DNA from: Terriglobia bacterium
GTDB taxonomy: Bacteria > Acidobacteriota > Terriglobia > JAJPHL01
Assembly: GCA_021325275.1 (NCBI GenBank)
Contig: JAJPHL010000071.1
Coordinates: 124,001-188,000, forward strand
Length of the DNA stretch: 64,000 bases
Direction: 5' to 3'
Shown: in pieces, positions 1-64,000 of the stretch
Position numbering within the stretch: position 1 is the stretch's first letter
Layout: the number at the start of each line of letters is the position of its first letter
The notes under the pieces: model-generated
Databases searched by the model: none
The model's input: only the letters and a program-made list of their open reading frames with translations
What the model was told of the DNA's origin: nothing
Made by a program: the position numbers and the translations under genes

Positions 1-3000
1 GCCATACGTGGTGACAACGTTGCCGTTTTGGTCGAGCGCCGTCACAGTGACATTGAACGGGACGCCTCCAAACGTGCTGGAGTTGGCGGCCACGTTGAGC
101 TGCGTGACGGTGGTGGCGGCGACATTCCTCAACTGGAAAAAGCTATCGACGTTGGGTGTGGCCTGGTCGGGTGTCGTGGCGCTGGCCGTTACCGTGTAAG
201 GGCCACCCAGAGCTGAGTTCGCGGTAAAGACTTCGGTGGCGAATCCGTTGGAATCGGTGAGGCCGGTAATAGTAGTGGAGGAATTGGAGAACAAGCCGCT
301 TGGTCCTGACGTCGGAGCCGTAAACGTCACCGGCACGCCCGGCACAAAGCCTGTCCCGTTCACTTCGCCCACCAGGGCCGCAAGGGGGTTGGCGAAAGGC
401 GCACCAATCGCACCCGACTGCCCGTCGCCGGACAGCAAATTGATCCACACGGCCTGGAGTTGCACCGCCCCGATGTCGATCTTGGCGTTCTGGGTCCGCG
501 CCATTCCGCGTTGATCAAAGACGGTCCCGGAGATTGCGGTTCCCGCGGCCAAGACGGGACTGTTCCCGTTCGGGCGCATTGTCTGCGTCGGTCCGCTGTA
601 GTCTCCCAGTGGGCTGAGCGCCGGAACGATCGGCGACGCGCCGGTTCCTACCTGATTCCCGCTTGCTCCATTGGTCAAACCAGTGAGGCCTGTTCCGTTG
701 CCAATCAGGTTGTAGCTTCCTGCGAATGCGCCGGCGCCGTCAGGTGCATTTCCAGTCGCGTCGCTGTTCGACGCGAGAATCGTATCGGTCAGGGTGCAAG
801 TGCCATTCGTCAGGCCGATGCCACCGCCGGAATCAAGCACGTTCGTGCCGCTCTGAGAGTTGCCGACAATCGTGCTGTTTTGAATCGTGCACGAACCGCC
901 GTTGTTGCTGAAGATTGCGCCACCCATCGCGGGTCCGGCGCTCGATGGATCGGTCGCTTGGTTGCCATTGAAGGTGGAATTGAGGATCGTAAGGGTGGCC
1001 GCGCCGGCGCTAAGGTTTGCGATGGCGCCTCCGCTGCCTCCCACTGCGCTATTGTCGGCGAATGTACTGGCGATGATTGAAGCCGCGCCGGTGTTTTCGA
1101 TTCCGCCGCCGTTGCCTTGGGACGTGTTGTTGGAAATCGTGCACTGATAGACGCTCAGGGTCCCTGTGGAATTGTTGTAGACAGCGCCGCCTACCGCAGC
1201 CTGATTGCCGGTCAGCGTGCAAGAGGCTAGGCTCAAGTTCCCCGAGTTGGAAATGGCGCCGCCGGCCGTCGCGTTCAGGCCGTGCTGAATCGTCACGCCG
1301 ACGATGGAGACGGTCGCGCCGCTGGCAACCGAGAAAGGCTGACACAAGCCTGCCCCATCAATAATCTGCGCGGAGGACCCGCTGATCGTCATCGTCTGCG
1401 TGATGGTCGGCAACGGGCTCAAGAGCGTAATCGTACCGTTCACGCTGAACGAAATCGTGGCCCCTCCCGAGGAGTTGCCCGTGATGATCGCCTGACGCAG
1501 CGAGCCCGTTCCGCTGTCGTTTGTATTCGTGACGACCAGAGCGGTCAACGCGAGTACGTTGATGGGATTTGAGTTACCGAAGATTGCGGGGTTGTTATAG
1601 TCGTAAACCTGAATCGTCCCGGTGCCGGGTGTGTACGATGTGGCGCTGAACGTTCCCACTCCGTTGATCAATTTCGCCGGAAATGTCGAAGCGCCGCCCA
1701 AGCTGCCGCTGTAATCGGTCACGACGCTATTGGACGCGTCGAGCGCCGTAACGGTGAAAAAGAACGGCGCGCCCACCGTTGTCGTAGACGGTGCGCTGAC
1801 ACCGAAATGCGTCGTGGCGCCGGATACGTTGGTCAGAACGAAATTCGCGCTGGAAGGTGACGCTTGATCCGGCGTGGTGGCGCTCGCGGTGACGTTGTAA
1901 GGCCCACCGACAATCGAGTTAGCCGTGACTGTCTCCGAGATCCCACCAACGTCGTTCGTGGTTTCCGTAATTGTGTTGGTCCCATTCGAAAACGTGGCGC
2001 TTGGTCCCGTCGACGGCGCGGTGAACGTCATCGTCACAAAGCCGACATCCGCGCCGGAATTATTCTCCGCTGCGAAGGCCGTCAGTTGCGTACCGAAGGC
2101 CTTATTGACCGCCCTCGATTGCGGCGTGCCAACCCGGGCATCGACCGTCAGGCCTTGGAATTGCACCGCGCCGATGTCGATCTTGCCGTTGACCACGCGC
2201 GCGTATCCGCGTTGATCGGTAGACGGCGCATTCGTCGCGCTGCCCGCACCCAGCGCCGGACTGTTCCCGTAGGGCAGCATCGTCAGCGTGGGTCCGCCAT
2301 ACCTTCCCAGTACGCTTAACGCCGGTGGGATCGGCGAAGCGCTGCTTCCCACGATGTTGCCGCTCGCTCCATTCGTCAATCCGCTCACGTTCGCGCCGTT
2401 GCCGATCAGGTTGTTGCTTCCACTGAAGGAATTCGAGTTGGTCGCGTATCCGTCGGGAGCGACGCCGTTCCCTGCGGTGTTCCCCGCCAGGATCGTGTTG
2501 GTCAACGCGCAAGTGCCATTGCAGAAAATGCCTCCGCCGTTGTCGCTGGACGCGGTGCCGGCGTATGTATTGCCGCTGATGGTGCTGTTCTGAACTGTCA
2601 GCGATCCCTGTTGCCCAACGAAGATCGCGCCGCCGCCGGCCGATCCGTTGTTTTGCGGATCGGTCGCTTGATTGCCGGCAATCGTCGAGCCGACAATCGT
2701 CATGTTCCCGATGTTGGTGGAAATTGCTCCGCCCCAGCCGCCGAATGCGGCCCCAACGGCGGTATTTCCCGACACAGTGGAATTGGTGATCGTCGCGGTG
2801 CCGTCGTTGGCGATCGCGCCGCCGGCGCCGAGATTCGGACTGTTGCTCACGGTGTTCCCGGAAATCGTGCAGTTGTTTACCGTCAACGTTCCGCCCGACT
2901 GGTTGTTGATCGCTCCGCCGGCGCCCACCGTGACTTGATTCCCAGTGATCACACAGTTGGCCAGAGCCACGGTTCCATCGAAGTTTAAAATTGCGCCGCC

Positions 3001-6000
3001 GCCGAAGGGTCCGGCACTCATGCCGTGCTGGATCGTGATCCCGGTAATCTCCAACACCGCTCCGTGTGCGACCGAGAAGGGTTGATACAAATTCGCGCCG
3101 TCAATCGTGATGCTGGACGCGCCGCCGGTGATACTCATGCCTCCGGTGATCTGCGGCAACGGACTTTGCAGCGTGATCGTGGCGCCCGATCCCAGGGCGA
3201 AAGTGATCAACGCGAAGCCCGGGTTGGCGTTCGCACTCGTAATCGCGGCACGCAGCGATCCGGTGCCGCTGTCATTGCTGTTGGTCACCTGGAACGAGGT
3301 TCCCGCGGACACGCTGACACTCGCTTGCGCCGTGAGGGACGCGTTCAGCGTGTCGGTGACCGTGATCGTCTGCGTCCCCGTATTGTTGAGCGTCACGCTG
3401 AACGTTCCCGTACCGTTGCCGGGTAGCGTGGAGTCGGCCGGAAGCGTCGCGACAACATCGCTGGAAGCGAAATGTACCGTGCCGTTGTAAATGATGGCGA
3501 TGTTATTGAACTGATCGAGCGCGTTCACCGTGACGTTGAAGGGAACGCCCGTCGTCGCGGTCGACGGCGCGCTGACGGTGAGGTGCGTGGGCGCGCTCGA
3601 CTGATTGGTCAACGAAAACCCCGTGGTCGTCGGCAACGGCTGATCGGGCGTCGTGCCTTTGGCCGCGATGGCGTACGATCCCGCAATCGTGTTGGCGGTG
3701 GCCGTAACCGCGACACTGCCCTGCGAATCCGTGACGCCGGTGATCGTGGTCGTTCCGTTCGAAAACGTGCCGCTGGCGCCGGTCGACGGCATGGTGAACG
3801 TCACCGTAAGGCCGGGAACTTCATTGGTGCACGAGCATTCTTCGGCCACGTTGAGCATGAACGGGGCGAAGAATGGAGTGCCGACGGTGGTTGTCTGGAT
3901 CGTGTCGCCGTTGGGGAGGAAAAACAGACCCTGGAACTGCGTCGCGCCAATGTCGATCTTGCCGTTTACGATTCGCGGGAATCCGCGTTGATCCGTCGAC
4001 GGGGCATTCGTCGTGCTGCCCGCGCCGAGAGCGGGACTGTTGGCGTTCGGCCGCACGGTCTGCGTAGGTCCGCCATTATTTCGGAGCGGTCCAAGCTGCG
4101 GATTGACCGGCGACGCGTTCGATCCCACGATATTTCCGTTCACGCCGTTCGTGATTCCCGACATTCCGGCGGAATTGCCGATCAGATTGTTTCCGCCGTC
4201 AACGAAAGTTCCATTGCCATCGGGACTTGTGCCCGTCGCGTCGGTATTGCCCGCGAGAATCGTGTTGGCAAGAGTGACGGAACCAGCGCTGTTCACTATG
4301 CCACCGCCGAAATCGCCGGCAATGCTCGTGTTCGTACCCAACTGACGATTGCCGGCAATCGTGCTGTTCTGGATGATGACCGGCGACCCTGCGTACAAAT
4401 AGATTCCGGCGCCGTTGGTGTACCCGGCGCCCGATACGGTGTTCCCGGTAACCGTAGACCCGATCATCGTGAAGGAGCTTTCGAGGAGTAAAATGCCGCC
4501 TCCCTCGCCGCTCGACACTGAGTTCCCCGAAAGAGTGCTGTTTGTAATCGTGAGCGCCCAGCCCGCGCTGAAAATTCCGCCTCCGCCTCCGATGTTGATC
4601 GTTCCACCAGCGCCCGAGGAGTTGTTCGAGACGGTCGAGCGAATAATGGTCAGCGTTCCCTGGCTGTTGATGCCACCGCCTTCCTGGCTGGAAGAATTGT
4701 TGCTGATCGTCGAATCGCTGATCGTGACGGTGACATTTTGCCCGATCGCCACGCCGCCGCCTTCAGTTCCCGTGTTTCCGGTGATCGCGCAGTTGGCGAT
4801 CGTCGCGTTTCCCTGAAAGAGACTCAGACCGCCGCCCGAGGTCGCTCCGGTGATCGCGCAGTAGCTGAGCGCCAATGCTCCAGTACTCGAGATCCCCTGC
4901 CAGCCGCCTTGAACCGTAAGTCCGGCGATCGCGACGGTAATTCCGCCGTGGATTCGAAAAGCATAGCTACCGTCGGCGGTCTTAATCGTAAGGTTCGACG
5001 CGTCAAGCGGCACACCGGGTCCCGTGATGCTCATGCTCTGCGTGAGTTCCAGACCCTGAGTCAGGGTGATGGTCGACCCGATCGGAATCGTCATGAAGAT
5101 CGTGCCACCGTCGGGATCGCCGTTCGCCGCCGCGACCGCCGCAGCCAGCGATCCCGCGCCCGACGCGTTCGTGTTCGACACGACGTAGTCGTTGGGCGCC
5201 GGCACCACGATCGTGGCTTGGCTCGTGATCGACGAGTTCACCGTGTCGGTCGCGGTAATCGTATCCGATCCGACGGTGTTCAAGGTGAATGGAAACGTCA
5301 CGTTGCTGATCAACGTGGAATCGGCGGGCAGCACGGCCTTGATATCGCCCGAAGCGAAATGCACCGTGCCGGTGTAACTCAGGGCGTCGTTGTTGTACTG
5401 ATCGCGCGGCTGCACTACGACGTTGAATGCGGTGCCCTGCGCCGCGCTCGACTGCGGGATCATGGAGAAGTGCGTCGCAGCCGCCGCCGTGATCGCCGGC
5501 GTAAACGTGGTGGTAATCGCACTGTTGACGGTGTCGGTTACCGTCATGGTGCTTCCGACCGTCACGAGAGTAAAAGTGAAGACGTGCGAACCGCCGTCGC
5601 TTGGCTGGAAGGTGTAGTCCGCGGGTACGGCGCTGCCCGCGCCGGCATCGGTTTTCGTAAAGTGGACCGTCCCTACGTAATTCGTAACCAGCGCGCCCGA
5701 TGCATCGCGCGCAGATATGGTTGTGCTGAACGGAATGCCGGCCGTGATCGAGGTTCCGTTCGTCAAAATCGCTTGGAAGCGGGTCGCCGAGTCCGCCACA
5801 TTGGTCAACGAGAAACTCACGCTCGACGCAGCGGCCTGATCCGGGCTCGTGGCGCTGGCGGTCACGGTATAAGCCCCGCCCGCCGTGCTGTTCGCAATGA
5901 TTGCTTCCGAGATTGTGCCGGCCGACGTCGTCACGCCGGTAATCACGTTTGAGGAATTCGAGAAGATGCTGCTCGCACCGGTCGACGGCGCTGTAAATGT

Positions 6001-7359
6001 CACCGATACGCCGGGGATCCACGTTGCAAAGCACGAGGCGCACGACTCGGTCACGTACACCGTCAACGGGTAGGTAAATGCGGTTCCGGTTCCCGCCGAT
6101 TCCGGCGTGACAGAGCCGATGTTCACCGTGAGGCCTTGTAATTGCACCGCACCGATGTCGACTTTGCCGTTAACCACGCGCGGAAATCCGCGTTGGTCGG
6201 TGGTGACCGTCGTGGCCGCCGTGCTCCCAGCGCCCAGCACGGGACTATTGCCGTTCGGCCGCAGGTTTGCGCTTAACCCGGCCAGCAAAGGATCGAGCGG
6301 CGCAACCGCTGTTCCCACTTGATTGCCGTTCGCCGCGTTGGTCAGGCCGGTCATTCCCGTTTGGTTGCCGATGAAGTTGAAGGTTCCCGCGTAGGCGCCC
6401 GCGAGGTCAGGCGCATTGCCGCTGGAATCGGTGTTCAGCGCGACGATGGTATTCGTCAGCGTGACGGAGCCGGTTGTTGTGAAGATTCCGCCGCCGGAAT
6501 CCGAAGCGCTTGCGCCAATCTGAGAGTTGTTGACGATCGTGCTGTTTTGGATCGTGACCGGTATACTGCTGGCGTTGTAGATGGCGCCGCCGCCGCCCCC
6601 TCCGGCGCTGTGCGAATCCGCCGCCTCGTTACCGGAGAATATGGTATTCACCATCGTCAACGTGGCGCCGCTGGCGTTGTAAATCGCACCGCCGCGGCCA
6701 CCGGCTGAAGGTCCGCCTAGAGAAGCATTAAACGTAAACGAGCTGTTGGAAATCGTCGCCGTGCCTTGGTTCGCCAATCCGCCGCCGCTTGTAGAACCGC
6801 TGCTGGTACTGGCGGTGCCGCCGCTGATAATGCACTGGTCGATGGTCAGGGTCCCGGCGTTGAGGATTGCGCCGCCCATGGCATTGGTCTCTCCATCGAT
6901 ATTGCTAAGGATCGCGTCGCTGCTCAGGGTCAGGGTTCCCTGGTTGAAAATCGCGCCGCCGCCTGTGGTGCTGACGCCGGACTCGATGGTCACAGCGGAA
7001 ATCGATACCGTGGCTCCGCTGGCGATCGAAAACGGTCGGTACAAATTCGCGCCGCTAATCGTGAGACTGACCGAACCCGGTCCCGTGATGCTCATGCTTT
7101 GCGTGATTTGCGGCAGCGGGCTTTGCAGAGTGATCGTGCCGAAGAGGCCGCTCTGAAACGTGATCGCCGTAGTGCCACTGAACGCATTCGCATTGATGAT
7201 CGCTTGACGCAGCGATCCAGCCCCACTGTCGTTGGTGTTCGTGACCGTTTGGGTTTGCGCGAAGAGCGAGAAACTTCCGGCCGTCAACAGGGCACACAAC
7301 AGCAACCGGCGTGCAGACGCACACCGCAGGCGTCGAAGCGAAGACAACGAAGGACGCAT
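1..7359 (-). CDS. giant secreted modular beta-helix/Ig-like protein (C-terminus beyond window)
   Basis: The frame stays open from an ATG at 7359 to the left window edge, giving 2453 codons with no stop. The start is followed by an Arg-rich n-region and a hydrophobic stretch ending SFSLFAQ, a normal signal peptide. The mature part begins with VTNTNDSGAGSLRQAI, the motif that opens choice-of-anchor Q/CSLREAI-type beta-helix proteins. Related motifs recur near residues 730, 1360 and 1940. The matching closing motif, DQRG-x-x-R followed by DIGAVQ, appears near residues 390, 1125, 1715 and 2283. Between a closing and the next opening motif lie Ig-like stretches such as NVTVTALDQNG. The protein therefore consists of four helix-plus-Ig modules. 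A surface adhesin or matrix role is inferred; no enzyme motif was seen. Anchoring cannot be judged because the C-terminus is missing. Confidence 0.9.
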   Translation of the reverse strand, partial: MRPSLSSLRRLRCASARRLLLCALLTAGSFSLFAQTQTVTNTNDSGAGSLRQAIINANAFSGTTAITFQSGLFGTITLQSPLPQITQSMSITGPGSVSLTISGANLYRPFSIASGATVSISAVTIESGVSTTGGGAIFNQGTLTLSSDAILSNIDGETNAMGGAILNAGTLTIDQCIISGGTASTSSGSTSGGGLANQGTATISNSSFTFNASLGGPSAGGRGGAIYNASGATLTMVNTIFSGNEAADSHSAGGGGGGAIYNASSIPVTIQNSTIVNNSQIGASASDSGGGIFTTTGSVTLTNTIVALNTDSSGNAPDLAGAYAGTFNFIGNQTGMTGLTNAANGNQVGTAVAPLDPLLAGLSANLRPNGNSPVLGAGSTAATTVTTDQRGFPRVVNGKVDIGAVQLQGLTVNIGSVTPESAGTGTAFTYPLTVYVTESCASCFATWIPGVSVTFTAPSTGASSIFSNSSNVITGVTTSAGTISEAIIANSTAGGAYTVTASATSPDQAAASSVSFSLTNVADSATRFQAILTNGTSITAGIPFSTTISARDASGALVTNYVGTVHFTKTDAGAGSAVPADYTFQPSDGGSHVFTFTLVTVGSTMTVTDTVNSAITTTFTPAITAAAATHFSMIPQSSAAQGTAFNVVVQPRDQYNNDALSYTGTVHFASGDIKAVLPADSTLISNVTFPFTLNTVGSDTITATDTVNSSITSQATIVVPAPNDYVVSNTNASGAGSLAAAVAAANGDPDGGTIFMTIPIGSTITLTQGLELTQSMSITGPGVPLDASNLTIKTADGSYAFRIHGGITVAIAGLTVQGGWQGISSTGALALSYCAITGATSGGGLSLFQGNATIANCAITGNTGTEGGGVAIGQNVTVTISDSTISNNSSSQEGGGINSQGTLTIIRSTVSNNSSGAGGTINIGGGGGIFSAGWALTITNSTLSGNSVSSGEGGGILLLESSFTMIGSTVTGNTVSGAGYTNGAGIYLYAGSPVIIQNSTIAGNRQLGTNTSIAGDFGGGIVNSAGSVTLANTILAGNTDATGTSPDGNGTFVDGGNNLIGNSAGMSGITNGVNGNIVGSNASPVNPQLGPLRNNGGPTQTVRPNANSPALGAGSTTNAPSTDQRGFPRIVNGKIDIGATQFQGLFFLPNGDTIQTTTVGTPFFAPFMLNVAEECSCTNEVPGLTVTFTMPSTGASGTFSNGTTTITGVTDSQGSVAVTATANTIAGSYAIAAKGTTPDQPLPTTTGFSLTNQSSAPTHLTVSAPSTATTGVPFNVTVNALDQFNNIAIIYNGTVHFASSDVVATLPADSTLPGNGTGTFSVTLNNTGTQTITVTDTLNASLTAQASVSVSAGTSFQVTNSNDSGTGSLRAAITSANANPGFALITFALGSGATITLQSPLPQITGGMSITGGASSITIDGANLYQPFSVAHGAVLEITGITIQHGMSAGPFGGGAILNFDGTVALANCVITGNQVTVGAGGAINNQSGGTLTVNNCTISGNTVSNSPNLGAGGAIANDGTATITNSTVSGNTAVGAAFGGWGGAISTNIGNMTIVGSTIAGNQATDPQNNGSAGGGAIFVGQQGSLTVQNSTISGNTYAGTASSDNGGGIFCNGTCALTNTILAGNTAGNGVAPDGYATNSNSFSGSNNLIGNGANVSGLTNGASGNIVGSSASPIPPALSVLGRYGGPTLTMLPYGNSPALGAGSATNAPSTDQRGYARVVNGKIDIGAVQFQGLTVDARVGTPQSRAVNKAFGTQLTAFAAENNSGADVGFVTMTFTAPSTGPSATFSNGTNTITETTNDVGGISETVTANSIVGGPYNVTASATTPDQASPSSANFVLTNVSGATTHFGVSAPSTTTVGAPFFFTVTALDASNSVVTDYSGSLGGASTFPAKLINGVGTFSATSYTPGTGTIQVYDYNNPAIFGNSNPINVLALTALVVTNTNDSGTGSLRQAIITGNSSGGATISFSVNGTITLLSPLPTITQTMTISGSSAQIIDGAGLCQPFSVASGATVSIVGVTIQHGLNATAGGAISNSGNLSLASCTLTGNQAAVGGAVYNNSTGTLSVYQCTISNNTSQGNGGGIENTGAASIIASTFADNSAVGGSGGAIANLSAGAATLTILNSTFNGNQATDPSSAGPAMGGAIFSNNGGSCTIQNSTIVGNSQSGTNVLDSGGGIGLTNGTCTLTDTILASNSDATGNAPDGAGAFAGSYNLIGNGTGLTGLTNGASGNQVGTGASPIVPALSPLGDYSGPTQTMRPNGNSPVLAAGTAISGTVFDQRGMARTQNAKIDIGAVQLQAVWINLLSGDGQSGAIGAPFANPLAALVGEVNGTGFVPGVPVTFTAPTSGPSGLFSNSSTTITGLTDSNGFATEVFTANSALGGPYTVTASATTPDQATPNVDSFFQLRNVAATTVTQLNVAANSSTFGGVPFNVTVTALDQNGNVVTTYG

Positions 7360-7787
7360 ACAGGCGGATCTAGCCCCTTTTTCGCACCAAACTGCCCAAC
7401 GGGGCCGGCCCGAACAATGGTTTGGGGCCATCGCTCACCGAGAGTGGAGCATACCAAACTCTGATTGGAGAGCCTTCATTAAAATTTGCGACGATCTCTT
7501 GGAGATGAAATCATTTACAACGCCGTCCGAATAATCGTCAAGTGGATATAGTTTTGGCGAAGATAAAAAGACAAGTTACAATCAGAATGTTTTCGATTGG
7601 CAGGATGCCTTACGCATCCTGAAAGAGCTTCGCGGGTTGGCTCGTTCATCTTAATCCTGTTTAGCCGCTTCAATTGGAAATGGAGAAGGAGGCGTCGCAG
7701 CTGCGAAGGGGGTTGGCGAAGGGACAGCGCGCCTAGCTTCTTTCGCCAATTTTCTCGGTTGGCCTCCATTGCGCTACGTTGATTTGC
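7360..7787. other. intergenic region upstream of the giant surface gene
   Basis: No convincing gene is present in these 428 bases. Two short opposing frames near 7515-7782 have arginine-rich, low-quality translations and no clear ribosome site. An inverted repeat with 8-base arms (TTGGCGAA at 7713-7720 and TTCGCCAA at 7742-7749) could be a hairpin at the end of the GH130 gene, but no T-run follows. The promoter of the giant gene should lie here. A GG-N10-GC match at about 7383-7398 is too close to the ATG to be convincing. Confidence 0.5.
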
Positions 7788-8723
7788 TTACAATGCAGGC
7801 CGGCCATGATCCAAACAGAGCGCCACTAGATCCGCAACCGCTGCTTCACCAACGCACATGACCGTGTCCGCGCCGCCCCAGTAGATTTTCACCGTGCCGT
7901 CGGGCTCCGCAACGGCGCCGCACGTGAAAACAACGTTGTGGACGTATCCGCTGATCTCCCACGGATCGGTAGGTTGTAGGATCCACGAGTCGCCGACGCC
8001 GATGATCTTCGCCGGATCGGCCAAATCATGCAGCGCGACGCCCAAGCGATATACGGAGCCGTCCATCGTCTTGAAGACGCCGTGATAGATCGAGAGCCAA
8101 CCTTGTGGCGTTCGGATCGGCGGCGCTCCGGGGCCGATCTTCATTTCGTCCCAATGATATGGCACCGGTCGCATAACCAGTTCGGCGTCGCCCCAGTAAA
8201 TCAAATCAGGTGAGTAGGAAATCCAAATGGACCACGGCGCGATTTCCGAATGCGGACGGTCGAGCCGCGCATAGCGCCCGTTGAATTTTTCCGGAAAGAT
8301 CACAACGTTGCGGTAATCGGCCTCGGTGATCAACGATACTTTTTCCGACTTGCAAAAATCTGTCGTCTTGGCCAGCGCGATCCTCACGCCATTTCGCGAG
8401 TACGCGCTGTAGGTGATGAGATACTCGTCGTCGAGGAGTGTCACGCGCGGGTCTTCCACGCCAAACTCTTCGTAGGCGGCGAATGGTCCTTCGGCCGCGG
8501 GAGTCAGAAACGGCGCGGGATCGGCCGTGAAATCAAATCCGTTGTGGCTGCGCGCCAAACCAATAATCGATCGTCCTGTGCGCAGGTGCGAACGGAAAAG
8601 CATGATGTATTCGTCTCCATGCTTTACGACGGCCGCATTGTGGACTGTTTCCACCGCATACGGAATCTGCGCCTTCGTGAGGATCGGATTGCGGTGGTAT
8701 CGCCGGACAATATCGGATTGCAT
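7788..8723 (-). CDS. GH130 family beta-mannoside phosphorylase/hydrolase
   Basis: The 311-residue protein has the five-bladed propeller signatures of glycoside hydrolase family 130. These are an N-terminal RRYHRNPILT, then GVEDPRV, then IFPEKFNGRYARLDRP, then KIGPGAPPI with GWLSIYHGV, and near the end VVFTCGA with YWGGADTVM. Family members phosphorolyse or hydrolyse beta-1,2- or beta-1,4-linked mannosides. There is no signal peptide, so it probably acts in the cytoplasm. The start is fixed by the conserved N-terminus and an AAGGAGG ribosome site ten bases before the ATG. It sits directly behind a GT4 glycosyltransferase, a pairing that suggests turnover of a mannose-containing glycan. The exact substrate cannot be read from sequence. 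Confidence 0.9.
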   Translation of the reverse strand: MQSDIVRRYHRNPILTKAQIPYAVETVHNAAVVKHGDEYIMLFRSHLRTGRSIIGLARSHNGFDFTADPAPFLTPAAEGPFAAYEEFGVEDPRVTLLDDEYLITYSAYSRNGVRIALAKTTDFCKSEKVSLITEADYRNVVIFPEKFNGRYARLDRPHSEIAPWSIWISYSPDLIYWGDAELVMRPVPYHWDEMKIGPGAPPIRTPQGWLSIYHGVFKTMDGSVYRLGVALHDLADPAKIIGVGDSWILQPTDPWEISGYVHNVVFTCGAVAEPDGTVKIYWGGADTVMCVGEAAVADLVALCLDHGRPAL

Positions 8724-9754
8724 GATTTGCGCGCCTCCTTTTCAAAGATTGTTGAGTAAACGCGTTCGTAGGCTTCGACCATCGTGGAAATCGTAAATAA
8801 CTTTTCCACGCGGTTGCGGCACGTCTGGCGATCAATTCCTGAAAGCCGCCCGAGCATGCCGACCGCTTCCGCCACGTTGTTCACCAAGAAACCGGTACAG
8901 CCATGGGAAATCACTTCGCGGCACGAGCCCAGGTTCATCGCGATGACCGGAACACCGGCGGCATTCGCCTCCGCCAGGACGAGCCCGAATCGCTCCGGGA
9001 TCGTATTCAAGTGGAGAAGCCCGCGGGCCCGCGCGAACAACTCGTTCTTGCCGGCAACGTCGACGGGACCGATGTAGCGAATGCGATCATTTAGGTGCGG
9101 TTTGACATGCTCGTTAAAATACGCTTGGTCTTGGATGATTCCGGCGATCGTCAGAGGCAACCCGCTTTGACGCGCGACTTCGATGGCCAGGTGTACGCCT
9201 TTGTCCGGATGGATGCGGCCCAGAAAAATCAGATCGTCGCCGCTGTGTGACTGGAACGGATACAGCGCCAGGTCAATCCCATTGTAGACCGTCGCCAAAT
9301 AATTCAATCCCGGAGCGCGGTCGGAGTCGCTGATGGAGACAAAATATCCGTCACGATATTTTTCGTAGACGGGCATGATTCGCGGCGACGAGAATCCGTG
9401 GATCGTCGTGAGGACCGGCGTTTTGATCAGCCGTGTGTAGGTCAACGCCATGAAGTCGTAGTGGCTGTGGATCAGATCGAACTCGGCGGCGTGCTCGAAT
9501 ACTTCGGAAATGTGCAGATACTCGGCGACCTTGGGGTCAGCGGCGCGGTCTTCTTCGTAGCCGCGCTCCACGACCGCGTGCAGGCGTGCGCGAGTGACGG
9601 AATCGCCCGTGGCGAACAGCGTAACGTCCCACCCGCGAGCGACCAGACCCTCGGTGATGTTGGCGGCCACGGTTTCCCAAGCGCCGTATTGCCGGGGCGG
9701 AGTGCGCCACGCGACGGGCGAGAGAATGGCGATGCGCTTCGTGGATTTCGTCAC
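8624..9754 (-). CDS. GT4 family glycosyltransferase
   Basis: A GT-B glycosyltransferase of about 376 residues. The N-terminal half has a typical first strand (KRIAILSPVAWRTPPRQYG) and HSHYDFM. The C-terminal half holds NGIDLALYPF, FLGRIHPDKGV and the donor-sugar signature PERFGLVLAEANAAGVPVIAMN with its E-x7-E pattern. The likely donor is a nucleotide sugar. I chose the GTG at 9754 because the family N-terminus begins there; the open frame upstream runs through a palindromic repeat and looks non-coding. The last 33 residues are Arg/Ser-rich, unlike the family, and are encoded in the 100 bases that overlap the GH130 gene, so the original stop may have been lost. Confidence 0.88.
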   Translation of the reverse strand: MTKSTKRIAILSPVAWRTPPRQYGAWETVAANITEGLVARGWDVTLFATGDSVTRARLHAVVERGYEEDRAADPKVAEYLHISEVFEHAAEFDLIHSHYDFMALTYTRLIKTPVLTTIHGFSSPRIMPVYEKYRDGYFVSISDSDRAPGLNYLATVYNGIDLALYPFQSHSGDDLIFLGRIHPDKGVHLAIEVARQSGLPLTIAGIIQDQAYFNEHVKPHLNDRIRYIGPVDVAGKNELFARARGLLHLNTIPERFGLVLAEANAAGVPVIAMNLGSCREVISHGCTGFLVNNVAEAVGMLGRLSGIDRQTCRNRVEKLFTISTMVEAYERVYSTIFEKEARKSCNPILSGDTTAIRSSRRRRFRMRWKQSTMRPS

Positions 9755-9773
9755 AGGTGTCTCACGAAAATTC

Positions 9774-9794
9774 GGACAGGCAAGATGCCTGTCC
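9774..9794. repeat. perfect short palindrome (9-base arms)
   Basis: The arms are GGACAGGCA (9774-9782) and TGCCTGTCC (9786-9794) around a 3-base loop. It lies between the zinc-ribbon stop and the GT4 start and resembles short interspersed palindromes rather than a terminator, since no T-run follows. No second copy was noticed in this window. Confidence 0.6.
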
Positions 9795-9798
9795 CACC

Positions 9799-9990
9799 TC
9801 AACGGCCGAATAGCAGTTGACTGCTGGGCTTCATTTCCCATTTACCGCTGCGTGGGAGTTCCGTCTGGAACGGCCGGCCGCACTGCAGGCAATTGATCTC
9901 TCGAACAGAAGTCCGCGCCGCCGGCGGCACGATGACGCGATGCACGCCGCAGCACGAGGGACAGATGGGCCGTAGCTCACGAATTGGCAT
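9799..9990 (-). CDS. small zinc-ribbon protein
   Basis: A 63-residue protein with two cysteine knuckles: an ICPSCCG motif near the start and a CLQCGRPF motif about 25 residues later. This is a simple zinc-ribbon arrangement. The ATG at 9990 overlaps the end of the upstream KOW-like gene by 14 bases, suggesting translational coupling; a TTG at 10008 would add six residues. It has no signal peptide and no recognised family. It probably belongs to one transcript with the KOW-like gene and the following glycosyltransferase. Function unknown. Confidence 0.6.
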   Translation of the reverse strand: MPIRELRPICPSCCGVHRVIVPPAARTSVREINCLQCGRPFQTELPRSGKWEMKPSSQLLFGR

Positions 9991-10240
9991 GTTCGTGGGC
10001 GTGTTCAAGGGCTTGTTGAACTTGCGGGCCGAGCGGGTCGCCCGGGAAGAACTCGAAATGCCGCAGCCAGACTAAGGGATGTTGGCGAACGACGTCGTTC
10101 CGTTCCTTGATGTCCGCCCATCGAGCGTCGATCTTCATCGGGCCGAGAAAGACTCCCGGAGTGCCTTGGTACGGGCCTTCCGCCAAAATCACGTTGTCGC
10201 CGGGTTTGAATTCAGGGTCGGCGGCTGCATCGGTTTTCAT
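9977..10240 (-). CDS. small KOW-like domain protein
   Basis: An 87-residue soluble protein beginning MKTDAAADPEFKPGDNVIL. The segment FKPGDNVILAEGPYQGTPGVFLG resembles a KOW/SH3-like barrel, as seen in proteins that bind RNA or ribosomes, but no specific family is certain. The C-terminal third is rich in His, Glu and Gln. The start is supported by GAGGAGG seven bases before the ATG; the frame continues 25 codons upstream without a better start. A sigma-54-type promoter lies at 10274-10289. It is the first gene of the run leading to the zinc ribbon, GT4 and GH130 genes. Confidence 0.75.
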   Translation of the reverse strand: MKTDAAADPEFKPGDNVILAEGPYQGTPGVFLGPMKIDARWADIKERNDVVRQHPLVWLRHFEFFPGDPLGPQVQQALEHAHEHANS

Positions 10241-10273
10241 AGAGACCTCCTCAACAGACTCCAATACTGCTAT

Positions 10274-10289
10274 TGCAAGAAGTAGACCA
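10274..10289 (-). promoter_or_regulatory. sigma-54-type promoter for the KOW-like gene
   Basis: On the minus strand it reads TGGTCTACTTCTTGCA, with GG and GC separated by exactly 10 bases and a consensus TTGCA -12 element. It lies 34-49 bp before the ATG at 10240. A TGCAA-N3-TTGCA palindrome is 63 bp further upstream. Confidence 0.65.
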
Positions 10290-10351
10290 ATCGCTAAGCG
10301 CTCCGCTGCACACACTTAGCGGAATCGACAGGCGCAGAAGCCCGCCGGAGG

Positions 10352-10366
10352 GTGCAATTTTTGCAC
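10352..10366. promoter_or_regulatory. TGCA palindrome, candidate enhancer site
   Basis: GTGCAA-TTT-TTGCAC is a perfect 15-base palindrome, 63 bp upstream of the -24 element at 10289. It matches the motif TGCAR-N3-YTGCA that recurs before other sigma-54-type promoters in this window. Confidence 0.55.
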
Positions 10367-10402
10367 AAATAAAAAGGAGCGCCCTCGTTGCCGAAGGCGC
10401 TC
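10367..10402 (-). terminator. Rho-independent terminator of the SYLF gene
   Basis: On the minus strand GAGCGCC and GGCGCTC (10396-10402 and 10377-10383) form a stem, followed at once by CTTTTTATTT. It starts 20 bases after the SYLF stop codon. Confidence 0.85.
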
Positions 10403-10421
10403 TGTAGTTTTCCAGGACGGA

Positions 10422-11141
10422 TTAATTGTTGTCGTTCTTGTGTTCACGAGTATCCGAGTACTCGTTCAACAAGCCAAGAAGTCTCTTGGATGATGCGGGA
10501 CCATGAATGGCGCCGTCCTTGACGATCTCTTTGTTGTCGAGGCGACGGCCGTACAACGCCGCGTTGTCATCCATCTCTTGGCGGAGCGTCGCTCCGGTCA
10601 GCGAGATGCCGGCAAACAGGCCCTTCGACCGCGACCAACTGAGAATCTCAGCGCTCATCTGAGCGTCGGTCTCGGCGGAGGAGGTGCGTCCGATGGGGCC
10701 CGCCGCGATCGAGGCATCGCCACCCAGCGTAAATTGGCTGGACAGCAAATGATTACGCCCGCTGTGATTCATCACCAGCATGACGACGTCGGTTTCCGAA
10801 GCGCCGATTTGGAAGCCGAAGCTGCCGCCTTCCATGCGCACCGTTCCCGGAGCGGACCAGCCCGTTCCACCGTTCCTGCGGCAGAACAAGTATCCGGTTC
10901 CGAACTTCGCGCCGAAGACGAAAGCGGCTTTCTTCACTCCCGGCACCACCACGATGCATTCCGATTTCTCGAGCAATTCCCGGGGAATGGCTGAATCCGG
11001 CGTGGCCATCACTTCGGAAAAGACCGCAGTGGCCTGTTCCATGCGTTCGTCTTGCTTGTCCTTGTCACTGGCGGCGAGCGTCGTGAGCGGCGCGAGGGCC
11101 AGGGCCAAGGCAGATACACAGATCAATTTCGTTGAGTACAT
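10422..11141 (-). CDS. secreted SYLF-domain (Ysc84/DUF500) lipid-binding protein
   Basis: The 239-residue product starts with a signal peptide (MYSTKLICVSALALALAPLTTLAA). The rest is a SYLF domain, with SECIVVVPGVKKAAFVFGAKFGTGYLFCR, GSFGFQIGASETDVVMLVMN and a C-terminal LTGATLRQEMDDNAALYG. Bacterial SYLF proteins are periplasmic or envelope-bound and the eukaryotic relatives bind phosphoinositides; the bacterial ligand is unknown. The start is chosen by the signal peptide and a GACAGGAG ribosome site; 39 upstream in-frame codons look non-coding. A sigma-54-type promoter lies 60-75 bp upstream with two candidate enhancer palindromes behind it, and a clear terminator follows. Confidence 0.9.
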   Translation of the reverse strand: MYSTKLICVSALALALAPLTTLAASDKDKQDERMEQATAVFSEVMATPDSAIPRELLEKSECIVVVPGVKKAAFVFGAKFGTGYLFCRRNGGTGWSAPGTVRMEGGSFGFQIGASETDVVMLVMNHSGRNHLLSSQFTLGGDASIAAGPIGRTSSAETDAQMSAEILSWSRSKGLFAGISLTGATLRQEMDDNAALYGRRLDNKEIVKDGAIHGPASSKRLLGLLNEYSDTREHKNDNN

Positions 11142-11200
11142 GATTTTCTCCTGTCGGCAGAACTGACCCGTCGGGGGCCTAGCAGCGACACACTGGTGAA

Positions 11201-11216
11201 TGCACGGGGCTGGCCA
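11201..11216 (-). promoter_or_regulatory. sigma-54-type promoter for the SYLF gene
   Basis: Minus-strand TGGCCAGCCCCGTGCA keeps GG-N10-GC and lies 60-75 bp before the SYLF start codon. Confidence 0.65.
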
Positions 11217-11277
11217 ATGAGAAAACGCGAAGGACGATTGCTTGCACGCCGCGTCCACCGTCGCGGCCCAGGTAACG

Positions 11278-11311
11278 TGCAGCTATTGCAGGACGGAGCG
11301 CAACGCTTGCA
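11278..11311. promoter_or_regulatory. paired TGCA palindromes between divergent sigma-54-type promoters
   Basis: TGCAG-CTA-TTGCA (11278-11290) and CGCAA-CGC-TTGCA (11299-11311) lie 62-95 bp behind the SYLF promoter and 56-89 bp before the oppositely oriented promoter at 11367. One enhancer pair could serve both genes. Confidence 0.55.
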
Positions 11312-11366
11312 GAAAGCCAGCTCTTTTGCACGCCTCGATTCATCGGCCTCTCGCGACATTTTCGAC

Positions 11367-11382
11367 TGGCCCTGCACCTGCT
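11367..11382 (+). promoter_or_regulatory. sigma-54-type promoter for the 11424 gene
   Basis: TGGCCCTGCACCTGCT keeps GG-N10-GC with a CTGCT -12 element, 42 bp before the GTG start at 11424. Confidence 0.55.
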
Positions 11383-11423
11383 CATTTCCATAATGATGTT
11401 GTTGATCGTAAGGAGACCCATCC

Positions 11424-11912
11424 GTGTCTGAGCCTATTTCTCAGGGAGCTTTCCGAGGAGACGTCCTAATCCGGAGCGATGCTCTTCTTCCGCGCTCGAT
11501 GCAACTGGAGAGTCAAGCGTTTACGCCAGGCTGGAGACGGGTGGCTGCCGCGGATCATTACGAGTTGGATCGCCAGATCCAGGATGCGAGGTGGACTTTC
11601 TTCTACCTGGCAGGCGAAATCAAACGGACGGCCTTCGGGCAAAACGAGAACGCCGTGCGGCGGGCGATCGGCCGGATCCTGACAGGCAAGGAGTTGGAGA
11701 ATTTCAATAGCATGGAAATCGTCAGTTGGAAAACCATCCGAATTCTGGGTATGCCGTTCGTGACGCTAACCGCGCACGCGCGACAAATCCAGGAAGGCGC
11801 TACGTTGCTGCAGCCGCGATGGACCACCAACTGCACCAAGGCGAATTCTTCGCACGAGCTTGATAAAACAAACTACGAAAGAGGAACTCATGTCGTTAAT
11901 CAATGGGGATAA
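11424..11912 (+). CDS. conserved hypothetical protein
   Basis: A 162-residue soluble protein starting at GTG, preceded by AAGGAGA at good spacing. The core from about residue 25 to 125 (FTPGWRRVAAADHYELDRQI, WTFFYLAGEIKRTAFG, ILTGKELENFNSMEI, ILGMPFVTLTAHARQIQ) has the even composition of a real folded domain and resembles uncharacterised acidobacterial proteins. The C-terminal 35 residues look poorly conserved and overlap the next gene by 23 bases. A sigma-54-type promoter lies 42 bp upstream, so it is probably co-regulated with the divergent SYLF gene. No function can be assigned. Confidence 0.75.
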   Translation: MSEPISQGAFRGDVLIRSDALLPRSMQLESQAFTPGWRRVAAADHYELDRQIQDARWTFFYLAGEIKRTAFGQNENAVRRAIGRILTGKELENFNSMEIVSWKTIRILGMPFVTLTAHARQIQEGATLLQPRWTTNCTKANSSHELDKTNYERGTHVVNQWG

Positions 11913-12057
11913 GAGCCGTGCGGGACGTCAACGCAAGGAGCGTTTTGAGAAGCGCGAGAAAAGCCGGATCATGCGGCAGGCAATGGCGGTGAAGCCGTCT
12001 GTGCCGGCTACCCCCGCCCACGCGGCGGTCGGGGCTAAGGAAAAATCCGGGATTTGA
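11890..12057 (+). CDS. small basic protein
   Basis: A 55-residue highly charged protein. The first half is rich in Arg/Lys (SRAGRQRKERFEKREKSR) and the tail in Ala/Pro. It starts inside the end of the preceding gene, with AGAGGAA before the ATG, which argues for translational coupling. The composition suggests a nucleic-acid or ribosome-associated small protein, but no family is recognised. It is followed by about 180 bases without a gene, up to the converging sigma-54 activator gene. Confidence 0.6.
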   Translation: MSLINGDKSRAGRQRKERFEKREKSRIMRQAMAVKPSVPATPAHAAVGAKEKSGI

Positions 12058-12241
12058 ACGAACGCGGTGACGACGTTTAGAGCGCGGCAGTTGGCAGGAT
12101 TTGTCGCTCTGTCGTCCAATTCGTGAGCTTGCTTCTTCCAACCGAGACCCAAGGTTTTGCCCAAGCAAAAAACGCTCGGACTCCACGCCTGGGCTCCATG
12201 CTACCGGCCACTTTTCGTGGGCTGGCACATCCCTACTAAGA

Positions 12242-13639
12242 TTACGAATTGCTGTCGGTCCCGCGGAACTCCTTGAGGCGCGTCTGAAGTGTCCGCAGGC
12301 TGATGCCCAGCATTTCCGCGGCGAGCTTGCGGTTGTTCCCGGCGTGCTTCAGCGTAGCCTTGATGAAGGCTTCATCCGATTCACTGATGCGGTGACCGGG
12401 ATGCATCAAAACTTCACCGTTACCGGCCGGCGAGGCCTCGCCCGCAGACTTCGCGGAGAAAAACTGAGGCGGAAGATGCGTCAAGCGAATGTCTCCCACC
12501 GCCGCCACGATCGCGGCGCGCTCAATCACGTTGCGTAACTCGCGAGCATTGCCAGGCCAGTTGTAGGTGCTAAAAAGCGCCAACACCTCGGGGTCGAGAT
12601 TGCTTACGCGAGTGCCGTGCTTCTTGTTCAGCGCCTGAAGCATGACTTCGGCGATCAACGGAATATCTTCCTGGTGCTCGCGGAGCGGAGGCAGCACGAT
12701 CTGAAAGACGTTCAAGCGATAATAGAGATCCTCGCGCAGGTTGGCTCCCGGCGCCTGATTCGTCGCAGCCAAAATGCGCACGTTCACATCAATCTCTCCC
12801 TTGCCACCCAGTCGCTGCACCTTGGAATCTTCCAGGACGCGCAACAACTTCGCTTGCATCGCCGGAGCCATCTCGCCGATTTCATCCAGAAGCAGCGTGC
12901 CGCCATGAGCCCGCTCGAAGCATCCCGCGCGGCGCTCGGTGGCTCCCGTAAACGCGCCGCGTTCGTGACCGAATAACTCGCTTTCGATCAAAGTTTCCGG
13001 CAACGCCGCGGCATTCACCGCTACAAAGGGACCGTTCCTGCGAGGACTGAGCTTGTGGATCTCTCTGGCCACCAGTTCCTTGCCCGTGCCGCTCTCTCCA
13101 CAGATGAGTACGGGCGCCGAGGTCGGCCCGGCTTGCCGGATCACGGCATATACTTCCTGCATCGCCGCGGATTTTCCGACGAGGTCGCCGAGAACGCCGT
13201 GAAGCGTCAAGGTGTGCTTCATTTCTTCGGCTTCCCGCAAGGCGCGCGTGTGAAGAATGGCTCGCTCGATGAGGATTTCGAAGGCCTGCGGTTCCACGGG
13301 CTTTTCCAGAAACCAAAAGGCGCTCAAGTCGTGGACCACGCGCAGCGCTTTGTCCATGCTGCCGTAGCCGGTCAGCACGATCGTCGGCGTTGTATCACCG
13401 CGTTCCTTCAACAATTGGAGTAACTCGAAGCCGTCCATACCCGGCATCACCAAATCGGTGACGATGACATCGGGTGTGAAGGTGTTGAGTTTGTCCAGCG
13501 CCTGACGGCCGTCCTCGGCCACGCGGGTCTCGATATCGCCCTCGGCTAGAATGGCCTGCAGGACCGCAAGCTGGCGCTTGTCGTCGTCGACAAGTAAGAC
13601 TCGCCCCGAGACTTCGGGCAATGGTTTCAATAGCTTCAT
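12242..13639 (-). CDS. NtrC-family sigma-54-dependent response regulator
   Basis: A 465-residue three-domain activator. Residues 10-125 form a receiver with acidic pocket DDD and phospho-acceptor D62 in VIVTDLVMPG. Residues 150-380 form an AAA+ domain with Walker A GESGTGKE (181-188), the sigma-54-contacting GAFTGA loop (228-233) and Walker B GTLLLDEIGE. The C-terminus carries a Fis-type helix-turn-helix (NRKLAAEMLGISLRTLQTRL). It is an intact activator able to open sigma-54 promoters. No dedicated kinase gene is adjacent. It is the last gene of a five-gene run led by the lmo0937-like gene, which itself has a sigma-54-type promoter, so autoregulation is likely. The start is set by the receiver domain; 16 codons upstream are ignored. 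Confidence 0.95.
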   Translation of the reverse strand: MKLLKPLPEVSGRVLLVDDDKRQLAVLQAILAEGDIETRVAEDGRQALDKLNTFTPDVIVTDLVMPGMDGFELLQLLKERGDTTPTIVLTGYGSMDKALRVVHDLSAFWFLEKPVEPQAFEILIERAILHTRALREAEEMKHTLTLHGVLGDLVGKSAAMQEVYAVIRQAGPTSAPVLICGESGTGKELVAREIHKLSPRRNGPFVAVNAAALPETLIESELFGHERGAFTGATERRAGCFERAHGGTLLLDEIGEMAPAMQAKLLRVLEDSKVQRLGGKGEIDVNVRILAATNQAPGANLREDLYYRLNVFQIVLPPLREHQEDIPLIAEVMLQALNKKHGTRVSNLDPEVLALFSTYNWPGNARELRNVIERAAIVAAVGDIRLTHLPPQFFSAKSAGEASPAGNGEVLMHPGHRISESDEAFIKATLKHAGNNRKLAAEMLGISLRTLQTRLKEFRGTDSNS

Positions 13640-13652
13640 CGTAGCATGTTCG

Positions 13653-14144
13653 TTAGGCGGTGAGGCCCAACGGTCCGTTGTTCTCATCTTGGCACTCCAA
13701 ACAGCACTCCGCCCAGGGGACCGCTTGCAGGCGCCGCGGAGAGATTGCTTGCCCGCAGCGCAAGCAGATTCCGTAGGTGCCGTCTTTGATGCGCCGCAGC
13801 GCTGCTTCGATCAGGGTCAGGGCCTTGGCGTTGGCTTTGTTGCGATTCAAGAAGAGCCATTCCTGCTCGCTCTGCTGCGACATATCGCCGTAGTCGCCGG
13901 AGGTTTGTTGATACGCCACCACCGACGCCGCCCCGGTGCTCAGCATGCTTTTCAGCGTCGCGGCTTGCCGTTGCAATTCCGTTTGCTTAGCTCTCGCGGC
14001 TCTCCTGCCGGAGGCTGTGGTTGCGGCGGCTGTGGTTGCGACGGCCGTGGCCGCGACGGATTTAGATGCGCCACCGTTGGCGTGGGGTTCGCCAGCTCGA
14101 TTGATAACGACGTTTTTCGCTGTCTTCTTCGATGTCATGGTCAT
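13653..14144 (-). CDS. DksA/TraR-type zinc-finger protein
   Basis: A protein of about 163 residues. After a low-complexity Ala/Thr-rich N-terminus, residues 60-160 follow the DksA/TraR pattern: helical segment KQTELQRQAATLKSML, then ALTLIEAALRRIKDGTYGICLRCGQAISPRRLQAVPWAECCLECQ, which holds the C4 zinc finger. Family members bind in the RNA polymerase secondary channel or act as small regulatory proteins. The helical arm lacks the clear DxxDxA tip of true DksA, so it is better called DksA-like. The start at 14144 has an AAGAGAG ribosome site. It lies between two response regulators in one run of genes. Confidence 0.85.
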   Translation of the reverse strand: MTMTSKKTAKNVVINRAGEPHANGGASKSVAATAVATTAAATTASGRRAARAKQTELQRQAATLKSMLSTGAASVVAYQQTSGDYGDMSQQSEQEWLFLNRNKANAKALTLIEAALRRIKDGTYGICLRCGQAISPRRLQAVPWAECCLECQDENNGPLGLTA

Positions 14145-14159
14145 AACGACTCTCTTCAT

Positions 14160-14555
14160 TTAGTTTATCGCTGCGGCGACTTGCCGCGGCATGCTCCGGG
14201 CGAGCAAGGCGCCCACTTGCCCGAGCAGATCGGTCAATTGGAACGGCTTGTTCAGGAAGCCATCTGCTCCGGCGCTCTGCGCCAGGTCGGCGGTTCGTCC
14301 GCAACCGCTCACCAAAAGCACCGGAATGTCGCGCGTTTCCGGAAAGCTCTTGATTCGCCGGCAAACCTCGCAGCCATCGAGTCCCGGCATCTCGATATCC
14401 AAAACTACCATGTTCGGCTTGACGCGGCTGATCGCCTCCCAAGCCTCAAGGCCGTCCTGGGCGGCGAAGACCACATATCCACTGGAGTCCAAAATGGCGG
14501 CGATGGCATCCAGAACGGACGGGCTATCATCGGCGATCAAAATTCGCGGCGTCAT
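14160..14555 (-). CDS. single-domain response regulator (CheY-like)
   Basis: A 131-residue receiver domain beginning MTPRILIADDSPSVLDAIAAIL. The acidic pair is DD near residue 9, the acceptor Asp lies in MVVLDIEMPGLDG, and the conserved Lys is in FLNKPF. There is no output domain, so it acts by protein contact or as a phosphate relay. The start overlaps the stop of the upstream membrane protein gene in an ATGA pattern, indicating coupling. Partner kinases could be the hybrids at 33-37 kb, which also lack a dedicated output, but this is only inference. Confidence 0.92.
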   Translation of the reverse strand: MTPRILIADDSPSVLDAIAAILDSSGYVVFAAQDGLEAWEAISRVKPNMVVLDIEMPGLDGCEVCRRIKSFPETRDIPVLLVSGCGRTADLAQSAGADGFLNKPFQLTDLLGQVGALLARSMPRQVAAAIN

Positions 14556-14878
14556 AGCAAAACCTGTTCGCTGCGGTGACTCAAGGACACCGCTTCCAGC
14601 TCGCCGCGACACGCGCGGCAAACGATTTTTTCCGTGCCGAACAAATCCTTGAAGGAGGCCGGTTTCCATTGACGACACTTGCTGCAATTCATGGAAGCCA
14701 GTTGGTCTCGCAACGTCGCCACGAAGATTCCGGCCAGCAACCAGAGTTGCCAGCGAAACACCACACCCTCGCCCCGGAAGCGGGCCGAAAGCAAGCCGGC
14801 CTCAACGGCGAGCAAGAAGGCGAAAAAGCCGCCCGTCACAAAGCCAATTCGCAGCAGCGCGGTGTCGAGTATTCTCAT
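14552..14878 (-). CDS. membrane protein with C-terminal zinc ribbon
   Basis: A 108-residue protein with one or two membrane segments (LLRIGFVTGGFFAFLLAVEAG and WQLWLLAGIFVATLRD), followed by MNCSKCRQWKP and IVCRACRGE, a CxxC pair that should bind zinc. The frame extends 78 codons further upstream, but that stretch overlaps the lmo0937-like gene and its promoter and is not coding. It sits between the lmo0937-like gene and a receiver, overlapping the latter by four bases. The topology suggests a membrane-tethered cytoplasmic zinc ribbon. No family known to me. Confidence 0.75.
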   Translation of the reverse strand: MRILDTALLRIGFVTGGFFAFLLAVEAGLLSARFRGEGVVFRWQLWLLAGIFVATLRDQLASMNCSKCRQWKPASFKDLFGTEKIVCRACRGELEAVSLSHRSEQVLL

Positions 14879-14889
14879 GGCGGAACGTG

Positions 14890-15039
14890 CTAGATTGCGC
14901 TTCGGCCTTGGATGAGGCGAATCAATATGACGGCCACCGCGAGAACCAGTAAGATGTGGAGCAAACCGCCCACTGTGTAAGCCGTAACCATCCCCAGCGC
15001 CCACAGCACGATCAGAATGACAGCGATTGTAAATAGCAT
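14890..15039 (-). CDS. lmo0937-family small membrane protein
   Basis: A 49-residue membrane protein: MLFTIAVILIVLWALGM, a short loop, then ILLVLAVAVILIRLIQ. The two hydrophobic helices and the terminal Arg-rich tail match the lmo0937 family of tiny stress-associated membrane proteins. The start is supported by GGCGGAAGGA just before the ATG. It is the first gene of a run that includes the zinc-ribbon membrane protein, a receiver, a DksA-like protein and the NtrC-type activator. A sigma-54-type promoter lies 57-72 bp upstream. Confidence 0.85.
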   Translation of the reverse strand: MLFTIAVILIVLWALGMVTAYTVGGLLHILLVLAVAVILIRLIQGRSAI

Positions 15040-15095
15040 TTCCTTCCGCCTTCTGGAGCTTCCCTGGACTGCGCCAGGGCTCCTGCCGGGAATAA

Positions 15096-15111
15096 AGCAT
15101 CCTTGGAACCA
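15096..15111 (-). promoter_or_regulatory. sigma-54-type promoter for the lmo0937-to-NtrC run
   Basis: Minus-strand TGGTTCCAAGGATGCT keeps GG-N10-GC, 57-72 bp before the ATG at 15039. It is the weakest -24 match of the set, but it is correctly placed below a TGCA palindrome. Confidence 0.5.
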
Positions 15112-15162
15112 AAACGCTGCCCTGTCTTTACATGCAGATGCGCGCCACGAGGACGTGGCGGA

Positions 15163-15245
15163 ATGCAAGACTTGCACAAACACGTTCTGGTTCTTCAAAT
15201 TCGGCCGTTATGCAGGCTCTGCACGTCTTCACGGTAGGTCTTGCA
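15163..15245. promoter_or_regulatory. cluster of three TGCA palindromes between divergent genes
   Basis: ATGCAA-GAC-TTGCAC (15163-15177), TGCAG-GCT-CTGCA (15211-15223, perfect) and GGTAG-GTC-TTGCA (15233-15245). They lie between the divergent sigma-54-type promoters at 15096-15111 and 15343-15358. The region 15040-15418 holds no gene. Confidence 0.55.
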
Positions 15246-15342
15246 CTTCCGCCACTTGTGGGAGGAATGCTCGCGGGCCGGAAAAGCGCACAAGCATAGG
15301 ACACAGCAAACCTTTAGTAGCCGCGGCAATCTATGCGACGGT

Positions 15343-15358
15343 TGGCGGGACGCGTGCA
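15343..15358 (+). promoter_or_regulatory. sigma-54-type promoter for the ice-binding-like gene
   Basis: TGGCGGGACGCGTGCA keeps GG-N10-GC and a GTGCA -12 element, 61 bp before the ATG at 15419. Confidence 0.6.
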
Positions 15359-15418
15359 ATGTCATCAATGTCGCCCAAGACCCTGCGAGGTTGACCGGCC
15401 GGCGGAAAAGGTGAATAG

Positions 15419-16828
15419 ATGAAGAGGTTCAACGTGTTCTTTCTCTCTCTGGCATTGGTTCTGGGCTTGGCGGCCGCGGCCACGGCGCAGCAAGCGACCG
15501 TGAACTTAAAATCAAACTCCAGCTTTGCGGTGCTGGCCGGCACGACCGTGACGGTAACCGGTGGCGGTACGATTGGCGGAAACGTCGGGATATTTCCTGG
15601 CAGCGCTTATGTGCCCGGCAATCCGGCCGTGACTGTAAGTGGGACCGTGTATCCCGGCGGTTCGATTGCGTCTCAAGCCGAGGCGGACCTGACCACGGCT
15701 TTCAACGACGCCGCCGGCCGTTCCGTAGCGCCCATCACCGTGGCGGGAAATATCGGCGGACAGACTCTCGCTCCAGGTCTTTATAAGTCGACCTCGTCGC
15801 TGGCGATCTCCTCGGGCAACCTCACTCTCGACGGCGGCGGCAACGCCAACGCGGTGTGGATCTTCCAGATTGCTTCCACGCTCACCACGACCTCGGGCCT
15901 AAAGGTGATCCTGGCCAATGGTGCAAATGCCGCGAACATTTTTTGGCAAGTCGGTACTTCGGCAACTTTGGGAACCACTTCGGTCTTTCAGGGAAATATC
16001 CTGGCTGCCGTGTCCATCTCCATGCTCACCGGTTCCACGCTGTCAGGCAGAGCGTTAGCGATGAGCGGCGCAGTCTCTATCGATACCGGCGGTGGTAGCA
16101 GCGCGTCCATTGCCGTGGTTCCGCCCGTCTTCAATGTGTCCGGCATTGTCAACGATGCCAGTTATGTTGCACCGGTAGTCGCCGGTAGCATTGCGGGCGT
16201 CTTCGGGAGCGGCCTGGCCATTGGGCAAGCGTCTTCCACCAGTCCCACTCCTCTGCCCACGACTCTGGCACAGAGCAGCTTTGTGATCGGCGGCCGCACC
16301 GCACCGCTGTTTTTCGCCATGTCCACACAGGTGAATATGCAGATTCCGTGGGAACTGGCCGGCCAGACTCAGTCCTCAATCGTGGGGACGGTGAACGGCG
16401 TGGTGTCCAGTGCGCAAAACGTAGTTCTTGCGCCCTTCGCACCCGGCATCTTTTCTACCGACATGACGGGGGCAGGCCAGGGAGCGGTTTTGATTGCGCC
16501 TACAGGACAATTGGCCGCGACTGGCAATGCCGTCCCGCGCGGTGGATACATTTCGATCTTCTGCACAGGGCTGGGAGCGGTCAGCAATCCACCGCCCACG
16601 GGGAGCGCCGCTTTGGCCAGTCCCTACTCGCTCACCAACACGCAGCCGACCGTTACCATCGGCGGCCTCACGGCGGCGGTGAACTACTCCGGATTGGCGC
16701 CCGGCTTCGTAGGCCTCTACCAGGTGAATGCCTTGGTGCCGCTGGGCGTAGCTCCAGGAAGCGTGGTGCCGGTGATCATCATGATGGGAAGCACGACGTC
16801 CAACACGGTGACGATCGCCGTACAGTAG
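15419..16828 (+). CDS. secreted ice-binding-like (DUF3494) protein with Solibacter C-terminal domain
   Basis: A 469-residue exported protein. Residues 1-24 are a signal peptide ending ATAQQ. Residues 25-215 match the DUF3494 ice-binding-like beta-solenoid: FAVLAGTTVTVTGGGTIGGNVG, NIGGQTLAPGLYKSTSSLAI, GGGNANAVWIFQIASTLTT and NIFWQVGTSATLGTTSVFQGNILA. Residues 235-469 form the beta-rich C-terminal domain typical of Solibacter extracellular proteins (TIGR03437-like: VNDASYVAPVVAGSIAGVFGSG, VNMQIPWELAG, GYISIFCTGLG, GLYQVNALVP). Real ice binding is unproven, since DUF3494 proteins also act as adhesins. A good terminator follows, and a sigma-54-type promoter lies upstream. Confidence 0.9.
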   Translation: MKRFNVFFLSLALVLGLAAAATAQQATVNLKSNSSFAVLAGTTVTVTGGGTIGGNVGIFPGSAYVPGNPAVTVSGTVYPGGSIASQAEADLTTAFNDAAGRSVAPITVAGNIGGQTLAPGLYKSTSSLAISSGNLTLDGGGNANAVWIFQIASTLTTTSGLKVILANGANAANIFWQVGTSATLGTTSVFQGNILAAVSISMLTGSTLSGRALAMSGAVSIDTGGGSSASIAVVPPVFNVSGIVNDASYVAPVVAGSIAGVFGSGLAIGQASSTSPTPLPTTLAQSSFVIGGRTAPLFFAMSTQVNMQIPWELAGQTQSSIVGTVNGVVSSAQNVVLAPFAPGIFSTDMTGAGQGAVLIAPTGQLAATGNAVPRGGYISIFCTGLGAVSNPPPTGSAALASPYSLTNTQPTVTIGGLTAAVNYSGLAPGFVGLYQVNALVPLGVAPGSVVPVIIMMGSTTSNTVTIAVQ

Positions 16829-16873
16829 GGCTGCGGTGAGGGACTGTTCTCCTTTACCGCGAAGGCACGAAAG

Positions 16874-16917
16874 AAGGGCACGGAGAGATGGAACCTCTTC
16901 GTGCCCTTTACTTTTTT
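16874..16917 (+). terminator. Rho-independent terminator after the ice-binding-like gene
   Basis: AAGGGCACG (16874-16882) pairs with CGTGCCCTT (16900-16908), then TTACTTTTTT follows. It lies 46 bases after the stop codon. Confidence 0.85.
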
Positions 16918-17011
16918 ATGTTGTGTCTTCGCGCTGAGAGAGCCGTTTGGGGATCGGGGTGATAAGTTCGGGCTGTTGCCTTGAACGTCCGAAGTCCCCG
17001 CGCCCGGGTTA

Positions 17012-17069
17012 CATGGCAGATGCGCGCCGTGGTCCGTGTGCGGACTGCAGCGGAGTGCAATAGTTGCAC
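17012..17069. repeat. second copy of a promoter-region element, with orphan TGCA palindrome
   Basis: CATGGCAGATGCGCGCC (17012-17028) followed by GTGCAA-TAG-TTGCAC (17055-17069) repeats the order seen at 15131-15177. Here it lies between two converging genes with no start codon nearby, so it may be a relic of a lost promoter. The rest of 16918-17111 holds nothing else I can identify. Confidence 0.5.
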
Positions 17070-17111
17070 AAAAAGTTGGGGATAAAGGCACGCGCGGGTG
17101 CTCGCATGACC

Positions 17112-17795
17112 TCAGTCGTGCAGGACGACATCGAGGAGACCGCTGTTGACCGTCAAGTTGTCGCCTTGGTAGTCGATGAAACCTTGTTTCCGGAATTTAT
17201 TCATGAAGTGACTGACCCGCGAGCGCGTCGTGCCGACCATCTGAGCCAAGCTTTCCTGGCTTATGCTGGGCGTCACACGCTCGGCCTTGCTCTCCTTGCC
17301 GAAATGAGCCAGCAAAAGAAGAATCCTGGCGAGGCGCCGTTCACTATTGTTGAAGAGCTGGTCGACCAGATCCCCTTCGTATCGAATATTGCGAGTCAAC
17401 AGGTGCCGAACGAAGAGTTCGGCGACGTCGTGCTCTTCGTGAAGCATGCGGACCATCGCGGCCTTGTCAATCCGCGCGAGTGTGCAGTCCGATAACGACA
17501 CGGCGGACGCCACGCGCGACGGCTGGCCCGCCAGGCAACCCTCGCCGAAGAACTCGCCGGCGTTGATGACTGCCGTGATCGCGTCTTTGTTGTGAGCCGA
17601 CTTGACGACGAGTTTCACCTTGCCGGCACGCAGGTAGTAGAGCGAATCAGCGACCGATCCTTGGGCGAAGATGTTGCGATCCGGACTGGATTCAATAGCG
17701 GTGTTGCCCTCAGACATCCCCGAGAGAAGGCTATCCCAATCGGTCACGCGGGGATTTGTGCTGCTGAGAACGGTTTTTCCTAGCTTGTGAAACAT
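17112..17795 (-). CDS. Crp/Fnr-family transcriptional regulator
   Basis: A 227-residue regulator. Residues 20-145 form a cyclic-nucleotide-binding-type beta-roll (NIFAQGSVADSLYYLRAGKVKLVVKS, GEFFGEGCLAG). A long dimer helix follows, then a winged helix with SQESLAQMVGTTRSRVSHFMNKFRKQGFIDY as the recognition unit. The N-terminus lacks the cysteine cluster of Fnr, so it is not an obvious iron-sulphur sensor. The start at 17795 has GGAG seven bases upstream; 14 more codons are open upstream. It follows the DUF3309-like gene. The ligand is unknown. Confidence 0.92.
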   Translation of the reverse strand: MFHKLGKTVLSSTNPRVTDWDSLLSGMSEGNTAIESSPDRNIFAQGSVADSLYYLRAGKVKLVVKSAHNKDAITAVINAGEFFGEGCLAGQPSRVASAVSLSDCTLARIDKAAMVRMLHEEHDVAELFVRHLLTRNIRYEGDLVDQLFNNSERRLARILLLLAHFGKESKAERVTPSISQESLAQMVGTTRSRVSHFMNKFRKQGFIDYQGDNLTVNSGLLDVVLHD

Positions 17796-17810
17796 GAACA
17801 AACTCCATCT

Positions 17811-17829
17811 TTGGCAGGAGCCCTGCCAA
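17811..17829. repeat. palindrome between DUF3309-like and Crp/Fnr genes
   Basis: TTGGCAGG-AGC-CCTGCCAA is a perfect 8-base-arm palindrome. It also fits GG-N10-GC on the minus strand, but it is only 18 bases from the Crp/Fnr ATG, too close for a promoter with a ribosome site. An operator or attenuating hairpin is more likely. Confidence 0.5.
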
Positions 17830-17868
17830 GGTGACACACTTTAGTCTTCGCACCGGCGGTGCGTGTCT

Positions 17869-18027
17869 CTATCGGAAAGCGCCCAAGAAGTAAGCGATCA
17901 GAAGGATCAGCAGGATGGTGCCGAGCCCAATGCCCGCGCCGCCACCGCCGCCCCAACGTTGGTGTCCGTAGTATCCTCCGCCGCCACCAAACACCAGGAC
18001 CAAAACGATAATGAGTATCAGAATCAT
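17869..18027 (-). CDS. DUF3309-like tiny membrane protein
   Basis: A 52-residue protein: hydrophobic MILILIIVLVLVF, then a glycine-rich GGGGGYYG-H-Q-RWGGGGG linker, then LGTILLILLIAYFLGAF. The glycine/tyrosine linker between two short helices and the LGTILLILLI motif are like DUF3309 proteins, found next to stress genes in many soil bacteria. The ATG is preceded by AGGAGGAAAGTC. It is probably co-transcribed with the gene at 18052-18261 and perhaps the Crp/Fnr gene. Confidence 0.8.
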   Translation of the reverse strand: MILILIIVLVLVFGGGGGYYGHQRWGGGGGAGIGLGTILLILLIAYFLGAFR

Positions 18028-18051
18028 GTGACTTTCCTCCTGTTTTCTTTG

Positions 18052-18261
18052 CTATCTCTTGTTGGTTACCAGCAGCACCACGCCACCCAAAAGCACCAAG
18101 GCGCCCGCAATCGGCATGAATGGCACAGTGTGGGTCTGATCGCGAGTCGCGTGAATCGGTCCGATGTCGAGGACCTTTTCGCGAGTCGTGTACGTGGCTC
18201 CGCCCCACGCAAGGATGAGTAGACCAACGACGCACAGAATGATTCCAAGGGTTCGATTCAT
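18052..18261 (-). CDS. small two-helix membrane protein
   Basis: A 69-residue protein. The first helix is NRTLGIILCVVGLLILAWGG, then a polar loop of about 25 residues (YTTREKVLDIGPIHATRD), then helix PIAGALVLLGGVVLLVTNKR. The layout is like DUF3185-type small inner-membrane proteins. The start has AGAGGATT at good spacing. A near-consensus sigma-54 promoter lies 31-46 bp upstream. The loop should face the periplasm. Function unknown; the context suggests an envelope-stress role. Confidence 0.8.
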   Translation of the reverse strand: MNRTLGIILCVVGLLILAWGGATYTTREKVLDIGPIHATRDQTHTVPFMPIAGALVLLGGVVLLVTNKR

Positions 18262-18291
18262 AGCAATCCTCTTCTACTCAATGCTGTTAAG

Positions 18292-18307
18292 GGCACGAAG
18301 AGTGCCA
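18292..18307 (-). promoter_or_regulatory. near-consensus sigma-54 promoter for the 18261 gene
   Basis: Minus-strand TGGCACTCTTCGTGCC carries a perfect TGGCAC -24 element, GG-N10-GC spacing and GTGC at -12, 31-46 bp before the ATG. Confidence 0.7.
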
Positions 18308-18359
18308 CATGAGATCCGCTCCGTTAGTTGGAGTTACGCGCACAGGGCCGCCCCGAATC

Positions 18360-18372
18360 GGCAACTCTTGCA
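18360..18372. promoter_or_regulatory. TGCA-type site upstream of the 18261 promoter
   Basis: GGCAA-CTC-TTGCA lies 53 bp behind the -24 element. A GAGTTACGCG block at 18331-18340 is shared, in the same order and spacing, with the CsbD upstream region (30200-30209). Confidence 0.5.
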
Positions 18373-18389
18373 TCTGCCAAGGCAAGTTA

Positions 18390-19730
18390 CTACCGTCGGC
18401 CCGTGAGGGAGAGGAACATCCCAATTGACGCCACGCACATCACCCCGGTTGCAATCCAACCGGCGATCCGCAGCGGCTGGCCGAGAACAAACGGCCCCAT
18501 CACCTTGCGATTGGACGCCATGAGCATCACTACGACCATCACCGGCGTGGCCGCGATTCCGTTGAACACCGCGGACCAGAACAGCGCCTTGATCGGGTTG
18601 AGTCCCGCGAAATTCAGCGCCACACCGGCTCCGGTGACTAGCGCTAAAGCGGCATAGAAGCCGCGCCTTTGCAGCGGTTTCTTCTCCAGGCTGGCCTTCC
18701 AGTTCAGCGCATCGCAGATCCCATAGGCGGCCGAACCGGCCAGCACCGGAACGGCTAACAAACCCGTGCCGACAATGCCTGCCGCAAACAGCAGAAACGC
18801 GAAATGTCCGGCGAGCGGCCGCAACGCGCTGGCCGCTTGATCGGCGGTCTGGATATCGGTGAGTCCGTGCGCGTGCAGCGTGACCGCCGCGGTCAGGATA
18901 ATGAAAAACGCCACGAGATTGGAAAAGGCCATTCCGGCGTAGGTGTCCACGCCGATGCGCTCGAAGTTCTCGCGAGCTTGGCCGTGGGCTTTCAGAAGCG
19001 GTTGGTCCAATGCGTGGACGCCAATCTCTTCCACTTCCTGGGAAGCTTGCCAGAAAAACAGGTAGGGGCTAATGGTTGTGCCGAGAACCGCGATCAGAGC
19101 CGTGAAGTATCCTTTTCCGAAATGAAGCGGCGGCAGAACCGTGGCGCGCAGCGCTTCTCCCCACGGCACGTGGATGCTGAAGGCCGTGGCGACATAGGCG
19201 AACAGCGCCAGCGTTAGCCACTTGAGGTATTTCACATACGTCTTGTATGGAACCCACACCTGCAAACAGAGACAGAGCGCGCCAAATCCCAGCACGTACA
19301 TCGGCCACGGCCCAGGAACCAGCAACCGCGCCGCCGAGGCCATCGCGCCAATATCCGCGCCCAGGTTGAACACATTGGCCGCCACCAGCAATGTGACGAT
19401 GCCGTAGACCAACGGGCGACGGTAGCGGCTGCGAATGCTGCCGGCGATTCCCAAACCCGTGACGCGCCCCATTCGCGCGCTGATCGTCTGAATCGCCGCC
19501 ATCAGCGGATAGGAAAAGAGCATCGTCCACAGCAGGCCGAAGCCGAATTGCGCGCCGACCTGAGAATATGTGGCAATGCCGCTGGGATCGTCGTCCGACG
19601 CGCCGGTCACCAAGCCGGGGCCGAGTTTCTGGAACGCGCGGAAGAACGCGGTCCTTTTTGTTGCCGGCTCGCTCTTTGCCGATTCCGCCGGCGGCGATTT
19701 AGTTTTCAAAGTTGTCCCGCCGTGAATCAC
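18390..19730 (-). CDS. Nramp-like divalent metal transporter with altered metal-site motifs
   Basis: A protein of about 446 residues with 11-12 predicted membrane helices, beginning FFRAFQKLGPGLVTGASDDDPSGIATYSQVGAQFG, the position of the first Nramp helix. Canonical transporters have DPGN there; this one has DPSG. The sixth-helix motif (MPH in classical proteins) reads ISPYLFFWQASQEVEE. The family fold is clear, but these changes fit Nramp-related subfamilies with different ion selectivity, so the substrate (Mn, Fe, Mg or other) is open. The start is GTG at 19730; a TTG seven codons later is possible. It does not obviously share the sigma-54 control seen nearby. Confidence 0.85.
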   Translation of the reverse strand: MIHGGTTLKTKSPPAESAKSEPATKRTAFFRAFQKLGPGLVTGASDDDPSGIATYSQVGAQFGFGLLWTMLFSYPLMAAIQTISARMGRVTGLGIAGSIRSRYRRPLVYGIVTLLVAANVFNLGADIGAMASAARLLVPGPWPMYVLGFGALCLCLQVWVPYKTYVKYLKWLTLALFAYVATAFSIHVPWGEALRATVLPPLHFGKGYFTALIAVLGTTISPYLFFWQASQEVEEIGVHALDQPLLKAHGQARENFERIGVDTYAGMAFSNLVAFFIILTAAVTLHAHGLTDIQTADQAASALRPLAGHFAFLLFAAGIVGTGLLAVPVLAGSAAYGICDALNWKASLEKKPLQRRGFYAALALVTGAGVALNFAGLNPIKALFWSAVFNGIAATPVMVVVMLMASNRKVMGPFVLGQPLRIAGWIATGVMCVASIGMFLSLTGRR

Positions 19731-19734
19731 CAGC

Positions 19735-19830
19735 TAGCCGGGCAAATAAGATGGTGGCGCCGCTCTCAGCGTTCGGCGCCACCAAAGTTTTGCCGCGATG
19801 CCTTTCGATCAGGGCCGCGGACCGTTTACA
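19735..19830 (-). pseudogene. fragment of a histidine-kinase ATPase domain
   Basis: On the minus strand the bases translate to CKRSAALIERHRGKTLVAPNAESGATILFARL. This aligns with the end of the kinase at 33044-33706, which reads CRRAIERHRGEIWVAPEPESGTTVSFTL. DNA similarity to 33070-33140 is obvious by eye, including the shared stretch GCCGCGATGCCTTTCGATC. Only the last 30 codons of a HATPase domain remain, with no start, so it is a remnant left between the Nramp and DUF11 genes. Confidence 0.75.
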
Positions 19831-19843
19831 ACACTCCAACTCC

Positions 19844-22800
19844 CTACGGACAATCATGGGCTTGCTGATTCCCGAAAGTAAGGTTCGTGGACGGCGCGAA
19901 GAAGAGCACGTTCCCGTTCGCATCCCGAATCGTGAAGCCGAACGTGTCGTTTCGGCCTGGCTCACCTGCATCGGTGATCACAAAAGCGATGCTGACCGGA
20001 CCACTTTGCCCGGTGAATTGCCCCTGGCCCGTTGCCGTCAAAGTATTGAACGGAGCGGCAGGCGGCGCCGGAGACCCGACGTTGGGATCGAAAGTACACG
20101 ACGCGGTAGTCAGATCCGACAGGTGGAATTGACTTCCACCAATGTTGATCTCCAGGTTGTTCGGTTTCTGGCTGGGATCGCAATGCAGCTCGAAGCCGTG
20201 TGTAACTCGCGCTCCCTGAACGAAGATGCTGCCGCCCCCGGTAAAGCGCCCGCAAACTGAACCGGTCGGAAGGGGCGCCGGTGGTGGCGGCAGAATTGTG
20301 GTTACGTCAGAGGCACTGGCACCCGTGACGGTCGCGGTATTCGTTAGCGAAGTGCTGCAGATACCGGGCGGCACCGCGATTTGTTTGACCATGAAGCGCT
20401 GGTCACTGGCAACATGACTTTCCAACACGGCTCCCGTGGTCCGATCGAAGCGAGTGACCGAGGAGTCGCACCAATTGCTGGCCCAAAACGAAATGCCATC
20501 CGGGTCCAGAGCCATGCCCAACCAACAGTGGTCGCCGCTCACGGCGTTGTTAAAGGTGCCCACCAGATTACCGGCGGAGTCCAATTGAGTGATCAGCGAA
20601 AAATTCGCCACCAACATTCCTCCGTCTGCGAGCAACGAAAACTGCTGCGCGGCAGGATCAGGTAGTGGGACGACGTTGAAGTTCGCCATCTGAGTGTTGG
20701 TGCAGACGTTGAAGCGTTTGACGTCCGGTCCTTCCGAGGTATAGAACAACGTGCACGGGTCGGAGCCGAACGCCACGTGGCTGGCGCCGCGATTTTCCAC
20801 GGCGACATTGAACTTCGCCAGCGGATTGCCTAATGAGTCGAGTTGCACGACACCGGCGCTGCAATCCGAATTGCCGACAAAGGCATTTCCTTGCTTGTCG
20901 AGCGCAATCGACGTGGGATTGCAATCAAAGTTGTTCCCCAGCAAGCCAATGAGGTTGCCGTCGTGATCGAACCGCACGACACTGTTGCCTGTATAGTTGC
21001 TGCCGTACCAGTTCGTGACCAACAATTCGCCGGAAGCCGCAAAAGCCATGCCTTTGGCTTGACCATCGGTAATACCGGTCAGCACTTTGGCCAGCGACCA
21101 ATCGCGATGCCGCCATTGAACCGTGCCGTCGGCCATGGAAAGAAACAGATCTCCCGGTTGGAAGCCGTTGGGATCCTGAACATCGCTGCAAACCTGCGCG
21201 TTCGCGGCGATGTCAACCGTCAGGGTAATAATGGGAAAGCTCGCTCCCGCCGCCAGCGAATCGCTGCGCATACAGCCGAGGGGATCAAAGGGAGTCATCA
21301 GAGTGCAGGCCCATCCCGCTCCACTAATCGCGGTCGCGGTCATGCCAACCGGCAACTGGTCCGATACCAAAATGACGCCGCTGGTGGGTCCGGTCCCCGT
21401 GTTGGCGACCGTCAGAGTAAACGTGACTCCGGTATCGCCCAGGTGGAAATCACCAAAGTGACTCTTGGTGATCGTGAGCTGAGCCGGTTGAGGGGTAACG
21501 GTAACGCTATCCATGGCGGTGTCATTGGTCAGATTCACTTCGCCCCCGCCCGAGACCGTCGCCACATTTACGAACGTTCCGGCTGCTGCCGCTGCAACGT
21601 CGACGGTGACAATAATGGGCGGATAAGCGCCGCCCGCCGCGAGAACATCGCTTCGCGTGCAAGTTAGCGTTCCGAACACACAGGTCCAGCCCGACCCACT
21701 AATTGCCGTCGCCGCTAATCCTGCGGGGAAGGTGTCTGTGACCGAGACCACGCCAACTGTAGGAGCCGGGCCGATGTTGAAGACGGTGATCGTGAAGATA
21801 TCGCCCACGTCACCCTCGCGGAAGGTGCCTGCGTGACTCTTGCCGACGGTCAGGTCGGGCTGGGTGGGTGGAATCGTTGTTTGAATGATCGGTGTAGTGT
21901 CAGTAGCCGTATCGTTCGACAGGTTCACTTCTCCGCCGCCCGAAACCGTCGCGAGATTGGTGAGAACCGCCCCGGCATTGGAGGCAACATTAACGGTCAC
22001 GACAATGGCCGGGTAGCTGGCGCCCGCGGCGAGCGTGTCGCTGCGTGTGCAAGTCAACGTGCCTAACGTGCAAGTCCAACCGGCGCCGCCGATCGCCGAT
22101 CCAATCAGCCCGGCGGGAAGGGTATCGACGACCATCACCGAACCCATGGTGGGGGCGGGCCCGAGACTGGTAACCACCAAGGTATAGACATCCCCGGTAT
22201 CTCCTTGTCGAAAATTCCCCATGTGGTTCTTACTGATGGTCACGTCTGGCACTTGCGTGGCCGCCGGGGCAACGGTGATCGTGCAATTGCCGAGTGTGAA
22301 ACTGACAGAGGCGATCGCGACGTTGCCGGTGGACCCGCGCACGGCAACATACTTGTAATTCGGATAACCTGGAATCGAGAAAGGCGTGCCGTCCAACGTG
22401 ACATGGCCGGCCAGCAGCACGCCGATCGTCCCTAGCGTGTTGGAGCCGTAGACGTCGAAGCTCTCGCCCGTTTGCACGCTGGCGACGATCATTTGGGCAT
22501 TGTGCGCCCCGCTATCGATGGCGCCCGTCAAGTCGAGCTGAATGAAGTCGGTGTTATCGATTTCATTGTCTACGGTTCCAGCAAAACCGAGACCGTTTTC
22601 ATCCGGCCCGTCGTTTTTTCCGTAGAGCAGTTTAGGCGCGCCCGAGTTCAGAAAACCGTATGCGGTAATCGTGATGCCGTTCGCCGTGTAGCCCTGCGAC
22701 GTGCCGAGGGGCCCGGCAGGGATGCTCAAGTTCCAACTCGCCCCCGTGTTGAGGCAGGATTGCAAGCAATTCGAAATCACAGACGACCCCGATGCATCGG

Positions 22801-23146
22801 TGACCTTGATGCTGAAGTTAAAGGTGCCCGCGACGGTCGGCGTACCGGTGATCGCACCGGTCGCCGTGTTCAGAGTCAGGCCGGTGGGTAAAGCGCCGGC
22901 TCCCGCTGCGAAGACATACGGCATCACTCCGCCGCTTGCCGAAGCCGAGGAAGCGTAGGCCACGCCCACCTGACCCACACGGGTGGGACAGGTCAACGCA
23001 AGAGGCGCTGGCGAAGACACCGCTGGCGACATCGCCGGCGATGGCGCGGCCAGTAACGAAGTACTCAGAAACGAAGTACCAAGAATGGAGAAGATAGCAG
23101 TCAGGATGCGATTCACAGACGTTAACCCGTTTCTTCCGTCTCGCAT
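19844..23146 (-). CDS. DUF11-repeat secreted surface protein
   Basis: A protein of up to 1100 residues. After a signal peptide (about residues 12-34, ending LLAAPS) comes a putative Ig domain (SASGGVMPYVFAAGAGALPTGLTL, GTPTVAGTFNFSIKVTDASG). A beta-domain of about 180 residues follows, then three DUF11 repeats at roughly 300-640, each with a GDTGDVYTLVV-like opening and a GWTC-x-LGTLTCTRSD-LAAG core. Residues 650-960 hold NHL-like propeller strands (VVRFDHDGNLIGLLGNN, NAFVGNSDC). The tail is a beta-domain beginning CGRFTGGGSIFVQG. No LPxTG, PEP-CTERM or autotransporter end is visible, so it may be released. The start may be the GTG eleven codons downstream. Confidence 0.88.
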   Translation of the reverse strand: MRDGRNGLTSVNRILTAIFSILGTSFLSTSLLAAPSPAMSPAVSSPAPLALTCPTRVGQVGVAYASSASASGGVMPYVFAAGAGALPTGLTLNTATGAITGTPTVAGTFNFSIKVTDASGSSVISNCLQSCLNTGASWNLSIPAGPLGTSQGYTANGITITAYGFLNSGAPKLLYGKNDGPDENGLGFAGTVDNEIDNTDFIQLDLTGAIDSGAHNAQMIVASVQTGESFDVYGSNTLGTIGVLLAGHVTLDGTPFSIPGYPNYKYVAVRGSTGNVAIASVSFTLGNCTITVAPAATQVPDVTISKNHMGNFRQGDTGDVYTLVVTSLGPAPTMGSVMVVDTLPAGLIGSAIGGAGWTCTLGTLTCTRSDTLAAGASYPAIVVTVNVASNAGAVLTNLATVSGGGEVNLSNDTATDTTPIIQTTIPPTQPDLTVGKSHAGTFREGDVGDIFTITVFNIGPAPTVGVVSVTDTFPAGLAATAISGSGWTCVFGTLTCTRSDVLAAGGAYPPIIVTVDVAAAAAGTFVNVATVSGGGEVNLTNDTAMDSVTVTPQPAQLTITKSHFGDFHLGDTGVTFTLTVANTGTGPTSGVILVSDQLPVGMTATAISGAGWACTLMTPFDPLGCMRSDSLAAGASFPIITLTVDIAANAQVCSDVQDPNGFQPGDLFLSMADGTVQWRHRDWSLAKVLTGITDGQAKGMAFAASGELLVTNWYGSNYTGNSVVRFDHDGNLIGLLGNNFDCNPTSIALDKQGNAFVGNSDCSAGVVQLDSLGNPLAKFNVAVENRGASHVAFGSDPCTLFYTSEGPDVKRFNVCTNTQMANFNVVPLPDPAAQQFSLLADGGMLVANFSLITQLDSAGNLVGTFNNAVSGDHCWLGMALDPDGISFWASNWCDSSVTRFDRTTGAVLESHVASDQRFMVKQIAVPPGICSTSLTNTATVTGASASDVTTILPPPPAPLPTGSVCGRFTGGGSIFVQGARVTHGFELHCDPSQKPNNLEINIGGSQFHLSDLTTASCTFDPNVGSPAPPAAPFNTLTATGQGQFTGQSGPVSIAFVITDAGEPGRNDTFGFTIRDANGNVLFFAPSTNLTFGNQQAHDCP

Positions 23147-23369
23147 GATGGAGACGAATGCTCACTCAACCGTTATATCGGGCTGGGTCCGGTGACTTCT
23201 ATCCCGGACGGCTCGCCGTCGAGAGCCATAGCGCTCAAACGGCACAAAGCCGGCCGCACGCATCGATCCGCCAAAATGTTTGCTGGCCTGCGAATTCTTC
23301 TTCGCCGACTGTACCGAGCAGGTATCTATGCTTGCAGAGCAACCCGAAAGAGCATTTTTTTCTCGTTGC
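23147..23369. other. upstream region of the DUF11 gene
   Basis: About 220 bases without a gene. Inverted repeats are present: CGTCTC/GAGACG around 23139-23158 and GTCCGG/CCGGAC near 23188-23210. The folded look prompted a check for a cyclic-di-GMP riboswitch, but the conserved core was not found. The promoter of the DUF11 gene should lie here. Confidence 0.4.
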
Positions 23370-23987
23370 TCAGCTTTTCTTTGGTGTGGTCTTCGCGCTG
23401 GACTGGGGAGCGGAGCGTTTGATCGACGGTTTGCTTTGCCCGCTCCCTGAAGCCTCGGCGGGATACGTGATCACGGTGCCCCGGACTTTGGCAAACGGCG
23501 TGAGAGTGTGAACCCGACGGTACGTTGCACTCATGATGTCCTCGGTCCGAATTCCGCGAACCAGCAAAGCGTCTGCGATGAGTGAACGGTGGCAGCGCCA
23601 CGGCACCGCTTCAGCGCACATCAAGACGACTCGGCCTCGATTCGCCAAGCGGATCAGTTCCTCAAGGCTCTGTACGAATTCGGGCGTCTGCATGTAGTCG
23701 GCGTAACCTCGAAAAGAAGCATTTCGCCAGCCCACATTGTCTGAATCGCGACTCGTATGACGCAGCCCGCCGAGACCCGGCGCGTGAACATATCCCAGGC
23801 CGGCTTTGCTCAACGATCGTGGCAAGGAAGCCTTGTTGAACTGAGGATTGTGCCGGGAGCGCGGCACCGTGCGTACATCCACGACGCAAGTGGCCCCATG
23901 TGCCTGAACCAGGCGAATGAATTCGTCGAGCGCGTGCGTCGAGTGGCCAATGGTCAAGACCAGCGGCGGCGGCTTTTTCTTTGGCAT
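23370..23987 (-). CDS. DUF488 family protein
   Basis: A 205-residue soluble protein with the DUF488 signatures: LTIGHSTHALDEFIRLVQAHG at the start, VVDVRTVPRSRHNPQFNK, then LGGLRHTSRDSDNVGWRNASFRGYADYMQT and the cysteine motif VVLMCAEAVPWRCHRSLIADAL. The family is widespread and poorly characterised; the conserved Cys/Arg pocket hints at a catalytic or ligand-binding role. The C-terminal 30 residues are a Lys/Ser-rich tail. The start at 23987 has GGAAAAAG before the ATG. It lies downstream of the NnrS-like gene on the same strand. Confidence 0.88.
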   Translation of the reverse strand: MPKKKPPPLVLTIGHSTHALDEFIRLVQAHGATCVVDVRTVPRSRHNPQFNKASLPRSLSKAGLGYVHAPGLGGLRHTSRDSDNVGWRNASFRGYADYMQTPEFVQSLEELIRLANRGRVVLMCAEAVPWRCHRSLIADALLVRGIRTEDIMSATYRRVHTLTPFAKVRGTVITYPAEASGSGQSKPSIKRSAPQSSAKTTPKKS

Positions 23988-24030
23988 GCTTTTTCCAAGC
24001 ACTCCCCATCCGCGCGATCATTCTTTCGGC

Positions 24031-25359
24031 CTACATCGGTTCGGCTTGCCGAGGACGCGCAAATGTCACGAGTAAATTCAATGCAAAAAGTGTCACCGCC
24101 GCCATTTCGCAGACTGCCGAAACGGGTAGCCACGCCCAGGCTGCGCGGAAAATATCCTGATAAGCGAGGACTTCGGAACTGACGCGAAGGAAACATCCAA
24201 TTGTGAGCAGGAGCAACGCCAGGAACATCAGTTTGTTGCTGAACAAGATTCGCATTCCACCGAAGGCCGGCAAGATTCGCTGACCGACCGAAAAAACCAT
24301 TGTGGCCAAGAAGCCGACCGTCAGAGCGTGGCGCGACGCGCCCAGGATGCCGCGAGCCTCCACCGCCAGGGCGGCCCAAATCCCTAGGGTGGCTGCCACT
24401 GACAGCCACACGTAGGCCAGACGAACGAAAAAAGGAAAGCTGGTGTGAACTCCCTTGGTTTTTGCGGCACGCTGGGGCCGTTCAAACAGTCGGAGCGCAC
24501 CTGTAGCGGCGATCATTCCTCCCAGCAATAGCAGCCCTGCCGCAGTCGGCCACCCCGACAGGGCCAGGATTACGCCCGCGGAGTTGACGCTTATCGCCGT
24601 TAGCAGTATCCGCCCGCGCAATGGCGGCAATCCCAAAAATACCGACAGCCACTTGGCGCTGAAGCCCCAGACAAACGGGACCAGGAATCCCCACGTTTGA
24701 AGCACGAGAAAGCGCTGATCGAAATCAAAAGGCAAGTCGGGCGATGCGCCGCGAAAGGCCAGGAATAACGTAGCGCCGAGGTTGACGACCAAGGTGAGCA
24801 AGAGGCCGACACAACCGGCGATCACAGCGAAGACCCACTCTTCCAGTTTGCCGGATTCTGTTTTTCCAGAGTCTTGAGGCCGGTGGGCGGAAACGATGCG
24901 GAAGAAGATGAGAAAGGCAAGCAACTCGAGACCTGCCGAAACCGGCAGCATGATCCGCCATTGCCATTGGTAGACGCCGGTCAGCCAGCGAAGGGCCACG
25001 CCGGAAGTCCACAACGCCCAGGATGTCCATGGGGCCCACAACGCAAGGCGGTTCAGCCGGCGCATCTTGGGGATGGAATGGAAACCGATGCCAAGGATGA
25101 ACGTGCCGATCCAACCGAAGATTTGAGCGTGACCGTGCGCCTGCACCCAGGCATCGGAAACCGATCCCGGCGCCCGCTGGCTGCTGATCACGACCAGATT
25201 CCATACTCCCAGGAAGGTGCCAGGAAGGAGCAGGAACGCCAGCCCTGTTGTGATGTACACGATCAGCATGCGGGAGAGCTGGTTTTCTCTCGCTGCGGTC
25301 ACCTCGGGAGTCTCCGGCGGCCGACTGTTCTGCTTCGTCATCGGTGTAGATGCTTTCAT
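24031..25359 (-). CDS. NnrS-like multi-pass haem/copper membrane protein
   Basis: A protein of about 442 residues with roughly 12 membrane helices. The early motif WVQAHGHAQIFGWIGTFILGIGFHSIPKMRR holds clustered histidines like the NnrS family, which contains haem and copper and eases nitrosative stress. Later RHALTVGFLATMVFSVGQRILPAFGG carries another conserved His. The start at 25359 avoids overlap with the hemerythrin gene, whose stop is 11 bases upstream. It ends a run of cupin, hemerythrin and NnrS that diverges from the quinol NO reductase gene, which fits a role in NO protection. Confidence 0.8.
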   Translation of the reverse strand: MKASTPMTKQNSRPPETPEVTAARENQLSRMLIVYITTGLAFLLLPGTFLGVWNLVVISSQRAPGSVSDAWVQAHGHAQIFGWIGTFILGIGFHSIPKMRRLNRLALWAPWTSWALWTSGVALRWLTGVYQWQWRIMLPVSAGLELLAFLIFFRIVSAHRPQDSGKTESGKLEEWVFAVIAGCVGLLLTLVVNLGATLFLAFRGASPDLPFDFDQRFLVLQTWGFLVPFVWGFSAKWLSVFLGLPPLRGRILLTAISVNSAGVILALSGWPTAAGLLLLGGMIAATGALRLFERPQRAAKTKGVHTSFPFFVRLAYVWLSVAATLGIWAALAVEARGILGASRHALTVGFLATMVFSVGQRILPAFGGMRILFSNKLMFLALLLLTIGCFLRVSSEVLAYQDIFRAAWAWLPVSAVCEMAAVTLFALNLLVTFARPRQAEPM

Positions 25360-25370
25360 GCCGGCGTAGG

Positions 25371-25835
25371 CTATGTCTTCAGACGGTCCATTCGGATGGC
25401 CAACGTCTGCTGCTCCTCGCTGCGGAGGGTCCGATCCGCCCACGGCAAGAGGCGGTCTTCTTCGGCCAGGATGTGGGTTTGCACTAGGTCTTCGAACATC
25501 AGGCCAAGACGATGGAGTTCGGTCAGATCGCGTTCGCTGGGGGCATCTGACAAACGGGCGAGCAATGCTTCTAAGTCGCGTTCGGCGACGCGCGATTCTT
25601 CGTGTTGTTCGTCCATCTCCGCCAGTAACTTCGGATCGAATCCACGCACGGAGGGATAAAAGATCTCCTCTTCCTTCCGAAAGTGCAGGGCGGCCAGAGT
25701 CCGAATGGCCGCAAAATGAGTGCGGACCTCAGCCATCCGCGGCGCCGGAAGGTTGACCAACGCATCGCGAAGACCGTCGAGCTGGCTTTCGATCTGGCGA
25801 TGTTCCTGACGCAAAAGATCGGATGCTGCATTCAT
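25371..25835 (-). CDS. hemerythrin HHE-domain protein
   Basis: A 154-residue four-helix protein with hemerythrin-type iron ligands: LLRQEHRQIESQLDGL, HFRKEEEIFYPSV, MDEQHEESR and LVQTHILAEEDRLLPWA. The last motif (H-x3-EED) is characteristic. Such proteins bind a di-iron site and sense or scavenge O2 or NO, or help repair iron-sulphur clusters. It lies three bases after the cupin gene and 11 bases before the NnrS-like gene, and its transcript diverges from the NO reductase. The context therefore favours NO handling. Confidence 0.92.
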   Translation of the reverse strand: MNAASDLLRQEHRQIESQLDGLRDALVNLPAPRMAEVRTHFAAIRTLAALHFRKEEEIFYPSVRGFDPKLLAEMDEQHEESRVAERDLEALLARLSDAPSERDLTELHRLGLMFEDLVQTHILAEEDRLLPWADRTLRSEEQQTLAIRMDRLKT

Positions 25836-25838
25836 GGG

Positions 25839-26153
25839 CTAACTCCGAATCATGATCAACATCATCTTGAACTTCTGCTTTGCGCTGAGCGCGTGAGGTT
25901 GGTTGGCAGGCATAAGGATCATCTCTCCGTGCGTAAGATGAAAAGGCCGGCCCGCGATTGTCACTTCCGCTACGCCGTCGAGGATCGAAACGAGTGCGTC
26001 GAACGGTGCAGTATGTTCGCTGAGTCCCTGGCCGGCGGCGAAGGCAAAGAGCGTGACGGTACCCGTGGCCTTTCCAAGTACCTGCCGGCTGATCACGCTG
26101 TCCGCTTGATAGGCGACGAGATCCGCCATGTTTATAACCTGAGAATGCTCCAT
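25839..26153 (-). CDS. small cupin-domain protein
   Basis: A 104-residue single-domain cupin. The metal-binding motif is read as GQGLSEHTAPFDALVSILDG followed by LTHGEMILMPANQPHAL. The first motif keeps one His and the second motif ends PHAL, consistent with a bound metal. Cupins of this size often accompany NO-stress genes. The start codon touches the inverted repeats shared with the divergent NO reductase gene, so both directions are probably controlled together. Confidence 0.9.
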   Translation of the reverse strand: MEHSQVINMADLVAYQADSVISRQVLGKATGTVTLFAFAAGQGLSEHTAPFDALVSILDGVAEVTIAGRPFHLTHGEMILMPANQPHALSAKQKFKMMLIMIRS

Positions 26154-26183
26154 TCCGCATTGTATATCGGAATGCGATACAAT
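26151..26183. promoter_or_regulatory. interlocking palindromes between cupin and NO reductase genes
   Basis: ATTGTAT (26159-26165) and ATACAAT (26177-26183) form a 25-base palindrome with an 11-base centre, interlaced with CATTCCG (26151-26157) and CGGAATG (26168-26174). It is the only candidate operator in the 59 bases between divergent genes and also carries TACAAT as a possible -10. The AT-rich palindrome fits an NO-responsive repressor of the NsrR type, but no such gene is in the window. Confidence 0.6.
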
Positions 26184-26212
26184 TCGTCTGGGGAAGCAAG
26201 GAAGGGGCCATC

Positions 26213-28507
26213 ATGAATGGGCCGGCAAGCCGTGCGTTGCTGATCTCGAACGGCTGGATTCAGGCGATCGTGATTGTGGTCGTTTGTGGTTTTCTGATCC
26301 TCGGTATGCTCGCCTATCGAACCTACACCGACGAGCCGCCGATCCCCTCGCGCGTTGTCGATCCAGCCGGACGAGTTCTCTTCACGGGAGCGGATGTCAT
26401 CGCCGGTCAAGAAGTGTTTCTGCGCAACGGACTCATGGAATATGGCTCGATTTTTGGCCATGGCGCTTATCTGGGCCCGGATTTCACCGCCGACTATCTC
26501 CATCGCGCTGCCCTTGTTGCGATTGATCATTATGGCGGCTCATTGTCGGATGCGGCAAGACAGCAAACGATTACCGATTTCAAGACCAACCGCTACAACA
26601 GCAGCACGGGAGTGCTTGGGTATTCAGCCGCACAGGCCGAAGCGTTCGAGAAACTGGATTTCTATTACACCAATTTCTTTGGCACTCCAACCACGAAGTT
26701 CGGATTGCGTCCGTCGGCCATTACCGATCCTACCCAGATCAGGCAGTTGACCGCTTTCTTTAGCTGGTCCGCTTGGGCTGGTTCGACCTTGCGTCCGAAC
26801 CTTACTTACTCATATACCAACAACTGGCCCCCTGAGCCATTGGTCGGCAATCACGCCACCGCCGACGCGATTGTTTGGAGCGTCCTTTCTCTGATCGCGT
26901 TGCTGGGCGGAGTCGGTCTCTTGCTCGCGGCATTTGGCCGCTGGAATTTTCTCGGTTGGCACGGACGGGAAGACCAGCGCGTCTCGTTCCGTCCGCCCGA
27001 CGACGTGGCCCTGACGCCGGCGCAGCGATCCTGCGCTTGGTTCTTCTTCGTGATGGCATTGCTGTTCTCCTTGCAGGCGCTCCTGGGAGGAGCGACTCAG
27101 CACTATCGGGCCGAACTTGCCAACTTTTTCGGTTTCGATCTGGCGCGGATCCTGCCCTTTAACATCGCACGCACTTGGCATCTTCAGCTTGCGATTTTCT
27201 GGGTGTCCACATCCTTTCTGGCGGCCGGTATCTTCCTCGCACCGATGATTACCGGACGAGAGCCACGGCGACAGAATTGGCTCTCTTATGCGCTCCTCGT
27301 GGCCTTGGCCATCGTCGTTTTCGGAAGTCTGGCTGGCGAATATGCAGGGATCCGTGGTTGGATCCAGCACGGATGGTCGTGGTTCGGAGCGCAGGGCTTC
27401 GAGTACCTTGACCTGGGCCGCTTTTGGCAGATTCTGCTAACTGTCGGTCTCGTGTTTTGGACCGTCATTCTGTTCCGCGGCCTCCGCGGCCGGCTGGCGT
27501 CGGACCACTTGGGCAACATGCCGTGGCTATTTTTCTTCTCGGCGCTTTCGATTCCTGCATTCTATGCCGTTGGTTTGCTGGCACGGACAAACGCGCACTT
27601 CACCACGACGGATTTTTGGCGTTTCTGGGTGGTCCACTTGTGGGTGGAGGATTTCCTCGAACTATTCACGACCATCATGGTCGCCTACATCTTTGTGCTG
27701 CTCGGCGTGGTGCATGAGCGGGTAGCTCTGAAGGTGATTTATCTGGATATCTTGCTATACTCAGCCGGCGGAGTGGTCGGGACGATGCACCATGTCTATT
27801 TTTCCGGTGAACCGTCCATTCATATGGCGCTCGGAGCCTTCTTCTCGGCCGCGGAAGTGATTCCCCTGACCTTCCTCACTCTCGAAGCGTGGAGCTTTCT
27901 CCAACTTGGCGCGCAACAAGGTTCAAAGTCGTCTGCGCCGTTCCCTCACTTCTGGGCCGTGATGTTTCTGGCGTCCGTGGGATTTTGGAACTTTCTCGGC
28001 GCAGGAGTCTTCGGTTTCTTGGTGAACCTGCCGATCGTCTCCTACTACGAGATCGGCACGGCGCTTACGGCAAACCACGCGCACGCCGCAATGATGGGAG
28101 TCTACGGGATGCTCGCGGTGGGGTTGGCGCTTTTTTGTCTGCGTTACATGATTCCTGAAGCTCGCTGGAGCGACCGCGCGGCGAAGGTCAGCTTCTGGTC
28201 GCTGAATATCGGCTTGGCGTGGATGGTATTTGCCACCCTCTTCCCCTTGGGCATCTTGCAGCTCTATCACTCCGTTAGCGCCGGGTATTTCGAGGCGAGA
28301 TCTCTCGCGTTTCTCTCGAATCGCACCAATGCGTTGCTGGAATGGCTGCGGCTCCCCGGAGATTCGCTGTTCATTGCCGGGGGGACCTTGCCTGTCGTCT
28401 ATCTGGCGTGGCTTGGGGTGCGCCGCATGAAACCTCGCGTCACACTGGAGGAGCCGCGCGAGGTGTTATTTAGTGAATTGGTTGACACGAAAGGGTCCGG
28501 TGAATGA
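26213..28507 (+). CDS. norZ: quinol-dependent nitric oxide reductase (qNor)
   Basis: A 764-residue, about 14-helix membrane enzyme of the haem-copper oxidase superfamily that reduces two NO to N2O with electrons from quinol. The length and N-terminal extension fit the single-subunit qNor type: one helix, then a periplasmic domain with GQEVFLRNGLMEYGSIFGHGAYLGPD. The catalytic part shows NIARTWHLQLAIFWVSTSFLAAGIF, LWVEDFLELFTTIMVAYIF, GTMHHVYFSGEP and ANHAHAAMMGVYGML, which supply the histidines for haem b, haem b3 and FeB. AAGGAAGGGG precedes the ATG. Upstream and divergent lie cupin, hemerythrin and NnrS-like genes, forming an NO detoxification module. Confidence 0.95.
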   Translation: MNGPASRALLISNGWIQAIVIVVVCGFLILGMLAYRTYTDEPPIPSRVVDPAGRVLFTGADVIAGQEVFLRNGLMEYGSIFGHGAYLGPDFTADYLHRAALVAIDHYGGSLSDAARQQTITDFKTNRYNSSTGVLGYSAAQAEAFEKLDFYYTNFFGTPTTKFGLRPSAITDPTQIRQLTAFFSWSAWAGSTLRPNLTYSYTNNWPPEPLVGNHATADAIVWSVLSLIALLGGVGLLLAAFGRWNFLGWHGREDQRVSFRPPDDVALTPAQRSCAWFFFVMALLFSLQALLGGATQHYRAELANFFGFDLARILPFNIARTWHLQLAIFWVSTSFLAAGIFLAPMITGREPRRQNWLSYALLVALAIVVFGSLAGEYAGIRGWIQHGWSWFGAQGFEYLDLGRFWQILLTVGLVFWTVILFRGLRGRLASDHLGNMPWLFFFSALSIPAFYAVGLLARTNAHFTTTDFWRFWVVHLWVEDFLELFTTIMVAYIFVLLGVVHERVALKVIYLDILLYSAGGVVGTMHHVYFSGEPSIHMALGAFFSAAEVIPLTFLTLEAWSFLQLGAQQGSKSSAPFPHFWAVMFLASVGFWNFLGAGVFGFLVNLPIVSYYEIGTALTANHAHAAMMGVYGMLAVGLALFCLRYMIPEARWSDRAAKVSFWSLNIGLAWMVFATLFPLGILQLYHSVSAGYFEARSLAFLSNRTNALLEWLRLPGDSLFIAGGTLPVVYLAWLGVRRMKPRVTLEEPREVLFSELVDTKGSGE

Positions 28508-29022
28508 TTTCCGGCGTGAGCGTCGAGGTTGTTCTGGCCGCTAGCTATGCGCTTGTGCTCGTTGCTGTGGCGTTCGTCCTGGAGTTGGTGGCACGCCATT
28601 CTCACGAGCGCTCGGAGCGCTACCAGAGCTCGGGATTTGTGTACATCCAGGGCATGGACAAATGGGAATGCCCTGCCGGACGGCAGTTGACACGAGCGAA
28701 CGCAGACTACCAGCGTCGCGTGCTTCACTATCGCGCTCCGGCCGACATATGCAATGCCTGCGCTCTCAAGAGCAACTGCACCGATTCCGACGACGGACGC
28801 CTGTTGAAGACGCGCATGGATTCCTGGCTGGAGTCGGAGTTGCGACGATTTCATCGAGGAATCTCGCTTACCTTGCTGTTGTTGGCCACCGTCATCCTCA
28901 TTGCTTCAGCGGTCCGGAATACTGAACCCCGTGAACTGTTCCTGGTCGGGTGCCTGCTGCTTGTGGTAGGTCTTGTCGAGGCCAAGCTTCTTGCCTCGTT
29001 CCTGGCGCGTGAAGGATCATAG
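28504..29022 (+). CDS. membrane protein with transposase-like C4 zinc segment
   Basis: A 172-residue protein whose ATG overlaps the qNor stop (ATGA), so it is translationally coupled. It has an N-terminal membrane helix (LAASYALVLVAVAFVLELVA) and two C-terminal helices (ISLTLLLLATVILIASAV and LFLVGCLLLVVGLVEAKLL). The middle reads WECPAGRQLTR, a gap, then ICNACALKSNCTDSDDGR. The four-cysteine pattern, spacing and wording match the zinc segment of IS1182-type transposases (CPAG...CxxCPLRxxC), here without any transposase catalytic domain. A role beside the NO reductase is inferred from the overlap only. Confidence 0.8.
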   Translation: MISGVSVEVVLAASYALVLVAVAFVLELVARHSHERSERYQSSGFVYIQGMDKWECPAGRQLTRANADYQRRVLHYRAPADICNACALKSNCTDSDDGRLLKTRMDSWLESELRRFHRGISLTLLLLATVILIASAVRNTEPRELFLVGCLLLVVGLVEAKLLASFLAREGS

Positions 29023-29028
29023 GTTCTC

Positions 29029-29061
29029 CTGACCAACCTTCTCCTGCACCTTGCCGCCCAA
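29029..29061 (-). pseudogene. CsbD C-terminal fragment
   Basis: The minus strand encodes LLGGKVQEKVGQ, matching KLGGKVQKKVGQ at the end of the CsbD protein at 29955-30134. The DNA matches at about 28 of 33 positions by eye. No other part of CsbD is present, so it is a relic or small duplication. Confidence 0.6.
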
Positions 29062-29230
29062 CAACGGCGACAAATTGATTCCCCACAACATCGACGCCGG
29101 AGGTTGACTTTCACGACAAACAACCGAGCGGTCAATTGGAAACAGACACCTCGACGGCCGCAACGATAATCTCGAAAGTGACAGCGAATTCCGCCCGGAA
29201 CCGCTGAATCCACAAAATGGGGAGTATGCA

Positions 29231-29584
29231 ATGACTAAAAGACTGTTGATGTTCGCAGTGTTGGTTCTGAGTGTGGCTAGTTGGGCCTTGGGAGCCGACG
29301 AAACCTGGGCCGGTAAGATCAGCGATAGCAAGTGCGGCGCCAGCCACGGCTCCACGGAGCACGACGGCAAGAAGCTGAGCGACCGGCAATGCACCGCGGC
29401 GTGCGTCAAAGGCGGCGCGAAGTACGTTTTCGTGAGTGGCGACGGCAAGGTTTACGACGTGGACAACCAGGATTTTGCCGGCCTTCCGGTTCACGCCGGG
29501 CATTCCGTCAAATTGACTGGTGCGAAAACCGGCGACACGATCCACGTGTCCAAGATCGAGATGTCCGGCGGAAAAATGAACTAG
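29231..29584 (+). CDS. small secreted protein with paired cysteines
   Basis: A 117-residue exported protein with a signal peptide ending SWALGAD. The mature part reads ETWAGKISDSKCGASHGSTEH, DRQCTAACVKGGAKYVFVSGDGKVYDVDNQDF and VHAGHSVKLTGAKTGDTIHVSKIEM. It looks like a small beta-barrel of the OB or SH3 kind with three cysteines that may bind metal or form a disulphide. Similar short proteins are common in Acidobacteria but have no proven role. GGGGAG lies just before the ATG. A 12-base-arm hairpin follows the stop. Confidence 0.8.
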   Translation: MTKRLLMFAVLVLSVASWALGADETWAGKISDSKCGASHGSTEHDGKKLSDRQCTAACVKGGAKYVFVSGDGKVYDVDNQDFAGLPVHAGHSVKLTGAKTGDTIHVSKIEMSGGKMN

Positions 29585-29591
29585 TAGCAAA

Positions 29592-29638
29592 CGGCAGCCG
29601 CAATCGTCCTGAACCGGGTGGCGCCGTTGCGGCTGCCG
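29592..29638 (+). terminator. strong hairpin after the secreted protein gene
   Basis: CGGCAGCCGCAA (29592-29603) and TTGCGGCTGCCG (29627-29638) form a perfect 12-base stem. There is no T-run, so termination may need Rho or the hairpin may stabilise the transcript. Confidence 0.6.
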
Positions 29639-29954
29639 GCGCTCTCGCGCAGATGAATCGCCAAGAGTTCGGTGCCAGTGTTAAGTCGCCGACTGAACCG
29701 TCCCCTGATCAAACCCGGTTGGCAATACCTAGAGTTCAGCAGTCATGTCCATTTTTCGACTTGTGTGCTATTTGGTTGCGGCGCATTTATCTTCCTGATG
29801 GCCTCATTGGCACGGCCTGAAGCTACCGTAGCTTGGATGATTCCTCAATGATTTTTGAAGTGTGAATGTCCTCTCGGGGACCGTTTGTTACGGGCGGCTC
29901 CGGTGCGATTCAAAGCCCGCGCGGCGATTCTTGCACCGGAGCACCCGGGGTCAC
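29639..29954. other. non-coding gap
   Basis: About 315 bases between the hairpin and the CsbD stop. Short frames exist, but none has a plausible translation or ribosome site. Nothing else identified. Confidence 0.5.
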
Positions 29955-30134
29955 CTACTTCTCGAGCACTTTCTCAATCTGTCCGACCTTCTTTTGGACC
30001 TTGCCGCCCAACTTCTGTGACCGGCCCTCGTTTTCCAAACGTGTATTTCCAGCGAGGTGTCCCGCCGTCTCTTTGACCTTGCCTTTGGCCTCATTAACGC
30101 TTCCTGCAATCTGATCCTTCGTGCTAGGGTTCAT
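29955..30134 (-). CDS. CsbD-family stress protein
   Basis: A 59-residue hydrophilic protein: MNPSTKDQIAGSVNEAKGKVKETAGHLAG, then a LENEGRSQKLGGKVQKKVGQ segment. This is the CsbD pattern of two short amphipathic helices with repeated GK motifs. CsbD proteins are small, abundant and induced by general stress, but their molecular role is unknown. The start is fixed by CTGGAGGAAGA before the ATG. A sigma-54-type promoter with close to consensus sequence lies 27-42 bp upstream, instead of the sigma-B control known for the Bacillus homologue. Confidence 0.9.
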   Translation of the reverse strand: MNPSTKDQIAGSVNEAKGKVKETAGHLAGNTRLENEGRSQKLGGKVQKKVGQIEKVLEK

Positions 30135-30160
30135 GTGTCTTCTTCCTCCAGGTAAGTCAC

Positions 30161-30176
30161 TGCACGAAAACGGCCA
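30161..30176 (-). promoter_or_regulatory. sigma-54-type promoter for csbD-like gene
   Basis: Minus-strand TGGCCGTTTTCGTGCA keeps GG-N10-GC, 27-42 bp before the ATG at 30134. Confidence 0.7.
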
Positions 30177-30227
30177 CACGACAGTAACGCCCTTACAGAG
30201 AGTTACGCGATTAGTCCAACTGGCAAC

Positions 30228-30240
30228 GGCAAGTTTTGCA
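30228..30240. promoter_or_regulatory. TGCA-type site upstream of the CsbD promoter
   Basis: GGCAA-GTT-TTGCA lies 52 bp behind the -24 element, almost the same distance as in the 18261 upstream region. The rest of 30241-30495 shows no gene. Confidence 0.5.
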
Positions 30241-30495
30241 TCCGGCGAACCGAATGGAGGAAGGACGCGTGATCAACTCAAGTGCAGCTGGTCTGCGTCG
30301 CTTACGTACGGCGCAAAACCATAGCAGGCTGCGCCGCCGTTGGGGAGTCTGACGCGCTGAGAATAACCGGTTGGTTGTTGTTTCGGAAAAGTTGCGTCCT
30401 GAAATCACCACGCACGTTCGCGTGTCCGGTCGATTTTGAACAGACAGGGTTGGTGCGAACGCCCACAATCATTCATGAGGATCCAAACAAATCAA

Positions 30496-30648
30496 ATGAC
30501 CAACGAAAATAAATGCCAACATCCGGCGTGTAACTGTGTGCCTCCAACGGGCGAGAAATACTGCTCGGGAAGCTGCAAGGACGCCGGGGACATCACCGAA
30601 CTGACCTGCCAGTGCGATCATGCCGGCTGCAATTCGACGTTGAAATAA
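30496..30648 (+). CDS. bacterial metallothionein
   Basis: A 50-residue protein with ten cysteines: NKCQHPACNCVPPTGEKYCSGSCKDAG, then LTCQCDHAGC. The arrangement of CxxxxCxC, CxxxC and CxCxxxxC with two histidines matches cyanobacterial and pseudomonad metallothioneins of the SmtA/BmtA family. It should bind about four zinc or cadmium ions in the cytoplasm. The ATG at 30496 gives the conserved N-terminus; an ATG six codons earlier is possible. No SmtB-type repressor gene is adjacent. It lies among stress genes on the opposite strand. Confidence 0.92.
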   Translation: MTNENKCQHPACNCVPPTGEKYCSGSCKDAGDITELTCQCDHAGCNSTLK

Positions 30649-30690
30649 GCCATCGACAACCCAGGTCCGCGCAGCACGATACCCTGGTAG

Positions 30691-31254
30691 CTAAGCTACG
30701 GAGCGGTGGGCGGGCATCGTTTCGTCGCTGGCGCCATAGTAGCTGACTTCTGCCGTGGAGGAGATGGCCTGAGCGCCAGTGGCCTCCATAATCTCTTCGG
30801 CCTTGTTGATACATGCACTGTCGCCAGAGTGTACGGAGACCAATATCGCGCCTTCTTTGATGCTGGCGTGGCACCGTTTGGCTTCGTATTCCGGCATTCC
30901 AAGACCGATCAGAGCACCCGCCAACCCGCCGACGGTTCCCCCCGCGCCAGCGCCGGCCAAGGCGCCCATGAGAGGGCCAGCCGCAATAAACGGTCCGACT
31001 CCCGGAATTACCAAGCTACCGATGCCGGCGAGCCACCCCAGTGTCCCGCCCACAACGGCCCCGGAGGCAGCGCCGGCCGCCGCACCTTTCTGAGCTTTGG
31101 TTTTCCTCTCCGAAACGAGATTCTGAGCACCCACGCTGGCGGTGAAAAGGAGGGAAATGTCCTCATTGCGAAAGCCCGCGGTTTTCATGTCTTCCACCGC
31201 GTGCTCCACCGCATCCCTCGTCATATAGATTCCGAATACAACTGTGTTCGCCAT
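30691..31254 (-). CDS. YflT-like stress protein with glycine zipper
   Basis: A 187-residue protein. The N-terminal 50 residues (VVFGIYMTRDAVEHAVEDMKTAGFRNEDISLLF) match the YflT/general-stress-protein-17M domain. The middle is a Gly/Ala-rich glycine-zipper region (GAAAGAASGAVVGGTLGWLAG to GTVGGLAGALIGLGMP) able to insert in a membrane. The C-terminal third is a ferredoxin-like fold (YEAKRCHASIKEGAILVSVHSGD). These proteins occur in stress clusters of many soil bacteria. The upstream GG-N10-GC match is poor (GGCT at -12), so sigma-54 control is not claimed. Confidence 0.85.
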   Translation of the reverse strand: MANTVVFGIYMTRDAVEHAVEDMKTAGFRNEDISLLFTASVGAQNLVSERKTKAQKGAAAGAASGAVVGGTLGWLAGIGSLVIPGVGPFIAAGPLMGALAGAGAGGTVGGLAGALIGLGMPEYEAKRCHASIKEGAILVSVHSGDSACINKAEEIMEATGAQAISSTAEVSYYGASDETMPAHRSVA

Positions 31255-31517
31255 GAAAGCCTCTCTTCTTGTTCCTGGTGCGAAATGCGCCGCAAGTGCG
31301 CGGGCTTACCGTTAGCCGACGCCGTTCCAGCTCTCGCCTCAGCGACGCCGGTCTGACGGATCATGGTATGGAGACGCTGTGCCATGGCCGGCGGTCCGGT
31401 AATGTAGCGAGACAAGATCCTTCAAATATCTCGCCACGCATGGCCTCATCGATGAGCTCCGTCTCACCGCGCCACGGTCGATCCGATTGCTCCATCTGGC
31501 GGGGGCCCTGGCGGCGC
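31255..31517. other. non-coding gap
   Basis: No supported gene in 263 bases. The overlapping frames translate to Arg/Ser-rich shadows. It should hold the YflT-like promoter. Confidence 0.45.
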
Positions 31518-31730
31518 TCATGCCGCGCGCCCCGCTAAATCCGACACAACAAAGGCGGCGTCCAGCGAGGAAGAACATCGCTGGCACTTCTGTCCAGGCA
31601 CCGCTCGCCAACCCTTAGTCCTGGAGCCCGGGGCTGTCTGCGCCGTGACGGCGGCGCTCACCTTGTGAGTGCATGATGTGCAATACACTTGACCGAACGA
31701 ACTGACACCTTCCAATACTGTTGACGGCAT
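31518..31730 (-). CDS. small zinc-ribbon-like protein
   Basis: A 70-residue protein with VYCTSCTHKV near residue 16 and KCQRCSSSLDAAFVV near residue 50. The two CxxC knuckles about 30 residues apart fit a zinc ribbon. The ATG is preceded by AAAAGAGGTCGTC, a good ribosome site, which is the main reason to accept it over the frames in other phases. It follows the three-gene BON run on the same strand and may share its transcript. No function assigned. Confidence 0.6.
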   Translation of the reverse strand: MPSTVLEGVSSFGQVYCTSCTHKVSAAVTAQTAPGSRTKGWRAVPGQKCQRCSSSLDAAFVVSDLAGRAA

Positions 31731-31779
31731 GACGACCTCTTTTCGAACTAACCTTGCAATGCGACGCTATTGCGTCTCT

Positions 31780-31983
31780 CTACTTTTTGCGCGCGAGCTT
31801 TGCGCAATCCCGATCCGCGGCCAGGGATTGCAGGAAAGCCTTCGCGGAATGTTCCATGGCTTGCCGAGAATGTTCGCTGCCCGTCTGGTGATCCCCAGAG
31901 CCGTGATGGACCGCGGCAGCCAGATGCGCGTGCGCCGCCAGATTGTGTAGTTCCGTGGCTCGTTGGTAGGTTTTGACTCTCAT
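31780..31983 (-). CDS. small His/Ala-rich helical protein
   Basis: A 67-residue helical protein: TYQRATELHNLAAHAHLAAAVHHGSGDH, then SEHSRQAMEHSAKAFLQSL. The His/Ala-rich repeats with a heptad-like spacing are typical of small four-helix stress proteins in soil bacteria that accompany BON and CsbD genes. Its ATG overlaps the stop of the upstream acidic protein gene (ATGA). The high His content could bind metal. No named family. Confidence 0.7.
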   Translation of the reverse strand: MRVKTYQRATELHNLAAHAHLAAAVHHGSGDHQTGSEHSRQAMEHSAKAFLQSLAADRDCAKLARKK

Positions 31984-32258
31984 CGCGCGACCTGTTTTCT
32001 CTCGTGACTCCGGACCGGTTGCTCGGGATGATTGCCGGCCTCCGTCACGCCGTCCGCAAACGAAGCTTCCATCGCTTGATCGCCGGTGGCGAGTTCTTCG
32101 ATACTCTCGTCGGTGACGCTGGCCGTGCCGGAGAGACCCTGCGTGTCGCCGGACTGACCGCCGCTATCCGGGCCTACTTGCCCGGGATCGGCGCCTTGTT
32201 CGTCGGGGCGTGCTTCATTCGGGTCCTGCCGGCGTTTCGGGAATCTACTCTCGGTCAT
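31980..32258 (-). CDS. acidic low-complexity protein
   Basis: A 92-residue disordered-looking protein rich in Asp, Glu, Gly and Gln (DPNEARPDEQGADPGQVGPD). A short region reads VTDESIEELATGDQAMEASFADGV and resembles conserved small proteins in proteobacterial stress clusters. AAGGAG precedes the ATG, 12 bases after the BON lipoprotein stop. It overlaps the following gene by four bases. Function unknown. Confidence 0.7.
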   Translation of the reverse strand: MTESRFPKRRQDPNEARPDEQGADPGQVGPDSGGQSGDTQGLSGTASVTDESIEELATGDQAMEASFADGVTEAGNHPEQPVRSHERKQVAR

Positions 32259-32270
32259 GGGGCTCCTTAT

Positions 32271-32819
32271 TTATTTCGACGAAGTGGCGACCTGCTTCTT
32301 CACTTGCAGTTCATTGACTACTTGTTGCACGTTGGGAACCGTGCCGGCGATCTGTTCGGCCTGCGCGCGCAAGGCCTGGCTGTTGACTGCGCCCGTCAAG
32401 GTGATGACGGAGCTCTTGACTTCGAACTTTACGTCGTCATGAAGCTTGTTCTCGATCAGCACGGCATCCAGATTCTGCTCGATACCCTTGTCGAGATCCG
32501 CATTGATCGCCTTGGCGTCCTTCACGCTGCCGATGGGCAGAATCGCGATCTGGTTCCGCACCACGTCGAGCCCGGCAAGTTGCGTGGCAATCGCTTGCGC
32601 TTGTTGCTTATCGCCATCCGCGGCCACGTGACCGCCGAGGGTCACCACATGATTCTGGCGGTCTTGACTTGTCGAGACGTCTTGCAGACCGGCCTGGTCC
32701 AAGGCTTTGCGCAGGTTGGCGGTGATATCGGGCGCTTGCCCGGAGTTTGTCGAGCACCCGGAGAAGATTCCGAATGCCAGCACCACAAGAAACATCAGGC
32801 ATGTTTTCATTTTTGTCAT
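32271..32819 (-). CDS. lipoprotein with two BON domains
   Basis: A 182-residue lipoprotein. The signal peptide MTKMKTCLMFLVVLAFGIFSGC ends in a lipobox (FSGC). Two BON domains follow: LRKALDQAGLQDVSTSQDRQNHVVTLGGHVAADGDKQQA, and LIENKLHDDVKFEVKSSVITLTGAVNSQALRAQAEQIA with VPNVQQVVNELQV. BON domains bind phospholipid or other envelope ligands; OsmY is the best-known example, and it is osmotically induced. The ATG at 32819 follows AAGAGGAGTCGT. It leads a run of small genes and has a near-perfect sigma-54-type sequence 122-137 bp upstream. Confidence 0.9.
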   Translation of the reverse strand: MTKMKTCLMFLVVLAFGIFSGCSTNSGQAPDITANLRKALDQAGLQDVSTSQDRQNHVVTLGGHVAADGDKQQAQAIATQLAGLDVVRNQIAILPIGSVKDAKAINADLDKGIEQNLDAVLIENKLHDDVKFEVKSSVITLTGAVNSQALRAQAEQIAGTVPNVQQVVNELQVKKQVATSSK

Positions 32820-32940
32820 ACGACTCCTCTTAGTCACTTAGGCCTCCCAGGGCACGCAAGCAGGAAAGTGTGTGTTGCCTTTTGCTCCGAGTACCCCGCG
32901 CCAGAGGTCCCTGGACTGGACAACACACATGAACACTTAA

Positions 32941-32956
32941 TGCAAGCGACGCGCCA
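32941..32956 (-). promoter_or_regulatory. near-consensus sigma-54 promoter for the BON run
   Basis: Minus-strand TGGCGCGTCGCTTGCA matches TGGYRC-N5-TTGCA fully. It lies 122-137 bp before the ATG. An inverted repeat in the leader (32869-32877 with 32921-32929, nine bases) could fold in the mRNA. Confidence 0.7.
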
Positions 32957-33029
32957 AACGCGAAGTGTGGATTGTCAACGTTGAGAGTTATTTCCGGAGT
33001 GAAACTGGCGCACAAAAGGAGGAGGGAAA

Positions 33030-33042
33030 TGCAAAACGTGCA
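33030..33042. promoter_or_regulatory. TGCA-type site upstream of the BON promoter
   Basis: TGCAA-AAC-GTGCA lies 74 bp behind the -24 element and one base outside the kinase stop codon. The right half differs by one base from the motif. Confidence 0.45.
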
Positions 33043-33043
33043 C

Positions 33044-33706
33044 TCAATGGGCGGCGGGCAACGTGAACGACACCGTCGTACCGCTCTCAGGTTCCGGCGC
33101 CACCCAGATCTCGCCGCGATGCCTTTCGATCGCCCTCCTGCAGATGGCCAATCCCAGTCCGTTGCCGGCGTGGCTGCGTCCATGAAGGCGCCTGAACGGG
33201 AGAAAAACTCTCTCGTGGTAAGCCGCTTCGATGCCCGGTCCATTGTCGCGGACGGAGAATTCCCATTGATCTCTCATTGCTCTTGCAGAGACGTGAATTC
33301 GGGGAGAATCGCCGCCATGAAACTTGAGAGCGTTCATCAGAAGATGCCGCAAGACCGTGGCGAGTTCGCTCGAATCCCCCATGACCGCCGGCAATGGGTC
33401 GTGCGTGACCACGGCCGCCGATTCTTGAATCTGCATGTCGAGTTGCACCAGGACTTGGCTCAGCACGCCCTCCATCTCCACCCGGGCGTGCGAATTCTCG
33501 ACGGCGCACACGGAGGAGTATTCCATCATGCCGTCGAGCAGCAATTCCATGGCGCGGATCTGATCTTCGATGTCGCCACCCGGCCCCAGTTCGGCGCGCA
33601 GCCGGATTTCCCGCAGCGATTCGCGCAGATCGTGGCAGGCGGCGCAGATGAACTGCTCGAACTCCCGATCGGATTGTTCGACCGGCGCGGACGTGATCTT
33701 ATCCAT
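33044..33706 (-). CDS. short soluble sensor histidine kinase
   Basis: A 220-residue kinase with only transmitter parts. The H-box is FEQFICAACHDLRESLREI with the His before DLR. The ATPase part shows LRHLLMNALKFHG (N-box), VRDNGPGIEAAYHERVFLPF (G1) and GNGLGLAICRRAIERHRGEIWVAPEPESGTTVSF (G2). There is no sensor or membrane segment, so it probably takes its signal from the upstream CheB-CheR hybrid, which it overlaps by eight bases. The spacing between H-box and N-box is short but complete. It resembles the transmitter of the upstream hybrid, suggesting duplication. Confidence 0.9.
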   Translation of the reverse strand: MDKITSAPVEQSDREFEQFICAACHDLRESLREIRLRAELGPGGDIEDQIRAMELLLDGMMEYSSVCAVENSHARVEMEGVLSQVLVQLDMQIQESAAVVTHDPLPAVMGDSSELATVLRHLLMNALKFHGGDSPRIHVSARAMRDQWEFSVRDNGPGIEAAYHERVFLPFRRLHGRSHAGNGLGLAICRRAIERHRGEIWVAPEPESGTTVSFTLPAAH

Positions 33707-36700
33707 GCGAAGCTTTCGACTGAGGGCGCGCGGTTGCCAGAGGGATCGTAAACTTGAATGTGGCGCCGCCGCCGATTTCCGATTCCACCCAAATCCTGCC
33801 GCCGCGGCGCTCTACGATCTTCTTGCAGAGAGCCAACCCGATCCCCGTTCCGGGGATTTCTTTGCCATGCAGCCGCTTCAGGATCCCGAAGATCCGCTCG
33901 GCGTGCTGGGGATCGATGCCGATTCCGTTGTCGCGAACTTCGAACAGCCAGGCCGGTCCGCCATTTTGCGCCGACACATGAATGCGCAAGGGTTCCGCGC
34001 TTCGATACTTGATGGCATTGCCGATCAGGTTCTGGAAAAGCTGCACGAGCATGGCTTCTTCCGCCATCACTGTCGGCAGAGGATCGTAAGTGATGGAGGC
34101 CCGGCTTTCCTTGATGCCCACTTCCAGATTCTTCAGGGCCTGCTCCAGCGCCACGTTGCAATCGATGGAAGTCTCGGCGTGGTCGCCCGCGGTCGTCTCC
34201 CAGTAGGCCAGCAGCGCCTTCATCAAGGCTTCCATGCGCTGCGCGCCTTCCACGGAATACTCGATGTATTGATCTGCTTCCAGGCCCAGTTTGCCGCGAT
34301 ACTCCTGCGCCAGTAGTTCGGTGAAGTTCACCACCATGCGCAGAGGCTCGCGTAAATCGTGCGTCAGGGCGTAGGCGAAGTGTTGCAGCTCCACGTTCAT
34401 GGCCTTGAGCGATTCTTCGGAGCGTTTGCGGCCGGTGATGTCTTCGATCGCCAGCAGAATCGTCGGCTCCTTGGCGTTGGCGTCGAAGACTTCACTGGCG
34501 TTCAACAACATTACTTTCCGGCCGACGTGTTCAAAGTTGTGCTCCACTTCGAAATCGCGAATACTGGAGTGCGCGGGCAGAATTTGGTGCAGCAGTTCGC
34601 GCAGGCGCGGAATGTTCCATTGGCCGTCGCCCAATTCGAAGATCAACCGCCCTTCGGTCTCCTGGGGGGAAACCTGAAAAACTTTGTAGAAGGCCTGGTT
34701 GGCGGCCACCACGACCAGATTCTTGTGCAAGACCAGGAGCGGCTCATGCACCGCTTCGACGATCGCTTCGGCAAAATCGCGGCCGCGCTTCTCGGCGTCA
34801 ATGTCGATCAACATGAAGACCGCACCGTCACATTGGCCGTTCGGTCCCACCGTCGGCCGGATGCGCCGCGAATACCAGCGCCCGTTGAGATCCCGGAGGT
34901 CGAGGCGTTTGATCGTCTGGCCGGTCATCGCGGTCAACAAATCTTGCCGGAAGCCGGGCAGTTCGATTTCCGGCCGCAGATCGGTCACCGGTCTTCCCAC
35001 ATCGGAGGGAGCCAGATTCAACAGCGGCATCATGGCCTTCGTGAAGCGGCGGATGCGCAGATCCTTGCCGACCATGACCAAGGGAATGCTGATGCTCTCC
35101 TGAAGATTCGCGAGGTCCAGATTGAGTTGGACCAATTGCGCGTTGCGATTTCGCAGATCTTCGTTGAGGGTGTGCAGTTCTTCGTTTCCCGCTTGTAATT
35201 CTTCTTGCGCCGTTTCCAATTCCTCATTGCCCGCCTGGGCCTCTTCGCTGACCGATTTGAGTTCCTGCAAGGCGGCGTCCTTGCTGGCGACGAGCGACCG
35301 CAGATACTCAGTCGTGGAAGCCAGATCTTTGGTCAACTCCGCGACGGTTCGTCTGTCGTGGTGCGCGGGCTCCTGTTCCGGCACGGGCGGTTTGGTTTTT
35401 CGCCGCGCAAGCAGAAGCGGGGCCCTCGCCGCAAGGTTCCACCGTCCGGCCAGCTCGATTTCGCGGTCCAGTGGCGAATCGACGCCGGATCCTTCATGGT
35501 CTTGCGTCGCTTGACGGCGATACAGCTTGTTCTTCTTGCTCACCGGCCGGAACAAATCGGAAAACGCGCCGATGCTCTCGGACGATCCCAGCACCAGGAA
35601 GCCGTCTCGCTGGAGTGCATAGTGAAAGACGGGCACGATCCGCCGCTGCAGCCAGGAGCCGAGATAGATGAGCACATTGCAACAACTGATCAGATCGATG
35701 CGGGAAAACGGCGGATCTTTGGCCAGATTCTGGCGGGCGAAAACGCAGACATCGCGAAGGTGCTTCGCAATCCGGAAGCCTTGCTCCGCCGGCGCGAAGA
35801 AACGAGCGCGCCGCTTGGGCGAAACGGCCGCCAGGGCCACTTCCGAATAGATACCGGCGCGCGCCTTGTCGATGACGGCCTCATTCGCGTCGGTGGCAAA
35901 GACCTGGAACGGCACGCGGACCTTGGCGGCTTCCAGAAACTCGGTCAAACACATCGCGATGGAATACGCTTCTTCCCCGGTGGAGCAACCAGGCACCCAG
36001 ATTCTGATGGGCAGGCGATGGTGTTTTCGCTTGGCCAGCAGAGCGGGAAAGACCGTCTTCTTGAGGTCCACGAAGATGCCGGGATCGCGAAAGAACGCCG
36101 TGACCGTGATGAAGAAGTCCTGGCACAGGGCGTTGGCTTCATCCTGGTTGCGGGCCACTTCAGCCGTGTATTCGGGCAGGCTCGAAAAGCCGCGTAGGGC
36201 CATGCGGCGCAGCAAACGCCGGCGAATGGTGCTGTGCTTGTAGTATGTGAAATCGACGCCGCAGTCTTTCCGAAGGATGTCAAAGATCTTAACCAGGTCC
36301 GGCTCGGCCTCCGGCGGGGGCGGGTTCTCGGTCTGCAACTCCGCTTCGAGTGCGCTTTCCACCTGGGCCGCCCGCACGTTTCTGATTCTCTCCGCTTCGG
36401 ATGCCGTGCCGCCGTTTGCACCAGGCGCCTCGCCCAGATGACGGGCAATCGCGGCGGGCGATAGAACGAAGTCCACCACGCCCAGATCGATGGCGCTCTT
36501 AGGCATCTCCTGGAATTTCGTGGATTCCAAATCTTGCGCGAAAGTCGTACCGCCGCCCGCGCGGATGGCCTTCAGGCCCAGCGTCCCACCGTTTCCCGTA
36601 CCTGACAAAACGACTCCGACCGCCCCTTTACGGCGTTCCCTGGCCAGAGTGATCAGAAACGCGTCGATCGGCTCGCTCCGGCCTGATTTCGACCGCGGAG

Positions 36701-37040
36701 TGGGCAGCAAACTGCCATCGGAAAGCGTCAGGTTACAATCCGGCGCGATCACGTATACGTGATTGGCTTCGATGCGAGTCTTCGCTCGAACTTCCGCTAC
36801 CGGCATCTTGGTGGACGGCGAAAGCAATTCGGGCAGGTGGCTCTTGTGCGCGGGATCAAGGTGTTGAATCAGGACGAACGCTTTGCCGGTAGAGGCGGAA
36901 AGGCTCCCGAGCAATTCCTTAAAGGCGTGCAAACCGCCGGCGGAGGCTCCGATGGCAACAACGGGAACAACGCCACGTGCACCCGCTGCCTTGGGCGGCG
37001 GGCGCGAGCGCAAAACTTTTTTCGTGGAATCGCCTTTCAT
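33699..37040 (-). CDS. CheB-CheR-PAS-histidine kinase hybrid
   Basis: A 1113-residue cytoplasmic fusion. Residues 25-205 form a CheB methylesterase domain with catalytic Ser in GASAGG (S33) and His in IQHLDP (H60). Residues 245-500 form a CheR methyltransferase domain with SAM motif PGCSTGEEAYSI. Residues 565-650 form a coiled coil (EEAQAGNEELETAQEELQ). Two PAS-like domains follow (650-755 and 765-880), then a transmitter with H894 in ALTHDLREPLR and G-boxes NGIGID and GTGIGLALC. The usual catalytic Asp of CheB (SGTGSDG in relatives) is replaced: the motif reads SGTGNGG. No chemoreceptors or other Che genes are near, so it is a signalling hybrid rather than a chemotaxis enzyme. Confidence 0.93.
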   Translation of the reverse strand: MKGDSTKKVLRSRPPPKAAGARGVVPVVAIGASAGGLHAFKELLGSLSASTGKAFVLIQHLDPAHKSHLPELLSPSTKMPVAEVRAKTRIEANHVYVIAPDCNLTLSDGSLLPTPRSKSGRSEPIDAFLITLARERRKGAVGVVLSGTGNGGTLGLKAIRAGGGTTFAQDLESTKFQEMPKSAIDLGVVDFVLSPAAIARHLGEAPGANGGTASEAERIRNVRAAQVESALEAELQTENPPPPEAEPDLVKIFDILRKDCGVDFTYYKHSTIRRRLLRRMALRGFSSLPEYTAEVARNQDEANALCQDFFITVTAFFRDPGIFVDLKKTVFPALLAKRKHHRLPIRIWVPGCSTGEEAYSIAMCLTEFLEAAKVRVPFQVFATDANEAVIDKARAGIYSEVALAAVSPKRRARFFAPAEQGFRIAKHLRDVCVFARQNLAKDPPFSRIDLISCCNVLIYLGSWLQRRIVPVFHYALQRDGFLVLGSSESIGAFSDLFRPVSKKNKLYRRQATQDHEGSGVDSPLDREIELAGRWNLAARAPLLLARRKTKPPVPEQEPAHHDRRTVAELTKDLASTTEYLRSLVASKDAALQELKSVSEEAQAGNEELETAQEELQAGNEELHTLNEDLRNRNAQLVQLNLDLANLQESISIPLVMVGKDLRIRRFTKAMMPLLNLAPSDVGRPVTDLRPEIELPGFRQDLLTAMTGQTIKRLDLRDLNGRWYSRRIRPTVGPNGQCDGAVFMLIDIDAEKRGRDFAEAIVEAVHEPLLVLHKNLVVVAANQAFYKVFQVSPQETEGRLIFELGDGQWNIPRLRELLHQILPAHSSIRDFEVEHNFEHVGRKVMLLNASEVFDANAKEPTILLAIEDITGRKRSEESLKAMNVELQHFAYALTHDLREPLRMVVNFTELLAQEYRGKLGLEADQYIEYSVEGAQRMEALMKALLAYWETTAGDHAETSIDCNVALEQALKNLEVGIKESRASITYDPLPTVMAEEAMLVQLFQNLIGNAIKYRSAEPLRIHVSAQNGGPAWLFEVRDNGIGIDPQHAERIFGILKRLHGKEIPGTGIGLALCKKIVERRGGRIWVESEIGGGATFKFTIPLATARPQSKASHG

Positions 37041-37051
37041 GCGATCACCTT

Positions 37052-37519
37052 TCAGGAGACAGCCGGAGTCGTCGCCGTTAACCCAGTGCCGAAACCAGCT
37101 CGTAGCAAACCCTCGACGGTCTTCCCGATTTGCATGAACTGTTCGAGGCCGGAAGGCTTAAAGATGAACTTGTCCACGCCCAAGCGGACCAGAGACTCCC
37201 GGTCGCGCGCCGATTCCGAGGAGCTCCACACGCAGGCCGGAACTCCATCTAAATGCCTCGCGCTTCGCACCGCGCGAATCACATCTTCTCCGCCAATCTT
37301 GGGCAGATTCAAATCCACCAGAATCAAGTCCGGGCGCGGACTGTTGGCGTACTCGCCCTCGCGGCGAATGAAAGCCAGAGCCGCGCCGCCATCCCGCAGG
37401 TGGGTCAGTTCGAAATTGATCTTTTGGCGGTTCAAGGCGCGTTGCAGAAGGAAGACGTCCGATCCGTTGTCCTCGACGATCACAATGGAATACGGACGGC
37501 TCGTGGCCGACAGTTTCAC
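37052..37519 (-). CDS. single-domain response regulator (Rcp1-type receiver)
   Basis: A 155-residue receiver beginning with GTG (VKLSATSRPYSIVIVEDNGSD), preceded by TTGGAGGAAGAAG. The acceptor Asp is in LILVDLNLPKIGG, Ser/Thr in CVWSSSES and the conserved Lys in FIFKPSG. The long loop between strands and the helix VFLLQRALNRQKINFEL are typical of Rcp1-like receivers that partner kinases. Its gene is 11 bases before the CheB-CheR hybrid and it is presumably phosphorylated by that kinase or the short one. A sigma-54-type promoter lies 91-106 bp upstream. Confidence 0.92.
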   Translation of the reverse strand: MKLSATSRPYSIVIVEDNGSDVFLLQRALNRQKINFELTHLRDGGAALAFIRREGEYANSPRPDLILVDLNLPKIGGEDVIRAVRSARHLDGVPACVWSSSESARDRESLVRLGVDKFIFKPSGLEQFMQIGKTVEGLLRAGFGTGLTATTPAVS

Positions 37520-37609
37520 GCTTCTTCCTCCAATACTCGCTCTTATGGCCATTTTAACTCACTTTCCGGTAATCGAGGTCGCTTGTTGGGCTCGAACGCT
37601 CTGGTTTGA

Positions 37610-37625
37610 TGCACGGGACTTGCCA
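37610..37625 (-). promoter_or_regulatory. sigma-54-type promoter for the receiver/CheB-CheR run
   Basis: Minus-strand TGGCAAGTCCCGTGCA keeps GG-N10-GC, 91-106 bp before the GTG start at 37519. Confidence 0.7.
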
Positions 37626-37695
37626 AATCTTGCGGTTTTCGTTGCAATGATTTACAGATTCGTCAATCGGGAATTGCATCGCTGGAACGTTCGGA

Positions 37696-37737
37696 TTGCA
37701 CAGGGCTTGCATCGCGCGCTTGCACTGCCCGATTGCA
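37696..37737. promoter_or_regulatory. cluster of TGCA half-sites
   Basis: Four TTGCA half-sites occur in 42 bases (37696, 37707, 37720, 37733), 71-112 bp behind the -24 element at 37625. They do not form the exact TGCAR-N3-YTGCA pair, so spacing differs from the other sites. Confidence 0.4.
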
Positions 37738-38337
37738 CTACTGGCCGGGGCCCGAAGTCTGTTTGGCCCGCACGATGAACCGCTTGGGGGCGTTGCCGAT
37801 GTAGAAAAATGGATAGCAGGTGACCATGGTCAGCACATTTTCCTGCGACGGCGCCAACACCTCAATGTCTTCCGGCGCGACGACGCGCAAGGATTCCACT
37901 TCATAGGTGAACTCGCCGTCCATGGTCGAGAATCCGATGCTGTCGCCCGTATGCAAGTCGCCCAGCCGCCGGAAAAACGTGTCGCGATGCGCCGCTACGC
38001 CGACGTTCCCCCGTTGACCCGGAAACGGTGTCGACGGAATGTGCCCCACGGCGGTCCGCAGCGTTTTCGCGTCATCGCCCTCGCTGACCATGGCCGACAG
38101 GCGCAGCTTGGGAATCCAGATCCGCCCGACAATGGAATGATGGGGAGAATCGGCCGGCAAGCGCCGGGCCTGGGCCCCTTCAAGACGCAACGGCGCAACC
38201 TGTTGTAAGTCGCGATCGAACGTCCAGGCCGCGTAGGCTTGCGATGCCGCGCGTTCGCCGAAGACAAACCCGTAAGTCGCCAAGCAACCCACTCCGACAA
38301 TCAATAGCAAGCCGCGAATCGGCGAGAGCGCTCTCAT
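37738..38337 (-). CDS. class D-like sortase
   Basis: A 199-residue sortase with an N-terminal membrane helix (GLLLIVGVGCLATYGFVFG). The catalytic residues are present: His in GVAAHRDTFF (H117), Cys in MVTCYPFFY (C174) and Arg in KRFIVRA (R186 or R190). The TCYPF wording and HSIVGRIWIPKLRLSAMVSEGDDAKTL N-terminal strands fit class D sortases, some of which recognise LPNTA-type signals. The gene overlaps the VWA gene by four bases and lies 0.9 kb from a gene encoding an LPATA protein, its likely substrate. Sortases are uncommon in diderm bacteria, and what the substrate is linked to is not known here. Confidence 0.92.
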   Translation of the reverse strand: MRALSPIRGLLLIVGVGCLATYGFVFGERAASQAYAAWTFDRDLQQVAPLRLEGAQARRLPADSPHHSIVGRIWIPKLRLSAMVSEGDDAKTLRTAVGHIPSTPFPGQRGNVGVAAHRDTFFRRLGDLHTGDSIGFSTMDGEFTYEVESLRVVAPEDIEVLAPSQENVLTMVTCYPFFYIGNAPKRFIVRAKQTSGPGQ

Positions 38338-39218
38338 GGCACCAAATAGCTGGTGCGCGTCCGCACGGTCAGCTTCTGCCCGTCGCGTTGCGCAGCCACT
38401 TTAATCTTGCGCAGCGATCCCTTGGCTTGGTCGCCCACCGGGACGTAGCCGATCGTGTAGCGGGCGCGCATATCGCTGGCCACGCGCCGGCAAATCTCGG
38501 TGACTTGGGAAGTCTCTTGCGGTAGATACGTTTCGCCGCCGCTCACGCCGGACAGTTGACGCAGCAGACCGGGATTCCGATCCTCATCGCTCTCGTCGAA
38601 CAGCCCGATGGTATAGATGGTCGCGCGCGATTCCTGAACCATGCGCCTGACTTCGTCAAGGGTGTGGGTACTGTGGTTGTCGCCGCCGTCGCTGACCAGA
38701 ACCAGCGTTTTTTTGTCGCGCTGACCTAGCTGAAGATGCTTCAAGGCGATGGTAATCGCGTCGTAGAGCGCCGTCCGGCCTTCGGGCCTGGCCATCGAGA
38801 GCGCCGCGCGCAGTTGATTGACGTTGTCGCTGAAAGGCAGTTCGGCGGGCAGACCCATGGAGACCGCATCGTTGAAGTTCACGATGAATATTTCATCGCG
38901 AGGATTGCTCGCCGAGATAAAGGCCATCGCCGCGGTGACCACTTCGTTGTACTTCGTCTGCATGCTCCCGCTGGTATCGATGACCAAGCCAATGGTGACG
39001 GGAACGTCTTCGCGGGAGAAGTGCGTAATGGTTTGAAGCTTGCCGTTTTCGAAGACCTGGAAGTTGTCCTTGGAAAGATCGGGGGCGTATCCGCCTTTGG
39101 AGTTTTTGACGCTCACATCCAGCAGCACAAAATTGGAGGTCGAAGAGAACTTGACATCCTGCGCGGCGGCGGCCGTCAGAAAAACCAGCAACGCGAGAGT
39201 GGCAGAGATACGCTTCAC
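38334..39218 (-). CDS. secreted VWFA-related protein (acidobacterial type)
   Basis: A 294-residue exported protein with a signal peptide ending AAAAQD. It carries NFVLLDVSVKNSKGGYAPDLSKDNFQVFENGK, the entry to the acidobacterial VWFA-related domain. The metal-ion-dependent adhesion site is VIDTSGSM (81-86), with later LVLVSDGGDNHSTHT. It probably binds a protein partner through a divalent ion. The start is GTG. It has no sorting signal of its own, so it may help present or assemble the LPATA protein for the sortase encoded by the next, overlapping gene. Confidence 0.9.
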   Translation of the reverse strand: MKRISATLALLVFLTAAAAQDVKFSSTSNFVLLDVSVKNSKGGYAPDLSKDNFQVFENGKLQTITHFSREDVPVTIGLVIDTSGSMQTKYNEVVTAAMAFISASNPRDEIFIVNFNDAVSMGLPAELPFSDNVNQLRAALSMARPEGRTALYDAITIALKHLQLGQRDKKTLVLVSDGGDNHSTHTLDEVRRMVQESRATIYTIGLFDESDEDRNPGLLRQLSGVSGGETYLPQETSQVTEICRRVASDMRARYTIGYVPVGDQAKGSLRKIKVAAQRDGQKLTVRTRTSYLVP

Positions 39219-39280
39219 ACAATCCCGAATTTCTCCGCCGGCTCGACCAGCGATTCCGCTGGCCGGCCGACAGAAACATG

Positions 39281-40006
39281 CTACGCGGAGCGCTTGCGCT
39301 TGCTGAAGAACAGCATCCCGCTCGCGGACGAAAGCAGACCGATCAAGCCGATCAACGGCATCGGGCTGGCGGTCGCCGGGAGCGCAGGCGTTACCGGCGC
39401 TGCGGCGACGGGCATCGGATCCGCAGCCGGCGTCGGAGCCGCTTCAACAGTTGCGACTGGCGCGACGTAAGCCGGAACTTCAACCGGCTCCACGACGACG
39501 CCGGTCGGTTGCGCGACGGCTACCTTGGCAGTTTTCAACTCCGCGTCCGTGGCCACTTCGACCACCGGGACGGGAGCTTTCCCGAATGCAGCGATACCCA
39601 CGGCCACATCCTTGGGATACGCAAACTCTTGGCCGAAATTATCGCCTGGGTAGAACCAAGCGCGCATGGCCTTGGTCTGTCCGGCCGGAACTTCCCAGAA
39701 AGTGAACGCCGACTTGCCGGTGACGGTCAAGCGATAGTTGGGAATCGCCAGAATCGTGGTGATCACGGTCTTCCCATCCTCGGCGAAAACGCGGACAATG
39801 TGGCGGTCCGCGGAGGAATCGACGAGCACCATGACGTACGTTCCGGGCTGCAGCGTGACGCTGTGGTCGGGATCGCAGCAGGACGGCATCCGGATCGGCT
39901 CCGTAATGGTCAGCGTGGTTTTCTTGTTCCATTCGTCCGCGTGGACGCTGGGCACCAGCAGAAGGCCGGCGATTGCTGTTAGCACAAGACTAGATAGAAA
40001 CTTCAT
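39281..40006 (-). CDS. surface protein with LPATA sortase signal
   Basis: A 241-residue exported protein. The signal peptide is MKFLSSLVLTAIAGLLLVPSVHAD. Residues 25-150 form a beta-domain (TLTITEPIRMPSCCDPDHSVTLQPGTYV, HIVRVFAEDGKTVITTI, FTFWEVPAGQTKAMRAWFYPGD). Residues 165-205 are Pro/Ala/Val-rich. The C-terminus is LPATA at 209-213, then a hydrophobic stretch (PLIGLIGLLSSASGMLFF) and KRKRSA, the complete layout of a sortase signal. The start at 40006 is chosen by the signal peptide and AAGGAG 13 bases upstream. It precedes the VWA and sortase genes on the same strand. Ligand unknown. Confidence 0.9.
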   Translation of the reverse strand: MKFLSSLVLTAIAGLLLVPSVHADEWNKKTTLTITEPIRMPSCCDPDHSVTLQPGTYVMVLVDSSADRHIVRVFAEDGKTVITTILAIPNYRLTVTGKSAFTFWEVPAGQTKAMRAWFYPGDNFGQEFAYPKDVAVGIAAFGKAPVPVVEVATDAELKTAKVAVAQPTGVVVEPVEVPAYVAPVATVEAAPTPAADPMPVAAAPVTPALPATASPMPLIGLIGLLSSASGMLFFSKRKRSA

Positions 40007-40064
40007 TTGGATAGAGTGCTCCTTGTTCTGATTGCCGGCAACTGTTCCGGTCATCTTTACTAAG

Positions 40065-40080
40065 GGCAGGCGGAGCACCA
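40065..40080 (-). promoter_or_regulatory. sigma-54-type promoter for the LPATA/VWA/sortase run
   Basis: Minus-strand TGGTGCTCCGCCTGCC keeps GG-N10-GC with CTGC at -12, 59-74 bp before the ATG. Confidence 0.6.
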
Positions 40081-40143
40081 CCGCCAAGTCTATGAGGATG
40101 CACGCTTGCGTGTAGCGGGAGTCTGCGGGAATTGCAGAACTAA

Positions 40144-40158
40144 GTGCAAGAAATGCAG
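40144..40158. promoter_or_regulatory. TGCA-type site upstream of the LPATA promoter
   Basis: GTGCAA-GAA-ATGCAG is close to the shared motif and lies 64 bp behind the -24 element. Confidence 0.45.
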
Positions 40159-40161
40159 GAA

Positions 40162-40290
40162 GGGGAAAAACGCAAATCAAAAATCAACAATCAAAGATCA
40201 AAAATCAAAAATGGGGAACAAAACAATGCCCCGTTCTTCACTTTTGATTTTTGCCTTTTGATTTTTGATTTTTGATTTGCGTTTTCCCCC
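40162..40290. repeat. 129-base imperfect inverted repeat made of ATCAAAA units
   Basis: The left arm (40162-40212) holds five ATCAA-type units between GGGGAAAAACGCAAATC and ATGGGG. The right arm repeats the complement, TTTGATTTTTG, and ends GATTTGCGTTTTCCCC. It ends exactly at the stop codon of the phospholipase gene. It may act as a terminator for that gene, but the heptamer repetition is odd for a plain terminator. Confidence 0.7.
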
Positions 40291-41577
40291 TCATTCGTCG
40301 CGTGTCGGTGAAGCGGGGACCGCTTGTTTCAACTGATCCAGTTGCGCCAGCGCTTGCTGCCAGCGGGCGGCATCCTTTTTCGTCGCGTTCGCTGCCGCAG
40401 GGTCGGCATAGAAGCGCAGAATATCGGCGCGTAACTCCGGCGAGACCTGGCTGAAGTTATTCTTCGCCAGTTGACCCAAGAGTTTGGCGTAAGCATCGTC
40501 GGTCAACTCGTATTCCGCGGCTTTGGTCGGCTGGCCGGTATCGAAGTCGCAGTTCGGAAGGCGCAGCGTCGACGAACCGACTTCCGCGATGAACAGCTTG
40601 TATCGATCCACGGTCGCCAGGATGCTTTTGAAGTACAGGTCTTCCGTCTGAGGCGTGGGATAGTTGAAAGCCATCGCCTTGAACGGTCCGATTTTGGGCA
40701 TTTCACGCAGGAGTGTGGATAGCACGCGCGTACCGAAGCCGGGCTTCACGTAGTCCTTGCCCCACTTTTTCTCGTAGTCGGAGCGCGACAGGCGGAAAAG
40801 AAACTTCCGCTTATTGACGGTGGACTTCTCCGCGAGAATTTCCTTCTTGTGGGTTTGCAACGCAACCTTGGTCATCTCCGGAATCATGCGGCTGACGGCC
40901 CATCGATAGGAACCGATGGCCAGATCTTCGTGCGCCAACACGTCTGTCAATTCCAAGCCGTAGACGGATGGAAAGACGCGTTCCAGGAGGGGCTTCGACA
41001 CTTGAAACCCGATGAACTGATGATACTGCTCCGAGGCATAGCGATTCTTTGCCACCTGCGTCGTGTCGAATCCGAACTCGATCCGCAAGTGGGCATTCTT
41101 GTTGTCCGCATAACGGACCGAGTTGCCGAACTTCGCGCGCAGTTTGGGATACTCGATGGCCACGGCCCGATTCACCGAGGGATGACCGGTGATGTCGGCG
41201 GCATAGTGCGAGAGCGCACCGAGCGCGAACGCGAACTCGTTGAGGTCCTGGCTCTGGTCGAGCAGCGCGATGACGAAATCGCCGCTGCGAACGTAGTGCG
41301 CCAGATTGCTGAATTCCACGCTGCCGAACGGATAGTAGCCCAGATCCTGGATCACCGCGCCGCCATAAGCGTAGGCATGCGCGGCGGTGATTTGGTCGGC
41401 GGTGGAATCCGGAAAGCGTTTCAACAGCAGAGGCTTGATAGAATCGGTCCACAGCAAGTCGACGATTTCTTCATGCGTCAAGACCGAGTAGGCCCAAACG
41501 GGCATACTTCCCGCCATCGCCAGAAAGATGAAGACCAGGACCACGGTCGTGACTTGTGCCGTTCTCGGTAGTGCCAT
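40291..41577 (-). CDS. secreted zinc-dependent phospholipase C-like protein
   Basis: A 428-residue exported protein; the signal peptide ends MPVWAYS. It has the histidine pattern of the zinc-dependent phospholipase C/S1-P1 nuclease fold: LTHEEIVDLLW, AYAYGGAVIQDLGYYPFG, FALGALSHYAADITGHPSVN and AIEYPKLRAKFG. Members hydrolyse phospholipids or have related phosphoester activity, but many in this group are uncharacterised. The C-terminal 200 residues are helical and not recognised. The ATG at 41577 follows ACAGGAGAG. It is separated from the upstream gene by a strong hairpin, so it is probably transcribed on its own. Confidence 0.85.
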   Translation of the reverse strand: MALPRTAQVTTVVLVFIFLAMAGSMPVWAYSVLTHEEIVDLLWTDSIKPLLLKRFPDSTADQITAAHAYAYGGAVIQDLGYYPFGSVEFSNLAHYVRSGDFVIALLDQSQDLNEFAFALGALSHYAADITGHPSVNRAVAIEYPKLRAKFGNSVRYADNKNAHLRIEFGFDTTQVAKNRYASEQYHQFIGFQVSKPLLERVFPSVYGLELTDVLAHEDLAIGSYRWAVSRMIPEMTKVALQTHKKEILAEKSTVNKRKFLFRLSRSDYEKKWGKDYVKPGFGTRVLSTLLREMPKIGPFKAMAFNYPTPQTEDLYFKSILATVDRYKLFIAEVGSSTLRLPNCDFDTGQPTKAAEYELTDDAYAKLLGQLAKNNFSQVSPELRADILRFYADPAAANATKKDAARWQQALAQLDQLKQAVPASPTRDE

Positions 41578-41606
41578 CGTCTCTCCTGTATCGCTTTTCA
41601 CAGCCG

Positions 41607-41641
41607 ATGAGGCCCGACCGGTTCACCGATTCGGGCCTCAT
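41607..41641 (-). terminator. strong hairpin between secreted-protein genes
   Basis: ATGAGGCCCGA (41607-41617) pairs perfectly with TCGGGCCTCAT (41631-41641). It lies 15 bases after the stop at 41656 on the minus strand. No T-run is present, so this is a terminator without the usual tail or an mRNA-stabilising stem. Confidence 0.65.
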
Positions 41642-41655
41642 TTCGCTGCGAGTGA

Positions 41656-42045
41656 TTAGAATTTAACTTCGAGGTGAATCACGTCGTGAACACGATATCC
41701 GTTGTCGATCAACACGACGTGTCCGCCGATGACGACATAGCGTTGGTTGCGCGGCGGCCGCGGCAAGCGCAAGCCCGAAGGCACCGGATGGATCCGGCCT
41801 CGGAAATCCTGGTCGAGCACATAACCTTCCTTGAGTCGCTCTTCGTGTTCCGCCTCCAGGCGATCGCGATCCCGGAATCCTGCCGGCGGATGGTCGTGGT
41901 GCGCCTCATACCACTCGTGCGCCACGCGGCGATCGTTGTCATCGAACTTGTCGTGATCGCGATGATCGCGATCCTGAGCCATGGCGCTGAACGCCGTGAG
42001 AGACAGAAACGCTGCCAGAACTGCGATCGTGAGTCGTTGTTTCAT
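41656..42045 (-). CDS. small secreted His/Asp-rich protein (RcnB-like)
   Basis: A 129-residue exported protein with signal peptide MKQRLTIAVLAAFLSLTAFSAMAQ. The mature N-terminus is rich in Asp, His and Arg (DRDHRDHDKFDDNDRR, YEAHHDHPP), then comes RNQRYVVIGGHVVLIDNGYRVHDVIHLEV. The C-terminal part resembles RcnB/DUF1236-type periplasmic proteins, and the His/Asp cluster could bind metal. Four in-frame ATG codons, each following a GGA-rich stretch, lie between 42045 and 42087. I chose the last, which gives a standard signal peptide. It probably shares a transcript with the gene at 42137. Confidence 0.8.
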   Translation of the reverse strand: MKQRLTIAVLAAFLSLTAFSAMAQDRDHRDHDKFDDNDRRVAHEWYEAHHDHPPAGFRDRDRLEAEHEERLKEGYVLDQDFRGRIHPVPSGLRLPRPPRNQRYVVIGGHVVLIDNGYRVHDVIHLEVKF

Positions 42046-42136
42046 TGTCTTTTCCATTTCAGTTTTCTCCATTTGAATCTTCTCCATTGAACATCCTCGA
42101 TTGATTGCTTGAAACGCTCTCGGCGCCGTCGCGGCG

Positions 42137-42721
42137 TTAGCGTCCTAGATACTCGATGTGCGCGTACGTGCCGAGCCGCGAGTTGTATCCGAGATACCAG
42201 CCGACATGATCGGGATCTTCATAGACCACGATCTCATCGGCGGTCCAATTCCAGTCCGAGACGATGTTGTAGTCGAATGCGGCGACGTCCCAGAAGAAGT
42301 TGTCGAATCCGAAGCGTTCTCTGTTTCCGCCCGAGAGTACCCATTGATGTCCTCGTCCAAAGCCGCCGGTGAAACGTCCATGGGACCAGGGCTGGGCCAT
42401 GGCGTAATGCGGGTCGTTCTTGCCGGTGGCGTGTCCTACCCATTGATCGTTCGCGGCGTGAACGTGCGGAAGATCCGGATGCGCCTTGCGGTCGACCGCA
42501 ACGTGGTTTTCGGTCGCAGGCTCGGAGCGAAGCGGCGCTCCTGATGATGCATGCACCGGCGTGGGCCGCGCATTCCGTACCGGAGCCGGACCATGGGCCG
42601 GGACGTGTCCGCCGCCAACTTCCGGTCTTGCCGCGGGGCGTTGCTGTGCGCCGCGCGCCCTTTCCTGGCCAAAAGCGGCAATCGCGCAAATCAGAACAGA
42701 TAACACGAGAATCTTTTTCAA
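42137..42721 (-). CDS. secreted protein with C-terminal beta domain
   Basis: A 194-residue exported protein with signal peptide MKKILVLSVLICAIAAFGQE. A Pro/Ala/His-rich linker (RPEVGGGHVPAHGPAPV) is followed by a domain reading HYAMAQPWSHGRFTGGFGRGHQWVLSGG, FFWDVAAFDYN and WTADEIVVYEDPDHVGWYLGYN. Similar proteins are common in Acidobacteria, without known function. A sigma-54-type promoter lies 40-55 bp upstream, so it belongs to the inferred regulon together with the gene that follows. Confidence 0.8.
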   Translation of the reverse strand: MKKILVLSVLICAIAAFGQERARGAQQRPAARPEVGGGHVPAHGPAPVRNARPTPVHASSGAPLRSEPATENHVAVDRKAHPDLPHVHAANDQWVGHATGKNDPHYAMAQPWSHGRFTGGFGRGHQWVLSGGNRERFGFDNFFWDVAAFDYNIVSDWNWTADEIVVYEDPDHVGWYLGYNSRLGTYAHIEYLGR

Positions 42722-42760
42722 CTTGATCTCCCTTGGCGATATGTCGCCGTCAACTTACGG

Positions 42761-42776
42761 TGCACGTGTCGCACCA
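42761..42776 (-). promoter_or_regulatory. sigma-54-type promoter for the 42721 gene
   Basis: Minus-strand TGGTGCGACACGTGCA keeps GG-N10-GC, 40-55 bp before the ATG. Confidence 0.65.
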
Positions 42777-42860
42777 CGCCCGGTAGCTCACAACTCTCGT
42801 GTGCGTAAGGCAATGCACCTGCGGCGAGAAGACCGCTCAAAGCAAATGCCGCACTCTCGG

Positions 42861-42873
42861 TGCAGATTTTGCA
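42861..42873. promoter_or_regulatory. TGCA palindrome upstream of the 42721 promoter
   Basis: TGCAG-ATT-TTGCA matches the shared motif and lies 85 bp behind the -24 element. The rest of 42722-43024 shows no gene. Confidence 0.55.
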
Positions 42874-43024
42874 GATCTAGATAGGCTTATTTGGAGGACT
42901 GGCCCAGATCGTGACGTGAAGGACGCGGCGCGGAAACTTGACGAGTTTCTTCAGTTTGGGCACAATTGCCCAAACGAGTGCAAATCCTCAGACGAGGCAA
43001 ATTCCTCAAGTCCAGTGAATTGAG

Positions 43025-43110
43025 TGCCCGGGGCGGGAATCGAACCCGCAAAGCCCTTTCGGACCGAGGGATTTTAAGTCCCTTGCGTCTGCCAATTTCG
43101 CCACCCGGGC
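43025..43110 (-). tRNA. tRNA-Leu(TAA)
   Basis: The minus strand folds as an 86-base type II tRNA. The acceptor GCCCGGG pairs with CCCGGGC, and the D-arm is GGCGAAATTGGCAGACGC. The anticodon stem GGGA encloses CTTAAAA, with anticodon TAA at 43074-43076. A variable arm (CGGTCCGAAAGGGC region) and T-arm GCGGGTTCGATTCCCGC follow. The 3' CCA is not encoded. It reads UUA and UUG. Confidence 0.95.
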
Positions 43111-43177
43111 GGTCGGAGGGCCTCTCAGTTACTTTACACGAGCCCTCGCGACCCCGTAAGGCGAACCTTACCGATTG

Positions 43178-44095
43178 CTAGCGTTTCCTGCGGGTCTTGG
43201 CCAGCGCCAACAGTCCGCCGCCGAGCAAAAATAGCGTGGACGGTTCCGGCGTAGCGCCCGATGGCGCCAGAGACGCTGCGCCGCAATAGGTAGTTCCACT
43301 GGCGGCCGTGTAACTGGCGTTGGGCGTTGCGATGTCCACGCACGTGGTCGCATCGGCGCTGAACGTTAGCGATGACGATCCGAGTTGGGGGTTGGAGGAC
43401 ACAAAATATGGGTCTTGCGTGGGGTGTGCCCAAAAGCTTCCGAAGATCGAGACGTTGAGCGTCAGCGAGCAACCCACCTCGGTGTCCACCGCCAGCATCT
43501 GCGTGCTGTCGCCGACACCCAGAATGAAGCTGGTGGGCATTGTTCCGCATGCACCAGGTTCGTTGTCGCTCACTTGCAGGCCGACTTGGAAGGGGTCGCC
43601 GGTTCCCGCAGCCCCGTCGCCCGTCGTGCCGATCAAGAGGCTTAGCAGCGACTGTTCCGTCAAATCGACCTCCACCGGTGAGCCGGACGCCAACGTATCC
43701 GATGTGATTGCCAGCGTGTCTTGGAAGCCAGACAAGTACGGCGCTCCGTACGGGTGGTCGATGAACTGATTGCCACTCCACGGGAAGGTGGTGTCCCAAG
43801 CGGATACTGCTCCGGAAGCGTCCAATTGCCCTATGCCGGCGGATGCCGAGTACGACGAACTGACGCCCGATCCGTCCGATATTGTGTAGCCACCTGAGCC
43901 CGAAGTCGAGATCGGAACGGATCCAGGGAGCTCCGATATATTTCCAGGCGGGGAGCAGTTGCTTCCGCAGCGTATATTGAGGCCCAACCCATAGGTGTAA
44001 TACGGAGTGCTGAAAATGCCTCCGATGGAATCGGCGTGAACAGCTTGCGTCAAAGCGAACGCAGCGAGTATTACCGACAGTAACTTTATCTTCAT
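43178..44095 (-). CDS. PEP-CTERM surface protein
   Basis: A 305-residue exported protein with signal peptide MKIKLLSVILAAFALTQAVHAD. It ends ATPEPSTLFLLGGGLLALAKTRRKR: PEP box, hydrophobic helix and basic tail, the signal for exosortase-type processing. The middle is Ser/Gly-rich and beta-prone, with four cysteines (IRCGSNCSPP, EPGACGT, EVGCSL) but no named domain. CGGAGG precedes the ATG. No exosortase gene is in the window. With the LPATA protein at 39 kb, the organism uses two kinds of C-terminal sorting within a short distance. Confidence 0.9.
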   Translation of the reverse strand: MKIKLLSVILAAFALTQAVHADSIGGIFSTPYYTYGLGLNIRCGSNCSPPGNISELPGSVPISTSGSGGYTISDGSGVSSSYSASAGIGQLDASGAVSAWDTTFPWSGNQFIDHPYGAPYLSGFQDTLAITSDTLASGSPVEVDLTEQSLLSLLIGTTGDGAAGTGDPFQVGLQVSDNEPGACGTMPTSFILGVGDSTQMLAVDTEVGCSLTLNVSIFGSFWAHPTQDPYFVSSNPQLGSSSLTFSADATTCVDIATPNASYTAASGTTYCGAASLAPSGATPEPSTLFLLGGGLLALAKTRRKR

Positions 44096-44212
44096 ACATC
44101 CTCCGTTTTCCCAGATGAGTGGGGGATGCCAACCAGCGTGAACTTTGGCATAATCGCGTAGGGAGAGTCCTTAGCACTGCGCGGTTTTTTCTTAGAAAAA
44201 AATTTGGACCGC

Positions 44213-46291
44213 ATGTCGAACCAGCACAGATGTTTATTGGAATTCGCCGAGTTTCGCTTGGACTGCGAGCAGGGCGTACTCTACCGCCTAGGGACCATCG
44301 TTTCGCTGCCCCCCAAGGCCATCCAAACGCTGATTTTTCTGGCCGAACGTCCGGGCGAGGTGGTCACCAAAGACGAGTTGATGAAGGCCATTTGGCCCGA
44401 CACGTTCGTGGAAGAGGGCAATCTCACCTTTAACATTCACCTGATTCGCAAGGCGCTGAACGCTCGCGAGGACCAGCCGTTCATCGAGACGCTTTCGAAA
44501 CGCGGATATCGATTCGTCGCCGAGGTGCGACCGGCACAGGACGTTACGCCGGTCGAGGCTGCGCCGCGCTCGCCCGAGCCTGCGCCGATGCCGCAAGCCG
44601 CTTCCCAATCGCCGCGGACTCTCGTACTCTTAGCCGCGCTCGCGGCGATCGTCGTTTTTGCCTTGATCGCGTCCCGGCGCTCGCGCGCCGTCGGCGATTC
44701 CGCAGCGGCAGCGACCAATGTTCCGCTGCCCGCATTGATCCAGTTGACGATTCACGCCGGCAGCAATAGCCAACCCGATGTTTCGCCGGATGGACGGCGC
44801 GTAGTCTTCGTGAGCAACCGCGATGGCGGTCACGGCCAGATCTACGTGATGGATTCCGACGGAGGCCATCCGCGCAATCTCACCGGCGATCCCAGAATTC
44901 ACGACGACTCGCCGGCGTGGTCGCCGGACGGACGCCGAATCGCTTTCCAAAGCAATCGCCGAGGCGCCACCGAGCTTTCCATCATGGACGCCGACGGCGG
45001 TCACGCGACACCGGTCACGCCGGGCGCGCGCGCCGCGTGGTCTCCCGACGGGACGATGCTTGCTTACGTGCGGTCGATCGACGGCCACAACGAGATCTTT
45101 GTCATTCGCGCAGATCAGCCCGGAGCGCAACCGCGCCAACTGACGCACGATCATCACTTCTGCGCCGATCCCACGTGGTCGCCCGATGGATCGCGAATTG
45201 CGTTCACTAGCGAAGGCGCGCAACACTTGGAAGTTCACTCGATGCGCGCCGACGGAACCGGCCGCGTCGTTTTATCGGCGAGCCGTGGCGACGACCGGCT
45301 GCCGGTGTGGTGGCGCGACGGCCGGATCGCGTTCAACAGCACGCGCGACGGCCATGACGCGCTCTATGTGATGGAGTCCGACGGCGCGCTGCAACATCGC
45401 GTTAGCGACGGCAAATTCGACGATGCCGAAGCGGCGTGGTGGCCCGATGGACGCAGTTTGATCTTCGAGAGCGATCGCAGCGGCAATCCGGAGATTTATC
45501 GGATGCGCCTGCCCGACACTCCTGACGGCGCGATTCGCCTGACCAGCGGCTTGGCCACCAACCAGAGTCCAGCGTGGTCGCCCGACGGCCGGTGGATCGC
45601 GTTCGAGAGTACGCGCGAAGGCAAGCCCAACATTTTCGTGATGGACAGCGACGGCCGGCAAGCGAAAAACCTGACGCACAGCCCGGCAGGGAATTACGAA
45701 CCGCGGTGGTCGTGGGATGGAACGCGCATCGCATTTTCGAGCGATCGCGACGGGAAGCGTGCGATTTACACGATGAACGCCGACGGCTCGGGCGTCCGCA
45801 AGGTCAGCGAAGGAGAAGACGATCGAAATCCCGCGTGGTCGGCGGATGGCCAAATCTGTTTCGATCGCGGCGGGGAAATCTGGATTGCAGGCACACCGTC
45901 GCGACACTTGGCGTCGGGCACGCAATGCACGTGGCGTCCCGACAATCGGCAAATCGTATTTGCGCGCAATGCGCCCGGCGCCATCGAGATTTATGCGATG
46001 AATCCGCGCGGGGGAGATCTCGTGGCGCTCACCGGCAATGGTCACGGCAACGGCGTTCCGGCGTGGAGTCGCGATGGCGCGTGGATCGCCTTCAACAGCA
46101 ACAGCGACGGCTATGGATTCGGAATTTTTGTGATGAAAAGCAATGGCGCGCAGCCTGTTCGCGTGACCGCGCGCCGGGAATTCGACAATCAACCGTCGTG
46201 GTCGCCGGACGGACTCTGGATCGTGTTCGCGCGAGACCGCGATCACACTTGGGATCTCTACAAGATCGCGGTCCCGGAAATCTCGCGTTAA
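44213..46291 (+). CDS. winged-helix regulator with TolB-like PD40 propeller
   Basis: A 692-residue CadC-like membrane regulator common in Acidobacteria. Residues 1-105 form an OmpR-type winged helix (FRLDCEQGVLYRLGTIVSLPPKAIQTLIFLAERPGE, LMKAIWPDTFVEEGNLTFNIHLIRKAL, TLSKRGYRFVAEV). A Pro/Ala linker leads to one membrane helix (RTLVLLAALAAIVVFALIASRR). Residues 180-690 form PD40/WD40-type blades, each with a SPDGRxIAFxSxRDG core repeated about twelve times. The propeller should lie in the periplasm and sense a ligand. The ATG at 44213 is preferred to the TTG three codons earlier. Targets are unknown. Confidence 0.92.
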   Translation: MSNQHRCLLEFAEFRLDCEQGVLYRLGTIVSLPPKAIQTLIFLAERPGEVVTKDELMKAIWPDTFVEEGNLTFNIHLIRKALNAREDQPFIETLSKRGYRFVAEVRPAQDVTPVEAAPRSPEPAPMPQAASQSPRTLVLLAALAAIVVFALIASRRSRAVGDSAAAATNVPLPALIQLTIHAGSNSQPDVSPDGRRVVFVSNRDGGHGQIYVMDSDGGHPRNLTGDPRIHDDSPAWSPDGRRIAFQSNRRGATELSIMDADGGHATPVTPGARAAWSPDGTMLAYVRSIDGHNEIFVIRADQPGAQPRQLTHDHHFCADPTWSPDGSRIAFTSEGAQHLEVHSMRADGTGRVVLSASRGDDRLPVWWRDGRIAFNSTRDGHDALYVMESDGALQHRVSDGKFDDAEAAWWPDGRSLIFESDRSGNPEIYRMRLPDTPDGAIRLTSGLATNQSPAWSPDGRWIAFESTREGKPNIFVMDSDGRQAKNLTHSPAGNYEPRWSWDGTRIAFSSDRDGKRAIYTMNADGSGVRKVSEGEDDRNPAWSADGQICFDRGGEIWIAGTPSRHLASGTQCTWRPDNRQIVFARNAPGAIEIYAMNPRGGDLVALTGNGHGNGVPAWSRDGAWIAFNSNSDGYGFGIFVMKSNGAQPVRVTARREFDNQPSWSPDGLWIVFARDRDHTWDLYKIAVPEISR

Positions 46292-46798
46292 CTATGCCGC
46301 CGCGGCGGCGCTTTCCTGCATGGCGCGGAACTTCTTCATGTCCTCGGCCATCTGCTTCTTCATCTGCGCCGGCGTGGGATCGGCGATGTGCGTTGCGATG
46401 TACCAGCTATAGCCGTCCGGATCGATCAAGCGGCCGCAGCGATCGCCCCAGAACATGTCGGCCACGGGACCTTGCGGTGTCGCGCCCAACTTCACGGCCT
46501 TGGCCACCACTTTGTCCACGTTCGGCACGAGCAGATACAGTGTGGTGGGAGATGCGCCGACACTCTTGGCGCTCCGCGCGCCCATCGAGGGCATTTCCGG
46601 CCCGAGCATCAGCGTGGTGTCGCGATGCTTCAATTCGGCGTGCATCGGCCGGCCATCAGGACCGTTCATGATGCCGCGCTTCGTGAATCCCAGCGCTTTC
46701 TGATAAAAAGCCGCTGCTGCTTTCACGTCGCCGACGCAGAGCATAGCGGTAAGAGCGGTGTAGTTTTTCTTGTTGAGTGGATCTGCTTTTTTGGCCAT
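46292..46798 (-). CDS. VOC/glyoxalase-like protein (PhnB type)
   Basis: A 168-residue VOC-superfamily protein with TALTAMLCVGDVKAAAAFYQKALGFTKRG, HAELKHRDTTLMLGPEMP and then YLLVPNVDKVVAKAVKLGATPQGPVADMFWGDRCGRLIDPDGYSWYIATH. The pattern matches PhnB/3-demethylubiquinone-like proteins, whose functions are mostly unknown. The C-terminal 25 residues are a charged helix. The start at 46798 is preceded by AAGGGG. It converges with the PD40 regulator gene, with adjacent stop codons. Confidence 0.9.
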   Translation of the reverse strand: MAKKADPLNKKNYTALTAMLCVGDVKAAAAFYQKALGFTKRGIMNGPDGRPMHAELKHRDTTLMLGPEMPSMGARSAKSVGASPTTLYLLVPNVDKVVAKAVKLGATPQGPVADMFWGDRCGRLIDPDGYSWYIATHIADPTPAQMKKQMAEDMKKFRAMQESAAAAA

Positions 46799-47160
46799 TG
46801 AGAGAATCCCCTTTCCACCGGTCATTTTATCTCATCCCCCAACGCCCGAACGGTGCGCGAACATCCTTTTACCGAGGGTTCATCGAATGGCAGCCTGGAG
46901 AGCTCTCAAGGAGCTTGGCGGCCCATGAAATCGACCGACAGTGGCCGAAAAGTGAATTTTCTTGCACACCGAGCCGAATGCTCCGGTTCCCGCAGGTCTC
47001 TACAGGAATCTAAATATTTTGTTTACAACAGTATGCAGAGGATCTCGGACGACGGCGAACTCTCTCATTTTTGGTATGAAACGTGCTTTCAGCTTTGGTG
47101 GATTCAACGGTGTAGCCAAATAAAGTGTGACTAGACGCTGGACTATAGAGGAAACGACTC
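46799..47160. other. intergenic region upstream of a PEP-CTERM gene
   Basis: About 360 bases without a convincing gene. The short frames here have no ribosome site or family match. The promoter for the gene at 47161 should lie here; no sigma-54-type sequence was found. Confidence 0.45.
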
Positions 47161-47904
47161 GTGAAAAAACTGACTGTTCTGACCATTCTGACAATCGCGG
47201 GATCGATGTTAATCGCCGCGGCGCCCTGTTCGGCCGACGCTTTAACGGTTTCCTATTTTACGATGAACTCAAGCGACCCCGACGTGGGCAACGGTGGGGA
47301 CTACACCGTTGCGACGACGTTGGGACCGAACGGTTTGCCGGTTTGGACGGGCGGACAACAGTTAAATGATCTGAATGGGTCTAACGAGATCGAATGGTGG
47401 GCTCCGAGTTTCGACTCGTTCATCACCGCAACCGGCACCGGTTCGTTAACGGTTCCCTTCGATGTGTCGATGTACACGCCGAACGGCACGGGCAGCAGCG
47501 ATGGCGGAACGAACGGCTTTCAGGCGGCGGTTCTCACCGGCAATTTCAGCGTGACATCCCCCGAGCAAGTTACCTTCGATCTGGGATCGGACGACGACTC
47601 ATTCCTCTACGTCGACGGGTCGCTGGTCGCGGCGATTCCGGGAATTCATGGCGATAGTTCGACGTCTTACACCACCAGCCAGTTGGGCGTCGGCGACCAT
47701 TCCCTCGTACTCTTCTATACGGATCGCGAGCCGGTGGGTGCGGAGCTTTCCTTGTCCATCGAGACGCAGGGCCTTGGTGTCACAGGCGGCGACCCCTTCA
47801 CGGCGGGCACGCCTGAACCGGGAACCTTGCTGTTGCTCGGTAGCGGAATGCTGGCTCTCGGACGTTTCACTCGCCGCAAACTCGCGACGTCTGCAAAGAA
47901 CTAA
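47161..47904 (+). CDS. PEP-CTERM protein with fibro-slime/PA14-like domain
   Basis: A 247-residue exported protein starting at GTG, preceded by AGAGGAAACGACTC. The signal peptide is KKLTVLTILTIAGSMLIAAAPCSAD. The middle reads GGTNGFQAAVLTGNFSVTSPEQVTFDLGSDDDSFLYVDGSLVAAIPGIHG and LGVGDHSLVLFYTDREPVGAELSLSIE, the pattern of PA14/fibro-slime beta-sandwiches. The end is GTPEPGTLLLLGSGMLALGRFTRRK, a full PEP-CTERM signal. It is the second such protein within 4 kb. Confidence 0.9.
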   Translation: MKKLTVLTILTIAGSMLIAAAPCSADALTVSYFTMNSSDPDVGNGGDYTVATTLGPNGLPVWTGGQQLNDLNGSNEIEWWAPSFDSFITATGTGSLTVPFDVSMYTPNGTGSSDGGTNGFQAAVLTGNFSVTSPEQVTFDLGSDDDSFLYVDGSLVAAIPGIHGDSSTSYTTSQLGVGDHSLVLFYTDREPVGAELSLSIETQGLGVTGGDPFTAGTPEPGTLLLLGSGMLALGRFTRRKLATSAKN

Positions 47905-47937
47905 AGTAAATGGGGAGACTGAGAGCGGCGCAGGCCG

Positions 47938-50349
47938 CTACTTCAGTTTCCATTCCTGTACGCCCGCCGACCACGTCGGTTGCATCACCACTTCCAAACG
48001 CATCGCCCCCGTTGTGACCGGCGTGAACGTCACGGCGTTGAATTGATCTTTCGCGACGCCGTACGCCGACGCGCCTTCCACTGGCTTCCACGTGTCGCCG
48101 TCTTTGTACAGCAATCGCCACGACGCCGGTACGCGAACTTCGCCGCGGCCCGTGTCGTCGAACCAGTAGAGTTGCGCTTCCGAAACGCGCGACGGTTTCG
48201 CGAAGTCGTACTCGATCCACTCGGTTTGTCCTTTGCGCGGCCACCAGTCGAAGTAGGAGCCGCGGGCGTTCGACGCTTTTGGTTCCTCGCCGTCGTGCAC
48301 CGCGTCGATCCACTTCGATCCCGCGTTCGACGCGCTCACTTTCGCCGACATCGCGAGCGTGGGATACGGCGCGGGCGTCACATCCGATTCGTGATCCGGG
48401 AACCACACCATCATCTCGCCCGATCCTCGATTCGCCCACGCGTAGTAAGGAATCGCGGTGAACTCCTCTGGCGTGCGCTGCACCTTGCCGTCGGCGTCGA
48501 GGGAAAACGCCGTGGCGCGCGACTTCACCACTTCCACGCCGTTCAACAAATCAGGGCGCCACTCCGCTGTGAGTTTCTCGTTGTCGGGAAGCATCAGGTT
48601 GCGGACTTTGCCGTTGGGATTGTCGACCCACTCCGCGGCGTACACGAGTGGTCCACGCTGCAAGGCGATGCGTCCTTTGTCCGCGGCAACCTCCGAGTTC
48701 GCGGCGACGCGGCGAACCGGCATCGGTAGGTTCAACTCGATCTTGTCGCCCGCTTTCCACGTGCGGTCGATCACCACGTATCCGCGATCGAGCTTCATGG
48801 GAACAGCCGCTCCGTTCACTTTCACGGTTGCTGTGGGTGCGGCCTCGTCGACGAATCGATAAAGGTCCGTCGCCACCGGTTCATTGCGGGCCCATCCGGG
48901 AATGCGCACGTGAATCGCGACAGGCCCTGCGGCCTTGTCGGGCGTCACGGTCATGGTGACCGCGCCGTTCCACGGATAACGCGTCTCCTGCGTGATTCCG
49001 AAGACGCGATCGTTGTCCAATTTGATTTCCGCCTTCGACGCCATATACAAATTCACCCAAATCGCATGGCCCTTTTGCGCGTACACGTAGCCCGGCACCG
49101 ACGCCATGAAGCGTGTGATGTTTCCGGGGCAGCACGCTACGCCGAACCACGGCTTGCGCGAATGCTGTCCCTTCGACTCCACGGGATTGTCGTAGAAAAA
49201 CTTTGTGCCGTCGAGCGAAACGCCGGAGATCAGTCCGTTGTACAGCGTGCGCTCCATCACGTCGATGTACTTGGCGTCGGGATCGAGCAGAAAGAGGCGA
49301 TGATTCCAGAAATCGTTGCCGACCGCTGCGCACGTTTCGTTGTACGCGGTCATATTGGGTAGTTCGTAGTTGGCCCCAAACGCCTCGCCCGCCGCGCGCG
49401 CGCCGATCCCTCCGGTGATGTACAACTTTTTTCCGGCGACATTGTCCCAAATCTTCTGGATCGCGTTGACGTACGCGGTGTCGCCGGTGAGCGCGGCGAC
49501 GTCGGCCATTCCCGAGTACATGTAGGTTGCGCGTACGGCGTGTCCCACCGCTTCGGTCTGATCGACCACTTTCATGTGCGCCTGATTGTAGGTGTTGTCG
49601 CGGCGTTTGGGATTGGTGCCGCGCACGTCGAGCATAAACTTCGCCAGGTTGATGTAATCTTCGTTGCCGGTGACGCGATACAACTTCGCGAGCCCCATCT
49701 CGGTGATCTGATGTCCCGGCCAAATCGATTCCTTGCCGGGACCAAACGTGCGATCGAGCAGATCCGCTGTCTTGATCGCGACATCGAGCAACGTGCGTTT
49801 GCCGGTCGCTTGATAATGCGCGATGGCCGCTTCATACAAGTGTCCGAGATCGTAGAGCTCGTGGCTATCCACCGATTCCAGTTCCCAGCGTTTCGCGCCG
49901 GCCCACGGATGCGGCGGCTGCGGCATCATCGTGCGCGCGGTGTAGAGATAACCGTCCGGTTCCTGCGCGGCGGCGATGATCGCGATGTACCTGTCGAGTT
50001 GCGCGTCGAGCGCGGGGTCGGGATGCACGCTCAACGTGTACGACGCGCCTTCCAAAACTTTGTACACATCGGTGTCGTCGAAGGGATACGGCGGCGCTTT
50101 CTTGTTTTCGAACGGCTCGCCGCGCAGTTGCTTGGCGGCGCGCTCAAAATTATCGAAGCGCCCTGTTTCCACGTCCTTTTGAAACGCGAACGGAATGGTG
50201 ACCTTGCGATTCGTCTCGATCTTCGGCGCCCAGAAAACGTCGTTCACGTGGACCGCAGTGAAGGGAACGGGCTTTACCGGATAGTCGTGCTTCGCCTGTG
50301 CTCCGGCGGCGAGCGCGAAAAACAATATTGAAAGTGCTGGGGATCGCAT
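47938..50349 (-). CDS. GH127 beta-L-arabinofuranosidase-like enzyme
   Basis: An 803-residue exported protein with signal peptide MRSPALSILFFALAAGAQA. It matches GH127: a long (alpha/alpha)6 barrel with WPGHQITEMGLAKLYRVTGNEDYI, YITGGIGARAAGEAFGANYELPN, AYNETCAAVGNDFWNHRLF and GVACCPGNITRFM. From the residue 1 used here, the zinc-binding and catalytic residues are E338, C340 and the pair C406/C407, with E322 as likely acid/base. The spacing matches the known bifidobacterial enzyme. The last 130 residues form an F5/8-type beta-sandwich. It should release beta-L-arabinofuranose. The start avoids overlap with the divergent gene 14 bases away. Confidence 0.9.
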   Translation of the reverse strand: MRSPALSILFFALAAGAQAKHDYPVKPVPFTAVHVNDVFWAPKIETNRKVTIPFAFQKDVETGRFDNFERAAKQLRGEPFENKKAPPYPFDDTDVYKVLEGASYTLSVHPDPALDAQLDRYIAIIAAAQEPDGYLYTARTMMPQPPHPWAGAKRWELESVDSHELYDLGHLYEAAIAHYQATGKRTLLDVAIKTADLLDRTFGPGKESIWPGHQITEMGLAKLYRVTGNEDYINLAKFMLDVRGTNPKRRDNTYNQAHMKVVDQTEAVGHAVRATYMYSGMADVAALTGDTAYVNAIQKIWDNVAGKKLYITGGIGARAAGEAFGANYELPNMTAYNETCAAVGNDFWNHRLFLLDPDAKYIDVMERTLYNGLISGVSLDGTKFFYDNPVESKGQHSRKPWFGVACCPGNITRFMASVPGYVYAQKGHAIWVNLYMASKAEIKLDNDRVFGITQETRYPWNGAVTMTVTPDKAAGPVAIHVRIPGWARNEPVATDLYRFVDEAAPTATVKVNGAAVPMKLDRGYVVIDRTWKAGDKIELNLPMPVRRVAANSEVAADKGRIALQRGPLVYAAEWVDNPNGKVRNLMLPDNEKLTAEWRPDLLNGVEVVKSRATAFSLDADGKVQRTPEEFTAIPYYAWANRGSGEMMVWFPDHESDVTPAPYPTLAMSAKVSASNAGSKWIDAVHDGEEPKASNARGSYFDWWPRKGQTEWIEYDFAKPSRVSEAQLYWFDDTGRGEVRVPASWRLLYKDGDTWKPVEGASAYGVAKDQFNAVTFTPVTTGAMRLEVVMQPTWSAGVQEWKLK

Positions 50350-50363
50350 GATAATTCGAGCAT

Positions 50364-52622
50364 ATGGATCGCCGAGAGTTTTTGCAAGTAGCAGCTGTTG
50401 CGGGGGCCGCAACTGTTACCCCCACTGGAACAGCCGCCGGTAACGTGCCCGCGCCGCTCATCGCCACCTTTACAGACAATCACGTCACATGGAAAGTTTT
50501 CGAAGACTTTGCGACGCGCGACGGCGTTATTGCATTTCTATCGGCGCACGGCGAACACCGCGAACTTCACAAGAGCGCCGAGCCGACGTTCCCCACCGCC
50601 GATCCACCGTTTCTCGGACTGAAGATTGCCGACATCGGAATGTCCGGGCCGGATTTGCTGGCGGACGAGCTGCTGAAGTCGGGCGACCCTGATCCGGAGC
50701 TCGTGCGCGCGGCCGCGCCGCCGTTGGCGTCGAATCGGCCGGCGCAGCAAGGAGCGTTCGCGCCGAGGCTTTCGTGGAACACGTTTGTCGGAACGAAAGA
50801 GTGCTCCGACACGATGCCGGTATTTCCGCAGGCCAACACGCGGACCTATCACCCGAATCAATACTTCGAGGAATTGCGCCAGCAGAACATTTCCTACGAT
50901 CGTCACGAAGGACTTGTGGGCGGATGGATGCCCGCAGTGCGAAAAGTGTTTCCGATTTCCGCGAACTCCTACATCGAGGCGATCATTTTCGGCGACGTCG
51001 ATGCGAAGGATCGATTCATCGTGCAAACGTGGCATCGAACGGCGCGCATCGAAGACGGCAAAATCACGAAAGTTGTCTACGGATACAGCTATCCCGCGTA
51101 CCCGCCTGCCAGAAAGGATCCGCCGCCCGAGGCGTTCTATCGGGCGCTCCTTCGTTTTGCCGAATACTGGGATCGCCAACTGCACGACGTCGCGCCCGCC
51201 ACGCTGCCGCATCCCGTGTGGATCGACATGGCGAAGCATGCGATCGCCAAGGAGATCATGGTGCGCCCCGGCGGCGTCTACCCGAAGTACGGCGCGGTGG
51301 ACCGCGATTACTACGGATCGGAGTACGACGGATTTCAAGACGTTTTCACGAGCTCCGTCTACACGAATCTCGAATGGGGACGCTTTCAACCGGCGCGCGC
51401 GATCATCGACAACTACCTCACCGATTTCACCGACGACAAAGGCATGATCAACATGCGTGGGCCGGAGACGGCGCAGTTCGGACTGACGCTATCGCTCTTG
51501 GCTCGGTATCTGAATTACACCGGCGACGCGGCCTTGATCGAAAAACATCGCAGCAAAATCGCCGCGACGGCGCAAATGCTCGTCGCGATGCACGACGAAA
51601 GCTTGCGACTGCCCATGGACGCGCCGGGTCATGGATTGATTCATGGATGGTCCGAGTCGGACGCGTGTCTCGCCGCGACTCCCGAGACTTGGTGGCAGCC
51701 GTACTTCGCCAACAGCGCGTTTTCCGCCCGCGGATTGCGCGATATTTCACGCGTGTGGACGAATCCGTCGCAGGCGAGGGCCTGGCGCGATCGTGCCGCC
51801 GTCCTGCAGAAACGCACGATCGAATCGATCGAACAAAATGTCCGCCGCGACATGACACCGCCATATATCGGTCCGCTGCCGGGCGCGAAGCTTACATTCC
51901 GCGAGTCGATGGCGACGGAGCGGCCGAGTCCGCAGCAGTGGCCGCACCGGCCTTACGCGGAATTGTTGCAAGCCGATATCTTGCCACCGGTGCTTGCCAA
52001 CACGGTGATCGATTGCATGCGCGCGTATGGCGCGACGACGATGGGCGTGGTCGCGAACGTTGGTCGCGCGAACCCGAATGGCCGTGCGATTCTCGGGTTC
52101 ATCTCGTATGGATACGCGCAACAGTTGTTGCGTCTCGATCGTATCGAGGAATACTTGCTGTTTCTTTACGCGCATCGCTTCCACGATCACACGCCGGGAA
52201 GTTGGACCGCTGGAGAAGTGTCCGGTATCACCGGTGGCACGGCGATCTTTTGCATTCCGGCGCAACAAACGATTCCGATGTTGGTGCGTTGGATGCTGGT
52301 GCTGGAAGATTCCGACGAAGATCGCTTGTACCTCGGCAAAGGATTGCCGCGCGAGTGGATCGCCGGCGGCCAAGAAAACAGAATCGAGCAAGCGCCCACG
52401 CGTTGGGGTCGCGTGAATTTCCGGATCGCCGGAGAAAAAGCGACGGTTGAACTCGCCGCCGCGAAAGCGCCGCCAAAAGAATTGCACGTAAAATTCCGCG
52501 GCCTTCAGCCGCGCGAGATTCTCGTTAACGGCAAACCCGCGACCATCGGCGGCGCGCACCGCGACACCGCGATCTTTCCGACCAGTGGTCAGCGTCACTT
52601 TGAGTTGATCGCCAGGACATGA
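50364..52622 (+). CDS. Tat-exported six-hairpin glycosidase-like protein
   Basis: A 752-residue protein with a twin-arginine signal (MDRREFLQVAAVAGAATVTPTGT). Residues 270-640 look like an (alpha/alpha)6 barrel: SVYTNLEWGRFQPARAIIDNYLTDFTDDKGMINMRGPETAQ, LTLSLLARYLNYTGDAALIEKHRSKI, GLIHGWSESDACLA and YAELLQADILPPVL. The N-terminal 250 residues and C-terminal 90 residues are beta-rich, a layout like GH95/GH78-type enzymes. No family could be fixed, but acidic residues in GWSESD and FTDDKG are candidates for catalysis. It starts 14 bases from the divergent GH127 gene, so the two probably work on the same glycan. Confidence 0.75.
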   Translation: MDRREFLQVAAVAGAATVTPTGTAAGNVPAPLIATFTDNHVTWKVFEDFATRDGVIAFLSAHGEHRELHKSAEPTFPTADPPFLGLKIADIGMSGPDLLADELLKSGDPDPELVRAAAPPLASNRPAQQGAFAPRLSWNTFVGTKECSDTMPVFPQANTRTYHPNQYFEELRQQNISYDRHEGLVGGWMPAVRKVFPISANSYIEAIIFGDVDAKDRFIVQTWHRTARIEDGKITKVVYGYSYPAYPPARKDPPPEAFYRALLRFAEYWDRQLHDVAPATLPHPVWIDMAKHAIAKEIMVRPGGVYPKYGAVDRDYYGSEYDGFQDVFTSSVYTNLEWGRFQPARAIIDNYLTDFTDDKGMINMRGPETAQFGLTLSLLARYLNYTGDAALIEKHRSKIAATAQMLVAMHDESLRLPMDAPGHGLIHGWSESDACLAATPETWWQPYFANSAFSARGLRDISRVWTNPSQARAWRDRAAVLQKRTIESIEQNVRRDMTPPYIGPLPGAKLTFRESMATERPSPQQWPHRPYAELLQADILPPVLANTVIDCMRAYGATTMGVVANVGRANPNGRAILGFISYGYAQQLLRLDRIEEYLLFLYAHRFHDHTPGSWTAGEVSGITGGTAIFCIPAQQTIPMLVRWMLVLEDSDEDRLYLGKGLPREWIAGGQENRIEQAPTRWGRVNFRIAGEKATVELAAAKAPPKELHVKFRGLQPREILVNGKPATIGGAHRDTAIFPTSGQRHFELIART

Positions 52623-52699
52623 CTGTTCACTCTTGGACAGCATAACGTCTGGCATTCTGCGATCCTGGTCATAAGCCCCCCAGATCGCGAGAATCGCCG

Positions 52700-53533
52700 A
52701 TGAAAATGCTTTGCGGATGTTTGCTTCTTGCCGGTGCGGTTTTCTCCTTTGCGCAGACTCGTCCGACAATCACCGCACCTCCCGGCGGACTCGTCCGCTG
52801 GACCGCGCCCGGTACAACGCGCTGCCAGATGGCCGGGCGCACGTGGCCCGCGCTCGGAGAAACCTGCTACTACCCGGTGGATATCGAGCACAGGACCGCC
52901 AAGATTCTCGTGGCGCGCTGGCGCGCTTCTCACCGCGAACTGGCCGACATTTCCGTGGAGCCGTACGACTACGGAACGCAGGAAATTGAATTGCCGGATA
53001 TTCCGCAAGCGCATCCATCCGCCGCCGACTTGCGGCGCGATGCTCGCGATCGCCTGCTGCTCAGCCGGGTGTTTACGCACCGCGAAGGTCCCGCGGAGTT
53101 CACGCTGCCGCTGGGAAATCCCGCCAAACCGCTGCCGGAAGGAAAGTCGTTCGGCGTGAAGAGAATCTTCAACGGCAAACCGGCGCCGAGTCCGCACATG
53201 GGGATCGACTTTCCGGTGCCGATCGAGTCGCCGGTGCTGGCGGTGGCCGATGGAACGGTGGTGGTAGCGCGCGACTTGTTTTTCGAAGGGAACGCGGTCA
53301 TCGTCGACCACGGCGACGGCCTGATGAGCGAGTATTTTCACCTCTCGCGGATCGACGTTCAAGTGGGACAAAAGGTGCGCAAGGGGCACACGCTCGGGCG
53401 CGTTGGGTCCACGGGACGCGCAACAGGTCCGCACTTGTTCTTCGGAATCCGCTGGCACGACGCTCGCATCGATCCCGCTTTCCTGCTGGGCGATCCCGAA
53501 AAAATCCCGAGTCTCCCCAACGAAACATACTGA
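52700..53533 (+). CDS. M23 (LytM-like) peptidase, zinc ligand altered
   Basis: A 277-residue exported protein (signal peptide ending FSFAQT). After a beta-rich N-terminal domain (30-150) comes the M23 fold: PSPHMGIDFPVPIESPVLAVADGTVV with H166 and D170, GNAVIVDHGDGLMSEYFHLSRI with H214, then TGRATGPHLFFGIRWHDARIDP. In active LytM enzymes the last motif is H-x-H; here it is H245-L-F247, so one zinc ligand is Phe. Either zinc is bound differently or it acts as a non-catalytic activator of murein hydrolases. It lies between the glycosidase and DedA genes on the same strand. Confidence 0.88.
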   Translation: MKMLCGCLLLAGAVFSFAQTRPTITAPPGGLVRWTAPGTTRCQMAGRTWPALGETCYYPVDIEHRTAKILVARWRASHRELADISVEPYDYGTQEIELPDIPQAHPSAADLRRDARDRLLLSRVFTHREGPAEFTLPLGNPAKPLPEGKSFGVKRIFNGKPAPSPHMGIDFPVPIESPVLAVADGTVVVARDLFFEGNAVIVDHGDGLMSEYFHLSRIDVQVGQKVRKGHTLGRVGSTGRATGPHLFFGIRWHDARIDPAFLLGDPEKIPSLPNETY

Positions 53534-53563
53534 ACGTTGTGGAACCCAATGCAGGCGTGACCT

Positions 53564-54130
53564 ATGCTGGCACGGTTGATTCTGCGACACGGGTATCTGC
53601 TGATCTTCGCGGGCGTGGCGTTGGAGGGCGATGCCACATTGGCGACGGCGGCTTTTCTCGCGCATCGCGGGGAGTTTTCGCTGGCGTATGTGATCGCCAC
53701 GGCGATGGTCGCCGCGACGTTCGGCAACGAAGTTGTGTTCTGGATCTTCAACGGCCGCGGGCATGCCTTCGCGGATCGGTTGGCCGCGAAGGATCGCCGT
53801 TTCGCGCGCGCCGAAGAATGGGTGCGGAAGAGAGGCGGGCTGTTGCTCTTTCTGTCGCGATTCATCATCGGCTTTCGCACTGCGATTCCCGCGGCGTGCG
53901 CAGTGTCGGGGATGCCGGCTGCGCGCTTTTTCTTTTTCAACGCGTCCGGAGCCATTGTGTGGACGTTGGTGTTCGCCTACATTGGCTTTGCGGGAACCTA
54001 CGAGATCCGGCGGCTGGTCCGCGAGATTCGTCTCCACGAGGTCCCCATCGGTGCGTTTCTGGTGTTCCTGTTGGCCGGTTACGTGCTGATTCGCGGAAGA
54101 GAAAAAACGCCGCCGTCAACAGACGGCTAA
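53564..54130 (+). CDS. DedA-family membrane protein
   Basis: A 188-residue membrane protein of the DedA/SNARE-associated family. The first motif AGVALEGDATLATAAFLAHRG includes the conserved acidic residues, and LFLSRFIIGFRTAIPAACAVSGMPAARFFFFNASGAIVWTL holds the conserved Arg-Gly-Arg pattern. DedA proteins flip undecaprenyl phosphate or phospholipids. About five helices are visible. It starts 30 bases after the M23 gene and may share its transcript; both act on envelope building. It ends four bases inside the converging GH54 gene. Confidence 0.9.
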   Translation: MLARLILRHGYLLIFAGVALEGDATLATAAFLAHRGEFSLAYVIATAMVAATFGNEVVFWIFNGRGHAFADRLAAKDRRFARAEEWVRKRGGLLLFLSRFIIGFRTAIPAACAVSGMPAARFFFFNASGAIVWTLVFAYIGFAGTYEIRRLVREIRLHEVPIGAFLVFLLAGYVLIRGREKTPPSTDG

Positions 54131-57100
54131 TTGCGCTTCCGCGAATATTTGTTGGGCGCGCCCGGCGTGGGAATGTCCGTCGTGATGGACGCACCGCTCG
54201 CATGTGTCTTGGTCAACGCGGTTGTGAGCGTGATGCCGCTGCCGGAGACCGGCGCACCCGAAGCATGCGCAAACTTCAGCGGCGCGGCGACCGTGATCAT
54301 GAAACCGCCTCTTCCTCCGCCCATCGTTGCGATGACCGCCGTTTCTTGATTCGCGCCGCTGTCGATGGTGATCGTCTGGCCGTTGCTAAAGCCGATTGCC
54401 GCGCCCACCGGAATCGCGGTAGCGCCGACCGCGGTCGCAGTACCCACGGTAGTTGCGCCGGCAGTGCCGACCGACGCGATCACGGCCGTCTCAAAGTTGG
54501 CATCGGCGTCGATCGCAATTGTTTGGCCGGCGGAAAAATCCGTGACGCTCGATACTTTGAGATTCGTCGCGCCGGCTGCGGCTCCTGTCGGCAGCATCGT
54601 CAGCGGAGGAACCACGAAGTCGGTGCAGTCGCTGTCGCTGTCAAAACCATCCGGGAAGCGTCCCGCGCTGCGATTCGGCTGCGGAACGGCGGGTCCGTTC
54701 GGACCGAATCCAAATCCTCCAGGTGATGCCACGCGGCATCCGGCTCGTCCCGCTCCCGATTCCGCTTGATAGCCCTTCGACGCCCAGGGATCGACGAGCA
54801 ATCCGTAGTTCAAGCTGTCGACCACCAGTCCCGCGGCGTCGCGCAGCACCATCGCGCCGGCGTTGGAAAGCGCGGGACCGCCGAACCACTGGTTAGGCGC
54901 GGGTGTTCCCGGATATCCCACGGTTGTCACAGCGCCATCGCGCACAACGGCATCCACGTCATGATCGCGCGCCAGCGGAGCGTCAAGCGCGATTCCCGTG
55001 CCGAGCGCCTGCACCGGCTCATTACTCGAATGCGCAAACGACGTCGCCGGGCGGAAAGTGATCCCTGTTCCTGGCGCGCTGAAGGGCAGATTCGCCGCAT
55101 GCTTGAACTTGATCGGCGTGGCGAGTTCCAGTCCTGTTCCTTGTGCGACCACGAACTCGCGGTTGACATGCGGTTTCGCCAACGCCGGCGTGAAATCCAC
55201 GGTCGTGCCTGTGTTACTCGCCGGGCTTATTGCGGTGATTGTTACCACTTCGTGATTCGCCGGCGTGCCGACGGTCATCTTGTCGCCGATGGTAAATCCG
55301 TTCGCGGTGCGCACCCGGATGGACGTCGTGCTGGAATCAGCGTTCGCCGCCAGCGCGGTGCGGTACGATTGCGTGCCAACGCGCGTCACCGTAACCGTTT
55401 CGATGCCATGGCCCACGCTCGCGATATCCAGGCGAATCTTGTCGCCCACGGAAATATTCGCGACCGACGTAACCCTGATGTTGGTTGCACCGGGCAGAGC
55501 GTCCGCGCCAAGAAAAGCTTGCGTGCCTTGTTTGCCCACTGCGGTCACCGTCGCGACTTCGTATTTTTCCATGCCTCTCGCGACCGCCGGATACGTCGCG
55601 CCATAACCAATCGCGATTTTCTCGCCGACGACGAAGCCGGTCGCGTTTGTCACCGGCACGCTCGTCGATCCCGCGGGGATCGTGATCACCGGACCGTCGG
55701 GCAGCGGCTGCCAAAGCGTCGTGCTCGGCGTGGCCGCCGTGCCGATGCTTACGATCTTGCGAGTTTCGTTATCGATCGTGACCGTATCGCCCACGTTCAT
55801 TCCTGTCGTGCTGCGCACGCTGATGGTGGTGTCGCCCTTGTGCGCCGGTGCAACGAGCCCGGAATTTGAGAGTCCCAGTAAATAGAATCCGCCGGCGGCG
55901 ATTTTCGTTCCCGTCGGAATTTTCACTTCGGAAAATGCGGGCATCTGCGTCGCGTGTTCGGTAAGCGACCAATTCGAGATGTCCACTTCTTTTGTTCCGG
56001 CGTTGTACAACTCGATGAACGGATTGGTCACGCGAAATTCGTTGATCTTCACTGGAGGAATATTCCGGACCTTTTCGACGGACGTCTCGGAGTGTTTTTG
56101 TCGAGACGTTTGATCGATCCATTCGGCACGGCCGGCGATGTCGCCGTTGAAGGGCACGGGGCCCGAGGTGATTGTGAACGTCGTGCTGACGCTTTCGCCA
56201 GGCGCGATGGAGTTGGGGCGTTGCTCGGACGGCTTGGGTGCCGCCGTCCACTGTTTCGGAACGACCATGTTCAACATGACGTCCCCCACGGCCGCACCGG
56301 TCGTGTTCGTGAACGTGACCGTAACGTCGTGCGACGATCCCGGCGAAAACGTTTGGACTCCAGTGGGCTTCGCGCCAAGACTCACGCGCGCGACGTCATA
56401 TTTCGCGGCGACAACGTTGGCCTGAACAAGCTGATCCGTCGCGTCCGACGGAAAAGTTCCCGCGGCCGTCATCGCGCCTTCATAAAACGTTCCTTGCGAA
56501 CCAACACTGTTGTCCCCGCCATTGCCGAGCAGGATCGCGCCTTGTTTGCGCATCGGATCGTAGCTGACATCCACGCGCGGTCCATCGAACATCACTTGCA
56601 AGGGGCCGCGTTGCGCGTCGCCGCCCATCGACGTCCAATGGTGCGGCTCGCCTTTGGCCATCGCCGTGACGAATCGCCACGTGATGCTTGGCAGCGTTGG
56701 GCAATTCTTCGTTCCATCCGTGACGCAGCCGACGAGATTGTTTTCCTGATCCGTCATCACCCACGGACCCGGCGCAGGTCCGTGATACCACGCGCCGGCG
56801 TTGCCGTAATACGTGGTTTCCATCGTGCCGTTGTCGTCGTCGCGGCTGTCGATCTCGGCGTTGCCGTAATCGAAACAGCATCCGGAATTGTAGTGCTGTC
56901 CGTTGATCACCCAATACTGGCCCTCGTCCTGATCGTCGACGGCCGTGCCCCTCGGATCGTCGATGCGAAGACCCATGCCCGGCGCGATGAAGACGCCGTA
57001 GACTTTGTGTCCCATGATCGTGATCGGCGCCATGTCCGCCAGTGGCAAATTGTTGAATCCGCCCATCGCGGGACCGGCGAATCCTCCGCGCGGCGCTTGG

Positions 57101-57462
57101 GTGAGATCGTTATGCTTCGCGGATTGATCGAAGATCTTGGTGATCCAGCAGTACGTGTTGGCGCAGAAGGCGTCTTGCGCCGCCGCGTCGGCGTATCCGC
57201 CGCCAGGTACGACGCCGATGTTCAGCGTCTTGCCGTCTGATTGGCGCAATACCTGATACAGCGGACCCTTGTACGAAGCGTAGAGCGCGCGCGTCGTGCT
57301 GTGCGCCGCGACGCATGGCGTGTTCGCCCCGGCGTAAATGTCGCAGGGACCTTGCGGTCGCGGCGAAGCAGCCGGTTTGCTTGTTTGTGTCGCCAGCACT
57401 GAAATTGAGCACGCCACGCAGATCAGCGCGGACCCCAGTGAGAGAAGGATCACCCGTTTCAT
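54127..57462 (-). CDS. GH54 alpha-L-arabinofuranosidase fused to lamin-tail and beta-repeat domains
   Basis: A 1111-residue secreted fusion. After a signal peptide (1-24), residues 38-360 match the GH54 catalytic domain of fungal AbfB: GPCDIYAGANTPCVAAHSTTRALYASYKG, DAFCANTYCWITKIFDQSAKHNDLTQAPRGGFAGP, HYNSGCCFDYGNAE with the vicinal Cys pair C195/C196, PWVMTDQENNL with nucleophile E240 and GGDNSVGSQGTFYEG with acid/base D317. Next comes an NPCBM-like domain (370-460), then lamin-tail domains starting VKINEFRVTNPFIELYNAG. The C-terminal 500 residues are VGD-type beta-repeats (TTISVRSTTGMNVGDTVTID). No arabinose-binding AbfB domain follows. It should cleave arabinofuranosyl side chains outside the cell. 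Confidence 0.9.
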   Translation of the reverse strand: MKRVILLSLGSALICVACSISVLATQTSKPAASPRPQGPCDIYAGANTPCVAAHSTTRALYASYKGPLYQVLRQSDGKTLNIGVVPGGGYADAAAQDAFCANTYCWITKIFDQSAKHNDLTQAPRGGFAGPAMGGFNNLPLADMAPITIMGHKVYGVFIAPGMGLRIDDPRGTAVDDQDEGQYWVINGQHYNSGCCFDYGNAEIDSRDDDNGTMETTYYGNAGAWYHGPAPGPWVMTDQENNLVGCVTDGTKNCPTLPSITWRFVTAMAKGEPHHWTSMGGDAQRGPLQVMFDGPRVDVSYDPMRKQGAILLGNGGDNSVGSQGTFYEGAMTAAGTFPSDATDQLVQANVVAAKYDVARVSLGAKPTGVQTFSPGSSHDVTVTFTNTTGAAVGDVMLNMVVPKQWTAAPKPSEQRPNSIAPGESVSTTFTITSGPVPFNGDIAGRAEWIDQTSRQKHSETSVEKVRNIPPVKINEFRVTNPFIELYNAGTKEVDISNWSLTEHATQMPAFSEVKIPTGTKIAAGGFYLLGLSNSGLVAPAHKGDTTISVRSTTGMNVGDTVTIDNETRKIVSIGTAATPSTTLWQPLPDGPVITIPAGSTSVPVTNATGFVVGEKIAIGYGATYPAVARGMEKYEVATVTAVGKQGTQAFLGADALPGATNIRVTSVANISVGDKIRLDIASVGHGIETVTVTRVGTQSYRTALAANADSSTTSIRVRTANGFTIGDKMTVGTPANHEVVTITAISPASNTGTTVDFTPALAKPHVNREFVVAQGTGLELATPIKFKHAANLPFSAPGTGITFRPATSFAHSSNEPVQALGTGIALDAPLARDHDVDAVVRDGAVTTVGYPGTPAPNQWFGGPALSNAGAMVLRDAAGLVVDSLNYGLLVDPWASKGYQAESGAGRAGCRVASPGGFGFGPNGPAVPQPNRSAGRFPDGFDSDSDCTDFVVPPLTMLPTGAAAGATNLKVSSVTDFSAGQTIAIDADANFETAVIASVGTAGATTVGTATAVGATAIPVGAAIGFSNGQTITIDSGANQETAVIATMGGGRGGFMITVAAPLKFAHASGAPVSGSGITLTTALTKTHASGASITTDIPTPGAPNKYSRKRN

Positions 57463-57488
57463 GACACGTCTACTCTAACTGAGTTGTG

Positions 57489-59549
57489 TCAAACGGAGAG
57501 CGGCAATGTTCCCTCTTGCTTCGCTCGCTCAATGCGCGGGCGGGCGCCCGGTTTCCACAGCGGAACGCGATGCGTCAGGCGATAGGCGAGCGGCGCGCCG
57601 TCTTCGCGCGGGCTGCGCTCAAGCGGGCGGGGAATACAGACAAATTCCACTTCCAGTTCCGTGGCCGTCGCGCGAACCGTCGTGTAGCCGTGCGCGCCGA
57701 CATCGACGAACGAAAGGTGCGGTGCGGCTTCGGCGTTCGATTCCTTCAACGCCGCTTGGCGACTCCCCGTGCGTTGCAACGCCAGACTCGCGCGCACCCC
57801 GTGCATCAAGGTGAAATTTACCGCCGGCTGCGCGGCGCCGCCTCCTACAGGTTCATGCACAAAAATCGGACGTTGCGGATGATCTTTCGGCAAGCCGTAC
57901 TCGAGAGCTTCAAACAATCCCGGCGCCGAAATCGACGCCGTAATGAACTCGACGCCGACAGGCTCGAATTTCTCGGGCGGCAGCGACGGCGATACGACGC
58001 CCGCCGAGAACGCGTGACGATCGCCCGCGAGTGTCGCGAATCCCGCGATGCCGTGCTCGCGCACGTAGTCGAGAATTTCAGCGCGCTCGCTGCGATAGCC
58101 CGACCAATCGTCGTCGATCATCGTGGCGTAGCCCGAGCCGGGCCACTTCGCGGGAAAATTGGCGGGCAAGTTGTGAAAATCGAGACGCCAATCGACCATG
58201 CCAACCGAATTGCCCCACAATTTCCACGGCGCGGTTGAGGTGCGCAGGGAATTCAGAAACCACCCTTTCTGAATCTTCCCAAGCATCGAAAGCGGCGTCC
58301 CGTCTTTGCGTGGATTCGCAATCATGGCGCCGTTGAACGCGATTTTTTCCGGCGCGTGGCCGTTGTTCGCGGTGCGTCCGGCATCGAGCGTTTCCAAAAT
58401 GTCGGCGGGAATGCCTTGCGGGAAACCCGACGGTTTGAATGGCGCAAACTCGGCGCGGTCCGTGATCGGTTCCGCGCGAAACGAGCGATTGTCGGTGAGA
58501 ATCAAGTCGACGTTGCGGCCGTAGCGCAGCGATCGATACAACGTCATGCTGTGGATCGCCGCGAGATTGTTGGGTTCTTCGCCGAGGCCGCCCTCGTCGA
58601 AGTTCGTGAGCGGGACATCCTTCACCGGCGCGGCCGCGTAACGATCCGCCTTGGGTACGCCGCCCGGCTTTGATCCATTAACGACAACGCGCGCCGGTTG
58701 ATTTTCGAACCACGCCTGGCACGCCGCGACTTTGCGGGTCTGCGCGGGAATCGCGCCCTCCCCGAAATTCTGCTGCGATTGCCAGCATTTCCACGAGAAC
58801 TCGTGGTTGTCCCACATATAAACGAACGGCAGGTGCGCGCGCGCCTCTTGCAAATCGGGATCGAGCAGATACGCGCGGTAAAGCGCGCGATAGTCGTCGA
58901 CGGTGGTGGGCACGTGGAAATCGCGATGCTTCTCGCCGGACTTGTAGCGCACGATATCGCGAATCTTCCGCGCGTAGTACATCGGGCGATCCTCCGGATA
59001 CCACATGATCTCGTAAACGAAATCGCCGAGATGCATGACGAAGCCGAGTTGTTCGGCGGCGGGGCGGCGCTGATCTTCGTAAATCATGCGTCGATACGCG
59101 GAGCACGCGCCCGCCTGATTATTCTGGCAGCTCACGAAAGCGAATCGCACTGGATGTGGATCGGCGGCGATGGGCGCGGTGATGGTGCGTCCAATGCGGC
59201 TGCCGAAACCCTGCTCGTCGGTGAAGCGATAATAATAGACGCGCGACGGCGCGAGACCCGTGGCGAGTACGCGGCAAGTCCAATCCGTTTCGGCCGAGAC
59301 AGTGGCTTCGGCACTCGACACAATGTTGTGGAAATCGCGATCTTCCGCGACGTCGACAGTCAGCTTGCAAGGTTTGTCGGCCGTCCTGCGCGTCCACAAG
59401 ATCACGCTATCGGGATGGGGATCACCGGACGCGACGCCATGGGGATAAAGGTCACGGCGTTCCTTCCACGGCGCAGCGGCGACGCGGCGCGGCCAGGCCA
59501 ACGACGCGCCATACGAAGCAGCCAGCGCCAAAAAATCGCGGCGTTTCAT
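57489..59549 (-). CDS. phoD: PhoD-like alkaline phosphatase/phosphodiesterase
   Basis: A 686-residue protein with a Tat signal (MKRRDFLALAASYGASLAWPRRVAAAP). The N-terminal part is the PhoD beta-domain (YPHGVASGDPHPDSVILWTRRTAD), followed by the metallophosphatase core: FVSCQNNQAG, VMHLGDFVYEIMWYP, VYMWDNHEFSWKCWQ and FATLAGDRHAFSAG. These motifs supply the Fe/Ca ligands. It should hydrolyse phosphomonoesters or diesters, including teichoic acids or DNA, in the periplasm. It is longer than Bacillus PhoD by about 100 residues, mostly in the last third. No PhoB box was identified. Confidence 0.9.
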   Translation of the reverse strand: MKRRDFLALAASYGASLAWPRRVAAAPWKERRDLYPHGVASGDPHPDSVILWTRRTADKPCKLTVDVAEDRDFHNIVSSAEATVSAETDWTCRVLATGLAPSRVYYYRFTDEQGFGSRIGRTITAPIAADPHPVRFAFVSCQNNQAGACSAYRRMIYEDQRRPAAEQLGFVMHLGDFVYEIMWYPEDRPMYYARKIRDIVRYKSGEKHRDFHVPTTVDDYRALYRAYLLDPDLQEARAHLPFVYMWDNHEFSWKCWQSQQNFGEGAIPAQTRKVAACQAWFENQPARVVVNGSKPGGVPKADRYAAAPVKDVPLTNFDEGGLGEEPNNLAAIHSMTLYRSLRYGRNVDLILTDNRSFRAEPITDRAEFAPFKPSGFPQGIPADILETLDAGRTANNGHAPEKIAFNGAMIANPRKDGTPLSMLGKIQKGWFLNSLRTSTAPWKLWGNSVGMVDWRLDFHNLPANFPAKWPGSGYATMIDDDWSGYRSERAEILDYVREHGIAGFATLAGDRHAFSAGVVSPSLPPEKFEPVGVEFITASISAPGLFEALEYGLPKDHPQRPIFVHEPVGGGAAQPAVNFTLMHGVRASLALQRTGSRQAALKESNAEAAPHLSFVDVGAHGYTTVRATATELEVEFVCIPRPLERSPREDGAPLAYRLTHRVPLWKPGARPRIERAKQEGTLPLSV

Positions 59550-59630
59550 GTGCGTCATGTTATCTCGAATATGCGTGCAAAAGCGACCTTCGCTCTGAAC
59601 TGGATCCGGTTAGCTCGCCTCCACATGGAC

Positions 59631-59636
59631 TATAAT
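59631..59636 (+). promoter_or_regulatory. possible -10 element before the ECF sigma gene
   Basis: TATAAT lies 45 bp before the ATG at 59681. The -35 region at 59608-59613 is poor, so the promoter may belong to another sigma factor. Confidence 0.3.
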
Positions 59637-59680
59637 CCTTCCGGCTTGTGGAATCCGCCGGGGGGCGGTTGTTTTTGCCA

Positions 59681-60241
59681 ATGAGTGACGGCGACGGATT
59701 CGAGAACCTCGGGGACGACACGCTGGCCGAGCGTTTTAGAAGCTCGGGCGGACAAGCGTATTTCGCCGAATTGGTGCGGCGACACGGTAGCGCGATTCAA
59801 CGCTATTGTCGACGATTTGTCCCCGACGCCGCGCTGGCCGAGGATCTCGCCCAGGAGACTTTTCTGCGGGCCTTCACGCATTTCCACCAGTATCAAGGCG
59901 GCAACTTCAAGGCTTGGCTGTACCGCATCGCCTTCACGGTTTCCCTCAATCGCAGCAAATCATCAGGCCCGCAAACGTCCGCGCTGGAGAGTCCCGAATT
60001 GTTGAGTCACTCGGAGGATTTCGTGCGCGATCTCTTGACCAAGGCGGACGTGAGGGCCGTTTTGGCGGAGATGACCGTCCCTCAGCGGGTTTGTCTAAAG
60101 CTGTTTTATATTCAAGGCTTAAGCTATCGAGAAATCGTGACTGCCACCAGCTATAGCGAGAAAGAAGTAAAGAGCCACATCCAAAACGGCGGCCGGCGTT
60201 TCGAGATTCTGTGGGAAAAGAGGACCGGCCTCAAGAGATGA
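59681..60241 (+). CDS. ECF-type RNA polymerase sigma factor
   Basis: A 186-residue sigma factor. Region 2 is AYFAELVRRHGSAIQRYCRRFVPDAALAEDLAQETFLRAFTHFHQYQGGNFKAWLYRIAFTVSLN. Region 4 is VLAEMTVPQRVCLKLFYIQGLSYREIVTATSYSEKEVKSHIQNGGRRFEILW. Both lie in the normal order for an ECF factor. The next gene encodes a ZAS-type anti-sigma whose ATG overlaps this stop codon (ATGA), so the pair should form a sensing module. The CHAT/TPR gene follows two bases after the anti-sigma. The start at 59681 is preferred to a GTG eleven codons upstream. Confidence 0.93.
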   Translation: MSDGDGFENLGDDTLAERFRSSGGQAYFAELVRRHGSAIQRYCRRFVPDAALAEDLAQETFLRAFTHFHQYQGGNFKAWLYRIAFTVSLNRSKSSGPQTSALESPELLSHSEDFVRDLLTKADVRAVLAEMTVPQRVCLKLFYIQGLSYREIVTATSYSEKEVKSHIQNGGRRFEILWEKRTGLKR

Positions 60242-60885
60242 ACGACAACAGCCAATTCGACCAGTGGCTGCGCCAGAACCTTTCGCAGTTGCGGGAAGGT
60301 GCGTGTCCCGACATGAACACGCAGGCGCAATTCGTTCGTGGAGAGTTGGCGCGCGAGGTCGCGCGAGAGGTGGAACGGCACATCGAGGGGTGCGGTCACT
60401 GTGATCTGGCCGTGGACCGCATCCGCACCTTCGAGCAAGCACTGCAGAAAGAAATGCACTCCCGATGGGGATGGCTCGTTCCGGCGGTTTCGGTGGCGGC
60501 GTTATTGTCGTTGGCCTATCCCGCATATCTGGGATTGCAGTACCGGCCCGCGCCCGGTATGATGGCGCCGCCTCCGACCCTGGCAATCCGGTCGGCGCAA
60601 GTCTTGGACTTGCGCACCGCTCGCGGCGCAAGCCCGCCGCCATCGACCGGCGTGGCGCGCTTATTGGAACTGCAGTTCCTCGTGCCGATCGAGCCCGGCC
60701 ACCACTACACGGCCACGATCACCGGTCCGAAGACTCTGCCCGCGGCCGAAATTACTAGCTATGACGACATCGGCAATTTTGCTCTGGTTTTGGATCGCAC
60801 CAACCTTCCGCACGGCAGTTATAAGCTGGCAGTCGCGGACCGCGAGTCGCCGGATCGTCACTGGGATTTTCCCTTCGAGTTGTAG
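60238..60885 (+). CDS. ZAS-type anti-sigma factor, membrane-anchored
   Basis: A 215-residue protein. The N-terminus has CPDMNTQAQFVRGELAREVAREVERHIEGCGHCDLAVDR. H48-x3-C52-x2-C55 is the zinc-binding anti-sigma motif. One membrane helix follows (about 77-101, LVPAVSVAALLSLAYPAYLG), then an outer domain with FLVPIEPGHHYTATITGPKT and NLPHGSYKLAVADRES. It should hold the ECF sigma inactive in the cytoplasm and sense something outside. Its ATG overlaps the sigma stop. The outer domain has no recognised ligand. Confidence 0.9.
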   Translation: MNDNSQFDQWLRQNLSQLREGACPDMNTQAQFVRGELAREVAREVERHIEGCGHCDLAVDRIRTFEQALQKEMHSRWGWLVPAVSVAALLSLAYPAYLGLQYRPAPGMMAPPPTLAIRSAQVLDLRTARGASPPPSTGVARLLELQFLVPIEPGHHYTATITGPKTLPAAEITSYDDIGNFALVLDRTNLPHGSYKLAVADRESPDRHWDFPFEL

Positions 60886-60887
60886 CC

Positions 60888-63800
60888 ATGCGCCGACACT
60901 TTTGGCTTTTGCCTCTTGCCTCTTGCTTTTTGCCTTGCAGCCCGCCTCTTCCAGCGCAACCCTCTCCATTGATGGCGGAATATAACCACGCATGGGTCCT
61001 AACCGGCCAATTGAAGCCCGACGAGGCGATCCCGATTCTGAAGAGGATCATTGCCAAGGACAGCACGTTCCATCGCGCCTATCACGGGCTTGTGCGAGCT
61101 TACGCACAGAAGAAAGCTCTCGACAAAGCAGCAGACTTCTTCCGCTTGCTGATCGACAAGGACGCAAGCAATGCCTTCGCCCATTATGGACTAGCCGAAG
61201 CCTTGGAAGCCGAAGGTAACCATGAGGCAGCGATTCAAGCTTTCCTTGAGTGCATCGGCAGGGAACCGCGCGCTGCCGTTTGCTATCCGTCCGGGCATTG
61301 GTACCGTGCCATGGCCGCATCCGCGGCGACTAGGTTCGAGCGGGCCATACCGCGAGAACCAAACGATCCTTATCGGTTTCTCGGTCTTTCCGATCTCTTC
61401 GCGAGCCAAGGCAGGAAGGAAGACGCTCTCGCGAACGCCAAAGAGGGACTTGCGAAGTCTCAAGGGCAGCCAGAGCTAGAGGCGGCGTTTCATGTTCGGC
61501 TGGCGGCGAACTGTGAGTGGAACCTGGACGGCGAGTGCTTGGGTCACCTACAAGAGGCTTACGGGATTATGGAAGGTCTTGGGGATTGGGAGGGGGCGCT
61601 CGACGCAGCGAGCGTGCTAACGCGCTTCGATTATGCAAGGGGCGCGTTTGATGAGGCCCAGGCATTCCTACAACGAAATTTGAGCTTCGCAAGAAACATC
61701 GAAAACCGCCTCGCGGAAGAGGCCTGCTTAAGGCAAATGGGTGAACTTTACCGTTACCGTGGCGATCTCGATGCCGCTATCGAATCGTATTCCCAGCGCG
61801 AACGGCTCGATGCGGAAATCGGATACACCGAAGGCGCGGACGACGCGCAGTATCGTATCCAACAGATTTATCGCGAACAAGGCCGTTTGAAAGAAGCGCT
61901 GGACTTGTTGGACGATTTGTTGCCAAGGGCCGCCGGACGTGACCGGCGTTACGAAGCGCTTCTCCTCACCGATAAAGGCGCCGTCCTTGCAGACCAGGGC
62001 GAATACTTTAAGGCGATCGAAGCTGAGAAGCAGTCGATTGCCGCCTTTCAAAGCCTAGGCCTGGACTGGCCGGCGGGGGCTGGCCTGGGAATGCTCGCCA
62101 TGCACTACACCTCTCTCGGCGATTACGGTATGGCGATCGATTACTATGAGAAATCGCTCGAATCTGCCCGCCACTTCAATGATCCCAGTGAGGTATCGAG
62201 AAATCTTTACAACCTAGGAGATATGTACCTGCGGATGGGACGACCGCGGGAAGCGCTAAAGGCTCTGGAAGACGCCCGTACCCTGCTGAATAGCAATCCG
62301 TGGTTCGTTGCAAAGACGCTCTTGAATCTGGGCCGCGCCTATCTGCGGATGGGCCGCCCTTCCGAGGCGCTTCAGCGCCTGAATGAAGCTCTTCGCCAAG
62401 CTCAAGCCCTTGGACACAAGCGTTACGAGGCGGAAGCGCTGTGCGCGCTGGGAGAGACCGATCTGCATCTCCAAAAACTCGATGAGGCAGAACGGTTTTT
62501 TCAAGACAGTCTCGACATCGCGGAGAAGTCCGGTATTGCCAGCATGATCGTCGCGGCGCGGCAGGGACTTGGGGAAACGGCGCTCCGGCTGGGGAAGTAC
62601 GCGGAAGCACGCCGGGAGTTTGAAACCGCGATTGAGAGCCTTGAATCCGTGCGCAACGAAGTTCCCGACCCGGAATTGCGCATAGGCTTGGTTCAGCAAC
62701 ATGCTCAGCTTTATGAAGAAATGATCGAGTCGCTGTATGCGCTACATCTCCGGGATGGCGCCAAGGCCTATGATCGTTTGGCGTTCGACTATGCAGAACG
62801 AGGCCGGGCGCGATCATTTCTCGAATCTCTTTGGGAATCGCGTGCGCATGTCAACAAGGGTCTGAGCCCGGAACAGAGTCACCAGCGAGAGCATCTCTTA
62901 GCCGCGATTTCGATGGCGTCAAAGACGTTACAGACGGCGCAAAATGAGCCGAATCGGCAAGCGCTGAAAAATGCGGAGATGAGACTGTCCGCGTGGGTCG
63001 AAGACATTCGAGCTGCCAATCCCGAATATCAGAAGCTCCAATATCCACAACCTTACTCTTGGCGCAAGGTCCAGTCGGAAATCGTCAAATCCGACATCGC
63101 GATCCTGGAATACGCACTGGGTGAGAAGCGCTCGTTCCTCTGGGCGTTCACCGGCCAGCGGTTGAGAATGATCCCGTTGCCTGGCCGCGGTGTTATCGAA
63201 ACCCAGGTGAACGCATACCGCAGAGCCATCGCCCGTGCGCCGCGGGGGCAGGCCACTCTCAAAGCCGATCAAGCCCTCGCCGGCAAGTTGTATGAAACGC
63301 TACTCCGTCCGGCGGATACATTTCTGCGGCCTGGCACCAGAGTGCTGATAATTCCGGACGGAATCCTCTATTACCTGCCGTTCGAAGCGTTGCTCTGTGG
63401 CACGACAGACCGCTATGTGGTCGAGGACTTCGCCATCGCGTATGCTCCTTCGGCTTCGGCTTATGGCAGCCTTGTCAACACCACCTCCAGACAAGTCCGA
63501 CGAGAACTGCTGGCTTTCGGCGACCCGCCCTTCGGAAAGAACGCGGTTCAAGCATCTGGCGATGTCGTGCGTGGTGTCTACGAGCGAAACGGATGGCGGC
63601 TCTCACCGTTGCCTAACACTCGCCGGGAGGTCGAAGCAATCGCGGCGCTCTATCCGGCTAGCCAGCAAAAGATTTATCTTGGCCCAGCGGCAACGGAGGC
63701 GGCCGTCAAGAGAGAGGACCTGATGAACTACAAGCGGATCCACTTCGCCACGCATGCCGTCGTGGATGATCGAACTCCGGCGCGCTCCGGCGTCGTGTTA

Positions 63801-64000
63801 TCCCTGATTGACACAGGCCAGGAAGACGGCGTTCTGCGGATGCCGGAAATCTTCAATCTGGAGCTTAATGCGGATCTCGTGGTGCTCTCGGCTTGTCAAA
63901 CGGGCCTCGGTCAGCTAATCCGGGGCGAAGGTATGGTCGGCCTGACGCGGGCGTTCCTATACGCAGGGTCCCAGCGGGTTGTCGTGAGCCTTTGGGAGGT
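60888..64000 (+). CDS. exported TPR-CHAT protease-like protein (C-terminus beyond window)
   Basis: The frame is open from ATG at 60888 to the right edge (1037 codons). The start reads MRRHFWLLPLASCFLPC, a lipoprotein-like signal, but the encoding DNA is a CTTTTGCCTCTTGCC repeat, so the true signal is uncertain. Residues 30-640 are tetratricopeptide repeats (about twelve, such as LNLGRAYLRMGRPSEALQRLNEAL and LCALGETDLHLQKLDEAERFF). From about 720 to the edge is a CHAT domain, a caspase-like fold with catalytic His in HFATHA (H956) and Cys in VVLSACQTGLG (C1003). It lies two bases after the anti-sigma gene and is presumably co-regulated with the ECF pair. Its substrate is unknown. Confidence 0.92.
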   Translation, partial: MRRHFWLLPLASCFLPCSPPLPAQPSPLMAEYNHAWVLTGQLKPDEAIPILKRIIAKDSTFHRAYHGLVRAYAQKKALDKAADFFRLLIDKDASNAFAHYGLAEALEAEGNHEAAIQAFLECIGREPRAAVCYPSGHWYRAMAASAATRFERAIPREPNDPYRFLGLSDLFASQGRKEDALANAKEGLAKSQGQPELEAAFHVRLAANCEWNLDGECLGHLQEAYGIMEGLGDWEGALDAASVLTRFDYARGAFDEAQAFLQRNLSFARNIENRLAEEACLRQMGELYRYRGDLDAAIESYSQRERLDAEIGYTEGADDAQYRIQQIYREQGRLKEALDLLDDLLPRAAGRDRRYEALLLTDKGAVLADQGEYFKAIEAEKQSIAAFQSLGLDWPAGAGLGMLAMHYTSLGDYGMAIDYYEKSLESARHFNDPSEVSRNLYNLGDMYLRMGRPREALKALEDARTLLNSNPWFVAKTLLNLGRAYLRMGRPSEALQRLNEALRQAQALGHKRYEAEALCALGETDLHLQKLDEAERFFQDSLDIAEKSGIASMIVAARQGLGETALRLGKYAEARREFETAIESLESVRNEVPDPELRIGLVQQHAQLYEEMIESLYALHLRDGAKAYDRLAFDYAERGRARSFLESLWESRAHVNKGLSPEQSHQREHLLAAISMASKTLQTAQNEPNRQALKNAEMRLSAWVEDIRAANPEYQKLQYPQPYSWRKVQSEIVKSDIAILEYALGEKRSFLWAFTGQRLRMIPLPGRGVIETQVNAYRRAIARAPRGQATLKADQALAGKLYETLLRPADTFLRPGTRVLIIPDGILYYLPFEALLCGTTDRYVVEDFAIAYAPSASAYGSLVNTTSRQVRRELLAFGDPPFGKNAVQASGDVVRGVYERNGWRLSPLPNTRREVEAIAALYPASQQKIYLGPAATEAAVKREDLMNYKRIHFATHAVVDDRTPARSGVVLSLIDTGQEDGVLRMPEIFNLELNADLVVLSACQTGLGQLIRGEGMVGLTRAFLYAGSQRVVVSLWE

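Follow-up and report, generated by a model that had tools for sequence, protein, structure and literature searches.

A conserved cassette of a class D-like sortase, a secreted VWA protein and a probable LPxT-tailed substrate in diderm acidobacteria

Introduction

Protein anchoring by sortases belongs to the textbook knowledge of single-membrane bacteria, and for bacteria with an outer membrane only small dedicated sortase pairs are described in the literature that we searched. In Bacillus anthracis, a class D sortase with a preference for the signal LPNTA(S) attaches proteins to peptidoglycan (PMC3208642, PMC4498605). For the exosortase/PEP-CTERM system, a role in processing proteins for export has been proposed, and sigma-54 sites occur before its proteobacterial substrate genes (PMC1569441). 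Our literature search on acidobacterial sortases returned no description of a system and a single gene-count table entry, which credits Solibacter with 6 sortases (PMC3174227). Here we analyze a three-gene cassette found in a 64,000-nucleotide stretch of acidobacterial DNA (the window). This cassette occurs across a large soil phylum; both its signal and its substrate family are sharply delimited, and with it the target of sortase attachment in a diderm becomes directly testable.

Results

The three genes lie on the minus strand in the order substrate (39281–40006), VWA protein (38334–39218) and sortase (37738–38337). The sortase has 199 amino acids, an N-terminal membrane helix and the catalytic residues H117, C174 and R186. 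It had been predicted to be complete, and this is borne out by its match to PF04203 (103.9 bits vs. 26.6, E 6.6e-30) and by the presence of the three residues, unchanged, in all 24 acidobacterial homologs compared. The VWA gene has a GTG start and encodes a protein of 294 amino acids with a signal-peptide-like N-terminus, a DTSGS metal-site motif and a match to TIGR03436 (acidobact_VWFA, 194 bits); its stop codon overlaps the start codon of the sortase gene in the sequence ATGA, in agreement with the proposed overlap of the sortase with a secreted VWA gene. The end of the substrate gene and the VWA start are 62 bp apart. The substrate, of 241 amino acids, consists of a signal peptide, a beta domain (39572–39937, minus strand, residues 24–145) that is conserved across 56 aligned homologs, a Pro/Ala-rich linker and a C-terminal sorting signal, LPATASPMPLIGLIGLLSSASGMLFFSKRKRSA (39284–39382, minus strand, residues 209–241), in which LPATAS, with T212/A213 as the expected cleavage point, is followed by a hydrophobic helix and KRKRSA. 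This tail had been recognized in the original prediction, and it passes the TIGR01167 model of LPXTG-type sorting signals (20.7 bits, cut-off 15.9), while it falls below the cut-off of Pfam PF00746 (17.3 vs. 20). No sorting tail was found in the window VWA protein or in 71 VWA open reading frames of related loci. As for the host, BamA is clear in the genome (TIGR03303, 440 bits), so that the cell, judged from its gene content, is a diderm, as had been claimed. In the gap that separates the cassette from the gene upstream lies a 59-nt inverted repeat with TGATTTT-type heptamers (40161–40219 and 40233–40291, hairpin z −8.1), of which a 23-nt run has 11 copies in the genome (reversed control, 0). 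The window also encodes two PEP-CTERM proteins (43178–44095 and 47161–47904), whose tail type belongs to a separate exosortase system.

We assigned no fold to the beta domain. A Foldseek comparison against solved structures yielded no match at E ≤ 0.001, a second fold comparison gave a best Z of 4.2 over 40 residues, and a weak sequence link to DUF2911 was seen in 3 of 56 members.

By sequence comparison, the window sortase is nearest to class D and not to the proteobacterial class GN. The solved structures closest to it in sequence are both class D enzymes, 2ln7 from B. anthracis (E 4e-37) followed by 4d70 from Clostridium perfringens (E 2e-30), and it narrowly passes the NCBIfam model NF058671 for class D enzymes specific for LPxTATN (144.2 bits, cut-off 140), which upholds the earlier proposal that a class D enzyme and an LPNTA-like signal fit each other. 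We call it class D-like because it did not reach the cut-off of the broader class D model NF033746 (129.4 vs. 165 bits). The second sortase of the genome scores just under the NF058671 cut-off (134.8 vs. 140). Fold comparison alone matched the window sortase to class C, D and E enzymes, and the class C (pilin sortase) model was not reached (69.6 vs. 160 bits). Class GN was rejected both for the enzyme, which scores 81.5 bits on TIGR03784 against a cut-off of 158.25, and for the system, as the window VWA protein is tail-less and scores 28.1 on TIGR03788 against 551.65; a true GN sortase from locus L030, used as a positive control, scored 169.3 on TIGR03784. The latter locus, from another acidobacterium (genome G013), encodes a class GN sortase together with a tailed VWA target. 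Thus the original view that the cassette differs from the proteobacterial pairs, in that a beta-domain protein rather than the VWA protein is tailed, stands.

To describe the surroundings of related sortases, we scanned bacterial and archaeal genomes with an alignment of acidobacterial sortases and retained 80 loci that carry the name of an Acidobacteriota lineage in their titles; in each of these, LPxT tails, VWA proteins and beta-domain proteins were identified by script. As these loci were selected by similarity to the window sortase, the figures describe its close family: the order substrate, VWA, sortase on one strand was found in 59 of the 80 loci, and in 55 of the 69 that are not cut at a contig end, or 57 when L108 and L112, which the distance rule of the script had missed, were read by hand. 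The co-occurrence in relatives on which the original prediction depended is thus present; the three-gene arrangement is not due to chance, and the set is conserved in relatives. An LPxT-tailed protein lies upstream, beside the sortase, in 67 of the 69 loci, with a tail consensus LPxT(A/G)SxxPL (n = 72: T in 71; A in 60, G in 8 and S in 4; then S in 68, P in 64 and L in 58). The same four loci (L048–L051) are nearest to the window for each of the three genes, which indicates that the cassette was inherited as a unit.

A wider panel of 159 genomes from acidobacteria, with a completeness of 90% or more, gave a consistent picture at the genome level. Sortases are patchily distributed (31 of 159), and the tail, counted at E below 1e-5, occurs in 22 genomes; all 22 have a sortase, and the tail is absent from all 128 genomes that lack one (hypergeometric P 3.9e-20), in counts that refer to a tail model derived from tails adjoining sortases, behind which other tail types could be hidden. 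The tail lies within 1.9 kb of a sortase in 21 of the 22 genomes, G208 being the exception. Of the 17 genomes in which the beta domain was found, 14 have a sortase and the other three have short tail-less forms. The pairing of sortase and tail is well supported. In the window genome itself there are two sortases and four tailed proteins in all (E below 5e-12; the next match is at 0.15): the window substrate with LPATAS; an LPKTGS paralog adjoining the second sortase, in a pair that lacks a VWA gene (L002, 1471–3008); a third beta-domain protein, which has LPKTAS and directly follows an OmpA-domain gene (L222); and a Pro/Gln-rich protein, again with LPKTAS, in the vicinity of a mechanosensitive channel gene. 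Given this second pair and the two further tailed proteins, the window sortase need not serve its neighbor alone.

The place of the VWA protein in the system deserves separate consideration, as its family is expanded in this genome, with 33 matches (about 30 members), one per about 230 kb. It is conceivable, if rather unlikely, that the VWA gene is a passenger placed there through this expansion and that the system comprises only the sortase and the tailed protein, a view favored by the size of the family and by the lack of a VWA gene in 10–12 of the 69 loci and in the second pair. These VWA-less loci do establish that the VWA protein is not required for the pairing of sortase and substrate. 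However, at the density given above, repeated siting directly before sortases is unlikely by chance, the ATGA overlap is shared by many loci, and sortase-linked VWA proteins cluster in the tree, with 7 changes of label where shuffles give 20.3, without forming one single clade. Particularly, the window VWA protein stands apart from most VWA paralogs of its genome and joins those of L048–L051 in a clade with 100/97 support, within a group of sortase-linked VWA proteins.

A sigma-54-type promoter had also been proposed to drive the set. The −24/−12 site of the window, TGGTGCTCCGCCTGCC (40065–40080, minus strand), located 74 nt upstream of the substrate start codon, is weak when taken alone, as it has 7 of 11 matches, a best match reached by 30% of shuffled upstream regions. 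In relatives, with GG-N10-GC spacing, 28 of 54 substrate upstream regions reach 8 of 11, compared with 2–6 at ten wrong spacings and with 11% of other upstream regions; the 54 regions come from related loci and do not amount to 54 independent events. The window site aligns with better sites in L048–L051. The proposal thus finds its support in the spacing-specific site of the relatives and little in the window site, and the sequences suggest that the operon is under sigma-54 control in relatives and probably here. The remaining three tailed genes of the genome are preceded by no convincing sigma-54 site (absent or weak). A sigma-54-activating response regulator is encoded elsewhere in the window (12242–13687).

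Discussion

Taken together, our observations lead us to favor, with moderate confidence, a dedicated diderm sortase system that would cleave its substrate between Thr and Ala and transfer it to the diaminopimelate of peptidoglycan, with the VWA protein in an accessory role. After export by Sec, the beta-domain protein would be retained in the inner membrane through its C-terminal helix; there the sortase, itself held by an N-terminal helix and turned toward the periplasm, would cut LPAT|A through C174. We infer cleavage and transfer from the enzyme family. The transfer would be to an amino group, most likely, by analogy, the free meso-diaminopimelate amine of a peptidoglycan precursor or stem peptide, which we favor because a related class D enzyme anchors proteins to such a wall and because this genome makes diaminopimelate: its MurE carries DNPR, presumably the motif of diaminopimelate-adding enzymes. 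The outcome would be a beta domain tethered to the thin cell wall by a linker of about 60–75 residues. The VWA protein may be a secreted accessory whose metal site perhaps serves to hold the substrate or some binding partner, and the operon would be turned on by sigma-54 in relatives and probably here.

Among the other fates of the cleaved protein, we give only a small chance to mere clipping of the tail, in which hydrolysis of the acyl-enzyme, or transfer to a small amine, would free the protein to the periplasm, the outer membrane or the outside. The wall of diderms is thin and internal, and the export processing proposed for their exosortase/PEP-CTERM systems, whose proteobacterial substrate genes likewise have sigma-54 sites, offers a precedent (PMC1569441). 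Nevertheless, sortases with such a triad are normally transpeptidases, and the long linker suits a wall-bound protein, both of which argue for anchoring. Slightly less probable still is an acceptor other than peptidoglycan, either a protein or a glycan, which the VWA protein would present to a sortase that assembles a covalent protein complex or an outer-surface structure of the diderm under sigma-54 control.

Finally, the sortase could polymerize or link proteins as pilin sortases do, joining the LPAT carboxyl either to a lysine of an adjacent subunit, for example K132 of the YPK sequence, or to one in the VWA protein. At the end of the beta domain stands EF(A/V)YPK, which we take to resemble the YPK motif of Gram-positive pilins; of 86 tailed proteins, 75 have a lysine at the YPK place, as does only one of eight rows without a tail. 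Moreover, the cassette includes a VWA domain, a type common at pilus tips. Of all the readings we consider this one the least likely, since an obligate acceptor would forbid the replacements seen at the YPK place in 11 of the 86 tailed proteins (Arg in 7 and 4 others without Lys, among 94 beta-domain rows), the most conserved VWA lysine is also replaced (K in 57 of 62, R in 3), the class C score is low, and each protein has a single beta domain. The YPK lysine was accordingly downgraded as a pilin-like acceptor, and a VWA lysine was rejected, none being strictly conserved.

Compared with known systems, the anchoring system that we favor shares features with several of them. The class GN system of marine proteobacteria (TIGR03784 with its target TIGR03788) is likewise a Gram-negative, dedicated pair that involves a VWA domain, but there the VWA protein itself is tailed, whereas here it is untailed and a third protein bears the tail, and both model scores are far under their cut-offs. 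With PEP-CTERM/exosortase our cassette has in common a tripartite C-terminal tail, envelope proteins of diderms and sigma-54 sites before substrate genes, yet the exosortase is an unrelated multi-pass membrane protein and its signal is PEP, not LPxT. The closest enzymes come from monoderms. C. perfringens SrtD, second nearest among solved structures, has another substrate and no VWA protein, while B. anthracis SrtC, a class D enzyme that acts on the LPNTA signals of BasH and BasI, has a role in sporulation and no VWA gene; here the host is a diderm and the beta-domain substrates have no assigned Pfam domain. In their signals, however, these enzymes come near to those studied here. SrtC, the nearest solved structure, shares an LPxTA(S) signal with the window substrate, and SrtD, whose substrate is encoded in the same operon, recognizes LPQTGS, as compared with LPKTGS in the second pair of the window genome, so that the LPATAS and LPKTGS of this genome match the LPNTA(S) and LPQTGS preferences of these two enzymes.
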